Below, in pieces: positions 1 to 48,341 of a stretch of 48,341 nt of DNA. The notes beneath the pieces were generated by a model. That model ran no database searches. It saw only the letters and a program-made list of their open reading frames with translations, and was not told where the DNA came from. A program made the position numbers and the translations under genes. Within the stretch, counting starts at the first letter, position 1. Every line of letters begins with the position of its first letter. This stretch comes from an uncultured Microcaldota archaeon (GTDB taxonomy: Archaea; Micrarchaeota; Micrarchaeia; Anstonellales; Bilamarchaeaceae), in assembly GCA_903835385.1 (NCBI GenBank), contig CAILMQ010000001.1, positions 1 through 48,341 of the forward strand. Reading direction: 5' to 3'.

Positions 1-66
1 AGCGTGGTCAAAAGCCCTGAGATTTGACTGAACTCGAAACCCGAAACTGGAAACGAAGAAAAATAA
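1..66 (-). other. tRNA-Gln 3' flank with motifs shared with the tRNA-Asn flank
   Basis: Three short blocks (GAAACTGGAAAC at 43-54, CTGAGATTTGAC at 17-28, GGTCAA at 6-11) recur in the same order downstream of tRNA-Asn near 41349-41440. GGTCAA and TTTGAC can pair to form a hairpin. Function is unknown: a trailer-processing or termination signal, or a separate small RNA. Confidence 0.4.
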
Positions 67-191
67 TAGCCCCGACCGGATTCGAACCGATGTCAAGAGG
101 TTTCTCCTTTTTTTAGGAAAAGCCAGAGCCTCCTTTAAGGACCGAGGTTAAATGAAACCCAAGTTATCCTTGACCACTAGACGACGGGGCT
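67..191 (-). tRNA. tRNA-Gln (CUG) with two predicted introns
   Basis: The acceptor stem pairs 185-191 with 68-74 (7 bp, A1-U72). The T arm is 75-91 with a TTCGAAT loop, and the D arm carries the CTAGTGGTCAA loop. A canonical 73-nt tRNA results only if two segments are removed: about 134-164 (31 nt, just after base 26) and about 102-122 (21 nt, between 37 and 38). The anticodon stem is then GGAGG/CCTCT (129-133 with 96-100) and the loop reads C-T-CTG-G-A, anticodon at 124-126. A1-U72 and discriminator A (67) fit archaeal tRNA-Gln. No CCA is encoded. If only one intron were assumed, a TTC triplet could suggest tRNA-Glu, but the anticodon stem would then fail to pair. Confidence 0.8.
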
Positions 192-251
192 GTTCAGTAC
201 CCTATCGTTTCAGGAGAAGGGAATAAAAATTTACCGTGCCAACTGCCATCC

Positions 252-539
252 ATGGAAATCCGACATCTGGTGAGGCCGCCGCACAGCAAATCCCTAAAGA
301 GCGCGCGCGTCACGCTCGCCCCGGGAGAGGAAGTCGGCGAGCACGTCACAGAGAAACGCGAAGAAGTAGTCATTGTTCTGAAAGGCAAAGCGTCGCTCGC
401 AATGGACGGCGAAACAGTCGCGCTCTCGCAGGGCGAGTCGTATTTCATTCCCGAAGGCGTGAAGCACAACATAAAAAACGAATCAAAGGACACGCTCGAA
501 TACGTCTACGTGGTCACCTTACTCGCGCCACGTACGTGA
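252..539 (+). CDS. small single-domain cupin protein
   Basis: A 95-residue protein consisting of one cupin barrel. Cupin motif 1 runs from Pro24-Gly25 through Glu30-His31 to Gly45, with one of the two usual metal histidines visible. Motif 2 is G-E-S-Y-F-I-P-E-G-V-K-H (61-72), with His72 as the second candidate ligand. Such proteins bind a metal or small ligand in the cytoplasm; the substrate cannot be read from sequence. The 3' end overlaps the 3' end of the convergent methyltransferase gene by about 26 bp. The start used is the ATG giving a complete barrel; another ORF in this stretch, in a different frame, has the composition of a shadow. Confidence 0.75.
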   Translation: MEIRHLVRPPHSKSLKSARVTLAPGEEVGEHVTEKREEVVIVLKGKASLAMDGETVALSQGESYFIPEGVKHNIKNESKDTLEYVYVVTLLAPRT

Positions 540-1287
540 AAAACTCGACATTGTCCGGGCTGAAGCGCTCCTGGTAATCGCCGAACGTCCTGACATTTTC
601 AAATCCCGCCTCGCGCAGGAGGCCGTGAAGCTCGCCCCTTTTGAACGGGTACATCCTGAGCAGCGCCCTGTCCCCGCTTTGCAGGTGTTCATACTCCATT
701 ATGACCTGGGTTTCGTCCGCATGCACCACCCTGCATGCCACTTTGTCAATCCCGCAATAAACATACTCGCCGCTCTGGCTGAATCTTCCCTCAAGTATCC
801 TGGGATAGTTGCGCTCGTCAATCACAAGCGCCCCTTTGGGGCTGAGAAGCGATGCGAAGTTCCGGAGCGCCCTGAGCCGCCCCTCCTGCTCGAAAATCAG
901 CGTCAGGGAATTTCCCAGGCAGGTGACCATGTCGAACATGCCCTGCAGATGCGACGGAATGCTCCTCCAATCATGTGAAAGCGCCCGTATCCTGATATCC
1001 CTTTTCCTGGCCTCTGAAATCGCAACGTCAAGCATGTCCGGGTCTATCTCATTCGGAACCACGCTGGCGCCACTTTTGAGCCTGAGCCCTATGGTCGTGG
1101 CCCCGCAGCCGAGGCAGGCGTCAAAAACAAGCGGTTTCTGGTTAGGGGCATTAGCCATTATGAACGGAACTTCTTTGCCCATCCTTTTCTCCATTTTCAC
1201 GAAATCAGGCCACATCCTTGCCATCCTTTTGGATTCGGCCGGGTCGTATCCGGGCAAAGTGCTGCCTCTCCTTGTTTGTTTCTGCAT
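514..1287 (-). CDS. class I SAM-dependent methyltransferase
   Basis: 257 residues. The SAM-binding motif I, F-D-A-C-L-G-C-G-A-T, lies near residues 55-64 and is followed by the acidic end of strand 2 (N-E-I-D). The later V-T-C-L-G-N-S-L region is motif IV-like and precedes a substrate-side half. This resembles small-molecule or glycine/sarcosine-type methyltransferases, but the acceptor is unknown. The first 45 residues are basic with no recognised domain. A TATA-like run (ttatttaaaa, around 1307-1316) lies about 25 nt upstream, so the transcript may be nearly leaderless. Confidence 0.75.
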   Translation of the reverse strand: MQKQTRRGSTLPGYDPAESKRMARMWPDFVKMEKRMGKEVPFIMANAPNQKPLVFDACLGCGATTIGLRLKSGASVVPNEIDPDMLDVAISEARKRDIRIRALSHDWRSIPSHLQGMFDMVTCLGNSLTLIFEQEGRLRALRNFASLLSPKGALVIDERNYPRILEGRFSQSGEYVYCGIDKVACRVVHADETQVIMEYEHLQSGDRALLRMYPFKRGELHGLLREAGFENVRTFGDYQERFSPDNVEFFTYVARVR

Positions 1288-1391
1288 ATCCTGTTATTTG
1301 TGGCAGATTATTTAAAAAAGTTGTGTTTGCATCTGCCCGTGGAAATGCACCCCACGCACGCTTTTAAACGCGGTCCTGCCAATCCCGTCCT

Positions 1392-2183
1392 ATGCTCGGC
1401 CATCTCATATCCTTCAGGTCAAACCCCGAACGCATCCTGTTCTGGAAAAAGGACGAGCTTTGCGAGTTTCCGCTCCTGGGGAAATGCCTGAACATCAGGT
1501 TTTCGGATTCCATATTGTGCACCGGATACCAGGATTTGGACAATCATTTCCGCTGCCCCCATGGCATCAGGGGCAGGAAGCAGTGCGCCCACTGCAGGAA
1601 CAGGGACATCTTAAAGGTCTACACCCGCCTGGATTTCGAGGGCTACGAGGCGATGCGGGAGGAATACGTGCACCAGGACTTCAGCGTCTACCTGGCGCAG
1701 TTCGGCGATTCGCTCATCAAGTGCGGAGTCACGCGGAGCGAGCGGGTGGAGGAGCGGACGCACGAGCAGGGCGCGGATTTCTGGATTGAGCTATTGCGGT
1801 TCCACAACGGCGAGGAGGCATACGGGGCGGAAACCGCGCTGCAGCAGAGATTCGGCCTGAAAAATTTCGTGCGCAACAGCACAAAGCTGGAGCTTCTGGG
1901 AAAGAAAAAAACAAAAGCCGCCCTCGAAGCGAAAATAAAGGAGATAAAAAACGAACTCGAACCGAACGCGCGCGCGTTCGCGGACATCGAGGCTTTTTTT
2001 TGTCATGAATCGGAAATAAGGGAAAACGCCTATCCGGTCCCGCAATCCTTCGGGGTCTCCTATTCCATTGACGGGACAATCACGGGCTCCAAGGCGCAGA
2101 TGCTTTTCTATGAAAAGGAAGGAAAACATTTCGTTGTGCCCATGAATGAATCAGTGGGCAGGGTTTTTCTGCTGAAGGAATGA
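1392..2183 (+). CDS. DUF2797 family protein
   Basis: 263 residues. A Cys/His cluster, R-C-P-H-G-I-R-G-R-K-Q-C-A-H-C (about 54-68), looks like a metal site. It is followed by a segment typical of DUF2797 (K-C-G-V-T-R ... E-Q-G-A-D-F, about 113-135), a family of unknown function that I recall as distantly related to GIY-YIG nuclease folds. A TATA-like tttttaaac element near 1361-1369 lies about 27 nt before the ATG, suggesting a leaderless message. The last nine codons and the start of the stop codon are duplicated 1.26 kb downstream on the far side of the toxin-antitoxin pair (see the repeat entries). Confidence 0.7.
   Translation: MLGHLISFRSNPERILFWKKDELCEFPLLGKCLNIRFSDSILCTGYQDLDNHFRCPHGIRGRKQCAHCRNRDILKVYTRLDFEGYEAMREEYVHQDFSVYLAQFGDSLIKCGVTRSERVEERTHEQGADFWIELLRFHNGEEAYGAETALQQRFGLKNFVRNSTKLELLGKKKTKAALEAKIKEIKNELEPNARAFADIEAFFCHESEIRENAYPVPQSFGVSYSIDGTITGSKAQMLFYEKEGKHFVVPMNESVGRVFLLKE
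2156..2181 (+). repeat. 26-bp direct repeat, copy 1
   Basis: A perfect match to 3417-3442. It covers the last codons of the DUF2797 gene (G-R-V-F-L-L-K-E, then the stop). Together with copy 2 it brackets the HEPN-MNT pair and little else, as a recombination or target-site duplication would. Flanking bases on either side do not match. Confidence 0.85.
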
Positions 2184-2196
2184 ACAACATATGTAC

Positions 2197-2225
2197 TATA
2201 GCAACTATATGGTCCTTATAGCAAC
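2197..2225 (+). promoter_or_regulatory. candidate operator of the HEPN-MNT operon
   Basis: TATAGCAAC occurs twice, at 2197-2205 and 2217-2225, 20 bp apart (two helical turns). It is followed by an A-rich TATA-like stretch (2227-2236) and the ATG at 2258. The first gene has an N-terminal winged helix, so autoregulation at this site is plausible but inferred. Confidence 0.4.
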
Positions 2226-2257
2226 AATTAAAAAACCGTAGCTGGAAAAGTGGAACT

Positions 2258-2884
2258 ATGGACATGGACAAGGAATCCATCTTCTCAACGAACTGGAGGA
2301 TGTTCTATTGCCTTACACCCTTCCAGCGCGACCCGTGCGGGGAGAAATACGGCCTGGAGGTGGAAAGAGAAATCAAAAATGCGGGCTTTGGGATCTCCCA
2401 TGAGACGGTGTTCGCCTATCTCAACCATTACTCCCGGGCCGGGATGCTGAAAAAGGTGAGGCGGGGCAGGCAGGTGTTCTTCTCCCTTATTCCAGAGAAC
2501 GCTCTTCCGGTCATGTCCCTGCTCGAGCAGGACAGGACGAATATTTTCCTGCGCAAAAGCAAAATGGCGATGCTCATATCAGAGTTATCCGGGCTTCTCG
2601 CGCATTGCGGCTTCGCGCTTCTTTTCGGCTCTGCCGCAAGAGGCCACGAGCGTAAATCCAGCGATGTTGATTTACTGGTTGTGGATGGGGCGCTTGACCC
2701 GGATGCGATAGAAAAGAAGGAAGCCGCATATGGGGTAAAGATAAGCGTTCATCGGATTTCAGGAAAAGAACTGGAAGTCCAATGGCACAAAGAACCGGTA
2801 TACAATGGAATATGGAGGGACCGCGTAGTTATAAGCAATTTCCACAGGTTCTGGGAGTTTGCGCTTGCGAGGGGAAAGCCATGA
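2258..2884 (+). CDS. winged-helix MNT-type nucleotidyltransferase (antitoxin)
   Basis: 208 residues. Residues 1-80 look like a winged-helix DNA-binding domain (S-H-E-T-V-F-A-Y-L recognition region, basic wing K-K-V-R-R-G-R). Residues 115-190 form a minimal nucleotidyltransferase with the G-S-x10-D-x-D signature (Gly124, Ser125, Asp136, Asp138). In MNT/HEPN toxin-antitoxin systems the MNT protein neutralises the HEPN RNase, in some cases by AMPylating it. The stop overlaps the start of the HEPN gene in an ATGA, so translation is coupled. The DNA-binding fusion suggests it also represses its own promoter (inference). Confidence 0.85.
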   Translation: MDMDKESIFSTNWRMFYCLTPFQRDPCGEKYGLEVEREIKNAGFGISHETVFAYLNHYSRAGMLKKVRRGRQVFFSLIPENALPVMSLLEQDRTNIFLRKSKMAMLISELSGLLAHCGFALLFGSAARGHERKSSDVDLLVVDGALDPDAIEKKEAAYGVKISVHRISGKELEVQWHKEPVYNGIWRDRVVISNFHRFWEFALARGKP

Positions 2885-3393
2885 ACCAGCTTGAAAGGTG
2901 TTTTGAGGGCACGCCGGACGTGCCGCCAAAGCTCATCGAGTGCGGCGTGGGCGTGGACGCCGCAAAAAGGCATCTGGAAAAGGCGGAGTGGAACCTCCAC
3001 GCTGCCCGGAAGATGGAGGAAGGCAAATTCTTCGACTGGCAGATTGTCTGTTCATATTATTCCATGTACCACGCGACCATGGCCGCTCTATTTCTCATCG
3101 GGCTGGAAGCCAGGTCTCACGAATGCGCCATATCAGCTTTCGAGGTGTTCTACATAGACAAGAAAGTGCCCAGGGAATATGCGGCTTACCTGAAAAATGC
3201 GAAGCAGCTCGGCAAGGTTTATGCCGACACCCTGTCCAATGCGAAAACCGAGCGGATAAAGGCATCCTATGGCCTGGGCGAGATAACCTCTGCCGAGGCG
3301 GCGCGCGTGATGTCCAATGCACAGCAATTCCTGATGGAAGTGAAGAAGCTCGTTTATTCCGCTTCTGGCAGCGAATACATGAAGATGAAATGA
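2881..3393 (+). CDS. HEPN-domain protein (probable toxin)
   Basis: 170 residues, all-helical HEPN fold. The S-Y-Y-S-M-Y-H-A-T-M helix lies near 58-67, followed by a conserved R-S-H near 78-80 and a C-terminal E-R-I-K-A-S-Y-G ... A-A-R-V-M helix. HEPN proteins paired with MNT proteins are usually RNases; a clean R-x4-6-H motif is not obvious here, so catalysis is uncertain. The ATG at 2881 overlaps the MNT stop; in-frame codons upstream belong to the MNT gene in another frame. The gene ends 23 bp before the second 26-bp repeat. Confidence 0.8.
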   Translation: MNQLERCFEGTPDVPPKLIECGVGVDAAKRHLEKAEWNLHAARKMEEGKFFDWQIVCSYYSMYHATMAALFLIGLEARSHECAISAFEVFYIDKKVPREYAAYLKNAKQLGKVYADTLSNAKTERIKASYGLGEITSAEAARVMSNAQQFLMEVKKLVYSASGSEYMKMK

Positions 3394-3416
3394 GCGGCCA
3401 CTGGCTCCAGGGCTGC

Positions 3417-3442
3417 GGGCAGGGTTTTTCTGCTGAAGGAAT
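3417..3442 (+). repeat. 26-bp direct repeat, copy 2
   Basis: Identical to 2156-2181. Read in the same frame it also encodes G-R-V-F-L-L-K-E and then a stop (TAG rather than TGA). It looks like the displaced or duplicated 3' tail of the DUF2797 gene left on the far side of an inserted toxin-antitoxin module. Confidence 0.85.
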
Positions 3443-3451
3443 AGCGGCAGC

Positions 3452-3910
3452 TCAGCTGAACAGCGCCTTTATTGAGGAGCCTATGAGCTGGCTCGCGACC
3501 AGCACCAACCCCGTCACAATCAGATGTTCGGCCACCACGCGGTTCGTATCCATGCCGTAGGATTTCGCGATTAGGTAGCTCAGCACCGCTATGACGGCCA
3601 GGCCGAAGACCACGGATACGGCAATCGCATAATCCAAGGGAAGGGCTACCACAAAAGCTATCATGAGGAGCGAGATGCCCAGCCGCGTCAGGTAGTTGGA
3701 GATTGTGCTGAGCCTCGTGTGGCTTTTGGATTTGGATTCCGCGTAGATGTGCATGCCCAGCGAGTCCGCGATATTGTCGGCAAACGCGATGACCAGCAGC
3801 GCGCCGAGTATCCCGAGCTTGGGAACCTCGAGCTGGTTCAGCCCGATGAGCAAAGCCAGGCTGCTGGTGACAGCGGAAGTCGCGCCGAAGCTGAACCTGC
3901 TCAAATCCAT
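3452..3910 (-). CDS. VIT1/CCC1-like small membrane protein
   Basis: 152 residues with about four hydrophobic helices. The N-terminal F-G-A-T-S-A-V-T-S-S-L-A-L-L-I-G-L and the following A-D-N-I-A-D-S-L-G-M-H-I-Y-A-E-S resemble the first helices of the VIT1/CCC1 iron/manganese transporter family, in a short form. The ATG at 3910 is chosen because residues encoded upstream in the same frame are neither hydrophobic nor family-like and overlap the next gene. It stands alone; transport function is inferred from family resemblance only. Confidence 0.65.
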   Translation of the reverse strand: MDLSRFSFGATSAVTSSLALLIGLNQLEVPKLGILGALLVIAFADNIADSLGMHIYAESKSKSHTRLSTISNYLTRLGISLLMIAFVVALPLDYAIAVSVVFGLAVIAVLSYLIAKSYGMDTNRVVAEHLIVTGLVLVASQLIGSSIKALFS

Positions 3911-3962
3911 GGATAAATCACAGGTATAAGGTATTAGATACTTATGTTTGCTGCCCGATAGA

Positions 3963-4679
3963 CTATCCTTCCAAAGGCGGGGCGCTGGTCCAGAATTCAT
4001 TGGCAACGTCGGTTCCTGGAACATGGCAGGCGCCACCGATGGAAAGCATGTCTCCCCTGAGCCCGAAAAGAAATAATTGCACCGGGTGGGATTTGCAAAC
4101 CAACTTTGGCACGTCCGCATGGTCGGATTCGCGATCCAGCACGTCCAAAGTATGCTCCCATGTCTCTGCCAAATCCCGCTGCACGGTAACAAAATGTTTT
4201 TGATCGATGAGGCCTGCTTCTCTAAGTGTCCCGGCCAGTTCGCTGCTTTTGCCATGCCTGATTAAATATTCGGCAACGCGGGCGATCTGCGCGCATACGG
4301 TATCCATGTGCGGGTCTACATACCCCAGGTCAAAAACCTGTTTTTCGGTTAAAACATGGCCGAGCTGGAAATTGGTGCCCGGGAAATAGTGCGTTTTTAT
4401 GTGCGGGCGGCTCGTTTCTGTTCCTCCAATGAACGCAAGTGCATTGTCACGGGCGAATTCGAAAGCTGCACTGGCAAGAGGACGTTTCGGAAAGCGCTTT
4501 TCGAACTCCGCAGAAGCCGCCCGGCTCATAAGCACGAGATCCACTGTTGTTTTTTCCGTTGCCATGACGGTTTTCAGGCCGCAAACTATGAGACGCCGGG
4601 GCGCGAAAATTTTTTTCGGGTCGGGATTTCTCGCGGATGATTCTATTAATCGCAATACTTCCGAGGCCATCAAAAGCAC
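3963..4679 (-). CDS. hypothetical protein
   Basis: 238 residues, soluble, mixed composition, no signal peptide or membrane helix. I recognise no family. Several His/Cys/Asp residues in the second half (H-I-K-T-H, D-P-H-M-D-T-V-C, G-G-A-C-H) could bind metal, but no known motif is matched. The start may be four codons later (M-A-S-E-V-L). It lies on the same strand as the VIT-like gene, 52 bp upstream of it. Confidence 0.55.
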   Translation of the reverse strand: MLLMASEVLRLIESSARNPDPKKIFAPRRLIVCGLKTVMATEKTTVDLVLMSRAASAEFEKRFPKRPLASAAFEFARDNALAFIGGTETSRPHIKTHYFPGTNFQLGHVLTEKQVFDLGYVDPHMDTVCAQIARVAEYLIRHGKSSELAGTLREAGLIDQKHFVTVQRDLAETWEHTLDVLDRESDHADVPKLVCKSHPVQLFLFGLRGDMLSIGGACHVPGTDVANEFWTSAPPLEG

Positions 4680-4759
4680 CGAATTTATAACGTAGTGAAA
4701 ATATTAAAATATGCCGATTCTTGCCATCTTGGGCGACTTTTACGATAATAAGGGGTTTC

Positions 4760-5311
4760 TTACCAGTCCGCCTTCTCCAGCCTTCCCAAAAGCTCCAGGT
4801 TCTTCTTCATCATCCTGTTTGCCATGTCCAGTATGCCGTTCCACTCGCCTTCCATGAACTCCACTGGGAACGATATGTAGCTGCTGCCTGACACTTCAAT
4901 CGCCACGCGGCTCTTTCCAATGGCCTGGATTCCCCCGCGCCGCACGCCGTTGGACCGCATTTTCTTCACGAACGAGTCCGCAACCCCCACGTCTTTGGCA
5001 GCCACGTGCAGTATGAACGGCTCGCATTTGAACCAGAGCGGCAGCTTCCCCGCATAGGAGCTCAGCTTCATCTCGAAATCCTCATGTCCCACCTGGCCGT
5101 GCCATTTCGCGTAGTGTGAAGACTCTTTCTTGCCCCGCTCAATGTCGTAAACCAGCAAATCTATCCTTCCGGAACAGGAAGAAAGCGTCACGAGGTCAGG
5201 ATTGGCGTTCAACCTGTCCAGCAGCCCGATTGCCGGCTTGTCCACCTTGCCTTCGCCCAGCGCTTTTTTATAGGACGCGAGCCGGCTCCCCCTATAGCTT
5301 GTCCACGACAT
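4760..5311 (-). CDS. taw3: tRNA wybutosine-synthesis methyltransferase Taw3 (TYW3)
   Basis: 183 residues. The TYW3 signature D-L-V-T-L-S-S-C-S-G-R-I-D-L-L is near residues 34-48, followed by K-W-H-G and the central beta-rich segment. Taw3 methylates the tricyclic wyosine intermediate at position 37 of tRNA-Phe using SAM. The ATG at 5311 is used: it lies 20 nt inside the end of guaAa on the same strand, so the two are probably co-transcribed and translationally coupled. The frame stays open further upstream but there only shadows guaAa. Confidence 0.85.
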   Translation of the reverse strand: MSWTSYRGSRLASYKKALGEGKVDKPAIGLLDRLNANPDLVTLSSCSGRIDLLVYDIERGKKESSHYAKWHGQVGHEDFEMKLSSYAGKLPLWFKCEPFILHVAAKDVGVADSFVKKMRSNGVRRGGIQAIGKSRVAIEVSGSSYISFPVEFMEGEWNGILDMANRMMKKNLELLGRLEKADW

Positions 5312-5891
5312 GGTGCTCCCCCAGGAAATTCCCCAGAATCCGCTCGCCGTTCTCCGTGTGCCAGACCTCGGGATGGAACTGCACCCCGAAAATCTCCTTT
5401 TCATTGTGGCGCATCGCTTCCACGGGGCAGGTGTCCGAGTGCGCCAGCGTCCTGAAACCGGCCGGCGCATCCTTTACCTCGTCGAAATGGGAGACCCATG
5501 CATTGAAATTTTTAGGCACGTCCATGAACAGCGTGTTCCTTTCGTCAACGCATATCTCCGATATGCCGTATTCGGCATTCACGCCTTTGGCCACCTTCGC
5601 GCCTGCCAGATGGCCGATGAGCTGGTGGCCGTAGCAGATGCCCAGCAGTGGATTGTCCAGTTCGCCGGAGAGCGCCTTTTTCACGATTACCTCGCTCAGG
5701 CCGTTGTTGCCCGCATACACCGAGCCCGGCCCTCCGCTCAGGATGATTTTTTCTATCTTCTTCAGGTTCGGGGCCACCGAGCGCTCGTAGGACGAGGAGT
5801 TGTTCACAATCTGCGATTCGTGGCCCATGTCGCGGCAGTTGCGCATTATGAGGTGTGTGTACTGGGAGCCGTTGTCTATGATTAGTATCAT
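5292..5891 (-). CDS. guaAA: GMP synthase, glutamine amidotransferase subunit
   Basis: 199 residues, a complete class I glutamine amidotransferase. The nucleophile elbow G-I-C-Y-G-H-Q has Cys86; the catalytic His173 and Glu175 are in F-H-P-E-V. The N-terminal I-D-N-G-S-Q-Y-T-H marks the GMP-synthase type. In many archaea this is a separate subunit supplying ammonia to the ATP pyrophosphatase subunit GuaAB, which is not in this window. The ATG at 5891 lies about 26 nt from a TATA-like element near 5914-5922, so the message looks leaderless. Confidence 0.92.
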   Translation of the reverse strand: MILIIDNGSQYTHLIMRNCRDMGHESQIVNNSSSYERSVAPNLKKIEKIILSGGPGSVYAGNNGLSEVIVKKALSGELDNPLLGICYGHQLIGHLAGAKVAKGVNAEYGISEICVDERNTLFMDVPKNFNAWVSHFDEVKDAPAGFRTLAHSDTCPVEAMRHNEKEIFGVQFHPEVWHTENGERILGNFLGEHHVVDKL

Positions 5892-5911
5892 GATTCAATA
5901 TCCGTCTCAAA

Positions 5912-5924
5912 ACGTTTATATCCC
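5912..5924. promoter_or_regulatory. shared divergent TATA element
   Basis: The run acgtttatatccc lies about 26 nt from the guaAA ATG on the minus strand and about 27 nt from the ATG at 5946 on the plus strand. One near-symmetric TATA box could therefore serve both divergent leaderless genes. Confidence 0.5.
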
Positions 5925-5945
5925 ATTCCATGCAATTATTTGCCG

Positions 5946-6236
5946 ATGATGACAATGGGTGCATTTGAGACGGACACGGTGGAGCTTGAGGCAGAGACGC
6001 AGCAGAAGGTCAGCAGCGCGATTTCAGCCATTGAAGTCGCCCTGTCAGAATACGACGCCGCAGGGAAAAAGCCGCAAAAATTGGAAAAACGCGTACTTTT
6101 TCTCAGGGCGACGCATGCGATGCTTACGGAATGGGAAAAGGAATCCCTTTCCGGGAAAAAGGACGTCCGTTCCCGCCTTGTCCGGCTTAGCGCGTTTTCC
6201 ACTTTATGCCAGAGGCTTTCATCGAACCGGAGTTGA
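5946..6236 (+). CDS. small hypothetical helical protein
   Basis: 96 residues from the ATG at 5946 (in-frame ATGs also at 5940 and 5949; 5946 fits TATA spacing best). It is mostly charged and predicted helical (E-L-E-A-E-T-Q-Q-K-V, L-E-K-R-V-L-F-L-R-A), without membrane segments or recognised motifs. It ends 4 nt before the next gene, so the two form an operon. Confidence 0.5.
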   Translation: MMTMGAFETDTVELEAETQQKVSSAISAIEVALSEYDAAGKKPQKLEKRVLFLRATHAMLTEWEKESLSGKKDVRSRLVRLSAFSTLCQRLSSNRS

Positions 6237-6240
6237 TCTG

Positions 6241-7374
6241 ATGGCCCAGGCCGAGGTTGAAAAAAGGGTCGAGGAAGGGGACAAGGCTGCGAAATCACTG
6301 TTCAGGCACGGCACTCATGTCGGAATGCACGTGGCGCATTCCAAGGTCACTACGGACCCCGCCGTTTCTTCAGAACGCGCGGCACAAAAATTGCGCGAGC
6401 TCGCCAGCCACAGGAAAAGGGTGGACGCGCATCTTAATCGGAAGGAAGCCAGGCAGATAATCCCGGAAGACGGCGTGCTGCCCATGGATTTTACTGCCCG
6501 CACGCCGCACCGGCAGGGCCGCAAAGCGTTCGACCCCCATGAGGACGGCGTGCTCGCGCCGTCAGAAATATCAAGCAAGGACCTCAGGGAGATAGACAGG
6601 CAATTGCGGAAGCAATATGGCGATTACAAGTCGCCAATCTCGGTTTTGAGGAAGCGATATTCCGACGAGGCGCTCGGGCACAGGGAAGGGGAAGCCGCCA
6701 AACCCAGGGAGGAAAAACCCCCCAGGAAAGAGTTGGCTGCGGAGGATTATTCCGCAATAGCCAGAATGCTCAGGCAACCCCCCACCATGGAGGAAATGTC
6801 GGCCGCTCTTGTCGAATTCTCCAAAACAATCAAAAAAAGCCCGGACGGGCTGGTCCAGGGGGTCAATGACTGGATAGGAACCTGCTTTACCAGCGGCTTC
6901 TCAACACCCGGAGGAGTCTCGCTTTACATCACTCCGGAGCTTTCGGCGCAATTACAGGACCCCAAAGCCAGGGAACAGGTCATCTCAAGCCTGAAGCGCG
7001 ACTACCCGGGCTTCAGGTTCTCCGTGCGCGTCATCCAGCCTGTTGAATCAGGGCTTCCGGTCCCGTCGGCGCAGATTTCAATAGAACGCGAACAGTCCAA
7101 TCTCAAGGCCTGGGCCACGGCCTGCAATTCACCCGCGGATGTCATTTCCCAAAGCAGGGCGAATGCGGATCTGGCCAGCGTAACCGGCACTGCCCGTGAG
7201 ACGGCATCCAGCATCAACCTGTCCCCGGGCCTGAACCGCTATCTGCAGGTTCCGGCGAACATGGAAAAATTGCAACGGGACCTGGCCCAAAACAATCCCG
7301 GCTATCTTGTGCATGCGGAACTGGACAAGGAAACGTCCCAGGTAAAACTCGGCATGGTTCCCTACCGGGTCTGA
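6241..7374 (+). CDS. hypothetical protein, operon partner
   Basis: 377 residues from the ATG at 6241. The first 180 residues are highly charged and probably largely disordered or helical, including a proline/lysine/glutamate stretch near 150-165. The C-terminal half, from about 180, looks globular with two similar-looking parts: L-Y-I-T-P-E-L-S-A-Q-L-Q near 227 and L-S-P-G-L-N-R-Y-L-Q near 324, each followed by a segment of the type P-G-(F/Y)-x-(F/V). This suggests an internal duplication. No family recognised, and no signal peptide. Confidence 0.55.
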   Translation: MAQAEVEKRVEEGDKAAKSLFRHGTHVGMHVAHSKVTTDPAVSSERAAQKLRELASHRKRVDAHLNRKEARQIIPEDGVLPMDFTARTPHRQGRKAFDPHEDGVLAPSEISSKDLREIDRQLRKQYGDYKSPISVLRKRYSDEALGHREGEAAKPREEKPPRKELAAEDYSAIARMLRQPPTMEEMSAALVEFSKTIKKSPDGLVQGVNDWIGTCFTSGFSTPGGVSLYITPELSAQLQDPKAREQVISSLKRDYPGFRFSVRVIQPVESGLPVPSAQISIEREQSNLKAWATACNSPADVISQSRANADLASVTGTARETASSINLSPGLNRYLQVPANMEKLQRDLAQNNPGYLVHAELDKETSQVKLGMVPYRV

Positions 7375-7471
7375 TGCCCTGCAAAACAGGGCCTGCCATC
7401 CGTGCGGGCGAAACAAGTGCCGGATGCCGCGCGCTGCGTGCAGGGAAGAGCGGTTCATGGCGCCAAAACGC

Positions 7472-7540
7472 ATTATTAAAAACCTTTCCAAATTAACTAT
7501 AGCGATACCGGAGAGAAGGCTAGCCTTAATGCTGCGGTAT
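7472..7540 (+). promoter_or_regulatory. promoter and structured leader of the RNA polymerase operon
   Basis: A TATA-like attattaaaa (7472-7481) predicts initiation near 7500. The leader immediately forms a nested symmetric element: ATACCG (7505-7510) pairs with CGGTAT (7535-7540) around a perfect 12-bp palindrome, AAGGCTAGCCTT (7516-7527). An AGGTGGT ribosome-binding site follows at 7546-7552. The symmetry could be a protein operator or an mRNA hairpin. Confidence 0.45.
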
Positions 7541-7557
7541 GTTCCAGGTGGTCCTGC

Positions 7558-7815
7558 TTGAAGAAAAAGGTCGCTAAGACAATCGATGTGCTATCTCACG
7601 TGCTCGTTCCCGAGATGTCGGTGATCTCCTCCGAGGAGAAGTCCAAGGTCCTGAAGAAGTACAGCATCAGCGAAAGCCAGTTGCCAGTGCTTCCGGACAC
7701 CGATCCGGCCGCCGTGGCGCTCAAGGCCGCAACCGGGGACCTTGTGAAGATAACGCGCGACGGAGAGACGGGGAAATACGTCAGCTACAGGATTGTGGTC
7801 TCATCTACGAAGTAG
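7558..7815 (+). CDS. rpoH: DNA-directed RNA polymerase subunit H (Rpo5)
   Basis: 85 residues, the archaeal counterpart of the C-terminal domain of eukaryotic Rpb5. Recognisable features are H-V-L-V-P-E near 14-19, S-S-E-E-K, L-P-V-L-P-D-T-D-P and the terminal Y-R-I-V-V. It sits at the polymerase lower jaw. The start codon is TTG at 7558, supported by AGGTGGT five bases upstream and by homologous length. First gene of the polymerase operon. Confidence 0.9.
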   Translation: MKKKVAKTIDVLSHVLVPEMSVISSEEKSKVLKKYSISESQLPVLPDTDPAAVALKAATGDLVKITRDGETGKYVSYRIVVSSTK

Positions 7816-7953
7816 GTGAGCATTGCCCGCAGGCAAGCAATCGCAGTGAGGCGCTGCCGATATTCGTGTTTCGTGTGATGTATCTTGGCTCCGGCCATTC
7901 TTGCCGGAACGGAAATTTACGGAGCAAAATCAAAACATAATCTGGGTGTATGC

Positions 7954-9414
7954 ATGGACAGCTTGGTAGAGGCTTATTACAGGGTCAACCCGCTCGTGAA
8001 GCAGCAGCTCAGTTCGTTTAATAATTTCCTGGACTTGGGGCTTCAGGGCGTGGTGGACCGCGTAGGGAGGATACAGACGAACGTGGAGGGTTTCGAGCTC
8101 AAGCTCGGCAAGGTCCGCATCGAGCAGCCCAGGTACTACGAGGTGAAGGGCGGCTACAGGCAGATCCTGCCCAACGAGGCGCGCCTGCGCAACCTCAACT
8201 ACGCATCCCCGGTGTTCCTGGAGATGGTGCCGGTTTTCAACGGAGTGGAAAGGCCGGTTTACTCGGACGTGTTCATCGGCGAAATCCCGGTCATGGCGAA
8301 ATCCAAGCTCTGCTACCTGGCGGGCATGAGCAGGGACCAGCTCATAGAATCCGGGGAGGACCCGGACGACCCGGGAGGCTACTTCATCGTGAACGGCAGC
8401 GAGCGCGCGCTGGTCTCCATAGAGGACCTGGTGCCGAACAAGCTCATGGTCACGAAGGAGCGGACTGGCGTCGTGTCCAAGATATTCTCCACCCACCACG
8501 GGTTCCGCGCTAGGTGCGTGGTCACGAGGAACAACGAAGGCGCTTTCATAGTAGAATTCCCGTCCGCGCCCGGCGGGCTCTCGCTCATCCAGGTGCTGCG
8601 CGTTCTTGGCATGGAGCGCGACTCGGACATCGTGAAGGAGTTCACCGAGGACAAGCGAATCAGGAACGACGTCATACTCAACATGGAAATAGAGGAGACC
8701 AAGAACCGGGAGGAGGCAGTGGACATCCTGAGCAGGAAACTGTCCCCGGGCCAGCCGCCGGAATTCCGGCTCACCAGGATGGAGAACCTCCTGGACAACT
8801 ACCTGCTTCCGCACGTGGGCGTCACCAAGATCGTGAGGTTCGCGAAGGCGAAATACCTAATCAAGATGGCGGAGCGCGCCACCCAGATATTCAACCGCGA
8901 GGCCGCGCCCGACGACAAGGACCACTACTCCAACAAGCGCGTGAAGCTCGCGGGCGAGCTGATGGAGGAATTGTTCCGCTACGCGTTCCAGTTCCTCATC
9001 AAGGACCTGGTGTACCAGGCGTCCCGCGCCGACGCGAGGGGCAGGCGGCTCCAGGTGCACACGCTCATCCGGCAGGACGCCATGGGCGACAGGATACGCT
9101 ACGCCATGGCGACGGGCAACTGGATAGCCGGCCAGACCGGGGTATCCCAGCTGCTCGACCGCGTGAGCTACCTTAGCACCATATCCCATTTGCGCAGGAT
9201 AATATCCCCGCTCAGCAAGAAGCACCCGCATTTCAAGGCCAGGGACCTCCACGGCACCACGCTGGGCAAGCTCTGCCCCTGCGAGACGCCCGAAGGCCCG
9301 AGCTGTTCGCTGGTGAAGAACCTTGCGGTGATGGCCGAGGTGTCCACGGGCGTGGACGAGGAGGAAATCGTCCGCCAGCTGAAGGCGTACGACGTGAAAG
9401 AGGGGGCAGTCTGA
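7954..9414 (+). CDS. rpoB2: RNA polymerase subunit B'' (Rpo2N)
   Basis: 486 residues, the N-terminal half of the second-largest subunit (protrusion, lobe and fork). It begins with Y-Y-R-V-N-P-L-V-K-Q-Q-L-S-S-F-N-N-F, typical of archaeal B'', and ends after the conserved T-L-G-K-L-C-P-C-E-T-P-E-G-P region. The ATG at 7954 is preferred over an in-frame TTG at 7885 because GGGTG lies just upstream and family proteins start here. The 138-nt gap after rpoH holds two small hairpins (TTGCC/GGCAA at 7823-7836; CCGGC/GCCGG near 7892-7908). B' follows 14 nt later. Confidence 0.93.
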   Translation: MDSLVEAYYRVNPLVKQQLSSFNNFLDLGLQGVVDRVGRIQTNVEGFELKLGKVRIEQPRYYEVKGGYRQILPNEARLRNLNYASPVFLEMVPVFNGVERPVYSDVFIGEIPVMAKSKLCYLAGMSRDQLIESGEDPDDPGGYFIVNGSERALVSIEDLVPNKLMVTKERTGVVSKIFSTHHGFRARCVVTRNNEGAFIVEFPSAPGGLSLIQVLRVLGMERDSDIVKEFTEDKRIRNDVILNMEIEETKNREEAVDILSRKLSPGQPPEFRLTRMENLLDNYLLPHVGVTKIVRFAKAKYLIKMAERATQIFNREAAPDDKDHYSNKRVKLAGELMEELFRYAFQFLIKDLVYQASRADARGRRLQVHTLIRQDAMGDRIRYAMATGNWIAGQTGVSQLLDRVSYLSTISHLRRIISPLSKKHPHFKARDLHGTTLGKLCPCETPEGPSCSLVKNLAVMAEVSTGVDEEEIVRQLKAYDVKEGAV

Positions 9415-9428
9415 CCGGGTGATTCACG

Positions 9429-11267
9429 ATGGTTAAAAAACGACGCAGAAGGGTCATGGGAGCTACTTCGATTTACCTGAACGGCCGGCTGGCTGGCACA
9501 CATCCGGACGGCGACAATCTCGCCAAGCGCCTCAGGGAGCGCAGGCGCATGAACGAGCTCAACGGCCAGATAAATATATATTACGATCGGAGGCTCAACG
9601 AGCTCCACATAGTCTCGGACAAGGGGCGTGTCCGGAGGCCCTATATAGTAGTGGAGGGCGGCAAGTCCAGGCTCACGCCGGAAGTAATGACGCGGCTCAA
9701 GAACGGCGACCTCAACTGGCACCACCTGGTGAAGATGGGCATAATAGAGTACCTGGATGCGCTGGAGGAGGAGAACACCCTGGTGGCATGCAGGGCCGAA
9801 GACATGACCGAGGAGCACACGCACCTCGAGGTGGACGCGTCGTCCATATTCGGCGTGGTTGCGGGCGTGCTCCCCTATCCCGAGCACAACTCATCGCCGA
9901 GGATTACCATGGCCTGCGCCATGGCGAAACAATCTTTGGGGACGTTCCTCACGAACTTCAACCTGCGCTACGACACGCGGAACTATGTCATGTACTACCC
10001 GCAGCAGCCCATGGTGCAGACCAGCATCTATAAGGCGCTCAATCTGGCCAACAAGGCGGCGGGCCAGAACTGCGTGGTCGCGCTCACGAGCTATCACGGC
10101 TACAACATGGCGGATGCCATAGTGGTGAACAAGTCGTCCATAGACCGCGGCCTGCTCCGCGTGGCAATGTTCAAGACCTACGAGACCGAGGAGCGGCTCT
10201 ATCCCGGAGGCCAGAAGGACAAGATAGAGATTCCCACCGCCGAAGTGGCGGGTTATCGGGGCGAGGAGGCCTACAAGCACCTGGCCGAGGACGGCATCAT
10301 CATGCCGGAAAGCGACGTCGGCGGCAAGGAAGTGCTCGTCGGCAAGACGTCGCCGCCAAGGTTCCTTGAGGAGATTTCGGTATTCGGCACGGTTGAGGAG
10401 AAGAAGAGGGAGAGTTCCCTCGCGCTCAAGCCCGGGGAGCAGGGCCGCGTGGATTCCGTCCTGGTTACGGAAGGACCGAGCGGCAACCGGCTCGTGAAGG
10501 TGCGCATCCGCGCAACCAAGACCCCCGAGGTCGGCGACAAGCTCGCGTCCAGGCATGGGCAAAAGGGAGTAATCGGCCTGCAGGTGCCTGCTTCGGACCT
10601 GCCATTCACCGCGGACGGTGTGGTGCCGGACCTGATAGTCAATCCGCACGCCATACCCTCGCGTATGACCGCGGGCCATTTGCTGGAGATGCTCGGCGCG
10701 AAGGCGGGAAGCTTCAACGGCAAGCTCGTGGACGGCAGCGCGTTCTCCGGCAATACGGAGGAGGAATTCAGGGCGTCGCTCAAATCCATAGGGTTCGACG
10801 AATACGGCGAGGAAGTGCTCTACGACGGCCTCACCGGAAAGCAGATAAAATGCAAGATATTCGTGGGCGTGTGCTACTACCAGCGCCTCCACCACCTGGT
10901 CTCCAACAAGATGCATGTGAGAAGCAGGGGGCCGGTGCAGCTGCTCACCCACCAGCCGACCGAGGGAAGGGCCCGCGAGGGAGGCCTCAGGTTCGGGGAA
11001 ATGGAACGTGACTGCCTCATAGGCTACGGGGCCAGCATGCTAATCCGGGAAAGGCTGCTCGGCGAGTCCGACAAGACCGTCCAGCTGGTGTGCACGGAAT
11101 GCGGCTCAATCGCCATACACGATTACGCGAGGAACCGCGACGTGTGCCCGGTGTGCGAATCCGAAAACGTCGAGCCCCTCGAGATGTCCTACGCGTTCAA
11201 GCTGCTGCTCGACGAGATAAAGTCCCTCTATATATTCCCGAGGATTATGACGAGGGAGAAAGGCTAG
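9429..11267 (+). CDS. rpoB1: RNA polymerase subunit B' (Rpo2C)
   Basis: 612 residues, the C-terminal half of the second-largest subunit (wall, hybrid-binding, anchor and clamp). The hybrid-binding R-H-G-Q-K-G and the N-P-H-A-I-P-S-R-M-T motif are present. The C-terminal zinc-binding C-T-E-C-G ... C-P-V-C is intact, and the protein ends in the expected A-F-K-L-L-L-D-E region. The ribosome-binding site GGGTGAT (9417-9423) is five bases before the ATG. The B subunit is split as in DPANN and many Euryarchaeota. Confidence 0.95.
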   Translation: MVKKRRRRVMGATSIYLNGRLAGTHPDGDNLAKRLRERRRMNELNGQINIYYDRRLNELHIVSDKGRVRRPYIVVEGGKSRLTPEVMTRLKNGDLNWHHLVKMGIIEYLDALEEENTLVACRAEDMTEEHTHLEVDASSIFGVVAGVLPYPEHNSSPRITMACAMAKQSLGTFLTNFNLRYDTRNYVMYYPQQPMVQTSIYKALNLANKAAGQNCVVALTSYHGYNMADAIVVNKSSIDRGLLRVAMFKTYETEERLYPGGQKDKIEIPTAEVAGYRGEEAYKHLAEDGIIMPESDVGGKEVLVGKTSPPRFLEEISVFGTVEEKKRESSLALKPGEQGRVDSVLVTEGPSGNRLVKVRIRATKTPEVGDKLASRHGQKGVIGLQVPASDLPFTADGVVPDLIVNPHAIPSRMTAGHLLEMLGAKAGSFNGKLVDGSAFSGNTEEEFRASLKSIGFDEYGEEVLYDGLTGKQIKCKIFVGVCYYQRLHHLVSNKMHVRSRGPVQLLTHQPTEGRAREGGLRFGEMERDCLIGYGASMLIRERLLGESDKTVQLVCTECGSIAIHDYARNRDVCPVCESENVEPLEMSYAFKLLLDEIKSLYIFPRIMTREKG

Positions 11268-11275
11268 GTGTGCTT

Positions 11276-13929
11276 ATGGAGATTAACAAAATTCTCGACC
11301 GGATCAAGTTCTCCCTGTTCTCACCAGAGATGGTCAGGAAGATGTCCGCCACGAAAATCGTGGTGCCGGACACCTATGACGACGACGGCTACCCGATAGA
11401 CGGCGGGCTGGTGGACACCAAGCTCGGCGTCGTGGACCCGGGCCTGCGCTGCAAGACCTGCGGCGGCAGGGTGAAGGAATGCTCCGGGCACTTCGGCCAC
11501 ATCGACCTGGTGAGGCCTGTCGTGCACGTGGAGTTCGCGAAACACATATACCTGGTGCTCAAGTCAACCTGCCCCAACTGCCACAAGCTGACCAGCAGGA
11601 AGGCCATAAAGGAAGTGGTGGAAAAGGAGCCGGTGGAGGAAACCGCAGCATCGGAAATACCCTCGCTCATGGAAGTCGTCGCGCCGGCCATAACCGAAGC
11701 CGCGCCCGCGGTGAAAACTGAGAAGGCGGCATTGCCCCAGGTTCCGGAGCCGGAATCGGATTTCGAGGACAAGGGCAAAAAGAAGAAGGGCAAGAAGGAG
11801 AAGGCCAAGATCTGCGCCCACTGCGGGCAGCCGCTCCCTGAAATCAAGCTTCTCAAGCCCACGGGATTCTACAAGGACAAGGCCATGCTTCTGCCGTCCG
11901 ACATCCGCGACTGGATGTCCTCGCTGAGCGACGACGACCTGAAGGAGATGGGTTTCGACCCGCTCTACTCAAGGCCGGAGTGGATGATAATAACCGCGCT
12001 TCCGGTGCCGCCGGTGAGCGTCAGGCCCTCCATAACATTGGAGACCGGCGAACGCAGCGAAGACGACCTCACCCACAAGCTGGTGGACATCATCAGGATA
12101 AACCAGAAGCTGGAGGCGAACATCAACGCCGGAGCGCCGCAGCTCATCATAGAGGACCTCTGGGAGCTTCTGCAATACCACGTGACCACGTATTTCGACA
12201 ACGAGACCGCGAACATCCCGCCCGCGCGCCACCGCAGCGGCCGCCCGCTCAAGACGCTCGCGCAGCGGCTCAAGGGCAAAGAGGGCCGTTTCAGGTACAA
12301 CCTCTCGGGCAAGCGTGTGAACTTCTCGGCCCGTACCGTGATTTCTCCGGACCCGCGGCTCAGCCTGGCCGAAGTGGGGGTTCCCCAGGCCATAGCAGAG
12401 GAGCTGACAGTGCCACTGGCCGTGACCGAGTGGAACCTGGAGCACTGCAAGGCATGCATACTCGCCGAGAAATACCCGAAGGCGGTCTATGTCCTGCGGC
12501 CCGACGGCAAGCGGCTCAAGGTCGGAGACACACCCGAGCTCAGGAAGGAGATATCGGAAAACCTCAAGGTCGGATGGATACTCGAGAGGCAGATAATCAA
12601 CGGCGACATATCGCTGTTCAACAGGCAGCCCTCGCTGCACAGGATTTCCATGATGGCGCACATAGTCCACGTGCTGCCGGGCAAGACGTTCCGCCTCAAC
12701 CCGGTCGTGGTCTCGCCCTACAACGCGGACTTCGACGGGGACGAGATGAACCTCCACATGATGCAGACCGAGGAGGCCCAGGCCGAAGCGCGCTACCTCA
12801 TGGCGGTGGAGAAGCAGCTCCTCTCGCCAAGGCATGGCCATGCGATAATCAAGCCCCAGGAGGACCACGTGTCCGGGCTCTACTTCCTCACCCGCGACAA
12901 CGCGGACTTCTCCAAGGAGGAGGCGTCGAACATGTTCTTCCTCATAGGCATCACCGAGCTTCCGGAACCGGACCGCAAGGACCGCTACTCCGGCAAGCTG
13001 CTGTTCTCGCAGCTGCTGCCCAAGAGCCTGAACGCGAAGGTGAAATCAAAGCTCGGCGAGGAAATCGTGATACGCTCGGGCAAGCTGATAAAGGGCGCGG
13101 TTGAATCCAAGGCCATGGAAGGCGAAGTCCTCGAGCAGATATTCGTCCTGGAGGGCCCGGAGTACACGCGGGACTTCCTCAACAGGGTCACCATGCTCGC
13201 CCTGGAGTCCATATCACTCCACGGGCTCAGCGTTTCCATCAAGGACTACACGCTCTCGCCCAAGGCCGAGGAGAAGGTGAACGGCATAACCGGCATGATG
13301 GACAGGGAGATAGACAACCTGGTGATGCAGTATCGGAGCAAGTCGCTCGAGCGCTCGCCCGGCCTCACGCTCAAGGAGACCCTTGAAGGGCTCATCGTGC
13401 AGATAACCTCCAAGACCAGGGAAGACGTGGGCAAGCTGGTGGAGGAGGACCTCACCATAGAGAACCCGTCCATCATCATGGCCAAGATAGGAGCCAGGGG
13501 CAGCCTGCTCAACGCCATCCAGATGTCCGCGCTCGTGGCACAGCAGACCGTGCGGAGCAAGCGCCTCGCAAGGGGCTACCGCAAGAGGATACTGCCCTAT
13601 TTCAAGCCCGGCGTGCTCACCGGAAGGGAGCGCGGTTTCGTGTACTCGTCCTTCAGGAAAGGGCTCACGCCCTACGAGTTCATGCCCATGCCATGGGCGG
13701 CCGTGAGGCCCTGGTCAACACTGCCATCAGGACCGCCCGGTCCGGATACATGCAGCGCAGGCTCATAAACGCGCTCCAGGACCTGGTGGTCTATCCGGAC
13801 ATGACCGTGCGGAACGCCGACATGTCGGTGGTGCAGTTCATCTATGGCGGCGACGGCAAGGACCCCATGTCCGCGAGCAAGGCCGCACTGGCGGATGTCA
13901 CCAAGCAGGACGATATAGATACCGCATGA
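11276..13929 (+). CDS. rpoA1: RNA polymerase subunit A' (Rpo1N), interrupted by a -1 frameshift
   Basis: The N-terminal part of the largest subunit. Zinc motifs C-K-T-C ... C-S-G-H-F-G-H and C-P-N-C ... C-A-H-C, and the catalytic N-A-D-F-D-G-D (about 12720-12740), are present. Frame 1 is open from the ATG at 11276 (AGGTG at 11266-11270) but diverges from the family at about 13685 and runs to a stop at 13768. The conserved sequence ([10 protein letters not shown], then [15 protein letters not shown]) resumes in the -1 frame and ends at 13929. Restoring one base near 13685 gives [11 protein letters not shown] in perfect register. A missing G in the assembly is likeliest. The linker between the last two CxxC pairs (residues about 106-179) is A/P/E-rich, then K-rich. 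Confidence 0.92.
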
Positions 13930-13936
13930 CATTTGA

Positions 13937-14983
<1,047 letters not shown>

Positions 14984-15003
14984 TTATCTTTCAGGTGATA
15001 TGA

Positions 15004-15483
15004 GTGGCAAAGGAAGAAAACGAAGACGTTGAAAAAGTTACTGAAGCTGCAGAGGAAGACCTCGAGGGCGCGGAAGAGGCCGGCGAAGCGGATGAGGCCG
15101 GAGCCGAAACCGAATCCAAGTCGGCCAAAAAGAAGAAGACGCGCAAAGTCGTGCGCAGGCGCAAGTCCAAGAAGGAGAAGGAGAAGCCCCTGACCTCGGC
15201 CATACGCCTCTGCGTGGAAAGCGGCAAGGTGGGCATGGGAGCCAAGACCGGCATAGCGGCCAGCCTGCTCGGCAAGGCGAAGCTCTTCGTCGTGGCATCC
15301 AACACGCCCCTGGCCATAAAGAGCCAGGTGGAGAAATACTCGTCCGCATCCGGCATACCGCTCATAATTTTCGAGGGCAGCTCCATAGAGCTCGGTTCTG
15401 TTTGCGGCAAGCCGTTCCCGGTCTCCGTCCTTTCGGTGTACGAAACCGGCAGCTCGCCCATAATGGAACTCGCCTCAAAGTGA
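15004..15483 (+). CDS. rpl30e: ribosomal protein L30e with a charged N-terminal extension
   Basis: 159 residues against the usual 100 or so. Residues about 62-159 are L30e (L-T-S-A-I-R-L-C-V-E-S-G-K-V-G-M-G ... L-F-V-V-A-S-N-T-P). The first 60 residues are low-complexity, strongly acidic and then strongly basic. L30e often sits between rpoA2 and nusA in archaeal genomes, as here. The start is a GTG four bases after AGGTGAT (14993-14999). The extension could bind RNA or protein, or simply be disordered. Confidence 0.85.
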   Translation: MAKEENEDVEKVTEAAEEDLEGAEEAGEADEAGAETESKSAKKKKTRKVVRRRKSKKEKEKPLTSAIRLCVESGKVGMGAKTGIAASLLGKAKLFVVASNTPLAIKSQVEKYSSASGIPLIIFEGSSIELGSVCGKPFPVSVLSVYETGSSPIMELASK

Positions 15484-15487
15484 TAAT

Positions 15488-16159
15488 GTGGTGGAACTGG
15501 ACGGCAAGGGCCTGGGCTACTTCACGCAGTTCGAAACCGTCACGCGTGTGATGCCATCGGACTACCTGGAGACCGCGGGATGGCTCCTTTTTCTCGTGGA
15601 CATGGCCCAGCTGGGCAAAGCCATAGGCAAGAAGGGCGCCAACGTCCGGAAGCTCGCGGACATGTTCAGGAAGAAGGTCGTCGTGATAGGGGACAGCAGC
15701 GACCCCGAGGCCTTCGTGCGCAACTTCTTCAACAACGTGGACATCACCGGCATAGAGATAATTGACATCATGGGAGAGAAGAACATAGTGCTCACGGTTT
15801 CCGAGAACGACCGCGGAATCGCCATTGGAAAGGAGGGCGAACGCATAAAGGCGGCCAAGGAGTTCCTCAAAAGGAAGTTCAAGGCGACGATCGTGCTCCG
15901 CACGAAGCGCTCCATGGACTCGGGCTACGGTGTGGAGAGTCACGGCATTGAGGCCGTGGCGGAAGCCCCGATGGAGCAGGCCGCGAAGATTGAAGTGAAG
16001 AAGGTAGAGCCTGAAGCGGAGAAAAAGGAAAGCGAAAAAGAGGAAACGAAAGAGACGGAAAGCGAAGCGGATAAAGAGAAAAGCGGAACGGAAGAGAGCG
16101 AAACAAATAAGGAAAAAAGCGAATCGAAAGAAGGGAAAAACGAATCAAAGGAAAGCTAA
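15488..16159 (+). CDS. nusA: archaeal NusA-like transcription factor with a Lys/Glu tail
   Basis: 223 residues. Two KH domains carry GxxG loops, G-K-A-I-G-K-K-G-A-N (about 40-49) and G-I-A-I-G-K-E-G-E-R (about 113-122), as in archaeal NusA, which lacks the bacterial N-terminal domain. Residues from about 160 on form a repetitive K/E/S tail not seen in typical homologues. The start is GTG at 15488 or the adjacent GTG at 15491. Last gene of the polymerase operon; the rps12/rps7 genes that often follow are absent here. Confidence 0.88.
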   Translation: MVELDGKGLGYFTQFETVTRVMPSDYLETAGWLLFLVDMAQLGKAIGKKGANVRKLADMFRKKVVVIGDSSDPEAFVRNFFNNVDITGIEIIDIMGEKNIVLTVSENDRGIAIGKEGERIKAAKEFLKRKFKATIVLRTKRSMDSGYGVESHGIEAVAEAPMEQAAKIEVKKVEPEAEKKESEKEETKETESEADKEKSGTEESETNKEKSESKEGKNESKES

Positions 16160-16238
16160 ACAAAAAAAACAATTCGCTCCGTAATATCGCCCGGCCCGCG
16201 CGCATCGGTTCTTTAATTCTATCCGCAGAATGAATGTC

Positions 16239-16775
16239 ATGGCCAAAGAGGTTTTCAAGGGCCAGAATCCGTTCAAGGAGCCGGCTCAAATCATCAGGAT
16301 TTTTCTCTCACTTGTTTTCTTGTGCGTAATCGCATATTTTGCCGTGTTTTCGCTCAAGGATTCGTTTTTTATCATTGCCGCGCTAGCGTTTTGTGCATTA
16401 GTTGTCCTAATCGGTTCTTACGGCATCCATCGCGGCATCATAACGACATACGCCGTCACTGAGGATAAAATAATCGTTTCACCCGAACGTTGGGAACGCT
16501 GGATTATTGACAGGAAAAGCCCCATCTTATTATCCGAAATATCCGGTGTCGAGGTCTACAAAAATCCTGCCTTTGGCGCAAAGCGCCTTGATTTGCTTCT
16601 CGAAGGCCACACCAGGGTGGGCCTGGGGACTTTCAATGAATTATCCCCCGGCGCTGAAATCGTAATAATCTATTCCGATAAAAAATCCACGGCATTGAAA
16701 GTTGCGTATCTCCTGACTCCGGAAAACCCATCCGGATTCGCTGATTATCTGAAGCGGCGATTGGGAAACCGTTAA
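16239..16775 (+). CDS. membrane protein with a PH-like domain
   Basis: 178 residues (181 if the ATG at 16230 is used). Two adjacent hydrophobic helices (about residues 20-60) are followed by a beta-rich domain with I-T-T-Y-A-V-T-E-D-K-I-I-V-S and G-V-E-V-Y-K-N-P, like the bacterial-type PH (YdbS/YdbT-like) domains. A TATA-like tctttaatt at 16210-16218 favours the ATG at 16239. It ends 16 nt before the ATPase gene, so the two are probably co-transcribed. Function unknown. Confidence 0.6.
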   Translation: MAKEVFKGQNPFKEPAQIIRIFLSLVFLCVIAYFAVFSLKDSFFIIAALAFCALVVLIGSYGIHRGIITTYAVTEDKIIVSPERWERWIIDRKSPILLSEISGVEVYKNPAFGAKRLDLLLEGHTRVGLGTFNELSPGAEIVIIYSDKKSTALKVAYLLTPENPSGFADYLKRRLGNR

Positions 16776-16791
16776 TAAACAAAGCCGCGCA

Positions 16792-17673
16792 ATGCTTTTC
16801 ATGCCAAAAAAGCTCAAATCCAAGATATGGGACGCCTGGGTATGGGTAGTCTCAGGCGCGCTCCATGTTTTTTATCTGCTTGTCAAATCAGCCTTCGGGC
16901 TGGCGGGCTTCATCCTTTCCAAGGCCTTCTCCAAGGCGTACAAGGCAGGGAAGCAGAAGGCCCGGGCAAAGTACGGCGAAGCCGTCTACCAATCACTCAC
17001 AGTCGAAAAAAACCTGGCCGGAGACATGGCCGGATTCGAGAACAGGCTTTCGTCCAAAAGCACCGTGGGACTGATACTCGGGGCGCGCGGAAGCGGGAAA
17101 TCCGCACTCGGGATGCGCATCCTGGAGAACATTGCCGCAAAGGGCAGGAAGGTGTGCGCCATGGGTTTCGACGAGTCCGCGCTCCCGGAGTGGATAATGC
17201 CCGTGGATGGCGTGGATGGGATACCGAACGGCCGTTTCGTGCTCGTGGACGAAGGCGGCATACTCTTCTCTTCAAGAGAGTCGCAGTCCTCGGGGAACAA
17301 ATTGCTCTCATCCCTTCTCCTGGTGGCCAGGCACAAGGACGTGTCCGTGCTCTTCATCTCCCAGAACTCGGCCAATCTCGAGATAAACAGCATAAGGCAG
17401 GCGGATTACCTTCTGATGAGGAAGCCCTCCCTCCTGCAAAAGGACTTCGAGCGCAAAAAAATCGGCCAGATCTACGATGGAATCGATTTCGGAGCCCTTC
17501 CGGACGGCGGAAGGTATTCAACTTACGTATATTCAGACGGGTTCAGGGGTTTTGTGGCGAATGAACTTCCTGGTTTTTGGAGTACCAAAGCAAGCAAATC
17601 GTTTGCGCAATTAAAACTGAAGAAGGAAGGGAAAAGCGAAACGAAAAAGAGAACGAATCAAAAGGGCAAGTAA
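16792..17673 (+). CDS. membrane-anchored Zot-like P-loop ATPase
   Basis: 293 residues. A hydrophobic helix at about 15-45 is followed by an ATPase core: Walker A G-A-R-G-S-G-K-S (97-104), Walker B F-V-L-V-D-E-G-G (149-156) and a sensor-like V-L-F-I-S-Q-N-S. The layout, with a short core and an H-K-D-V-S-V-L-F-I-S-Q strand, resembles the Zot / FtsK-HerA-related ATPases used in DNA or filament translocation. The C-terminus is a K/E/T-rich tail. It could power a membrane machine such as the six-protein operon 2.4 kb downstream, but that link is speculation. The start may be the ATG at 16801. Confidence 0.6.
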   Translation: MLFMPKKLKSKIWDAWVWVVSGALHVFYLLVKSAFGLAGFILSKAFSKAYKAGKQKARAKYGEAVYQSLTVEKNLAGDMAGFENRLSSKSTVGLILGARGSGKSALGMRILENIAAKGRKVCAMGFDESALPEWIMPVDGVDGIPNGRFVLVDEGGILFSSRESQSSGNKLLSSLLLVARHKDVSVLFISQNSANLEINSIRQADYLLMRKPSLLQKDFERKKIGQIYDGIDFGALPDGGRYSTYVYSDGFRGFVANELPGFWSTKASKSFAQLKLKKEGKSETKKRTNQKGK

Positions 17674-17714
17674 AAAAAGAAGCCAGTAAGAAAAATAAAA
17701 AACAGCTATTTTTG

Positions 17715-18473
17715 TTATTCTTCGTCAACACCGGCAACCGCGGCTTTCGTGCTCACGTCGGAAAAGCTCAGCGGGACCTCGGTTATGGTGACGTTCTTGT
17801 TCACGGATATCTCGTAGAGGTCCGTGCCCTTCTCAACGTCGCTCTTGGCGCCGGATATCCAGTAGTAGGCCTTCCCGTTCGGGTCGAACCTCTTGGTTAT
17901 CTGAGTCTTGTACCTTACCTTCTGCATCCTGTGAGAATCAATCATCTTCGGCGCGGAAAGGTCGTCGGGCAAATTGACGTTGAAGAACACGTCTCCGCTC
18001 AGCTTCGGTTGGAGCTTTTTTATGATGTCGGCCAGCACCTTCTTGAGCTTCTTCGGATCCCCCCAGCCGCTCTTGTCCCTCCAGTCCCGCCTGGTCTGGT
18101 ACATTGAGATCGCTATGGACGGGATTCCCTCCAAAGCCGCCTGCCAGCACGCGCCGAGCGTGCCGGATGAAATAAGCGCGGAAAACGAGGCGTTGTCGCC
18201 CCAGTTCACTCCTGAAAGCACCAGGTCCGGGGTTTCCAGCTCCCGCGAATGCGTTGCGAAAAGCACCGCGTCCGCCGGGGTGCCGTTTATCTCATAGAAG
18301 TCCTGGTCCAGCTTCTCCAGGCGTATGGCCTTGTGGAGCGTGAGGGCGCTAGAGACCGCGCTTCGCTGCCGATTCGGCACGAGTGCGTAGGCCCTGCCGA
18401 ACTTCTTCGCAACATCGAGAAGGATGCGCAGCCCCTCAGTCTCTCCATCGTCGTTAGTAACCAGTATGTTCAT
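17715..18473 (-). CDS. surE: 5'/3'-nucleotidase SurE
   Basis: 252 residues. The N-terminal metal motif V-T-N-D-D-G (Asp8, Asp9) and L-V-L-S-G-V-N-W-G-D-N (about 80-90) are the SurE signature for divalent-metal phosphatase activity on nucleoside monophosphates. The usual N-D-D-G-x-x-A-P-G loop reads N-D-D-G-E-T-E-G-L, a small deviation. The promoter lies on the minus strand near 18558-18566, giving a leader of roughly 60 nt with a hairpin. Confidence 0.9.
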   Translation of the reverse strand: MNILVTNDDGETEGLRILLDVAKKFGRAYALVPNRQRSAVSSALTLHKAIRLEKLDQDFYEINGTPADAVLFATHSRELETPDLVLSGVNWGDNASFSALISSGTLGACWQAALEGIPSIAISMYQTRRDWRDKSGWGDPKKLKKVLADIIKKLQPKLSGDVFFNVNLPDDLSAPKMIDSHRMQKVRYKTQITKRFDPNGKAYYWISGAKSDVEKGTDLYEISVNKNVTITEVPLSFSDVSTKAAVAGVDEE

Positions 18474-18481
18474 AGTGTATC

Positions 18482-18498
18482 CCTCTATAATGAGAGGT
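18482..18498 (-). promoter_or_regulatory. hairpin over the surE translation start region
   Basis: CCTCT and AGAGG arms surround a short A/T loop, 9-25 nt before the surE ATG. The 3' arm contains the GAGGG that would serve as ribosome-binding site, so the hairpin could limit initiation. Confidence 0.3.
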
Positions 18499-18714
18499 GG
18501 ATGGACGCTGTCTTGCCTCCACCATATCCCACAATATACTATTATGCACCGAACTCTTTATAAACGGTGCGCGGCTGATATGCCCCTCTTATCCTGTCCA
18601 AAAGCGCGCATCAGGCATTTCAAAACCCCAAAACACCGTGCGAACGGGCGGGTTCGATACGTTTTCGCATCCGAGCGCGTTCGATATCTTCGTTTTTGCG
18701 CTTGTTCAGTACGT

Positions 18715-20007
18715 CTAGGGGCGTAATCTGGTCCTGTCCCTGGGGAACAGCGTCGCGTCCCGGATGTTCTCCAGGTTGCAGATTTTCATGGTCAGCCGCT
18801 CCAGGCCTATGGACCAGCCTGCGTGCGGCGGCGCGCCCATCCTGAACGCGTTCAAATAGAATTCGAATTCCCCGGGGTCCAGGCCGCGCGAGCGCAGCGC
18901 CTCCTCGAGCATGGAAGGGTTGTGGATGCGCTTGGCGCCAGAGGAAATCTCCAGCCCGCGATACACCAGGTCGAAGGCGTGGCATATTTTCTTGTCCTTG
19001 GGGTCCGGCATGGAGTAGAACGCGCGGATCGCCGTGGGCCAGTCGTATATGAAATAAAGGTCGTCGTCCAGTATATCGAAGAGCTTTTTCTCGGCCTCCT
19101 TCGTGAAGTCCGCGCCCCATTCCATCTTCATGCCCGCGGCGTTGAGCTTCTCCACGAGCTCCGTGTACGAGTAGCGCGGCACCTTGTCCGGTACCTCGAA
19201 CTCCGGGTGCAGGGCCTCTATCTCCGGCCCCATCTCCGCCTTCACCTTCCCCAGTATGTGCAGCGTGACCTTTTCCAGCACGTCCATTGCGTCCAGGTGG
19301 TCCGCGAAGCCCATCTCTATGTCCATCTGCACGATCTCGTTCAGGTGCGTGGTGGTGTTGTGCTTCTCTGCCCTGAACACCGGCACGGTCATGAACACCC
19401 TGTCGAACCCGCCTATCACCGCAAGCTGCTTGTAGAGCTGCGGCGACTGCACGAGATATGCGCGGTTCTCGAAATACTGTATCGGAAAGACGTCCGCGCC
19501 GCCCTCGGTGGCCGCGCCGGTTATGGCCGAGGGGTGGATTTCCACAAAACCCATGCCCAGAAGCGCCTCCCTGAAGCCGGTTGCCACAACGGACTTTATC
19601 CTGAAAACCGAGGTGGCCTCCTTCCTGCGCAGGTCCAGATAGCGGAAGTCCATGCGCGTGTCTATTTCCGAAGGCACCACGCCCGTCGGGTCCAGGGGGA
19701 GCTTGCGCTCCACCTTGTTGAGCAGCCAGAATTTCTCCGGCACCATCTCCACGCCATCCGGGGCCATCTTGTTCTCCTTTATCATGCCTTCGAAGGACAC
19801 CACGTCCTCCTTGTTCAGCACGGCCTGTGAAAGCAGCTCCTCGGGAACCGCGCCTTTCTTCATGATGACCTGGAGTATGCCGCTCCGATCGCGCACGAGC
19901 GCGAACTTGAGCTTGCCCAGGTCGCGGAAATCGTGCACCCAGCCGGCTATTTTCACCCTTGCGCCCGCATGCGCCTTCGCATCCGCTATGTAATGAGTCC
20001 TGTCCAT
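18715..20007 (-). CDS. aspS: aspartyl-tRNA synthetase, archaeal type
   Basis: 430 residues. The N-terminal OB-fold anticodon-binding domain spans about 1-105. The class II core has motif 2 F-R-A-E-K-H-N-T-T-T-H-L-N-E and motif 3 G-A-P-P-H-A-G-W-S-I-G-L-E-R-L. No bacterial insertion domain is present. Whether it also charges tRNA-Asn cannot be settled by eye; no asparaginyl-tRNA synthetase is in the window. ATG at 20007 is used; an in-frame TTG lies at 20016. Confidence 0.95.
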   Translation of the reverse strand: MDRTHYIADAKAHAGARVKIAGWVHDFRDLGKLKFALVRDRSGILQVIMKKGAVPEELLSQAVLNKEDVVSFEGMIKENKMAPDGVEMVPEKFWLLNKVERKLPLDPTGVVPSEIDTRMDFRYLDLRRKEATSVFRIKSVVATGFREALLGMGFVEIHPSAITGAATEGGADVFPIQYFENRAYLVQSPQLYKQLAVIGGFDRVFMTVPVFRAEKHNTTTHLNEIVQMDIEMGFADHLDAMDVLEKVTLHILGKVKAEMGPEIEALHPEFEVPDKVPRYSYTELVEKLNAAGMKMEWGADFTKEAEKKLFDILDDDLYFIYDWPTAIRAFYSMPDPKDKKICHAFDLVYRGLEISSGAKRIHNPSMLEEALRSRGLDPGEFEFYLNAFRMGAPPHAGWSIGLERLTMKICNLENIRDATLFPRDRTRLRP

Positions 20008-20050
20008 TGTGACCAACCGGAAATGACCTGTTGCCCTTTTCTATAGGGAG

Positions 20051-20083
20051 CATTTTTAATCATAATTACAGATAGGAAGGAGC
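20051..20083 (+). promoter_or_regulatory. promoter and ribosome-binding site of the six-gene membrane operon
   Basis: A TATA-like tttttaatcataat (20053-20066) is followed by AGGAAGGAG just before the ATG at 20084. The gap to aspS is 76 bp, so this region also carries the divergent aspS promoter. Confidence 0.5.
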
Positions 20084-21343
20084 ATGGATTTGACCCTGCC
20101 ACTGCTCCTTTTCCTGCCAGATACCGCCAAAACCATGATAGGGGTCGCGCTCACGCTCGGCGCCATAATAGCCGCGCTGTTCTATATGCTGGCCTACACG
20201 CTCCAGCACCCGCCTCTTTCCACCATGGCCAAGGAGGAGCTCTCGGCGCTCCTCTTCAGCGTGATAATAATAATGGCGTGGATATCCTCGGCCAGCGTGA
20301 TAGACCCCATTGCAAGGGGGCTGGTCGCGCCCGCCGGGTTCCAGGTGCCGGACCACCCCGCGTCCGAGCTGTTCTCCTCCCATGTGACGCTGGCCATCGC
20401 CTCCACCGAAATCATGTTCAACAAGCTCAGGGAGATGTACGTCTCCATGTACCTCTACGAGGCGCTCATAGGGTTCCTGTCCACCATGAGCTTCCCCATA
20501 GGCTCGCCCATAGCCGGGCCCGCCATAATCTCGTTCTCACTGATGCCATTCGACGGCCTCGGCCTGCTGAGCAATGCCCACACCATAGTGGTCGAGGCCA
20601 TAGGCACCCTGATGACCTTCATATGGGCAAAGCAGTTCGTGCTCATATTCTGCAGGGACGCCCTGCCGGTGATATTCCTCCCCCTGGGCCTGGTTTTCAG
20701 GGCCATACCGTTCCTCAGGAAAACCGGCTCGTCCATAATCTCCATATGCTTCGCCGGATACTTCGTGCTGCCCTTCGCGGTGCTGTTCTCCAACTTCCTG
20801 GTATTCGACGTCTACAAGCCCGTGGACTTCGTCTATGCGCCGGAGCACCTGAGCATATACAAGTCGGACGTGAGCGAAACCAGTGCGCAGGGCGAGATAA
20901 CCGGCGCAAGGGCGAATGCAACCGACAGTATGACGAAGCTGTTCTCCACGCCCTCTGCCGTACAGTCGGCGTCCACCACCCAGGCATGCGCGGGCAACGC
21001 GGTCGTGCAGATGTTCTGCTCCGCGGGCAATATCATGATCGGCATAGGCAGGGGCATAGTAGATTTCGCCGGCACGGTGTGGAGCATCTGGAAGTTCATG
21101 ATGGGCATGACCGGCGATTTCGCGTCCTCGTTCTTCTCCGGAGCGAACCAGTTCATGCCCTCCTCCGCAACGGCGGGCATGTTCTTCTTCATAATAGACT
21201 CCGTGGTCGCACACAGCCAGTTCCTGGTGATTGTGATGGTTTCCACGGTGATAGAGATAATATTCACCATAACCATGTACAGGAACATAGCGCTGATAAT
21301 CGGGGGGGAGCTTGAAATCGCCGGGCTCTCCAAGATAATCTGA
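20084..21343 (+). CDS. polytopic membrane protein, six-paralogue operon, gene 1
   Basis: 419 residues with roughly eight hydrophobic helices. The N-terminal hairpin (about 17-75) has loop Y-M-L-A-Y-T-L followed by A-K-E-E-L. A central L-G-L-V-F-R-A-I-P-F-L-R-K-T-G precedes a hydrophobic helix ending F-V-L-P-F. A long, Ser/Thr/Ala-rich polar loop (about 245-330, with three Cys) follows, then terminal helices and the ending I-G-G-E-L-E-I-A-G-L-S-K-I-I. All three marks recur in the following genes. Loose resemblance to VirB6/TrbL/CedA conjugation-type channels is inferred from topology only. The next gene begins 8 nt later. Confidence 0.75.
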   Translation: MDLTLPLLLFLPDTAKTMIGVALTLGAIIAALFYMLAYTLQHPPLSTMAKEELSALLFSVIIIMAWISSASVIDPIARGLVAPAGFQVPDHPASELFSSHVTLAIASTEIMFNKLREMYVSMYLYEALIGFLSTMSFPIGSPIAGPAIISFSLMPFDGLGLLSNAHTIVVEAIGTLMTFIWAKQFVLIFCRDALPVIFLPLGLVFRAIPFLRKTGSSIISICFAGYFVLPFAVLFSNFLVFDVYKPVDFVYAPEHLSIYKSDVSETSAQGEITGARANATDSMTKLFSTPSAVQSASTTQACAGNAVVQMFCSAGNIMIGIGRGIVDFAGTVWSIWKFMMGMTGDFASSFFSGANQFMPSSATAGMFFFIIDSVVAHSQFLVIVMVSTVIEIIFTITMYRNIALIIGGELEIAGLSKII

Positions 21344-21351
21344 GGTTGGAT

Positions 21352-22905
21352 ATGGGCAAACTGCCGTTCGTCCTTGTGCTGCTGGCGCTTGCCGCCCTTG
21401 CGCAGGCGCAGCCAGTGCCGACCGCCGCGCCGCAGGCGCCCGCATCCGTTTTCAGCTCCCAGCTGGACATAGCCATGGCAATCATAGGCGCGATAATGGC
21501 GGCCCTCATAGCTCTTGCCGCGGCGGTCTATGCCCTTGGCACGCTTTTCGGGGCCGAGACCCAGGCGCGGGCCAGCACCTGGGCCAAGTCCATGCTCATG
21601 GCCGTGGGAGTGGCCGCCGTGCTGCTGCTCATGCTATTCATCTTCCTGCCCAATTACCAGCTTGCCGCGTCCCCAGACGTCATGAACAAGTGGGTTGATA
21701 CGCTTCTGAGCACTGCCCAGACGGCGTTCAGCGTGCTGGTAATAGCGCTCGTGGTGCTCGCCGCCGCCGCCTACGCGCTCGGCCAGGCCTCGGGCGCGGA
21801 GACCCGCGCGAGGGCTACGGTGTGGGCCACGGGCCTGCTGGCAGGGGCGCTCGTATGCGCGGTGATATACATCCTGGTGTTCATGATATTCCCCCAGTTC
21901 GGGGACACCCTGCTCGCAGGCACCATCCTTGAGCCTTACAAGAAAATCGTGATAGACATCGCCTTCTTCGTGGCCATCATAATACTGATCACCTATCTCA
22001 TGTCCCGCGTGTTCGGAAATCCGGAATGGGAGGCCTATCTGAACGTGGAGCTCAGCAACCTGGCGGGCTCCTTCCTGGTGCTGATCTTCGTGCTGGGGTT
22101 CTTTGCCGCGGGCACCGCATTCTCCGTCATGGCCACCGGGACGCCCAGCCCGCCGGCGGCGGCGCTCGCGTTCATGCGCGATACCATCGCCAGCAACATG
22201 CTCTCGGGGCTGTACGACATATTCAGGATACAGACCTGCACTTCCATGCTCAGCACGTTCAGCAGGAGAATCGGCGAAGCCGTGCTCACCAATGTGATAA
22301 AGGTGTTCCCCGGCATCGACGTCTTCGTGCAGATAACCAATGTGCTCGGCTACGGGCTCGTGTCCATCTACGCCAGCGTCTCTGCCCAGATGACATTGCT
22401 GAACCTGGTGGACGCCCTGATGGTGCCGTTCCTCCTTCCGGCGGGGCTGGTACTGCGGTTCTTCCCGCCCACCCGCGATGCCAGCTCGTTCCTCATCGCG
22501 TTCGCGTTCGCATTCCAGTTCGTTTTCCCGCTGCTCTACGTGGTAAACTCCATGGTGCTGAGCGACCTCCAGGTCCAGGTCTATGACAAGGCGAGGTCCG
22601 AGCTCATCATACAGTCCCTGTGCGGGCCGTTCAAGTTCGGAGTCGCCGGAGTGCTGTTCCAGCCGCTCTCGAACGGGCTCAACCGCATACCGCTGTTCAG
22701 TTCACTCCCCGGGATGAACGTGGTGTTCCAGACCCTGCTGTCAGAGCCCACGCTCAACCTGCTCCCCATGGCGGAATTCGTGCCCATAATGAAGTCCCTG
22801 GCCCTGCTGTCGCTGTTCGGCCTGTTCGTGCCCGCATTCTCCATTACCATGACCATAGCATCCATAAATGCAATAACGAAATTCCTGACCGCGAAGGTGT
22901 CATGA
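21352..22905 (+). CDS. polytopic membrane protein with three tandem hairpins, gene 2
   Basis: 517 residues. A signal peptide (about 1-20, ending A-Q-A-Q-P) is followed by two nearly duplicated two-helix hairpins with loops Y-A-L-G-T-L-F-G-A-E-T-Q-A-R-A (from residue 60) and Y-A-L-G-Q-A-S-G-A-E-T-R-A-R-A (nt 21772 on). A third, diverged hairpin has loop Y-L-M-S-R-V-F and N-V-E-L. The rest matches its neighbours: L-V-L-R-F-F-P-P-T-R-D-A-S and a helix ending F-V-F-P-L-L-Y. It lacks the G-G-x-x-E-I-x-G-L ending. The extra hairpins look like small secretion-pilin (VirB2/TrbC-like) units fused in tandem (inference). The ATG at 21352 is preferred to the in-frame TTG at 21346. Confidence 0.75.
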   Translation: MGKLPFVLVLLALAALAQAQPVPTAAPQAPASVFSSQLDIAMAIIGAIMAALIALAAAVYALGTLFGAETQARASTWAKSMLMAVGVAAVLLLMLFIFLPNYQLAASPDVMNKWVDTLLSTAQTAFSVLVIALVVLAAAAYALGQASGAETRARATVWATGLLAGALVCAVIYILVFMIFPQFGDTLLAGTILEPYKKIVIDIAFFVAIIILITYLMSRVFGNPEWEAYLNVELSNLAGSFLVLIFVLGFFAAGTAFSVMATGTPSPPAAALAFMRDTIASNMLSGLYDIFRIQTCTSMLSTFSRRIGEAVLTNVIKVFPGIDVFVQITNVLGYGLVSIYASVSAQMTLLNLVDALMVPFLLPAGLVLRFFPPTRDASSFLIAFAFAFQFVFPLLYVVNSMVLSDLQVQVYDKARSELIIQSLCGPFKFGVAGVLFQPLSNGLNRIPLFSSLPGMNVVFQTLLSEPTLNLLPMAEFVPIMKSLALLSLFGLFVPAFSITMTIASINAITKFLTAKVS

Positions 22906-24266
22906 TGGCTGCCACTGCGCTCGACATATGGTATTCCGATCCCGCCGTGGGCTGGATGGCCGTCGCCGGGATCGCGCTGGGCTTCGCCATCACGCTCGCC
23001 GCCCTCGTCTACATGCTCGGCGCCGCGCTAATGAACGACAGGATGAAGGGCTGGGCGAAGATGGAGCTGGTGGAGGCCTTCTACTCCGCGGTGATAATCG
23101 CGCTGGTCGCCACGCCCAGTGTCGGCGCCCTGATGCTGCTCGACTCCGCGGTCCAGGGAGGGCTGTTCCTGGGCGGGCAGCCCATGACGGTGTACATACC
23201 GGAACAGGGCATCTCGCTTCCGCTGTGCGGGCCCCAGATAGCACTGCCCGCCACTTCGATCTACCATGACATACCCGCCTGCCACATCCGGCTCGGCATC
23301 TGGTACCTGCATTCCCTGTTCAAGGAGGCGCAGGACCTGGCCTACAAGGACTACCTTTCCTACATCTACACCTCGACCGCGGCGGATTTCACGATAAATT
23401 TCGAGTTCATAACCCAGGCCTCGGGCTTCTTCAGCATCACGCCATGGAGGGGATTCTTCACGGTGGGCAACACCATAAAGGCGATGGTGTTCGACTACCT
23501 CATCAAGCTCATGATACTCACGAAGTTCCAGGAGATAATGCTGTCTTTCGTGGCCAGGGCGCTGTTCCCCGCCCTGTTCGTCTCCGGCGCCGTGTTGAGG
23601 ACGTTCACGTTCAGCAGGCGGCTGGGCGGCCTGCTGCTCGCCTCGGCGCTCGCCCTCTACTACGTGTTCCCGGCGTTCTACTCGCTGGGGGGCCTCGTGG
23701 TGTACAACATCAAGCAGTATACCATCCATAACAATGCCGAGTTCGCCGCGACATGCGCGAGTTTGCTTGCCGGAAAGGCGGCCTGCTACGACCCGCCCAT
23801 CACGAACTTCATGTACGTGGCCGGAGAGATACCCGTGCCCGGAGGCGGCCTGGACACGGTCGATGCGCAGCAGCAGTACGCCAACCTCGGGATGCAGACC
23901 ATGGAGCAGCGCCTCGGAACCAGCGAGAGCAGTTCCGGAGGGCTGAAGGCGCTCGATTCGCAGAACGGCCAGCCCGGGGCGGATTTCGCGAAGTCGGTGC
24001 CCCTGGCGAACCGCCAGGCGGCGCTGGCCAATGCCAGCAACAAGACCCAGGAATGGTTCAAGAAGGTGTCGTCCGTATCCAAGATTGACATCTCGGTGTT
24101 CAGCACATATGCGCCCGGAGGGCCGGTGGACGCGCTCTCGCGCATCGCGTTCTTCTCCACGTTCTTCGGGCTCTTCGGCATACTCGCGACCATAGCGACC
24201 ATACGGTCCATTTCCGGGACCTTGGGAGGGGACATAGAAATCGCGGGGCTCACGCACCTGATATGA
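22905..24266 (+). CDS. polytopic membrane protein, gene 3
   Basis: 453 residues, about seven hydrophobic helices. Hairpin loop Y-M-L-G-A-A-L-M-N-D-R-M-K-G-W-A-K-M-E-L lies at about 37-56. A large polar segment with two Cys follows (about 105-140). The central V-L-R-T-F-T-F-S-R-R-L-G-G precedes a helix ending Y-V-F-P-A-F-Y. A roughly 120-residue polar loop, rich in Gln/Ser/Ala, precedes the last helix. It ends L-G-G-D-I-E-I-A-G-L-T-H-L-I. Start: GGTG at 22896-22899 suits the ATG at 22905; the ATG at 22902 overlaps the previous stop. Translation is coupled. Confidence 0.75.
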   Translation: MAATALDIWYSDPAVGWMAVAGIALGFAITLAALVYMLGAALMNDRMKGWAKMELVEAFYSAVIIALVATPSVGALMLLDSAVQGGLFLGGQPMTVYIPEQGISLPLCGPQIALPATSIYHDIPACHIRLGIWYLHSLFKEAQDLAYKDYLSYIYTSTAADFTINFEFITQASGFFSITPWRGFFTVGNTIKAMVFDYLIKLMILTKFQEIMLSFVARALFPALFVSGAVLRTFTFSRRLGGLLLASALALYYVFPAFYSLGGLVVYNIKQYTIHNNAEFAATCASLLAGKAACYDPPITNFMYVAGEIPVPGGGLDTVDAQQQYANLGMQTMEQRLGTSESSSGGLKALDSQNGQPGADFAKSVPLANRQAALANASNKTQEWFKKVSSVSKIDISVFSTYAPGGPVDALSRIAFFSTFFGLFGILATIATIRSISGTLGGDIEIAGLTHLI

Positions 24267-24283
24267 CGGGGACGGATGGAAGA

Positions 24284-25519
24284 ATGGACAAAAAGGCAAC
24301 TGTGTTCCTGGCGGCTGTTCTGCTTGTGGCGCTCGCAGGCGCCGCGCTCGCGGACAGCTTCACGGACATGCTGAACACGCAGAACCAGACCATACAGGTG
24401 CAAGGGAACGCGTTTGTCCAGGCCGCCAAGACCGCCGGAGGCACCATACCCAAGACATTCACCTCCGTGTTCGAGGCCTTCGACCCGGGCTTCTGCGGCC
24501 ATGACATGTTCTCGGCGGACCCGGCATGGGTGGAGGCCACGCTCATCGCGCTCCTGGCGCTGGGATTCGCCATCGCGCTGGTCTACCTGCTCGGCCAGCT
24601 CATGCAGATGCCGGGCCTGCTCGCCCTTGCCAAGGACGAGGCGGTCCAGATGCTCTACACCATCCTCAGGGTGGTGTTCATATTCGGCGTGCTTTTCGCG
24701 GCGCAAACCTGGTTCACGGTGCGGACGAACGGAGTCACGGACCCCGTATACTCCATAACCAGCACGGACCCGCTCAACCAGGGCGCCCCACCGGCCATCA
24801 TAGACTCGGCCATGGCATTCTGCCGCTCCCTCATCGTGGAGATGATAACCAACTATTCCAACCTGGTCATGTACAACATGGTGATACACACGGTCTACTC
24901 GTCCACCATGTGGTTCGGCATCACCTGGCGCACCATGTACTCCTTCAACCTGGGCCCGGTGCTCAAGCCCCTCATCGACATCGTCGGCATGGCGCTGCAG
25001 TACCTCGGCCTCGGCCTGGGCGAGTGGATGTTCCACCTGCTGGTGCTCTGCATGATAAAGAAATGGACCTGGACGCTGTTCATACCGATATCCATATTCC
25101 TGCGGGCGCTGCCGCAGACCCGCACCGCGGGGGAGGCGCTGTTCGCGATAACGTTCGCGCTGGCGCTCATATACCCGTTCATGTTCCTTGCGACCTACGA
25201 GACCCACAAGCTCATGAGTGCCAACCTTGTCGACAGCAGCCAGGCGCTGCAGTCGTTCGTGCAGAAATCGGGCATACTCGCGGTCGCCGGCTCGATGCTG
25301 CTGATTGTGTTCCTGGCAGCCGGCGTGTTCTTCCCGTTCTTCGTGGGCGCGGGCCTGAACGTGGCCATGGAGATGGTCAAGAGCTCCGTCTATTACGTCG
25401 TCATACTGTCCCTGCTGCTGCCCTTCATCAACATATTCGTGACACTCACGGCGGCGAGGGAGTTCGCGAAGTTCTTTAACGTGGACGTGTCATTCATGTC
25501 GTTCATAAAAGTGATATAG
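24284..25519 (+). CDS. polytopic membrane protein with signal peptide, gene 4
   Basis: 411 residues from the ATG at 24284 (418 from 24263). An N-terminal signal peptide (about 1-24, L-A-G-A-A-L-A-D) precedes a roughly 60-residue polar domain. The hairpin loop is Y-L-L-G-Q-L-M-Q ... A-K-D-E-A. A long helical middle contains several Trp and Tyr. Then comes I-F-L-R-A-L-P-Q-T-R-T-A-G and a helix ending I-Y-P-F. The C-terminus (N-V-D-V-S-F-M-S-F-I-K-V-I) keeps the pattern only loosely and lacks the Gly pair. It is the most diverged member at its end. It overlaps gene 3 at its longer start. Confidence 0.72.
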   Translation: MDKKATVFLAAVLLVALAGAALADSFTDMLNTQNQTIQVQGNAFVQAAKTAGGTIPKTFTSVFEAFDPGFCGHDMFSADPAWVEATLIALLALGFAIALVYLLGQLMQMPGLLALAKDEAVQMLYTILRVVFIFGVLFAAQTWFTVRTNGVTDPVYSITSTDPLNQGAPPAIIDSAMAFCRSLIVEMITNYSNLVMYNMVIHTVYSSTMWFGITWRTMYSFNLGPVLKPLIDIVGMALQYLGLGLGEWMFHLLVLCMIKKWTWTLFIPISIFLRALPQTRTAGEALFAITFALALIYPFMFLATYETHKLMSANLVDSSQALQSFVQKSGILAVAGSMLLIVFLAAGVFFPFFVGAGLNVAMEMVKSSVYYVVILSLLLPFINIFVTLTAAREFAKFFNVDVSFMSFIKVI

Positions 25520-25528
25520 GCTGATGCC

Positions 25529-26611
25529 ATGCTGAGTGCGGACCAGATTGTGAACAACGCCTCCTGCCTGTCTTCAGCCGGAGGCCTGCAGGAGTTCCTC
25601 TGCGGCTGGCAGGGCACAATGGGGTTGGCGCTCACGACCTCGGCGGTGTTCCTAGCGGCATTCTACATAATATCCGTGCTCTTCAGGAACGAGGGGCTCA
25701 AGGGCTTCGTGAAGCTCGAGCTCTCCGAGCTGTTCATAACCGTGGTGCTCGTGATGATACTCATTGGCGCCATGGGCGCGGTCTCGGACCTGCAGTTCGG
25801 CGGCCTGCTCTCGCAGAACCAGATACCCGGCATCGCGCCAACCGCAAGCATCTACAACGTCACCCAGGGCTACTTCGAGAGGGTCGGCACGGACATGGGC
25901 CAGTGGCTGGAGATGGACTATGTGCTCGGGGTCGTGGTGGACTCGTTCGCATCCGTGCAATCCCAGCCCAGGCCCCTGGGGGTGGGGATCGTGGCCCCGC
26001 CGTTCGCGGGCCTCGCCTCGCCCATCAAGCAGCTGCTCTACAGCATGTCCAATGCGCTCGCGGTGGCGTTCGTGATCAACTACGCGCAGCTCTACGTATT
26101 CCTGTTCGTGCTCCAGGGCTCGCTGCGCTACTACATACCGCTGGGCATCATACTGCGCTCCCTGACCCCCACGCGGCGCATAGGCGGCGCGCTCATAGGG
26201 CTCGGAGTGAGCTTCCTGTTCGTGTTCCCGGCCCTCTACTCGGCGAACTACCTGATGTTCTACGGCGACGCGGGGCCCATGGAGACGTTCCGCTCGTTCA
26301 CCGCCAGCCGCTTCGACATGAGCCAGGGGGTGGGCGGCGCCATAAAAAGCTTCTATGCCGGGAAGGCCAGCATGGGCGCCATAGACATGGTGGTCTCGCT
26401 GATAGGAGACATCGGGACCATGTTCTCGTCGCTGATAGGCGAGGTCTTCACGCTCGCCATGGTGCTGCCAGTATCAGTGATAGGCAGGGCATTCGTCATC
26501 GGTTTCCTGATGCCGGTATTTAACATCCTGCTCATGGTGCAGGTGACCACGTCGCTCAGCAAGAGCATGGGGGAGGAGGTCGACATCTCCACGTTGACCA
26601 GGATGGTGTAG
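25529..26611 (+). CDS. polytopic membrane protein, gene 5
   Basis: 360 residues, about seven hydrophobic helices. Hairpin loop Y-I-I-S-V-L-F-R-N-E-G-L-K-G-F-V-K-L-E-L is near 46-65. The central I-L-R-S-L-T-P-T-R-R-I-G-G precedes a helix ending F-V-F-P-A-L-Y. It ends M-G-E-E-V-D-I-S-T-L-T-R-M-V. It has the shortest polar loop of the six. It begins 9 nt after gene 4 and ends 4 nt before gene 6. Two Cys near the N-terminus could be disulphide-bonded outside the cell. Confidence 0.72.
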   Translation: MLSADQIVNNASCLSSAGGLQEFLCGWQGTMGLALTTSAVFLAAFYIISVLFRNEGLKGFVKLELSELFITVVLVMILIGAMGAVSDLQFGGLLSQNQIPGIAPTASIYNVTQGYFERVGTDMGQWLEMDYVLGVVVDSFASVQSQPRPLGVGIVAPPFAGLASPIKQLLYSMSNALAVAFVINYAQLYVFLFVLQGSLRYYIPLGIILRSLTPTRRIGGALIGLGVSFLFVFPALYSANYLMFYGDAGPMETFRSFTASRFDMSQGVGGAIKSFYAGKASMGAIDMVVSLIGDIGTMFSSLIGEVFTLAMVLPVSVIGRAFVIGFLMPVFNILLMVQVTTSLSKSMGEEVDISTLTRMV

Positions 26612-26615
26612 CCCA

Positions 26616-27713
26616 ATGGCATTCCTAGATTTAATCTCGCAGGATTGGGGCTGGCGGACCATCGCCGTGCTCGCCGCGGCAGGCTCGGTGCTGGTCTCGG
26701 TGGCGCTCATCATGCTCGCCCGGCTCTTCGACATGAAGAGCCTCGAGCAGAGCGCGAAAACGGAATTCGTCTATGCCGCATCCACGGTGTTCATAGTGCT
26801 CTTCAGCGTCGGGATAATCGGGTTCGGGGACACCGTGCTCACGAAAATCACCGCGGAGATGTATATCAACACCATAACCGCCTGCCCCGCGGACCAGGCG
26901 GCCATTCCCGGCACGCCCTGCTACCAGCTCCAGCACACGACCTTCCGCCTGAACGTGGATACGATGCCCGACATGATGATGCTCTACATGGACGCCCCTG
27001 CCAAATGCAGCCAGCAGTTCCTGGATTACATGTACTACGCGGCCATTCCCATAGACGCCTGCGCCTCCGTATACATGGAAATCTTTATGTCCGAGCAGCT
27101 CACGTGCTTCGGCCTCAAGTGGGCGTCCGAGCGCATCACCAACGGGGTCCAGATACTCACGTTCTACATGTTCGCCTACTACCTTATCGGCCATGCGATG
27201 ATGTTCGTCAAGTACTATGCGGGCTTTTTCTTCGCGCTCGGCGTCGCGCTGCGCGCCTTCCCCCCCAGCAGGGGCGGCGGCGCCTATCTCATGGCGCTGT
27301 CGATCGGGCTGTATTTCGTGCTGCCCTTCACTTACGTGTTGATAACCACGATGTCCCTTTCCTCCGCACAGTCCAGCTTCCTGACCGCGACCGGCGTGAC
27401 CCAGACCGCCTCCGGCACGACCATACAATACGCATGCAACACGCCCGCCGTGGGCGACTTGAGCGGCCTCGGCTGCGGCACCGGCTCCCTGGCCAAGCAG
27501 GGGGAACTCATGGGCTGGCTCCAGGCGAGCAAGACCAATATCACGGATTTCTTCAGTTTCCAGCTGCCCGAGCTGACCAAGCACCTGGCGTCGGTGATGT
27601 GCATATTCCCGCTCATCGCCTTCACGATATTCTTCACCTTCGTGCTCAACACCACCAGCCTCTTCGGCGGCAACATACCCGAGATCGGGCGCGGCCTCGT
27701 AAGGCTGATATGA
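26616..27713 (+). CDS. polytopic membrane protein, gene 6
   Basis: 365 residues. The hairpin loop has I-M-L-A-R-L-F-D-M ... A-K-T-E-F (about 32-51). An extracytoplasmic Cys-rich section follows (C-P-A-D ... C-Y-Q-L, A-K-C-S, D-A-C-A, T-C-F; about 88-170). The central V-A-L-R-A-F-P-P-S-R-G-G-G leads into a helix ending F-V-L-P-F-T-Y. The ending is F-G-G-N-I-P-E-I-G-R-G-L-V-R-L-I. It is the last gene of the run; the PIN gene downstream has its own TATA-like element. Confidence 0.72.
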   Translation: MAFLDLISQDWGWRTIAVLAAAGSVLVSVALIMLARLFDMKSLEQSAKTEFVYAASTVFIVLFSVGIIGFGDTVLTKITAEMYINTITACPADQAAIPGTPCYQLQHTTFRLNVDTMPDMMMLYMDAPAKCSQQFLDYMYYAAIPIDACASVYMEIFMSEQLTCFGLKWASERITNGVQILTFYMFAYYLIGHAMMFVKYYAGFFFALGVALRAFPPSRGGGAYLMALSIGLYFVLPFTYVLITTMSLSSAQSSFLTATGVTQTASGTTIQYACNTPAVGDLSGLGCGTGSLAKQGELMGWLQASKTNITDFFSFQLPELTKHLASVMCIFPLIAFTIFFTFVLNTTSLFGGNIPEIGRGLVRLI

Positions 27714-27774
27714 GCGCTTGCAGGAGAGTGAGCCGAACGCAATCTTTATATCTCTCATCCTCCCATTCCTCCTC

Positions 27775-28347
27775 ATGCCAACCGCCAGATTCGTGATTGA
27801 TACCTCGCTTTTCGTGAATCCCTACGCAAGGGGGAAATTCGGCAAGGACCCCCCGTCGGCGGTCACGGGATTCATCAGGATGGCGAGGCGGCTTGATGCG
27901 CAGTTCTTCATCCCGCCCTCGGTGTTCAACGAGCTGAAAAACTTCATCGGCGCGAAATCGGACGAGCTCGCGCTCCACGTGAAGAAGCGCGCGCCCAACA
28001 CGTTCGCGCTCCACCTGCCGGCCGCGGTGTTCTACGATTTCATAGACGACGTCCGCTCGCGCGTGAACAAGGGGTTGCGCCTGGCCGAGGAGTTCGCAAA
28101 GGACAACCATCCGGACAACGATGCCAAGCTCGCGAAGCTGCGGGACAAGTACCGCGAGAGCATGAGGACCGGCATAATAGACAGCAAGGAGGATTTGGAG
28201 CTCGTGCTTCTTGCAAAGGAGCTGGAAGCCACGCTGGTTACCTCTGACGAGGGCGTGATAAAGTTCGCCAACAAGATAGGGTGTGAATGCCTGGAAGGCG
28301 ACAAGTTCCACGCGCTGCTCAAGACGCTGGGGAAAAAGAAGAAATGA
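27775..28347 (+). CDS. PIN-domain RNA ligase partner protein
   Basis: 190 residues. The PIN fold begins F-V-I-D-T-S-L-F-V (Asp9) and contains the later acidic positions D-S-K-E-D-L-E-L and T-S-D-E-G-V. Length and sequence match the archaeal family annotated as RNA ligase partner (UPF0278). The RNA ligase gene lies opposite, 221 bp away, supporting the call. A TATA-like ctttatatc at 27744-27752 puts the start of transcription at or near the ATG. It presumably trims or cleaves RNA acted on by the ligase (inference). Confidence 0.85.
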   Translation: MPTARFVIDTSLFVNPYARGKFGKDPPSAVTGFIRMARRLDAQFFIPPSVFNELKNFIGAKSDELALHVKKRAPNTFALHLPAAVFYDFIDDVRSRVNKGLRLAEEFAKDNHPDNDAKLAKLRDKYRESMRTGIIDSKEDLELVLLAKELEATLVTSDEGVIKFANKIGCECLEGDKFHALLKTLGKKKK

Positions 28348-28351
28348 GCCT

Positions 28352-28567
28352 GAGTCGGATACCAGACGACTCACGGAGCGCGAGTTTGTACGGGGACGGC
28401 GTGTCCATAGTTTGAAGGAAGAAAACAACGAATTACCGCACTGATGGGAACACATAAGTAACCTTGAGCCAAACACCAAGGGACTTTCGGAGCATAAGTC
28501 AAATATTAGACGACGAATTCTAAGAAGACGAAAGAGAAGCGACGTGGAACCGCACTAACGGGAATAC
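28352..28567. repeat. duplicated non-coding element (two ~80-nt units)
   Basis: The segments 28374-28453 and 28488-28567 align without gaps, 114 bp apart. By hand count about 42 of 80 positions match, concentrated at the ends: cggagc at the start, and accgcact-a-gggaa-ac at the end. A 6-bp hairpin, GAGTCG/CGACTC (28352-28372), precedes unit 1. No credible ORF crosses it. It fills the whole space between the PIN partner and RNA ligase stop codons. It could be paired small RNAs or an old duplication; transcription and strand are unknown. Confidence 0.5.
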
Positions 28568-28568
28568 T

Positions 28569-29639
28569 TTAGTCTGTAACAGATTTGCCCGTCAGCGCAT
28601 CGTGCATCTTCTTCGTCGTCTTCCTGTACGTCTTGCTGAAGCGGATGCGCTTCCCGCCTTTCTCGTCGCGGTCGGATATGACCTCCAGCTTCACCTCCTT
28701 GGACATGTGGCGGTGTATCGTGTCCCAGGTCCTGGGGTCCTTTATCAGGATTTCGAACTCCTCCTCCGCGCCCCCGCCGTCCCCGACCATCCCAATCCCC
28801 CGGAGAAGGCCGGAATAGAACGCCTCGCCCAGGCGCCTCGCGTACTCCCTCCGGTCCAGGCCGAACTCCCTTAAGAACATTCCCGAGCGGAACACGCGCT
28901 GCACGTAGAATCCCAAAGGCATGTCGAACATCACGGGCGAGCATCTCCCTATATCCTCTATGTCAGCGTTCGGGGTCACGAACTTCACCGCGGCCTTCCT
29001 GTCCAGGGTCTTTATCACCATGCCCTCCTTGTTGGCCTTGTTCAGCGAGAGCGCGAGATTGCGGATTTTCTTGATGTCGGACGTCGCGTATTTTCCGAGT
29101 TGGGGGACGCTTTCAATCCCGTATTTTTTCAACATGGCATAGCGTTCCTCGCAGGGAAGGTAATTGCCGGTCCCGTCGTCTATGTCGAAAACGAAAAGCT
29201 TCACGTCGAATTTCGGCGTCGGCGAGGTGTATGGCGTGTTGCCAATCATCTCCCCGCAGAGTATACGTTCAGGATAATCCGCGAAAAACCCCTCCAGCCC
29301 GAGCCCCCTCGCCTTCTCGGTCGAGAACGCGTCTATGTAGCCCCCTCTGGAAAACGCGAAAATAGCGCCCTCCACCTTCGCCACGCGGAGGTTGAAGCCG
29401 TCTATCTTCTCCTCTATGCACACTTCCCCGCCAGGAATGTTGCGGCCGAGCCCCTTCTCAAGTGTGAAAATCCTGGGGATGTGCTCGTAGCCAAGGATGA
29501 CCCTGTCCCTGGTCACGACCGTGCCGCGCATGATTTTGCCGTGGTTCTCCCTGAAGCGCACGTATTCCATGCCCTCCCTGAGCCTCTCGGCCCTGCCCCT
29601 TTTTATGGCATCGAGAACCTGCTGCCTGGTTATGCTCAT
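28569..29639 (-). CDS. ATP-dependent RNA ligase, Rnl3 / Pab1020 family
   Basis: 356 residues from the ATG at 29639. Nucleotidyltransferase motif I is E-E-K-I-D-G-F-N-L-R with Lys78 as the adenylated lysine. Motif III-like L-F-V-F-D-I-D-D, motif IV K-E-G-M-V-I-K and motif V A-V-K-F-V follow in order. The archaeal family joins or circularises RNA ends. The ATG at 29639 is used because the upstream small gene ends at 29641; an in-frame ATG at 29654 overlaps that gene further. The C-terminal domain is of normal size for the family. Confidence 0.9.
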   Translation of the reverse strand: MSITRQQVLDAIKRGRAERLREGMEYVRFRENHGKIMRGTVVTRDRVILGYEHIPRIFTLEKGLGRNIPGGEVCIEEKIDGFNLRVAKVEGAIFAFSRGGYIDAFSTEKARGLGLEGFFADYPERILCGEMIGNTPYTSPTPKFDVKLFVFDIDDGTGNYLPCEERYAMLKKYGIESVPQLGKYATSDIKKIRNLALSLNKANKEGMVIKTLDRKAAVKFVTPNADIEDIGRCSPVMFDMPLGFYVQRVFRSGMFLREFGLDRREYARRLGEAFYSGLLRGIGMVGDGGGAEEEFEILIKDPRTWDTIHRHMSKEVKLEVISDRDEKGGKRIRFSKTYRKTTKKMHDALTGKSVTD

Positions 29640-29640
29640 G

Positions 29641-29820
29641 TCAGTCCCCTTCAAGCCCTTTCAGCTTCGCCTTCGCCCTGCCCCTGAGCACGCCGTCAAC
29701 CATGACCTCCACGCGCTTTCCCTCGGGGTAGACCCAGAGCTTGTAGAACCCCCTGTGCGTCTTCACGAGCAGCTCCACCAGGCCGTCGCTCTTCTCCTCC
29801 ACATAGGCCTTGAACCACAT
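29641..29820 (-). CDS. small basic protein co-transcribed with the RNA ligase
   Basis: 59 residues, starting M-W-F-K-A-Y-V-E-E-K and ending R-A-K-A-K-L-K-G-L-E-G-D. Its stop codon abuts the ligase ATG at 29639, so translation is probably coupled. The sequence has a beta-like pattern (L-V-E-L-L-V-K, Y-K-L-W-V-Y-P) with many basic residues, which suits RNA binding. No family recognised. Low GC-skew oddities or frame defects are not seen, and the reading frame is clean over its whole length. Confidence 0.6.
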   Translation of the reverse strand: MWFKAYVEEKSDGLVELLVKTHRGFYKLWVYPEGKRVEVMVDGVLRGRAKAKLKGLEGD

Positions 29821-29871
29821 GCGGTGGCTATCCGAGAGAATATTTTAATAGGTTGGCAGTTAATCGCCCTC

Positions 29872-29991
29872 ATGAAACCCGCCGTGTTCGCGTTCGGACT
29901 GATGGCTCTCTTCGCCGCCTCCGGCCCGTCGCTGGCGCTTCTCGCGCTGCTTCCGCTGGCGGCGTCCGTTCTCGTAAGAAAGGCGCAATGA
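29872..29991 (+). CDS. possible 39-residue membrane peptide
   Basis: The reading frame encodes a very hydrophobic peptide with two potential helices and a basic end (V-R-K-A-Q). A TATA-like tattttaata (29841-29850) is about 26 nt from the ATG, as in other leaderless genes here. Nothing else supports it, and it may be chance. Confidence 0.35.
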   Translation: MKPAVFAFGLMALFAASGPSLALLALLPLAASVLVRKAQ

Positions 29992-30004
29992 GGCAGCTAC
30001 TAAT

Positions 30005-31726
30005 TCATCTTCTTGAGAACGCGAGCGCGCCCGCAGCCGCAAACGCGAGTATGAACGCGCTGCCGCAGCATCCCCCGCCAGTGCCGCCCGGGGCGTTCAC
30101 CCCTGCGGGCGGAGTGTTCCCGAAGTAATACGCGAGTTCGTTGGAATCAGCCGCGGCAACATCATCCGTGGTCGGAGGGGAGCCGGGCACGAGCGCCAGC
30201 TTCTGGCCCTTGCCGACATAAACCGAAGTGTCCGCGGCGTCCGCGAGCGCTGCGGATACCGTGCCTTCCATGACCACGAGGCTCTCGGGCTGCGACGCGT
30301 CCTCGGGCACAGCCACCTTGAAATGCGTGCCGCGCACCACGTAATGGCCCTGCCTGGTGAGCACCTCGTAATCGTGATTGACCTCCACCTCCACCGCGCC
30401 GTAATCCACGTATATCGCCTGCTTCCACATGCGCACGCGCGCAGGCGCCTTGATGACGACCATGGTGCCGTCCGTATATGTGAGCCACAGGGAGCCCGTC
30501 TGCGTGAGCTGGAACGTGTCGCCTTCCTGTATGGACCTGGAAGTGCCGGTGCATTCCATGGGCTGCCCGTTGCTGAAGACCACCACCCCTGCCTGGCACC
30601 TGTACTGAAGCGTTTCCAGCTGGGGTGCGGGATATACAATCACGTTCGTGGAGCCGAGCGTCTTTCCCCGCTTATCCGCGGACGCGGTTGCCGTTATCCG
30701 GACGGGCTTGCCCTGCGCTATCCTGACGTCCTTGTAAGTGAAAGTGCCGCCCGCCTGGTTGTACGCCGCCGGCTGGGGATAATCAAGCCCGGCGTTCACC
30801 AGCACCTCCTCCACCCCGTACTGCTGGCCGCTGGTGACAGTGCCGCTGACGTTGATGAAAGCCACGCCCGATGTTCCGGTGTCAATGGAGGTGCCATCCG
30901 CCGGGCTCGTGATGCTCACCTCTACCGGCGAGACCGTCTGGCAGCCGTCCATGGTGGCAAGGCAGCCCCACGGGCATTCCTTTTCCGAATACGCACACGT
31001 GTAAGCTGTGCCGGACTCCACGCACGTGCCGTCGTAGCTGAGCGTGGGCACGCCGTTCTTAACCTCGCATTTCTTTCCGCACGTCACTCCGCTGCACGGC
31101 CCTGCCGGCTGTTGCGGCGGCTGGGCCGGAGGCTGCTGCGGCTGGGTGCCCGAGCCCCAGCTGCAGGGGAACCCGGACCCGTAGGCCTGCTTCTTGAAAT
31201 CGTTCATGCATTGCCTTAGCGACGGCGGAACCGAGTCGCAGTTCTCCTGCGGCGTGAGCCAGCTCATGGCCCCGACCTGCGTCAGGTATCCCTTGGAGCA
31301 CTCCACGTTGCAGTCGTCAAGCTTTTTTTCGTCCCCGGCCTGTGGCATGGCGGTGCCGGTGAAGCGGCAGTACGAATTGAAGCCCATCTTTATCGCGGTG
31401 CCGCCCGCCACCTCCTGCTGGAGCGACGCGTCGCACGCGCCGTCAAGGGTGTCGTATTCGCCGTATCCCGCGTTCGGGTCCCCGCAGGTCACGACCTCGC
31501 TGTCAAATCCCGGCGTCATGTTCTGGCAGCAGTCCTTCATGCAATTGGACACGAGGTACACCCCGTAGGGGTAATCGCAGATATCGCTTCCGGAAGCGAA
31601 GCAGTACGCCTTGTTGGACGCGGGGTAGTACGAGCTGCCGTCGAACAGGCAGTTGTATGCCGCCGCGCTGCCAAAGAGCAGCAGCGCCAGAAACAATCCG
31701 GGCAGGACGCGAAGGAGGATATTCAT
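30005..31726 (-). CDS. secreted Cys-rich protein with FecR-like domain and MYXO-CTERM-like tail
   Basis: 573 residues. A signal peptide (about 1-23) is followed by a Cys-rich region (about 24-270) with many C-C and C-x-x-C groups and a Pro/Gln linker near 196-212. Then comes an Ig-like stretch (about 273-360) and a FecR-like domain (about 395-500: G-S-L-W-L-T-Y-T-D-G ... Y-G-A-V-E-V-E-V ... V-V-R-G-T-H-F-K-V). It ends with a Gly-rich G-G-G-C-C-G-S, a hydrophobic helix and Arg-Arg, the layout of a C-terminal sorting signal. Likely surface-anchored. Function unknown. Confidence 0.72.
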   Translation of the reverse strand: MNILLRVLPGLFLALLLFGSAAAYNCLFDGSSYYPASNKAYCFASGSDICDYPYGVYLVSNCMKDCCQNMTPGFDSEVVTCGDPNAGYGEYDTLDGACDASLQQEVAGGTAIKMGFNSYCRFTGTAMPQAGDEKKLDDCNVECSKGYLTQVGAMSWLTPQENCDSVPPSLRQCMNDFKKQAYGSGFPCSWGSGTQPQQPPAQPPQQPAGPCSGVTCGKKCEVKNGVPTLSYDGTCVESGTAYTCAYSEKECPWGCLATMDGCQTVSPVEVSITSPADGTSIDTGTSGVAFINVSGTVTSGQQYGVEEVLVNAGLDYPQPAAYNQAGGTFTYKDVRIAQGKPVRITATASADKRGKTLGSTNVIVYPAPQLETLQYRCQAGVVVFSNGQPMECTGTSRSIQEGDTFQLTQTGSLWLTYTDGTMVVIKAPARVRMWKQAIYVDYGAVEVEVNHDYEVLTRQGHYVVRGTHFKVAVPEDASQPESLVVMEGTVSAALADAADTSVYVGKGQKLALVPGSPPTTDDVAAADSNELAYYFGNTPPAGVNAPGGTGGGCCGSAFILAFAAAGALAFSRR

Positions 31727-31782
31727 ACGCGGTGCTTGCCATCCAAGATTTAATAACTATTGCAGGTTAGATATCTGATTCC

Positions 31783-32256
31783 ATGAAAACCCTGATAATC
31801 TGCATGTCCGTGCACCACGGAAACACCAAAAAGGTGGCGGAGAGGATGGCGCGCGTCCTGGAAGCGGACACCGTGCAGCCGAGTGCCATAACCGGCAATG
31901 CGATGCTCGAGCGCTACGACGTCATCGGATTCGGCTCGGGCATTTATTTCGGAAAGCACCACCGCTCGCTGGTTTCCCTGGTCGAGAGGCTGCCGGGCAT
32001 GAAGGGCAAAAAGGCGTTCGTATTCTCCACGAGCGGATTGGGCACGGGCTCGGTTTTCAACCGGCTGCTTTCGTCCGGTTTCCCGGGCCAGCTCAGGAAA
32101 AAAGGATTCGATGTCATGGGCGAATTCGAGTGCCCTGGCTGGGACACCTTTGGTTATCTCGGTTGGTTCGGCGGCATCAGCAAGGGCAGGCCGAACGAGA
32201 AAGACCTGCTCAGGGCAGAGGAGTTCGCCAAGGGGCTCAAGGCAAAGGCCGGTTGA
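31783..32256 (+). CDS. flavodoxin-like protein
   Basis: 157 residues. It starts with a flavodoxin phosphate-binding loop, S-V-H-H-G-N-T-K-K (about 9-17), and continues with I-G-F-G-S-G-I-Y-F-G and F-V-F-S-T-S-G-L-G-T-G, which fit the FMN-contacting loops. It is an FMN-binding electron carrier or NAD(P)H-type reductase. A TATA-like gatttaataact near 31748 is about 30 nt from the ATG. Confidence 0.85.
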   Translation: MKTLIICMSVHHGNTKKVAERMARVLEADTVQPSAITGNAMLERYDVIGFGSGIYFGKHHRSLVSLVERLPGMKGKKAFVFSTSGLGTGSVFNRLLSSGFPGQLRKKGFDVMGEFECPGWDTFGYLGWFGGISKGRPNEKDLLRAEEFAKGLKAKAG

Positions 32257-32265
32257 CGCTCAATA

Positions 32266-32421
32266 TTATTCTTCTTCAACGAATTTCTTTATCTCCTCGA
32301 AATTTTCCACAATCAGTCTCGCCTTTCCCTTGCCGAAGCTGAAGGGAAATTTGTCGTTCTCGTCCCTTTTCAGTATTATGAGCTTGTTGCCCTTGTATTC
32401 CCCGAATTCAACCATTGACAT
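32266..32421 (-). CDS. small conserved-looking protein (51 aa)
   Basis: 51 residues, starting M-S-M-V-E-F-G-E-Y-K-G-N-K and ending I-K-K-F-V-E-E-E. The pattern (E-F-G-x-Y-K-G-N, then K-R-D-E-N-D-K-F-P-F-S-F-G, then a C-terminal helix) resembles small uncharacterised proteins I have seen in archaea and bacteria. A GAGGTG ribosome-binding site overlaps the end of the membrane protein gene upstream, 9 nt away, so it is the second gene of that operon. Confidence 0.6.
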   Translation of the reverse strand: MSMVEFGEYKGNKLIILKRDENDKFPFSFGKGKARLIVENFEEIKKFVEEE

Positions 32422-32430
32422 GTTCACACC

Positions 32431-32934
32431 TCATTTCCAGCCGAAACCCAGCTTGTACAGCACGAAATGCGCGGCAGCGGTCCAGAGCGCGGACACCAGG
32501 ATCGCGGAAAGCACGACCTGCGCCAGCAGCCCGGAAACCAGGTACACTGCCAGCGCGACCAGCAGCCACACCGTGGCGAAGTAAATCGCGTTGGAAACAA
32601 GCAGCGCTGCCATCGTGGTTGGGAAGCTGATTTTGTTCGCGCCTGCCGCGGCAGCCGCGTCGAAATTGTGCGAGAGCATGTTGCCCAGGAACACGGAGTA
32701 GAACGCTCCCTTCTGCTTGTACTTGCCTATGACATGGTACACCTTGAACATCCTGGCCCTCTTCCTGAGCATGAAGAAATAGATTGTGCAGGACACCAGG
32801 GTCGCGCACAGGTAGAACACGCCGAGCTGGAACGGGCTCAAGCCCATGCTTAGCCCCCATGCGACCGACGGCGCTACGGTAAACGGGAAGTCCACCGCCA
32901 TGAGCGCCAGGATAACCAGGATTTCAAGAATCAT
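32431..32934 (-). CDS. small polytopic membrane protein
   Basis: 167 residues with about four hydrophobic helices and a basic cytoplasmic loop (M-L-R-K-R-A-R-M-F-K). An alanine-rich A-A-A-A-A-G-A-N-K-I-S-F-P segment lies near 94-107. No family recognised; it could be a small transporter or a scaffold. It is the first gene of a two-gene operon with the 51-residue protein. Confidence 0.6.
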   Translation of the reverse strand: MILEILVILALMAVDFPFTVAPSVAWGLSMGLSPFQLGVFYLCATLVSCTIYFFMLRKRARMFKVYHVIGKYKQKGAFYSVFLGNMLSHNFDAAAAAGANKISFPTTMAALLVSNAIYFATVWLLVALAVYLVSGLLAQVVLSAILVSALWTAAAHFVLYKLGFGWK

Positions 32935-33096
32935 ATTACCGCCTCAGACAACCGGGCCTTGTATTTTCCCGTCCTTGCCACGAAAGGCATTCGCATAGGA
33001 GGATTTAATGCTTTTGTTTCGCCCGGGGTTTGCACTTAAAGCCGTCAAAATAAGCTGGTTTCGGACCAAAGGCATAAGATTGGGAGCGGGATTGAT

Positions 33097-34254
33097 TTAT
33101 TTTGCTTTATCTCGAACGTATTCCAGGAACAAACGGTGAAATATCTGGTATTGCCCTCTTTCTGGTTTGTTTATTATGCCTTTTCTTAAAAGTTCTTGAA
33201 TATACGGGGAGATGGAACTCCCCTGCATTTTAGTCCATTCAACTACATCGCTAAAAGAAAAATCAACTGTTTTTATGTTGCCGGCTATTACGCCCAGGTA
33301 CTCTTTTGCTTTGGGTGTAAGCGGATGATACATCGGAGAAAAGAAATCTTCTGCAAGTTTTGCTTTGACTTTCGCTTTACTTCTATTAATTACGTCCATA
33401 TTCATCATATTTTCATTATCGTTTAATGAATCGAATATCAGATAGCACATAGCAACTAAAACATATGGATGGCCCTCACTTTCTTTAGACAGATAATCGA
33501 GTGCTTTTGCGTCTATATTAACACCTACTTTTTCTGTGGATAGTTTCTTCCGAACATAATTTTCAATCTCATCGGGTTGGAACGCAGCTAATTTCTGGCA
33601 TGGAAAAAATCTGTTTAAAGGTGAAAATGATTCAGACATTCTTTCTGGAAAGTTCAATTTCCCCGCCAATACAATCGTATAATTTGCTTCGGCAGAAAGA
33701 CGTTGAAATACTTCCCTCATGAAAGATAACGCCCCGTCTATTTTTTCAAGAGATTCAGCTTCGTCAAAAAGAATAACTATGGCAGGGTTCTCATCTTTCA
33801 CCTCTGCCCATAGTTTCAGCAGGCTTTCCCTAAGAAATTCTTGCACGATTTGTTTTTGTTCTAACGTTATTCCGATTTCCTTCCAGGATAGCGTTGGTCT
33901 TAGGGATTTTATCCACTCAAATGCTTTGCCCAGATTCTGTTTAAGTGGTTTTTTGCTTAATATCTCCCGCTTCAAATTCAAAGTTAAGTAATCTGTAAAA
34001 TCTATGATGTCAGCAATATTGCCCTCATAATTGGATAAACGCAGAGTAATGCATTTCTCAGCTTTTGCTATCTCTTCAAATTTTACAAGAATCGATGTCT
34101 TTCCCATACCTCTGTTTCCTGTTACGGCCATATTCATAGGAGACCCATGCATTGTTTGGGATAAGAATTTTTCAAATTCTACAATCTCAGGGGCACGGCC
34201 AACAAAGAAATCAGGTCTAGCCGGTTGTTGGGGATTAAATGGGTTATAGCGCAT
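33097..34254 (-). CDS. archaeal STAND/AAA-type ATPase
   Basis: 385 residues. The N-terminal Y-N-P-F-N-P-Q-Q-P-A-R-P-D-F-F-V-G-R box is typical of archaeal ATPases of the Orc/STAND type. Walker A is G-N-R-G-M-G-K-T-S (about 46-54), Walker B I-V-I-L-F-D-E-A-E, and sensor-like Y-T-I-V-L-A-G-K follows. A winged-helix-like C-terminal region (from about 300) ends Q-I-F-H-R-L-F-L-E-Y-V-R. The gene and its upstream region are clearly AT-rich compared with neighbours, suggesting recent acquisition. Members are often linked to mobile elements or signalling. Confidence 0.8.
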   Translation of the reverse strand: MRYNPFNPQQPARPDFFVGRAPEIVEFEKFLSQTMHGSPMNMAVTGNRGMGKTSILVKFEEIAKAEKCITLRLSNYEGNIADIIDFTDYLTLNLKREILSKKPLKQNLGKAFEWIKSLRPTLSWKEIGITLEQKQIVQEFLRESLLKLWAEVKDENPAIVILFDEAESLEKIDGALSFMREVFQRLSAEANYTIVLAGKLNFPERMSESFSPLNRFFPCQKLAAFQPDEIENYVRKKLSTEKVGVNIDAKALDYLSKESEGHPYVLVAMCYLIFDSLNDNENMMNMDVINRSKAKVKAKLAEDFFSPMYHPLTPKAKEYLGVIAGNIKTVDFSFSDVVEWTKMQGSSISPYIQELLRKGIINKPERGQYQIFHRLFLEYVRDKAK

Positions 34255-34420
34255 AGGCAGATAAATAGTATGTTAAGTATATAAATATTCCTATACTTCT
34301 TATATTTTTTATTTAAATATCGTTGACATCCTCGGTTCAAACGCCTGTGCCAAAACGGTACCGAAGCGCCTTTTATGCTTCGGTTTGCCTTCTTGTGCTC
34401 GGCCCGCTCCGTGCCGCTCA

Positions 34421-35656
34421 TCAGCCCTTCTTTTCCCCCTCCTTCAGCGCGCCTGCCACGAATTTGAAAATCCACCTCAGCACCACGAGCACGATCACGG
34501 CCACGGCGAGCACGGCCAGGTACCAGTAATCCATCAGCTGCTCCATCAGGGTCTTTGTCTTCACATCAAGGGTGAAATCCTGCGAGTCCGTGAACTCCCT
34601 GCCCTGGGGGTCCTGGAAATCGAAGAGCATGCCTGCCACCTGCTCCCCTGCGGTCGCCTCCTTGTCCACGTGGACGAGGTAGGTCAGGCCCTTCTCCTCG
34701 CCCGGCATCAGCGAGTCGATGTACCTCACCGTCCCGTCCGTGCTGAACGGGAAGATGGGCTGTATCCTGACCTTGAGCTTCCTCGCCTCCTGGCTGCCGG
34801 TGTTTTTCACGGCCACTGTGATTTCCTTGTCCTCGTCCGCGTTGAGCACCGTGCCGGCCGGAGCGCTCGGAGTGAATTCCGCTTTCGCCTTCACCGGCAT
34901 GTCGAATGTGAACGTCTGGCTTCCGGAGGCGTTGTTCTCGTCAGCATAATCCAGGGCCAGCGTCAGCTTGTATGTTCCCGGCGCCGTGCCCTTGAGCGCC
35001 TCCAGGTTGAACACCGCGGACGCGCTCCCGCGCGCGGGTATCTCGCCCAGCGCCTGCTCGCTTCCCGCCCACTTGACCTCTATGCCCTGCGGAGCGTACA
35101 TCCTCGCGCTCGCGGACTCCACCCTGCCGCTTCCGCTGTTCTGGAACGTCACCGTGACCGCTGCCTGGTCGCCCGGGTAGATATCAGTGGGATTCGAGGA
35201 GGCCACCGATGCACTGAGCGACGGCGCGCCAGACACGCGCACGTTGAACGTGTTGGTGTTCGAGAACCTGTCGAACTGCTTCTGGTAGTTCGTGATGACC
35301 GTGACGGGGTAGGTGCCGGCCTGCGCGAGGGAGTCAATCGGGATGTCGAAGGAGACGGTGCCGTTTGTCCCGTCGCTTTCGCAGATGGAGCCAAGGTACT
35401 TCGTGTCCATTCCCTGCACCGAGAGGGGATAGGAGGTGATGAGCTGCAGATTTGTCAGGTCCGCGCAGGTCGCCCATTCCGTGTCCCTGATGTGGAACGT
35501 GAGCGTGACCGTGTGCCCGGGCATTGCCGGAAACTCGCTCAGCGAATAGTTGTATATCTCCAGGTTCGGGTTCACGGCCGCGAAGCTCGCGGCACAGAGC
35601 GCCAGCAGGAACGCCAGCAGCAATCCGTTGTTAAGGGGCCACTTCATTCTCATCAA
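34421..35656 (-). CDS. COG1361-type surface protein with CARDB-like repeats
   Basis: 411 residues. A signal peptide (about 1-27) is followed by three beta-sandwich repeats of CARDB type (about 28-135, 140-240, 245-360). Each contains a segment like V-T-V-T-F-Q-N-S-G-S-G or I-T-V-A-V-K-N-T-G-S. A membrane helix at about 375-395 and a short basic tail follow. Such proteins often accompany ABC-2 type transporters in archaea and may be an extracytoplasmic partner. It is the third gene of an operon that starts with the ABC ATPase; the gap to the permease is 26 nt. Confidence 0.75.
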   Translation of the reverse strand: MMRMKWPLNNGLLLAFLLALCAASFAAVNPNLEIYNYSLSEFPAMPGHTVTLTFHIRDTEWATCADLTNLQLITSYPLSVQGMDTKYLGSICESDGTNGTVSFDIPIDSLAQAGTYPVTVITNYQKQFDRFSNTNTFNVRVSGAPSLSASVASSNPTDIYPGDQAAVTVTFQNSGSGRVESASARMYAPQGIEVKWAGSEQALGEIPARGSASAVFNLEALKGTAPGTYKLTLALDYADENNASGSQTFTFDMPVKAKAEFTPSAPAGTVLNADEDKEITVAVKNTGSQEARKLKVRIQPIFPFSTDGTVRYIDSLMPGEEKGLTYLVHVDKEATAGEQVAGMLFDFQDPQGREFTDSQDFTLDVKTKTLMEQLMDYWYLAVLAVAVIVLVVLRWIFKFVAGALKEGEKKG

Positions 35657-35682
35657 CTCCGCATCAATGTTTATATCAGTGA

Positions 35683-37335
35683 CTATATCAGCTCGCGCTT
35701 GAACATCAGCACGCTGAGTGCCAGCATCACCAGGGCGAAGGCGCAGAGGAACGCGACGTCCGGAAGCACCATCCCGAGCGTGAAGCCCTTGATGACTATG
35801 CCCCTCAGGGCGTCCGCCGCGTAGGTTATGGGAAGCACCTTGGTCAGCCCCTGGAGCGCGGCAGGCATGGTTTCAACCGGGATGAAAACCCCCGCCAGGA
35901 ACATGCTCGGAAGGCTGACAAGCATGGACAGGGCCATGTACTGCTCCTGGGTTTTGGCCATGACCGAGAGTATCATGCCCATTCCTGTCGCGCCCGCGGC
36001 GTATACGGCTATTATCGCCAGTATGGCCAGCAGGCTTCCCTTGATGGTGACGCCGAATATCAGCACCGCGGCGGCCACGATTATGCAGGAGCGGACGGTC
36101 TCGAAAATTATGTAGAAAAGAAGGGTTCCGGCTATTATTGTCGTGTTGGAGGTGGGGGTGAGGAAAACCCTGGTGAGCGAGCCATCCTGCCTCTCGCCCG
36201 CAATCGCCCTGCCCATGCCCATGGCCGCGCCCTGGAACACGATGAGCGCGAGCATGCTCGGTATCAAAAAATCCAGCCCCGGCCTTCCGCTCCCGTATGG
36301 CTCGATTTCGTTCAGCGATATGGCGCTTGCCGGCGTGCTGGAGGCATAGTCCGCTATCTCTCCCGCCTCCTTTCCCGCGCTGTCTATTATTTTCGCAGAA
36401 ACCTTCACCATGCTCCTTTCCATCAGGGCGTCGGAGTAGAGCGTTTTCGATGCGGCGTACATGCCGCCTGCGCCCTGGGCAAGCGCGTCCGTGCCGCCCT
36501 GCAGCCCCTTGAGCAATCCTATCTGGGAAAGGACCTGCCCCTGCGCGTTGCTCGCGGTGAGGAGCTCGTAGGCGGCCTCGGCCGAGGATTTGTTCTGTTC
36601 GTAATCGTACACTATCTGGTTCGGGTCGAACAAATAGCTTCCGAGCGAATTGCGCATGGCCAGGGTGGTGGCTGAGACCATGCTGTCGGTCTGGGACGCC
36701 GTGTACCTGGCTTTCACCACTGCCGCCTGCGTGTTCTGCAGCGCCTGCTCGTCGCCCCTGTTGTCCCCCGCATCCAGCTTCCCTCCGGAAGAGCCCAGTT
36801 CCCGGCTCAGGCCCTGCGCCTTCTGTGACAGCGCTGCCACGCGCGCCGAAGTCAGCTGGACCGACAAGCCCGCTATGACCGCCTGGGTGGACGCCCTGGT
36901 TATCTGCGCTATCGTAGGGTCGGATTCGTCCACGATGACGGACAGCGCGGCGGTCCTTCCGGCCTGGATATCGCTTCCGAAGCCCGCGGGTATGATGAAA
37001 AGGATTTTCACCTGGCCGGATTCTATCATGGCCTTGCCCTCGTCCTGGCTGCTCACCTGGCGCGTTATGGAGAAAAGGTTGTTGCCGTAGAGCTGGGTTT
37101 GCACCATCCTGGAGTAGGCCGAATTGTCGTAATCGGCTATGGCTGCCGGAATGTTCTTCGGGGTCTTTCCCGAAGTGTAACCGAACAGAAGTATCATGAT
37201 AAGGGGAAAAATAAGCAGCGTCCTGAGCCTGAGCGGGTCGGAGCTTATCACCATCCAGTTCTTCTTCACTATGGCGTATATCTTCCTGATGTCCAGGGCC
37301 CTTTCCACGGAGTTGTTCCCGTTGCTTGGCGCCAT
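35683..37335 (-). CDS. ABC-2 type transporter permease
   Basis: 550 residues. One N-terminal helix (about 40-57: L-L-I-F-P-L-I-M-I-L-L-F-G-Y) is followed by a long extracytoplasmic domain (about 60-345), then five C-terminal helices (about 355-548). This is the ABC-2 / YhgE-like layout used in drug, lipid or polysaccharide export. Its first base overlaps the ATPase stop codon by one nucleotide, so it is coupled to it. The exported substrate is unknown. Confidence 0.85.
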   Translation of the reverse strand: MAPSNGNNSVERALDIRKIYAIVKKNWMVISSDPLRLRTLLIFPLIMILLFGYTSGKTPKNIPAAIADYDNSAYSRMVQTQLYGNNLFSITRQVSSQDEGKAMIESGQVKILFIIPAGFGSDIQAGRTAALSVIVDESDPTIAQITRASTQAVIAGLSVQLTSARVAALSQKAQGLSRELGSSGGKLDAGDNRGDEQALQNTQAAVVKARYTASQTDSMVSATTLAMRNSLGSYLFDPNQIVYDYEQNKSSAEAAYELLTASNAQGQVLSQIGLLKGLQGGTDALAQGAGGMYAASKTLYSDALMERSMVKVSAKIIDSAGKEAGEIADYASSTPASAISLNEIEPYGSGRPGLDFLIPSMLALIVFQGAAMGMGRAIAGERQDGSLTRVFLTPTSNTTIIAGTLLFYIIFETVRSCIIVAAAVLIFGVTIKGSLLAILAIIAVYAAGATGMGMILSVMAKTQEQYMALSMLVSLPSMFLAGVFIPVETMPAALQGLTKVLPITYAADALRGIVIKGFTLGMVLPDVAFLCAFALVMLALSVLMFKRELI

Positions 37336-38300
37336 CAGTCCCTCACTTCCTTGCTTGTCAGGTTTATGAATACCTCTTCAAGCGACGGCTCCTTGGACCT
37401 CAGTTCCCTCACGTCTATTTTCCTTTTTGAGAGCAGGCCGGATATCTGGTGGAGCATGCCCCCGCCCACGGTGGGCACCGTCATCTGTATGATGCCGTCA
37501 TCCACCGAAACCGAGGTCGCGCTCACCAGTTCCTTGAGTTCCGCGAGAAGCCGCTCGTCATGGCTTTTCAATTCTATTTCTATCCTGTGCCCGCCGCCGT
37601 ATTTTTCCTTCAGCTCGCTCGGGCTGCCCTCGGCCTTTATCTCCCCCCGGTCCATGATGACTATCCTCTGGCACAGCTTGTCCGCCTCCTCCATGTCGTG
37701 CGTCGTATAGACCACTGTGATTCCGGACCGATTCAGCGTCTGCGTGAGCTCCCTTATGGCGATGCGGCTCTGGGGGTCCAGGCCTGTCGTGGGCTCGTCC
37801 ATGTAGAGTATTTCCGGTGTGTGGAGGATTCCCGCGGCGATGGAAAGGCGCTGCTTCATGCCGCCGGAAAAGCTCCCGGCGCGCACGTTTTTCTGCGCGA
37901 GAAGCCCGACGGTCTTCAGCAGCTCCTCGCTCCTGCGCTTGAGCATCTCCTTTTTCATGCCGTAAAGCTCGCCTATGTACCAGAGGTTCTCCATGGCGCT
38001 GAGCTCGTCGAACATCGCGAACTCCTGCGGGACCACGCCGATTCTGGCCCGGACCAGGGGCGCTTCGTCCCTTATGTCATAGCCGGCGACCTTCGCGTCG
38101 CCGCTTGTCGGCGAGAGCAATGTCGTCAGCATCTTGATGGTGGTTGTCTTGCCAGCGCCGTTGGGGCCCAGGAAGCCGAAAAGCTCGCCCTTCCTGATTC
38201 TGAGGTTAAGGGAGTCCACCGCGGTGAGGGTGCCGAACTTCCTCGTGAGGTCCTTGCACTCTATCGCATATCCGTTGGGGGTATTGGATTCGAGGCTCAC
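37335..38300 (-). CDS. ABC transporter ATP-binding protein
   Basis: 321 residues. Walker A G-P-N-G-A-G-K-T-T (45-53), signature S-F-S-G-G-M-K-Q-R (about 143-151), Walker B I-L-Y-M-D-E-P-T-T-G-L-D and the H-loop T-T-H-D are all present. A C-terminal extension of about 90 residues (from about 230) is of the type found in DrrA/CcmA-like exporters, fitting an ABC-2 partner. First gene of the operon with the permease and COG1361 protein. Confidence 0.92.
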   Translation of the reverse strand: MSLESNTPNGYAIECKDLTRKFGTLTAVDSLNLRIRKGELFGFLGPNGAGKTTTIKMLTTLLSPTSGDAKVAGYDIRDEAPLVRARIGVVPQEFAMFDELSAMENLWYIGELYGMKKEMLKRRSEELLKTVGLLAQKNVRAGSFSGGMKQRLSIAAGILHTPEILYMDEPTTGLDPQSRIAIRELTQTLNRSGITVVYTTHDMEEADKLCQRIVIMDRGEIKAEGSPSELKEKYGGGHRIEIELKSHDERLLAELKELVSATSVSVDDGIIQMTVPTVGGGMLHQISGLLSKRKIDVRELRSKEPSLEEVFINLTSKEVRD

Positions 38301-38358
38301 AGTTAGTGCTTGGGCGAGGGAATTTATATGATTATTGTAAATGGATTCGGGTCGCCGC

Positions 38359-38494
38359 CTACCTGTACTTTTTCTCGCCCGCGCGAATCGGGATTGCCAG
38401 GGTGTTCTCCTCCGGCGGGTAGGGGCACATGTAGCCCTCCACGTAGGCGCAGTAGGGGGTTGTAGGCGCGGTTGAAATCAAGCCAGTACTGCAT
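38359..38494 (-). pseudogene. frameshifted DUF1684-like small gene or remnant
   Basis: On the minus strand Y-W-L-D-F-N-R-A-Y-N-P is followed, after a shift of one base, by C-A-Y-V-E-G-Y-M-C-P-Y-P-P-E-E-N-T-L and I-R-A-G-E-K-K-Y-R, then a stop. This is the C-terminal signature of DUF1684. The break falls in a run of five G on the plus strand (38455-38459), where one base too many explains it. Only about 45-60 residues are present, less than a full DUF1684 protein. It may be a remnant or a short version with a sequencing error. Confidence 0.55.
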
Positions 38495-38573
38495 GGCGTG
38501 GCGCACAAAGGGGCCGAGGCGCCTCGAATGGCGCGCCGCCAATATTTTATAATCTGAGCGGGTAATCCGCCTG

Positions 38574-39248
38574 ATGGACGTTGACCCGGCCAGGAAAAAA
38601 ATGCTGCTGCTGTTTGCTGCCGCGTTGGCAGTGGTCAGCCTGATGTTTTTCCTGCCTGCAGGCACACTGGACTACTGGCAGGCCTGGGCGTACATGGCGA
38701 TAGTGTTCGTCCCGGCATCATTGGTAATCCTCTATTTCCTGAACAAGGACCCCGAATTCCTGGAGCGGAGGATGAGGACCAGGGAAAAGGAGGCGAAACA
38801 GCAGCTGGTGGTGAAGCTTGCGGGCGCGCTTTTCCTAATCGGCTTCCTCATTCCCGGCCTGGACCGCCGCTTCGGATGGTCCAGCGTTCCGCCGGGATTG
38901 GTGATTGCCGCGGATGCGGCGGTTCTCCTCAGTTACTTCCTGGTTTTCCTGGTCTTCAGGGAGAACAGCTACGCAGGGCGCACGGTCGAGGTCGAAAAGG
39001 GGCAGAAGGTGATATCCACCGGGCCATACTCGGCCATCAGGCATCCGATGTACCTTGGGATGATAACAATGTATGTGGCCACCCCGATAGCGCTCGGCTC
39101 CTATGTGGCATTGCCCGTGTTCCTGCTAATCGTGCCGCCCATGATACTGCGCATCCTGAACGAGGAGGAGGTCCTCAGGCGCGAATTGGCCGGGTACGCG
39201 GAATACTGCGGCAAAATAAGATATCGGCTCATTCCGTTCGTTTGGTGA
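38574..39248 (+). CDS. isoprenylcysteine carboxyl methyltransferase-like membrane protein
   Basis: 224 residues, about five hydrophobic helices. The C-terminal G-P-Y-S-A-I-R-H-P-M-Y-L-G (about 150-162) and the late E-E-E-V-L-R-R-E-L-A-G-Y-A-E-Y motif are the SAM-binding signature of the ICMT/phospholipid methyltransferase superfamily. It probably methylates a lipid or isoprenoid; the substrate is unknown. TATA-like aatattttataatc at 38541-38554 is about 26 nt before the ATG. Confidence 0.8.
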   Translation: MDVDPARKKMLLLFAAALAVVSLMFFLPAGTLDYWQAWAYMAIVFVPASLVILYFLNKDPEFLERRMRTREKEAKQQLVVKLAGALFLIGFLIPGLDRRFGWSSVPPGLVIAADAAVLLSYFLVFLVFRENSYAGRTVEVEKGQKVISTGPYSAIRHPMYLGMITMYVATPIALGSYVALPVFLLIVPPMILRILNEEEVLRRELAGYAEYCGKIRYRLIPFVW

Positions 39249-39302
39249 GCGGGCGGCGCGCCCCGGGGATTAGCCGGACCCTGGGCCTGGTTGATTTTTT
39301 TT

Positions 39303-39335
39303 GGTGACTACATTTCCCGGTTTTGTGGTCACCTA
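39303..39335. repeat. GGTGACYAC motif pair downstream of the Fic gene
   Basis: GGTGACTACA (39303-39312) is on the plus strand and GTGGTCACCTA (39325-39335) is the same motif inverted; the inverted copy overlaps the last codons of the Fic gene. Two more copies lie upstream of that gene at 40281 and 40312. Confidence 0.5.
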
Positions 39336-40271
39336 TTTTTTGAGGGATGTTTTCAATCGCTTGTATTCCTTCAGCATAAGCTCGATCGTTGGCCGTATGT
39401 TCCGTTCCTTCTCGTAAGCCTGCAAAGCTGCATAATACTCTTTCCTGTTCTTCAGTTCGATATTGAGCGGCGGAAGGCCATGCTTCAGCAGGATGTTTAT
39501 CAAAAGCAATCTTCCGACCCGTCCATTTCCATCCTGGAACGGGTGTATGTTCTCGAACTGGTTGTGCACAACCGCTGCGACAATCAGTGGCGGGTATTTC
39601 TTCCGGTTTTTTTTATACCAGCCCACCAGTCCTTTAAGGAGAGAAACGACCTGGGTTGAAGGCGCTCCCCTGTGGACAACATTGCCAAACCCATCGGCGA
39701 TGACGACCTCCACCCCCCGCCCCCTGAATCTTCCTGTGAAATGTTTCGAATTCTTGAACACAATCCGGTGCAGTTCCCTTATCAACTCCAGGGAAACGTG
39801 CTCTTTGGTCTTTCTGATGTAAGCGACGGCCTCCGCGACTCCGTAGGTCTCGGATATCTCCTCTTTTGGCTTGTCCGGCCATTTGTCCCTCTCGAGTATG
39901 TTGCCGACCTCTTTCCCCCCGATCGTCGAACCCTCTATGGCATTGGTGTCGTAGGTGAAAGCTTCGGTGAACTTCAGCCAGTCGTTTTCACCCAGGTGAA
40001 CCATTTTTATCCTGCCTTTCGCTTCGAGGCCCCTGAGCTCCTGGATTTCAGAAGGAGCCAGGACTGTCCGGTAAGGGTCGTGTATGAAGCTGACGCTCTG
40101 AAGCCTCTCCTGGATTTTCCCTTCGGCTTCCTTTCGTTTCCCGGCAATCTGTTTTCCGGACAGGTCTTCGCCGAGATATACCCGTATTTTCCTGGTTTTG
40201 CCCTCCTTTCGGTAAGAGTAGGCGAGGTAGTATTTTTTCTTATCTTTCTCCTTTCGGATTTCGATGTGCAT
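39333..40271 (-). CDS. Fic family protein (AMP-transferase type)
   Basis: 312 residues. The catalytic Fic motif is H-P-F-Q-D-G-N-G-R-V-G-R (243-254), complete. An inhibitory-helix motif T-N-A-I-E-G (109-114, [S/T]-x-x-x-E-[G/N]) lies N-terminal to the Fic core, so it is likely self-inhibited, with Glu113 blocking ATP. The N-terminal 60 residues are very basic and may bind DNA or RNA. The target is unknown. Flanking copies of GGTGAC-YAC suggest autoregulation. Stand-alone gene. Confidence 0.9.
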   Translation of the reverse strand: MHIEIRKEKDKKKYYLAYSYRKEGKTRKIRVYLGEDLSGKQIAGKRKEAEGKIQERLQSVSFIHDPYRTVLAPSEIQELRGLEAKGRIKMVHLGENDWLKFTEAFTYDTNAIEGSTIGGKEVGNILERDKWPDKPKEEISETYGVAEAVAYIRKTKEHVSLELIRELHRIVFKNSKHFTGRFRGRGVEVVIADGFGNVVHRGAPSTQVVSLLKGLVGWYKKNRKKYPPLIVAAVVHNQFENIHPFQDGNGRVGRLLLINILLKHGLPPLNIELKNRKEYYAALQAYEKERNIRPTIELMLKEYKRLKTSLKK

Positions 40272-40280
40272 GGCTGGTTT

Positions 40281-40322
40281 AGGTGACTACAAATATATAA
40301 ATATATCTATTAGGTGACCACA
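40281..40322 (-). promoter_or_regulatory. Fic promoter with paired operator-like repeats
   Basis: AGGTGACTACA (40281-40291) and TAGGTGACCACA (40311-40322) flank an A/T-only TATA-like stretch (40290-40306). The first copy lies between the TATA element and the start codon at 40271, a position where bound repressor would block transcription. Confidence 0.5.
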
Positions 40323-40325
40323 CGC

Positions 40326-41243
40326 TCAAACCGGCCTTCCTTCGGCCCTGAGCCTCTCCAACTCGGCAGGCGGAGCCCCGTATTCCGGCGTATCAACCGA
40401 ATCCGGGATTTTGCCCCTCTTGTACCTCCACAGCGGCGCGGTGTCAAGGCGGTAGAAAAATTTCCAGCCCGAATATGTCGGCGCGTAGTCTATTTTCGTG
40501 CAGCCCCTGCATCTCGCGAGCTTTATGTTCTCTGCCAGCGCGACTTTCAGCGTGTCGCCGTATTCCTCGTCCACGCCCCAGACGCAGACCGACATCGTGG
40601 ATTCGCAGAAGAAATACTGGGTTATCAGCACTATTCTTTCGCCCTTCATTATTGACCAGTATTCCGTGCGCAAGTCCTTGTCAAGGATTTCATAAGACGC
40701 CCTGTTCTCGGTCACGAAGTCGGATTTCTCGCCGAACATTTGCTTGTTCAGCTCCGCCATGTCCTCCAGCGTTCCATGCTTTTTGAATTCATATTCCCCG
40801 AACTGCTTCATGGAGTTCCTGAAATTCTTCTGGTGCTTGCCGGAAAAGCGCTTGAGATAATCGTCTATGCTGCTTATGCCCTTGAGGTCTATGAAGAACT
40901 GCGGGCACAGCCCGCTGATGCAGCCGTCGAATTTCTCCACCAGGAAATCAAAATAGACGTTTTCCGGAATATCTTTCGTGGTTTTCATGAACTCCGGGTC
41001 AAAGGTCAGGTAGTTCTTCTCCGCCGCCTCGCCGCCCAGGATGGTATGGATTCCGTTCTCAGGCTCGTACTGCAAGGGGAAGAAGTTCTTTCCGTCGTAA
41101 AGGATAAGGGGCTTCCAGTTGAACGCCTTGGCTATGGCGGCCCTTATGCCCCAGTCGTCGGTCCATATCTCTTTTTTCAAGACCAGTTTGTCCCAGATGA
41201 GTTTTCCTTCCTCAAGCGAAATCTCGCGCATCATAATATTCAA
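40326..41243 (-). CDS. GNAT/FemAB-like acyltransferase
   Basis: 305 residues. A central K-H-Q-K-N-F-R-N-S and the C-terminal S-V-C-V-W-G-V-D-E-E ... A-E-N-I-K-L-A-R-C-R-G segment, ending with Y-A-P-T-Y-S-G-W-K-F-F-Y-R, resemble the BioF2/FemAB-like acetyltransferase group in which two GNAT folds are fused. The acceptor is unknown. Its end is 55 bp upstream of the Fic gene on the same strand. The start may be ATG at 41231 (M-R-E-I-S). Confidence 0.6.
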   Translation of the reverse strand: MNIMMREISLEEGKLIWDKLVLKKEIWTDDWGIRAAIAKAFNWKPLILYDGKNFFPLQYEPENGIHTILGGEAAEKNYLTFDPEFMKTTKDIPENVYFDFLVEKFDGCISGLCPQFFIDLKGISSIDDYLKRFSGKHQKNFRNSMKQFGEYEFKKHGTLEDMAELNKQMFGEKSDFVTENRASYEILDKDLRTEYWSIMKGERIVLITQYFFCESTMSVCVWGVDEEYGDTLKVALAENIKLARCRGCTKIDYAPTYSGWKFFYRLDTAPLWRYKRGKIPDSVDTPEYGAPPAELERLRAEGRPV

Positions 41244-41348
41244 CTATGTACCCTTGTGTGGCGGACAATATTTAACCGATGGTGTGCGGTTGGGAACTGG
41301 AAGGATAAGATAATGAGACGCCCCGGGAATCTTGCCCGCGCCTGTCGC

Positions 41349-41440
41349 GGTCAATCCCCAGGGCTCACTGAGACTTGACACCGGGCACCATGCGCTCTAC
41401 GAGCGCAAGCTTTCCAGTTTCCTGCGGGAAACTGAAAACT
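41349..41440 (-). other. tRNA-Asn 3' flank with structured, repeated motifs
   Basis: The region holds two perfect hairpins: arms TGCGCTC/GAGCGCA (41391-41407) and CAGTTTCC/GGAAACTG with a TGCG loop (41415-41434). It shares three ordered motifs with the tRNA-Gln flank: GAAACTG-AAAAC (41428-41440), CTGAGACTTGAC (41368-41379) and GGTCAA (41349-41354). No ORF is credible. It could be a trailer or an unrecognised RNA. Confidence 0.45.
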
Positions 41441-41459
41441 GAACACTGTAAACTGATTT

Positions 41460-41532
41460 CGCCCCGGGGATGACTCGAACATCCGGCCTGCTGATTAACA
41501 GTCAGCCGCTCTACCGACTGAGCTACCGAGGC
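41460..41532 (-). tRNA. tRNA-Asn (GUU)
   Basis: A complete 73-nt cloverleaf with no intron. Acceptor GCCTCGG pairs with CCGGGGC. The anticodon stem GCTGA/TCAGC encloses C-T-G-T-T-A-A (anticodon GTT), and the T loop is TTCGAGT. Discriminator G, no encoded CCA. Confidence 0.93.
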
Positions 41533-41590
41533 ATAGAAGTGGACTTTTGTTATCAAATCCTGTTTAAAAAACTACACTTTTTGAAAAAAC

Positions 41591-42625
41591 CTACGCCCTG
41601 CGCCCCAGCGCGCGGTCTATGGCTTCCTTTGCTGACTTCATGACCGCACCCACGACGTTCTCATAGGCGCCATACACCACTCCGCCCGCCTTGTCGCCAT
41701 GGCCGCCTCCGTACATCTCCTTGGGCATGTGGAGGATTTCGCTCGTTTCCCTGGCAATCTCGCTGGCGCACACGCCTAGGGCGGCGTCGCTTTCCTTAAC
41801 ACGGAAAGATAGCCTGTAAACACCGTTCTTTATCCTGCCCACTGCCACGGCCACGTTTATGCTCATGTTGCTGAGCGTCATGGCGAACACGGCCGGAATC
41901 TCCTGCGTGGTCCTTCCCACTGCTATGAGCTTGCCACGGTATGTCTCGGTCCTCAGGTGCTTGATGTCCTTGAGCAGGTCCACCAGGGTCCGTGCGCTGA
42001 GCGGCGGATAGGCGAGTGCGTCTATGGCCGGCCTTTTCTCACCATGTATCCTCGCCAGATCGTCGAATACGCGGAGCGTCGGCGTGTCCGCAACCAGCAG
42101 CCTGTCGCTGTCGCCGTATATGCCCACCGCGAGCGCGAGGGCGATGGAAGGGTCCCCCTCTATCCTGCTGCTGGGTATGAGCGACGCGAGGATCTCGCAC
42201 ACCGAGACCGCCTTCTCGTTTCTTATGAACACATCGGCGTCCAGGGGAGTCGAGGTAACGCAGTGGTGGTCTATGACCGCAAGGATATTGTTTTTCCTGC
42301 CGTTCGCGCTGCGCATAAGCGACGGGGTGTTCGTGTCCACCACTATTACCGGGCGGCCGTCGTCTTTGGGTATTTCCGACCATTTTTTCAGGTCCATGCC
42401 GAGCTTGTCCACGAGCGGATCCGTTCGCTGTATGGTGTTCCCTGTTACTATGGCCACGCGCCTGCCCCCTATGTGCCTGCCGAGGCCGTGGGCGCAGCCC
42501 AGGCCGTCCACGTCCGGTATGTCGTGCGTGGTTATTATGGCGCCCTCCGCGCGGGCCGTCCTGACAATGTAATTGAAAATCTCCCTCTGGCGCTGGGTAG
42601 CCATCCCGCCCATGTAACGTTGCAT
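41591..42625 (-). CDS. DHH-family phosphoesterase
   Basis: 344 residues. Motif I reads D-V-D-G-L-G-C-A (38-45) instead of the usual D-x-D-G-x-x-S. The defining V-I-D-H-H is at 117-121, and the DHHA1 domain ends with Y-G-G-G-H-G-D-K-A-G-G near 300. The family includes NrnA-type oligoribonucleases and cyclic-dinucleotide or pAp phosphatases. A TATA-like element about 26 nt upstream suggests a leaderless start at 42625 (alternative 42604). Confidence 0.88.
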   Translation of the reverse strand: MQRYMGGMATQRQREIFNYIVRTARAEGAIITTHDIPDVDGLGCAHGLGRHIGGRRVAIVTGNTIQRTDPLVDKLGMDLKKWSEIPKDDGRPVIVVDTNTPSLMRSANGRKNNILAVIDHHCVTSTPLDADVFIRNEKAVSVCEILASLIPSSRIEGDPSIALALAVGIYGDSDRLLVADTPTLRVFDDLARIHGEKRPAIDALAYPPLSARTLVDLLKDIKHLRTETYRGKLIAVGRTTQEIPAVFAMTLSNMSINVAVAVGRIKNGVYRLSFRVKESDAALGVCASEIARETSEILHMPKEMYGGGHGDKAGGVVYGAYENVVGAVMKSAKEAIDRALGRRA

Positions 42626-42700
42626 GATTAGTATGTGCGTGCTTGTTCTTTTAAATGTTGCTGAAACAGGTTATTTGCGTAAAATACCCTACCTGTTCCC

Positions 42701-43081
42701 TTACCATGGGATGTCGCCGCAGGTGTCCGCGGTTATGCCCTGGCTGGAATACGCGGCCGTGCATTCGTCCATGCATTCCATTTCCGTGGTGTCGCCCTGC
42801 GTGCTGGTGGCGAGCGCGCTGCATTGGGACTGGCATTTGGCGCCCACGCTGGTTTTGCAGCACGTGGTGGCGTCCCCGAGCCCGGCGGCCCTGACCTGTT
42901 CCATGCAGTTCGTGAAGCAGTTCGGGTCCTGGCTCAGCTTGTCGCACACCTTGGTGCATGACTCGCCGTAGGTGCCATACTGGCAGGAGCTTGAAGAAGG
43001 CGTGTTGACCGTGCTGCTGCAGCATCCCATCACAAAGAAGGCGGTTATCGCAATAAAAACAGCCAGGCGCAGGTTCATCAT
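42701..43081 (-). CDS. Cys-rich lipoprotein
   Basis: 126 residues. A signal peptide with lipobox-like F-V-M-G-C (Cys about 20) is followed by a Ser-rich linker and about 14 cysteines in paired spacing (C-x-x-x-C, C-C). It is probably lipid-anchored outside the membrane and held by disulphides. No family recognised. GAGGTGTGC lies just before the two ATGs, overlapping the end of the zinc-ribbon gene, so the genes are co-transcribed. Confidence 0.65.
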   Translation of the reverse strand: MMNLRLAVFIAITAFFVMGCCSSTVNTPSSSSCQYGTYGESCTKVCDKLSQDPNCFTNCMEQVRAAGLGDATTCCKTSVGAKCQSQCSALATSTQGDTTEMECMDECTAAYSSQGITADTCGDIPW

Positions 43082-43088
43082 GCACACC

Positions 43089-43223
43089 TCATGCCTCGTC
43101 GCATATGGACCAGCCGCAATAGATGCACTCCAGGCAGGCTTCCTCGTGGGCGAGTTTTCTCCTGCATCGCGGGCAGATGCCGCTTTCGATGAGCTTCCGG
43201 CTTTCCTCGTTATCATTCGCCAT
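43089..43223 (-). CDS. 44-residue zinc-ribbon protein
   Basis: Residues 17-42 contain I-C-P-R-C and C-L-E-C-I-Y-C-G-W, a typical short zinc ribbon of four cysteines with two extra. The start codon ATG at 43223 gives a polar N-terminus. It lies 10 nt after the 127-residue gene stop (43234) and just before the lipoprotein. It may bind nucleic acid or a protein partner. Confidence 0.65.
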   Translation of the reverse strand: MANDNEESRKLIESGICPRCRRKLAHEEACLECIYCGWSICDEA

Positions 43224-43233
43224 CTCAATCAGT

Positions 43234-43608
43234 CTAGGACTTGAAGAGGCCCTTTATTCCCCTTATTATTCCCTCTGATTTCGCCTTCCAGCCGGCGAGG
43301 AAACTCTGAAGCTTGTCCATGCCGCCCAGTTTGGTGAGTATGTCACCGGATGCCTTGAGCACGTCCTTGTCAGTTGAAAGCCCGGGTATCTGGCTCATGT
43401 TCCGCAGCAGCTCGGTTACGCCGCGTTTGGTGTACATCGGCGCGCCGTCCTTCATGCGGGACGACCAGTCTTTCACGAATTCCCTCGCTTCTGGCGTCCT
43501 GAGAAAAGTTTCAGCGGAAGTGGACCTGGCTTCCTCGGGTTTCCTTTCTATCTGTGCCGGCTGTTTCATCTCTTCCGGTACCTTCATCTGGAGTTCGCCT
43601 GTAGCCAT
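43234..43608 (-). CDS. small hypothetical protein
   Basis: 124 residues from the ATG at 43608 (a start at 43617 is also open). The first 40 residues are charged and Pro-rich; the rest is helical (F-V-K-D-W-S-S-R-M, L-L-R-N-M-S-Q-I-P-G-L, L-Q-S-F-L-A-G-W-K-A-K). No signal peptide or family recognised. It heads the run with the zinc ribbon and lipoprotein genes. Confidence 0.5.
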   Translation of the reverse strand: MATGELQMKVPEEMKQPAQIERKPEEARSTSAETFLRTPEAREFVKDWSSRMKDGAPMYTKRGVTELLRNMSQIPGLSTDKDVLKASGDILTKLGGMDKLQSFLAGWKAKSEGIIRGIKGLFKS

Positions 43609-43706
43609 GGTCACCAACGATTTTGGATAGCCATCTAAGGTTTATAAACTTTGCCCAGCGTCTGTACGGTTTTTCCCCGCTCGGCGCCCTTCTTTTCTCC
43701 CTGAAA

Positions 43707-44240
43707 TCAGACCCCCAGCTCCTCTATTATCCTGCTGGTCTTGAACCTGTCGGCATCCACGCTGCGTTGCAGCTTCACGACCTCGACTCCATTTGGCCTC
43801 ATGAACGGCTCCTGGTCATACCCGTACACTATCACGTCCGGGCCAACGAATTCCAGCAAATCCCTGGGTTTCGCCTTGCCAAGCAGCGCCACGTCCACGG
43901 GTTTCAGGAATTCCACGACCGCGGCCCGGTACTCCTGCGAGTGTATTGGCTTCCTTTTCTTGTTCTCTATGTGGACGTCCCCTGCCACTGCCACGACCAG
44001 CACGTCCCCGAGCTTCTTCGCCTCGTTGAGCGTGAAGACATGGCCGATGTGGATGATGTCAAAGACGCCTCCTGTGAGCACGACCTTTATGAGTTTCCGG
44101 AATTCGGGCCTGAGGAAGTTCCTGCCGCCCTTTTCCTCGAGCATCGCCTGCTCGTCCGCGGGAAGGAAGTGGAAAACGTCTTCCGCTATGCCGCCTTCGC
44201 GCAGCTGCAGGGCGTAGAGCCTCTTTACCTTCTCCTTCAT
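43707..44240 (-). CDS. cytidylyltransferase-like nucleotidyltransferase (FAD synthase type)
   Basis: 177 residues. Residues 52-177 form a nucleotidyltransferase with T-G-G-V-F-D-I-I-H-I-G-H (56-67). Then comes A-G-D-V-H-I-E-N-K-K-R-K-P-I, like archaeal RibL FAD synthases and glycerol-3-phosphate cytidylyltransferases. The first 50 residues are an extra helical region. The substrate, FMN or an alcohol phosphate, cannot be decided by eye. Stand-alone, with a TATA-like element in aaacatataatt near 44260-44275. Confidence 0.75.
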   Translation of the reverse strand: MKEKVKRLYALQLREGGIAEDVFHFLPADEQAMLEEKGGRNFLRPEFRKLIKVVLTGGVFDIIHIGHVFTLNEAKKLGDVLVVAVAGDVHIENKKRKPIHSQEYRAAVVEFLKPVDVALLGKAKPRDLLEFVGPDVIVYGYDQEPFMRPNGVEVVKLQRSVDADRFKTSRIIEELGV

Positions 44241-44338
44241 GGGTCTTCATATGCTGCCGTACAATTATATGTTTTTCCCCGCAGCGTTCCGGCTTTACGC
44301 CTCAGTTTCCACTATGCCGGCCATCCCGCGCACGCCGC

Positions 44339-45682
44339 TCATTTCCTAACTGTTTCATACGCCGCCGAGTCGAACCTCCCATCTCCCGTGAGCAGCAAAA
44401 CGATATTCCTGCGTATTCCCAGCAGCTCGGCTCCTATCGCCTCCCCGATCGCCGCGAGTATGGCGTGGGCGCTTTCCGGGGCAGGCAGTATCCCCTCTGC
44501 ATTCTCGAACCCGAGCCCTGCCCTGAGAACGTCGTTCTGCTCCAGTGCCACTGCCTTGACATGACCGAGGTGGTGAAGCAGGGACAGGGCCGGATTCTTC
44601 CCATGGTATCTCAGCCCGCCGGCGTGCAGTTTCGGAGGAATGTTTGAATGGCCGAGCGTCTTCATCAGCAATAGGGCCATCAGCTCCCCATAATCCTGGT
44701 AATCCCATTCGTATCTTCCCTGCGTAAGCACCGGTATGTTCGCTGATTCTGCAGCGACGAATAGCGGGCTTTTTCTTCCGGCGAGCTTGTCACCGACATA
44801 TGGCGCCACAAGCCCGCAGAAGTTGCTCCCTCCGCCTATGCATGCGACCAGGACGTCGGGTTCGGCTCCCATCTCCGCTGACTGGGCCACGACCTCTTGG
44901 CCGATGACCGATTGGTGGAGCGCGGCGTAGTAGCTCATGCAACCGAGCATCAGGGCAGTCTCATCATCTATCATCGAGAATGCCTCGGACATGCCGATAC
45001 CGAGGCTTCCCGGGTGGTCATTATCCATGAGCAGTTGGGCAAAGCCGAGTTCCGTCATTTTGCTTGGAGAAGAGAGCACCTCGGCTCCGTTCTCCTCCAT
45101 GAGCCCCACCCTCCCTTTCTTGTCCTTATAGCTTTGGGCTGTCATGAAAATCCTGGAGCGCAAATCCAGCCGTTTCGCCGCCATGGAAACGGCAATCCCC
45201 CATTGCCCGGCGCCGGTATCGGTGACCACCGCCCTCTTTCCGTCCTGCTTAGCGTAGAATGCCTGGGGAATCGCGGTATTCATCTTGTGGCTTCCGCTTG
45301 GCGTTACCGACTCATCTTTGACAAATATCGATGCATGCTGCAATCCCGGCTTTCCGAGGCCCTTTGCAATGCTCTTTTCCAGCCCTTCGGCTCGGAAAAA
45401 AGGCGTCGGCCTGTAGGCCCTGTAAGCTTCCGCGATCTTTTCGGGTATTTCTATATCCCGTTCGGTCCCGTATTTTCCTTCAAGCCGCTCTATCCTCGCC
45501 GCCTCTTGGGAAGTGAGCCTGGCAAGCTCGGATTCCGGAACCGCCTCCATAGAGCCTGCTTCCCTCCTGCTGGGCAGCGGCAGTTTTATGCCGTTATTTC
45601 CAAAATCAGCAAGAAAATTCCTCCACACAACCGGAGACTTTCCGCTTCCTGTAAGGGACGATTTCCTGGTTTGGATGGCCAC
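44339..45682 (-). CDS. trpB2: tryptophan synthase beta chain, TrpB2 type
   Basis: 447 residues. The PLP lysine is Lys133 in S-G-S-H-K-M-N-T-A, and the phosphate-binding loop is C-I-G-G-G-S-N-F-C-G (about 285). The length and N-terminal extension match the TrpB2 group, which does not depend on TrpA and may recycle indole or serve as a serine deaminase-like enzyme. No other trp gene lies in the window. It is divergent from a TrmB-type regulator, separated by a tandem 38-bp repeat. Confidence 0.88.
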   Translation of the reverse strand: MAIQTRKSSLTGSGKSPVVWRNFLADFGNNGIKLPLPSRREAGSMEAVPESELARLTSQEAARIERLEGKYGTERDIEIPEKIAEAYRAYRPTPFFRAEGLEKSIAKGLGKPGLQHASIFVKDESVTPSGSHKMNTAIPQAFYAKQDGKRAVVTDTGAGQWGIAVSMAAKRLDLRSRIFMTAQSYKDKKGRVGLMEENGAEVLSSPSKMTELGFAQLLMDNDHPGSLGIGMSEAFSMIDDETALMLGCMSYYAALHQSVIGQEVVAQSAEMGAEPDVLVACIGGGSNFCGLVAPYVGDKLAGRKSPLFVAAESANIPVLTQGRYEWDYQDYGELMALLLMKTLGHSNIPPKLHAGGLRYHGKNPALSLLHHLGHVKAVALEQNDVLRAGLGFENAEGILPAPESAHAILAAIGEAIGAELLGIRRNIVLLLTGDGRFDSAAYETVRK

Positions 45683-45706
45683 GCACTCACCTTCATTTTT
45701 TGTAAT

Positions 45707-45782
45707 TTTATAACACCTTTTAAGTATTTATTTAATGCCTCCACTTTATAACACCTTTTAGGTATTTATTTAATACCCCCAC
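45707..45782. repeat. tandem 38-bp repeat, probable operator of trpB2/regulator
   Basis: Two adjacent units, 45707-45744 and 45745-45782, match at 35 of 38 positions by hand. Each begins TTTATAACACCTTTTA and contains TATTTATTTAAT, a TATA-like sequence, plus a semi-palindromic ACCT-ttt-AGGT core in unit 2. They fill the promoter region between trpB2 and the regulator. Confidence 0.7.
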
Positions 45783-45826
45783 CCATAGGGGGTAGTTTTA
45801 AAAAATCAAGGGCGACACAATAAACC

Positions 45827-46588
45827 ATGAAAACAGGCGATTTGGAGCTGCTCGGGCTGAACAGAAGCGAGGCGAAGGTATACCTGGCGTTACTGGAGCT
45901 CGGAAGCTCCACTTCAGGCGTAATAACCGACAAGGCCCAGGTCTCACCGTCGAAAATATACTGGGTGCTGGAAAAACTGCTCCAAAAAGGGCTGGCAAGC
46001 TATATACTGAAGGGAAAAACGAAGTTCTATTCCGCAGCCAGCCCGCAGAAACTCGGCGATTACCTGGAAGAAGAACGAAGAAAGATTGATGAGAAGGGAG
46101 AAGCACTGAAGGGCCTGCTACCTGAACTGGTAAGCCTCCAGAAACTTGCCGAGGAACCGCAGCAAGCCGAAATCTTCGTTGGATTCCCGGCGATGAAGAA
46201 CGCCTATTCCACGATGTACGATTCAGCCAGGAAAGGGGACGAGCACATGGTTTTCCTGCGTTCGGCAGAAGAAGAAGGAACGCCTGGTGCCGTGCTCTTT
46301 TTCAATCGCCTTCATAAAAGAGCAGTTGAAATCGGAATAAGAAGAAAGCTGATTTCGCGGGATATTCCTGAATCCCGGTCCCTATTCGGGAAAGGGGCGT
46401 ATTCGGGCAGGAAACGAGACGAGGTGAGATTTGCGGGCATCTGTCCGGAAGGGATAAACATACTCAATGATTACGTGCTTTTCATGCATCTGGCGGAGAA
46501 GCCGATTTGCGTGCTGGTCCGGTCGAAACAAATGGCATCCGATTATAGGAAATTTTTCAATGAACTGTGGAAAACGGCAAAGGATTGA
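45827..46588 (+). CDS. TrmB-family transcriptional regulator
   Basis: 253 residues. The N-terminal winged helix (about 8-75: L-N-R-S-E-A-K-V-Y-L-A-L-L ... V-S-P-S-K-I-Y-W-V-L-E-K-L) is followed by a coiled segment. The TrmB-like ligand domain follows from about 100. The divergent partner is trpB2, so it probably controls that gene, possibly in response to an amino acid (inference). The TATA-like tttaaaaaat near 45797-45806 is about 26 nt upstream of the ATG. Confidence 0.82.
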   Translation: MKTGDLELLGLNRSEAKVYLALLELGSSTSGVITDKAQVSPSKIYWVLEKLLQKGLASYILKGKTKFYSAASPQKLGDYLEEERRKIDEKGEALKGLLPELVSLQKLAEEPQQAEIFVGFPAMKNAYSTMYDSARKGDEHMVFLRSAEEEGTPGAVLFFNRLHKRAVEIGIRRKLISRDIPESRSLFGKGAYSGRKRDEVRFAGICPEGINILNDYVLFMHLAEKPICVLVRSKQMASDYRKFFNELWKTAKD

Positions 46589-46667
46589 AGCGAAAAATCC
46601 GAAGGATCCTCCCGCGGAAATACGCAGTCCCGAATTGTTTATTAACCTGAAACGCGATAAATGCCTC

Positions 46668-47825
46668 ATGACGGGAAAAGGCGCGTTCCTCAAGAGAATC
46701 ACGTCCAGGCTGCAGATGAGGAGCGTGAATGTCGGCGAGAAGCTTGACGGCACATCGCCACCCTCGGTTTTCATCGGCAAAAGCGGGTATCCCAAGGTCT
46801 ATGTCGGCCCCATGCTCACGCCCGAAGCAGGTGACACGTCCGTCCTGGACACTCCGGAGGCATGGATTCCAGGGCACAAGACCCAGGATGAAATCATCCG
46901 CTACAGGCTCGACCTCGTGCGCGGCAAGCACCGCGTGGGCATAAAGGACCTGGACAACAGGCTGGTCCAGAAGCTCCAGGAGATTTCGCTCGCAACCTCC
47001 TCTGTGGACAGCGAGGCGCAGTTCAGCTACCAGCCCAGGGGCTTCATGTTCAACGAGGAGCATACGCCTTACGGGCCCAGCGCGCCCATAGAGCGTTTCG
47101 ACATCGGGAACGTGCGCTGGGAACAGCACATGCAGGCCGCCCATTACGATACCGACCTGAAGGCGACGGAAGCTGTCGTGGGCCTGTACAATGACGGCGT
47201 CATGTTCTCCCAGATACAGAAGGCGTTCTCCACAGGCACCTTTGGGTTAGGCAAAAACCGCAGGCTCGTCCCGACCAGATGGTCCATAACCGCGGTTGAC
47301 AGCGCGCTCGCGAACCACCTTTACGACGAAGTGATGTATTACGAGACGCTCGACCGCTACCTGGTCTACGAGTTTTCCAGCCTCAACAACCGCTATCTTG
47401 TGCTGCTCACGCCCACGCCATGGCAGTATGAATGGATAGAGGCGTTCATCCACGTCATGGGCGAGGCGACCGTGGTGTTCGGCGACAGCGAGATTTTAAG
47501 GCCGAAAAAGGAATATCCCAGCGTGGGCGGCTGCTACTACAGCTGCAAGTTCGCGGTGCTTGAGGCGCTCTCAAGAATGAAAAAGCAGGCAGGCGCAATC
47601 GTTCTTCGCGAGGCATACGAGGATTACGTCCCCCTGGGCGTGTTCAATGTCCGGGAAAACGTGCGGAACGCGCTGTCCCGGCAGCCCCTTGAGTTCGATT
47701 CCATGCGCTCCGCGCTGGGGCACATGTCCAACAGGCTGAAACTCCCGCTTTCAAGGTTCATGGAACAGAGCAGGGTGATGAAGGACCTGCTCAGCCACAG
47801 GCAGACCACGCTTTCCGGGTTTTGA
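46668..47825 (+). CDS. Nre-family DNA repair protein
   Basis: 385 residues from the ATG at 46668, chosen because a TATA-like tttattaacc (46638-46647) lies about 26 nt before it; the open frame further upstream has unrelated composition. The conserved core P-P-S-V-F-I-G-K-S-G-Y-P-K-V-Y-V-G-P-M (about 28-46), then Q-P-R-G-F, matches archaeal NreA/NreB, linked to DNA damage repair with PCNA. The N-terminal zinc finger typical of NreA is missing. The C-terminus ends Q-T-T-L-S-G-F, close to a PCNA-interacting (PIP) motif. Confidence 0.8.
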   Translation: MTGKGAFLKRITSRLQMRSVNVGEKLDGTSPPSVFIGKSGYPKVYVGPMLTPEAGDTSVLDTPEAWIPGHKTQDEIIRYRLDLVRGKHRVGIKDLDNRLVQKLQEISLATSSVDSEAQFSYQPRGFMFNEEHTPYGPSAPIERFDIGNVRWEQHMQAAHYDTDLKATEAVVGLYNDGVMFSQIQKAFSTGTFGLGKNRRLVPTRWSITAVDSALANHLYDEVMYYETLDRYLVYEFSSLNNRYLVLLTPTPWQYEWIEAFIHVMGEATVVFGDSEILRPKKEYPSVGGCYYSCKFAVLEALSRMKKQAGAIVLREAYEDYVPLGVFNVRENVRNALSRQPLEFDSMRSALGHMSNRLKLPLSRFMEQSRVMKDLLSHRQTTLSGF

Positions 47826-47826
47826 C

Positions 47827-48159
47827 ATGATTGAATCCTATTCGTTCGGCAGGATGATAATAAATCGGAAGGAATACCTCAACGACCTGGTGATATTTCC
47901 GGACCGCATCGTATCAAATTGGTGGCGGGACGAGGGCTATCTTCTCCAGAACGCAGACCTGGCGGAAGTGTTCGCTGCAAAGCCGAAAATCCTCATCATA
48001 GGGACCGGCTATTCCGGCATGATGAAGGTGAGCCAGGAGGTCAGGCGTTATTGCATGGAGAACGACATAAAGCTCATTGACGCGCTCACCGAGAAGGCGG
48101 TGCAGGAATACAATCGCTTATCAGGTCCCGGAGTCGTCGCTGCGTTCCACTTGTGCTGA
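47827..48159 (+). CDS. Mth938/NDUFAF3-like protein
   Basis: 110 residues. S-Y-S-F-G-R-M-I-I-N-R-K-E-Y, N-W-W-R-D-E-G-Y and L-I-I-G-T-G-Y-S-G-M-M-K-V are the conserved landmarks of the Mth938-like domain, which also occurs in the mitochondrial complex I assembly factor NDUFAF3. The molecular role in archaea is unknown. It begins immediately after the nre stop codon (1-nt gap), forming an operon. Confidence 0.85.
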   Translation: MIESYSFGRMIINRKEYLNDLVIFPDRIVSNWWRDEGYLLQNADLAEVFAAKPKILIIGTGYSGMMKVSQEVRRYCMENDIKLIDALTEKAVQEYNRLSGPGVVAAFHLC

Positions 48160-48212
48160 GCACCATTTCCTCAAGGTTCTTTTGCAATCGCGCGCCCGCC
48201 CATTGTTCTATT

Positions 48213-48341
48213 TCATTCCCTTGCCTTCTTTCCGCGCCTCAGTCTTTGATAAGTTATCGCGAACCTGTGCGCCTCGTCCCTGCATCTCTGGAGAAGCATG
48301 AGCCCCTGGTCCGAGCGTGCCATGCGGACGGTTTCCATCCT
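48213..48341 (-). CDS. uvrC: UvrC-like protein, C-terminal fragment (runs off the window)
   Basis: 43 codons are visible. S-D-Q-G-L-M-L-L-Q-R-C-R-D-E-A-H-R-F-A-I is the conserved RNase H-like endonuclease segment of UvrC, which makes the 5' incision in nucleotide excision repair. The protein stops after L-R-R-G-K-K-A-R-E, where bacterial UvrC continues into a helix-hairpin-helix domain. The rest lies beyond 48341. Confidence 0.7.
   Translation of the reverse strand, partial: RMETVRMARSDQGLMLLQRCRDEAHRFAITYQRLRRGKKARE

Follow-up and report, generated by a model that had tools for sequence, protein, structure and literature searches.

A run of six adjacent membrane-protein genes, A1 to A6, very likely encodes the channel part of a chromosomal, vertically inherited machine that resembles a type IV secretion system (T4SS) and is closest in make-up to the Ced/Ted DNA-import systems. 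The genes lie in 48,341 nt of Micrarchaeota chromosomal DNA (the window), all six on the same strand, and their open reading frames (ORFs) are spaced by −4 to +9 nt, which bears out the gaps of less than 10 nt or overlaps reported by the initial annotation. The features are as follows.

20017–20083, no strand: intergenic region of 67 bp, divergent, separating aspS (minus strand) from the operon; probably the promoter region
20084–21343, plus strand: A1, 419 aa, channel paralog 1 (ORF, blastp and profile comparison; own clade, support 98/87)
21346–22905, plus strand: A2, 519 aa, channel paralog 2 with two fused pilin-like domains (own clade, 100/96)
21460–21654, plus strand: VirB2/TrbC-like pilin domain 1 in A2, aa 40–103 (hhalign against free-standing micrarchaeal pilins, E 2.4e-11)
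21625–21900, plus strand: VirB2/TrbC-like pilin domain 2 in A2, aa 114–185 (hhalign E 1.5e-13)
22902–24266, plus strand: A3, 454 aa, channel paralog 3 (own clade, 99/97)
24263–25519, plus strand: A4, 418 aa, channel paralog 4 (own clade, 91/84)
25529–26611, plus strand: A5, 360 aa, channel paralog 5 (own clade, 99/94)
26616–27713, plus strand: A6, 365 aa, channel paralog 6 (own clade, 99/95)
27718–28347, plus strand: PIN_5-domain ribonuclease gene (Pfam PIN_5 3e-50; start uncertain), co-directional and 3' of A6

The channel core of A2 begins at about 21925, and the likely start of A3 is the ATG at 22902, the ORF as listed beginning further upstream. In relatives, aspS or leuS likewise adjoins A1 divergently. 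The PIN_5 gene adjoins A6 in many relatives and is missing beside the operon in other clades; it is probably a conserved neighbour within the order rather than a component of the machine.

Paralogy and sequence motifs

Pairwise blastp detects similarity between A4 and A5 (2e-9), A1 and A5 (4e-9), A3 and A5 (1e-8), A2 and A6 (2e-6), and A4 and A6 (1e-4), and hhalign on ortholog profiles is significant for 15/15 pairs (E 6.1e-25 to 1.1e-43). The initial annotation had described six adjacent paralogous membrane-protein genes, and had named as grounds for refutation an all-against-all profile comparison with no similarity beyond hydrophobicity; with every pair significant, that refutation fails, and A1–A6 are confirmed, at the level of sequence, as paralogous polytopic membrane proteins.

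The motifs proposed for the family are unevenly kept. A2–A6 carry the strict form of the central motif, LRx[FLI]xx[TSL]Rxx[GS], and A1 only a relaxed one; after shuffling, no protein yields it in more than 0.05% of sequences. Four of the six (A1, A3, A4, and A5) have the N-terminal hairpin motif in strict form, and the terminal motif, given for at least four by the initial annotation, is strict in three only (A1, A3, and A5). Conservation among 68 members from the other five positions reaches 90% or more at E52, G202, R206, R212, G215, and P230 (numbered as in A1), and in A3 the cysteines C109 and C127 and the terminal GGDxEIAGLTxLI are all conserved.

Gene order and age

The operon is found across the phylum in most genomes, very reduced ones included. 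Assigned by best hit, 46/54 intact six-gene loci give the order A1-A2-A3-A4-A5-A6, with a median gap of 1 nt. In a tree of 86 cores, the seven groups (six positions and a single-gene type) require 6 changes, the minimum possible, as against a mean of 56.6 after shuffling. Each operon position forms a separate clade, from which we infer that the six copies are older than the phylum's radiation: judged by sequence, the duplication into six preceded that radiation, and the copies are ancient, ordered, and not interchangeable. A viral origin was rejected on the absence of relatives among the 2.9 million viral contigs of IMG/VR.

One lineage, represented by three genomes, has a minimal operon that comprises a pilin, a single channel gene, V3 (a protein with two transmembrane (TM) segments), and a VirB4 ATPase. 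One-channel and six-gene operons offer a natural contrast for asking why a symmetric pore would turn into a ring of fixed, non-identical subunits.

Linkage to type IV secretion genes

In Ca. Fermentimicrarchaeum and other lineages, the gene order reads pilins, A genes, V3a, V3b, VB4, small genes, cc260, and Ig800. The VirB4/CedB-type ATPase (VB4) adjoins the A genes at 12 loci of other Micrarchaeota, some of which also have pilins beside the A genes, and it adjoins the channel gene at three single-gene loci. The statement that no VirB4-type ATPase is in the operon therefore holds for the window only: in the order to which the window belongs the ATPase set is unlinked to the A1–A6 operon, and the same genome carries VB4 (E 1e-216) on contig C40 together with V3, c121, cc260, and Ig800. 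An ATPase of this type is found in 185/196 genomes (E <= 1e-5), and strong VB4 hits accompany A5-type genes (170/177 versus 3/19; Fisher p 1.8e-15), a statistic that counts genomes, not independent evolutionary events. The machine's gene set also has a TM-anchored extracellular protein, by linkage or co-occurrence.

The ATPase matches Pfam AAA_10 (4e-13), DUF87 (6e-13), and the TraG P-loop (6e-10), and the NCBIfam models CedB (1e-21), VirB4 CD1110 (3e-21), and CedD (6e-21), with HerA behind (4e-14); among its matches on plasmids are VirB4 CD1110 and TraC ATPases, and 351/394 records are typed as conjugative. V3 is tentatively read as VirB3/VirB4-N-like, the nearest predicted fold being that of VirB4: the best of 350,542 PDB chains against the model is 7o41_A of the R388 inner membrane complex, with a probability of 0.99 but an E of only 0.022; a PDB sequence search with the V3 profile gave no match. 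Together, these data support membership of the A genes in a type IV secretion/Ced-like machine, and the operon context elsewhere, including the minimal single-channel form, is in keeping with the earlier proposal of a repeatedly duplicated VirB6/TrbL/CedA-type channel.

Two further suspicions were rejected. The Zot/P-loop gene at 16792–17673, a candidate for the motor, has only weak matches and no homolog beside the operons, and the divergent operon neighbours of about 900–1000 aa, candidate ATPases, are mostly LeuRS, the rest being TM-anchored or secreted.

Pilin domains and the VirB6 label

We note that A2 has extra N-terminal helices, not mentioned in the initial annotation, which are two VirB2-like pilin domains. 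A pilin query finds domain 2 as its best match in the own genome (21625–21885, E 6e-6) and domain 1 at 21460–21639 (E 1.2e-4); a free pilin is also encoded there, on contig C48. In other genera the pilin is fused to A1 rather than A2. The VirB2-like pilins match TrbC (1e-4) and T4SS_pilin (2e-4), both below the Pfam curated cut-offs.

The channel proteins are harder to name. Pfam and NCBIfam scans of A1–A6 gave nothing above cut-off and no VirB6 or TrbL, none of the 115 members of the family that were scanned has a TrbL/VirB6 model among its Pfam matches, even with E allowed up to 0.1, and a PDB sequence search with the A5 profile found no match. The AlphaFold2 model of A5 (mean pLDDT 84.5) has no PDB match in Foldseek with E <= 0.001; 8rtd_H, a chain of the R388 T4SS whose identity was left unchecked, ranks 30 (E 2.6, TM-score 0.40 by target). 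The N-terminal region of CedA/CedA1 is reported to resemble the pilin of its own system (PMC9905601), and, in line with that publication on CedA, a Sulfolobus plasmid pilin matched the start of the VirB6-like protein of the same plasmid with E 1e-5. The corresponding micrarchaeal likeness is weak: hhalign of the pilin gives E 2e-4 and a probability of 45% against the joint A hairpins (reversed control, 0.08), and E 7e-5 and 64% against A4. Since there is neither a Pfam match nor a significant fold match of A5, the VirB6 label for A1–A6 is an inference from context and weak hairpin–pilin likeness, and direct homology is not shown.

Proposed machine and alternative explanations

In the model we favour, one ancestral VirB6/CedA-like gene, as in the single-gene lineage, would have been duplicated into six. 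The six subunits may assemble into a single hetero-oligomeric pore, perhaps with a fixed place for each over a VirB4 ring, although no assembled ring is shown; pilins, some fused to A2, would continue the pore on its outer side as a short pilus or an extension of the channel; and the ATPase would drive a substrate through pore and pilus, most likely DNA from other cells, the substrate itself being inferred. The strict form of the model, a hetero-hexameric pore of six different VirB6-like subunits at fixed positions over a hexameric VirB4-type motor, derived from one gene duplicated before the radiation, could be right, though we lean slightly against it. If true, it would be a new way round the 6:5 mismatch in symmetry that bacterial T4SS have, and a membrane counterpart of rings diversified by paralogy, such as MCM or CCT. 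Being present in most genomes, reduced ones among them, the machine is probably central to DNA exchange or to dealings with the host.

Micrarchaeota are largely host-dependent, and the same machine might instead export protein (or DNA) at contact with the host cell, a possibility to be taken seriously even if we doubt it. Related operons have secreted proteins next to them: a 1611-aa Cys-rich protein and an FDTP protein at a second operon in the own genome, and proteins of 1200–2300 aa at six further loci. Export has likewise been proposed for the VirB4-linked giant proteins of nanohaloarchaea (PMC10266531) and for the T4SS of Patescibacteria (PMC12102498), and the other known case of a tandem expansion of VirB6 is Rickettsia, which is host-associated (PMC2653234). 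However, the nearest matches of the ATPase are CedB and CedD, which belong to DNA-import systems, no effector candidate has been tested, and there is no convincing coupling protein (T4CP): PF02534 has weak partial matches in 3/40 relatives and none in the own genome, although certain protein-exporting T4SS also lack one (PMC12102498).

Alternatively, the six proteins might be merely the assembly base of a VirB2-type attachment pilus that transfers no substrate. The pilin domains fused to A2 or A1 fit such a platform, and VirB6 of R388 is the proposed base of pilus growth (PMC9259494), but known VirB4/CedB machines move substrates and a simple base needs no six-fold divergence, so we consider it unlikely. 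No match in sequence or fold ties the six directly to VirB6, which leaves room for a reading in which they belong to a transporter or redox complex, have no relation to type IV secretion, and lie near its genes by chance in some lineages; the repeated sharing of an operon with genes for pilin, V3, and VB4, seen in lineages far apart and in the single-gene type too, together with the pilin fusions and phylum-wide co-occurrence, makes this very improbable.

Comparison with known systems

The Ced/Ted systems of Thermoproteota (CedA, CedA1, CedB, CedD, CedE; TedA–C) are, like the micrarchaeal machine, chromosomal and without relaxase (judged in Micrarchaeota by PF03432 only), and combine a VirB2-like pilin with a polytopic protein for the channel and an ATPase of the VirB4/HerA type. 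CedE is a CedA paralog and its proposed hetero-oligomer partner (PMC11868833). The Ced/Ted systems belong to another phylum and have one or two channel genes, whereas the micrarchaeal operon has six ancient paralogs in order and, as a protein of its own, the 2-TM, putatively VirB4-N-like V3; between the A proteins and CedA, no similarity recognizable from sequence is shown. Conjugative T4SS differ in that the relaxase family PF03432, the only one searched, was found in 0/40 relatives, and in the lack of a clear coupling protein. The Sulfolobus plasmids pNOB8 and pKEF9 have archaeal modules that likewise contain a DUF87 ATPase, a small pilin-like protein, a polytopic membrane protein, and a large TM-anchored extracellular protein, but they are mobile, have one channel gene, and their VirB6-like, Ig-type, VirB3-like, and pilin proteins have no similarity to the micrarchaeal profiles.

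The open-access literature searched holds no description of a T4SS-like machine in Micrarchaeota. The initial annotation's "candidate undescribed membrane machine" is nevertheless too broad, as tandem VirB6 arrays are partly known: the Rickettsia rvh T4SS has five VirB6 paralogs (rvhB6a–e) whose amino-acid sequences diverge by about 80% from copy to copy, each kept as an ortholog and judged ancestral, and its rvh genes lie in separate clusters (PMC2653234). It shares the expanded VirB6 array, but is bacterial, with clear TrbL/VirB6 domains, a coupling protein, and outer-membrane parts, whereas the micrarchaeal set is six-fold, spans the phylum, includes fusions to pilin domains, and lacks any match to TrbL. 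Patescibacteria are likewise an ultra-small, host-dependent lineage with a widespread, relaxase-poor T4SS, and carry VirB2 arrays (PMC12102498); there the pilins are expanded, not the channel, and a VirB6 profile finds VirB6 in part of the genomes. R388 is alike in the VirB4-type ATPase domain of VB4 and as the source of the best PDB fold match of V3, at E 0.022. In R388, a homopentamer of five identical VirB6 subunits sits over a six-fold VirB4/VirB3 complex (PMC9259494), whereas the micrarchaeal set comprises six different subunits, and what corresponds to VirB4 seems to be divided between two proteins, V3 and VB4.

Arrangement of the A1–A6 genes

The window is a contig from the chromosome of a Micrarchaeota archaeon: nearly all of its relatives that carry a name in the genome collection are 'Candidatus Micrarchaeota', and close by lie split RNA polymerase genes together with L30e, a NusA-like KH protein, SurE and AspS. 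The six adjacent channel-paralog genes are located as follows:

20084–27713, plus strand: A1–A6, six ORFs separated by −4 to +9 nt

Three other window genes are recorded here. At 16792–17673, at the end of the RNA polymerase operon, lies a gene for a P-loop ATPase that weakly resembles Zot and has hydrophobic stretches near its N-terminus; no homolog was seen adjoining the six-gene operons of relatives. The minus-strand gene at 28569–29654, conserved within the taxonomic order near the PIN_5 gene that adjoins the operon, we provisionally take to be RNA-ligase-like by sequence, without a family search. The gene at 30005–31726 encodes a large Cys-rich surface protein with a signal peptide, a terminal hydrophobic helix and a C-terminal region that, judged by eye, is FecR-like.

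Six ordered paralogs

The initial annotation regarded the six as tandem paralogous membrane proteins, and the paralogy is borne out by blastp, phmmer and profile–profile comparison. The single window proteins already match one another significantly by blastp and phmmer, and hhalign on profiles of 34–38 orthologs apiece puts all 15 pairs at E-values between 6e-25 and 1e-43. The common core comprises a hairpin of two helices at the N-terminus and, centrally, the motif LRxFPxTRxxG, found in its strict form in ≤0.05% of shuffled sequences; the helix after this motif ends in a near-invariant proline. A5 is modelled by AlphaFold2 as an all-helical protein whose helices are very long (pLDDT 84.5, pTM 0.78).

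A5-type genes are present in 177 of the 196 genomes sampled throughout the phylum. All six genes are intact in 54 of 72 named loci, and the order, by best match to profiles built without positional information, is exactly 1-2-3-4-5-6 in 46 of these 54; the remaining intact loci are very divergent. In a shared-core tree of 86 sequences (a first version took in one long-branched locus), every position forms its own clade, with supports of 91/84 to 100/96, and the position labels require 6 changes, the minimum possible, against a mean of 56.6 after shuffling. On this phylogenetic evidence the duplications predate the sampled lineages, with the order maintained since. No relatives were confirmed in 2.9 million viral contigs. 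Some paralogs in L136 (Ca. Micrarchaeota SKW163), L131 and L109 are greatly enlarged by insertions or fusions, with A3 at 1346 aa and A5 at 1073, 838 or 605 aa.

An ATPase and pilin-like proteins accompany the putative channel genes

A search for a neighbouring ATPase in relatives was successful. In Ca. Fermentimicrarchaeum limneticum and a number of further lineages, the A operon runs on in the same direction into genes for V3a and V3b (two 2-TM proteins of ~275 aa), the ATPase VB4 (~510 aa), small proteins, cc260 (coiled-coil/winged-helix-like) and Ig800 (TM-anchored, ~800 aa), and is preceded by genes for ~118-aa hydrophobic proteins. VB4 matches AAA_10, DUF87 and the TraG P-loop; among NCBI families CedB, VirB4 CD1110 and CedD are best, with HerA behind. 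Among its plasmid matches are T4SS ATPases, CD1110 and TraC for example; of the 394 plasmid records, 351 are typed conjugative. The small hydrophobic proteins match TrbC/VirB2 and T4SS_pilin, below curated cut-offs. Against the whole PDB, the best match of the V3 model is 7o41_A of the R388 inner membrane complex (probability 0.99, but E 0.022), and from this and its 2-TM start we infer that V3 is a putative VirB3-plus-VirB4-N-domain protein.

In the window's own genome, the corresponding genes stand in the known order on another contig:

G000:C40:13902–20452 (L173 7903–14453): V3–VB4–c121–cc260–Ig800 locus

Here VB4 (G000:C40:14812–16329; 60% identical to its Fermentimicrarchaeum counterpart, E 1e-216) is flanked by V3, c121, cc260, a coiled coil possibly with a winged helix at its end, and the TM-anchored Ig800 (~850 aa); neither cc260 nor Ig800 has a Pfam family. 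The machine is thus split over two loci in this taxonomic order. The N-terminal 190 residues of A2 contain a pair of pilin domains, with hhalign E-values of 1.5e-13 and 2.4e-11. A2 is also the best match of a free-standing pilin query in the whole genome, a search that additionally returned a single free pilin on contig C48. Two related genera have the pilin module joined to A1, not A2. These fusions provide direct evidence for channel and pilin belonging together.

The same genome has a second complete operon, A1'–A6' (G000:C47:33840–41337; L051 3841–11338), next to a divergent 1005-aa signal-peptide/TM protein of FDTP type and, downstream, a secreted Cys-rich protein of 1611 aa; no adjoining ATPase was seen. 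FDTP-type neighbours occur next to six-gene operons in other lineages too.

Of the 177 genomes that have A5-type genes, 170 give strong VB4 matches (E below 1e-80), compared with 3 of the 19 without (Fisher p 1.8e-15); the genomes are related, and p overstates the number of independent events. Phylum families without A genes also lack strong VB4 matches, and vice versa. Families f15, f17, f19, f23 and most of f20 have neither, suggesting that the machine was lost, or was absent before its gain.

Three genomes of one genus (G073, G075, G167) have a minimal operon in which a single A gene is accompanied by V3, VB4 and a gene for an Ig-type protein, with a pilin gene upstream in G073. This A gene belongs to none of the six paralog clades. 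Most simply read, it resembles the condition that preceded the six-fold duplication; alternatively, five copies were lost. The paralog tree is unrooted.

Proposed function and comparison with known systems

By analogy with the archaeal DNA-import systems Ced/Ted and with conjugative R388 (PMC9905601, PMC11868833, PMC9259494), we infer that VB4 together with V3 would act as a motor lying below the membrane, with the A proteins forming the pore in it and the pilins a conduit on the outside. Because the six subunits are non-exchangeable, we suggest that A1–A6 form a hetero-oligomer with a defined position per subunit; CedA and CedE are a proposed hetero-oligomer on a smaller scale (PMC11868833).

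Forty relatives contained no Pfam relaxase, and no clear coupling protein was found; we take this as an argument against ordinary conjugation and as a trait in common with Ced/Ted. Since the motor is closest to CedB/CedD, our first choice is DNA import, an inference in which neither direction nor substrate is shown; host-directed secretion is our second.

TrbL/VirB6 models do not match the A proteins, the A5 model has no significant match in the PDB, and the hairpin–pilin similarity is weak; we therefore say that the A proteins 'work like VirB6/CedA', not that they 'are members'. No description of such a machine in Micrarchaeota was found in the open-access papers searched. The idea has precedent in the expanded VirB6 array of Rickettsia, whose five copies are judged ancestral (PMC2653234). 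What is new is the archaeal, phylum-wide spread, the six ordered ortholog groups and the separate V3/VB4 pair, together with the pilin fusions and a living single-gene counterpart.
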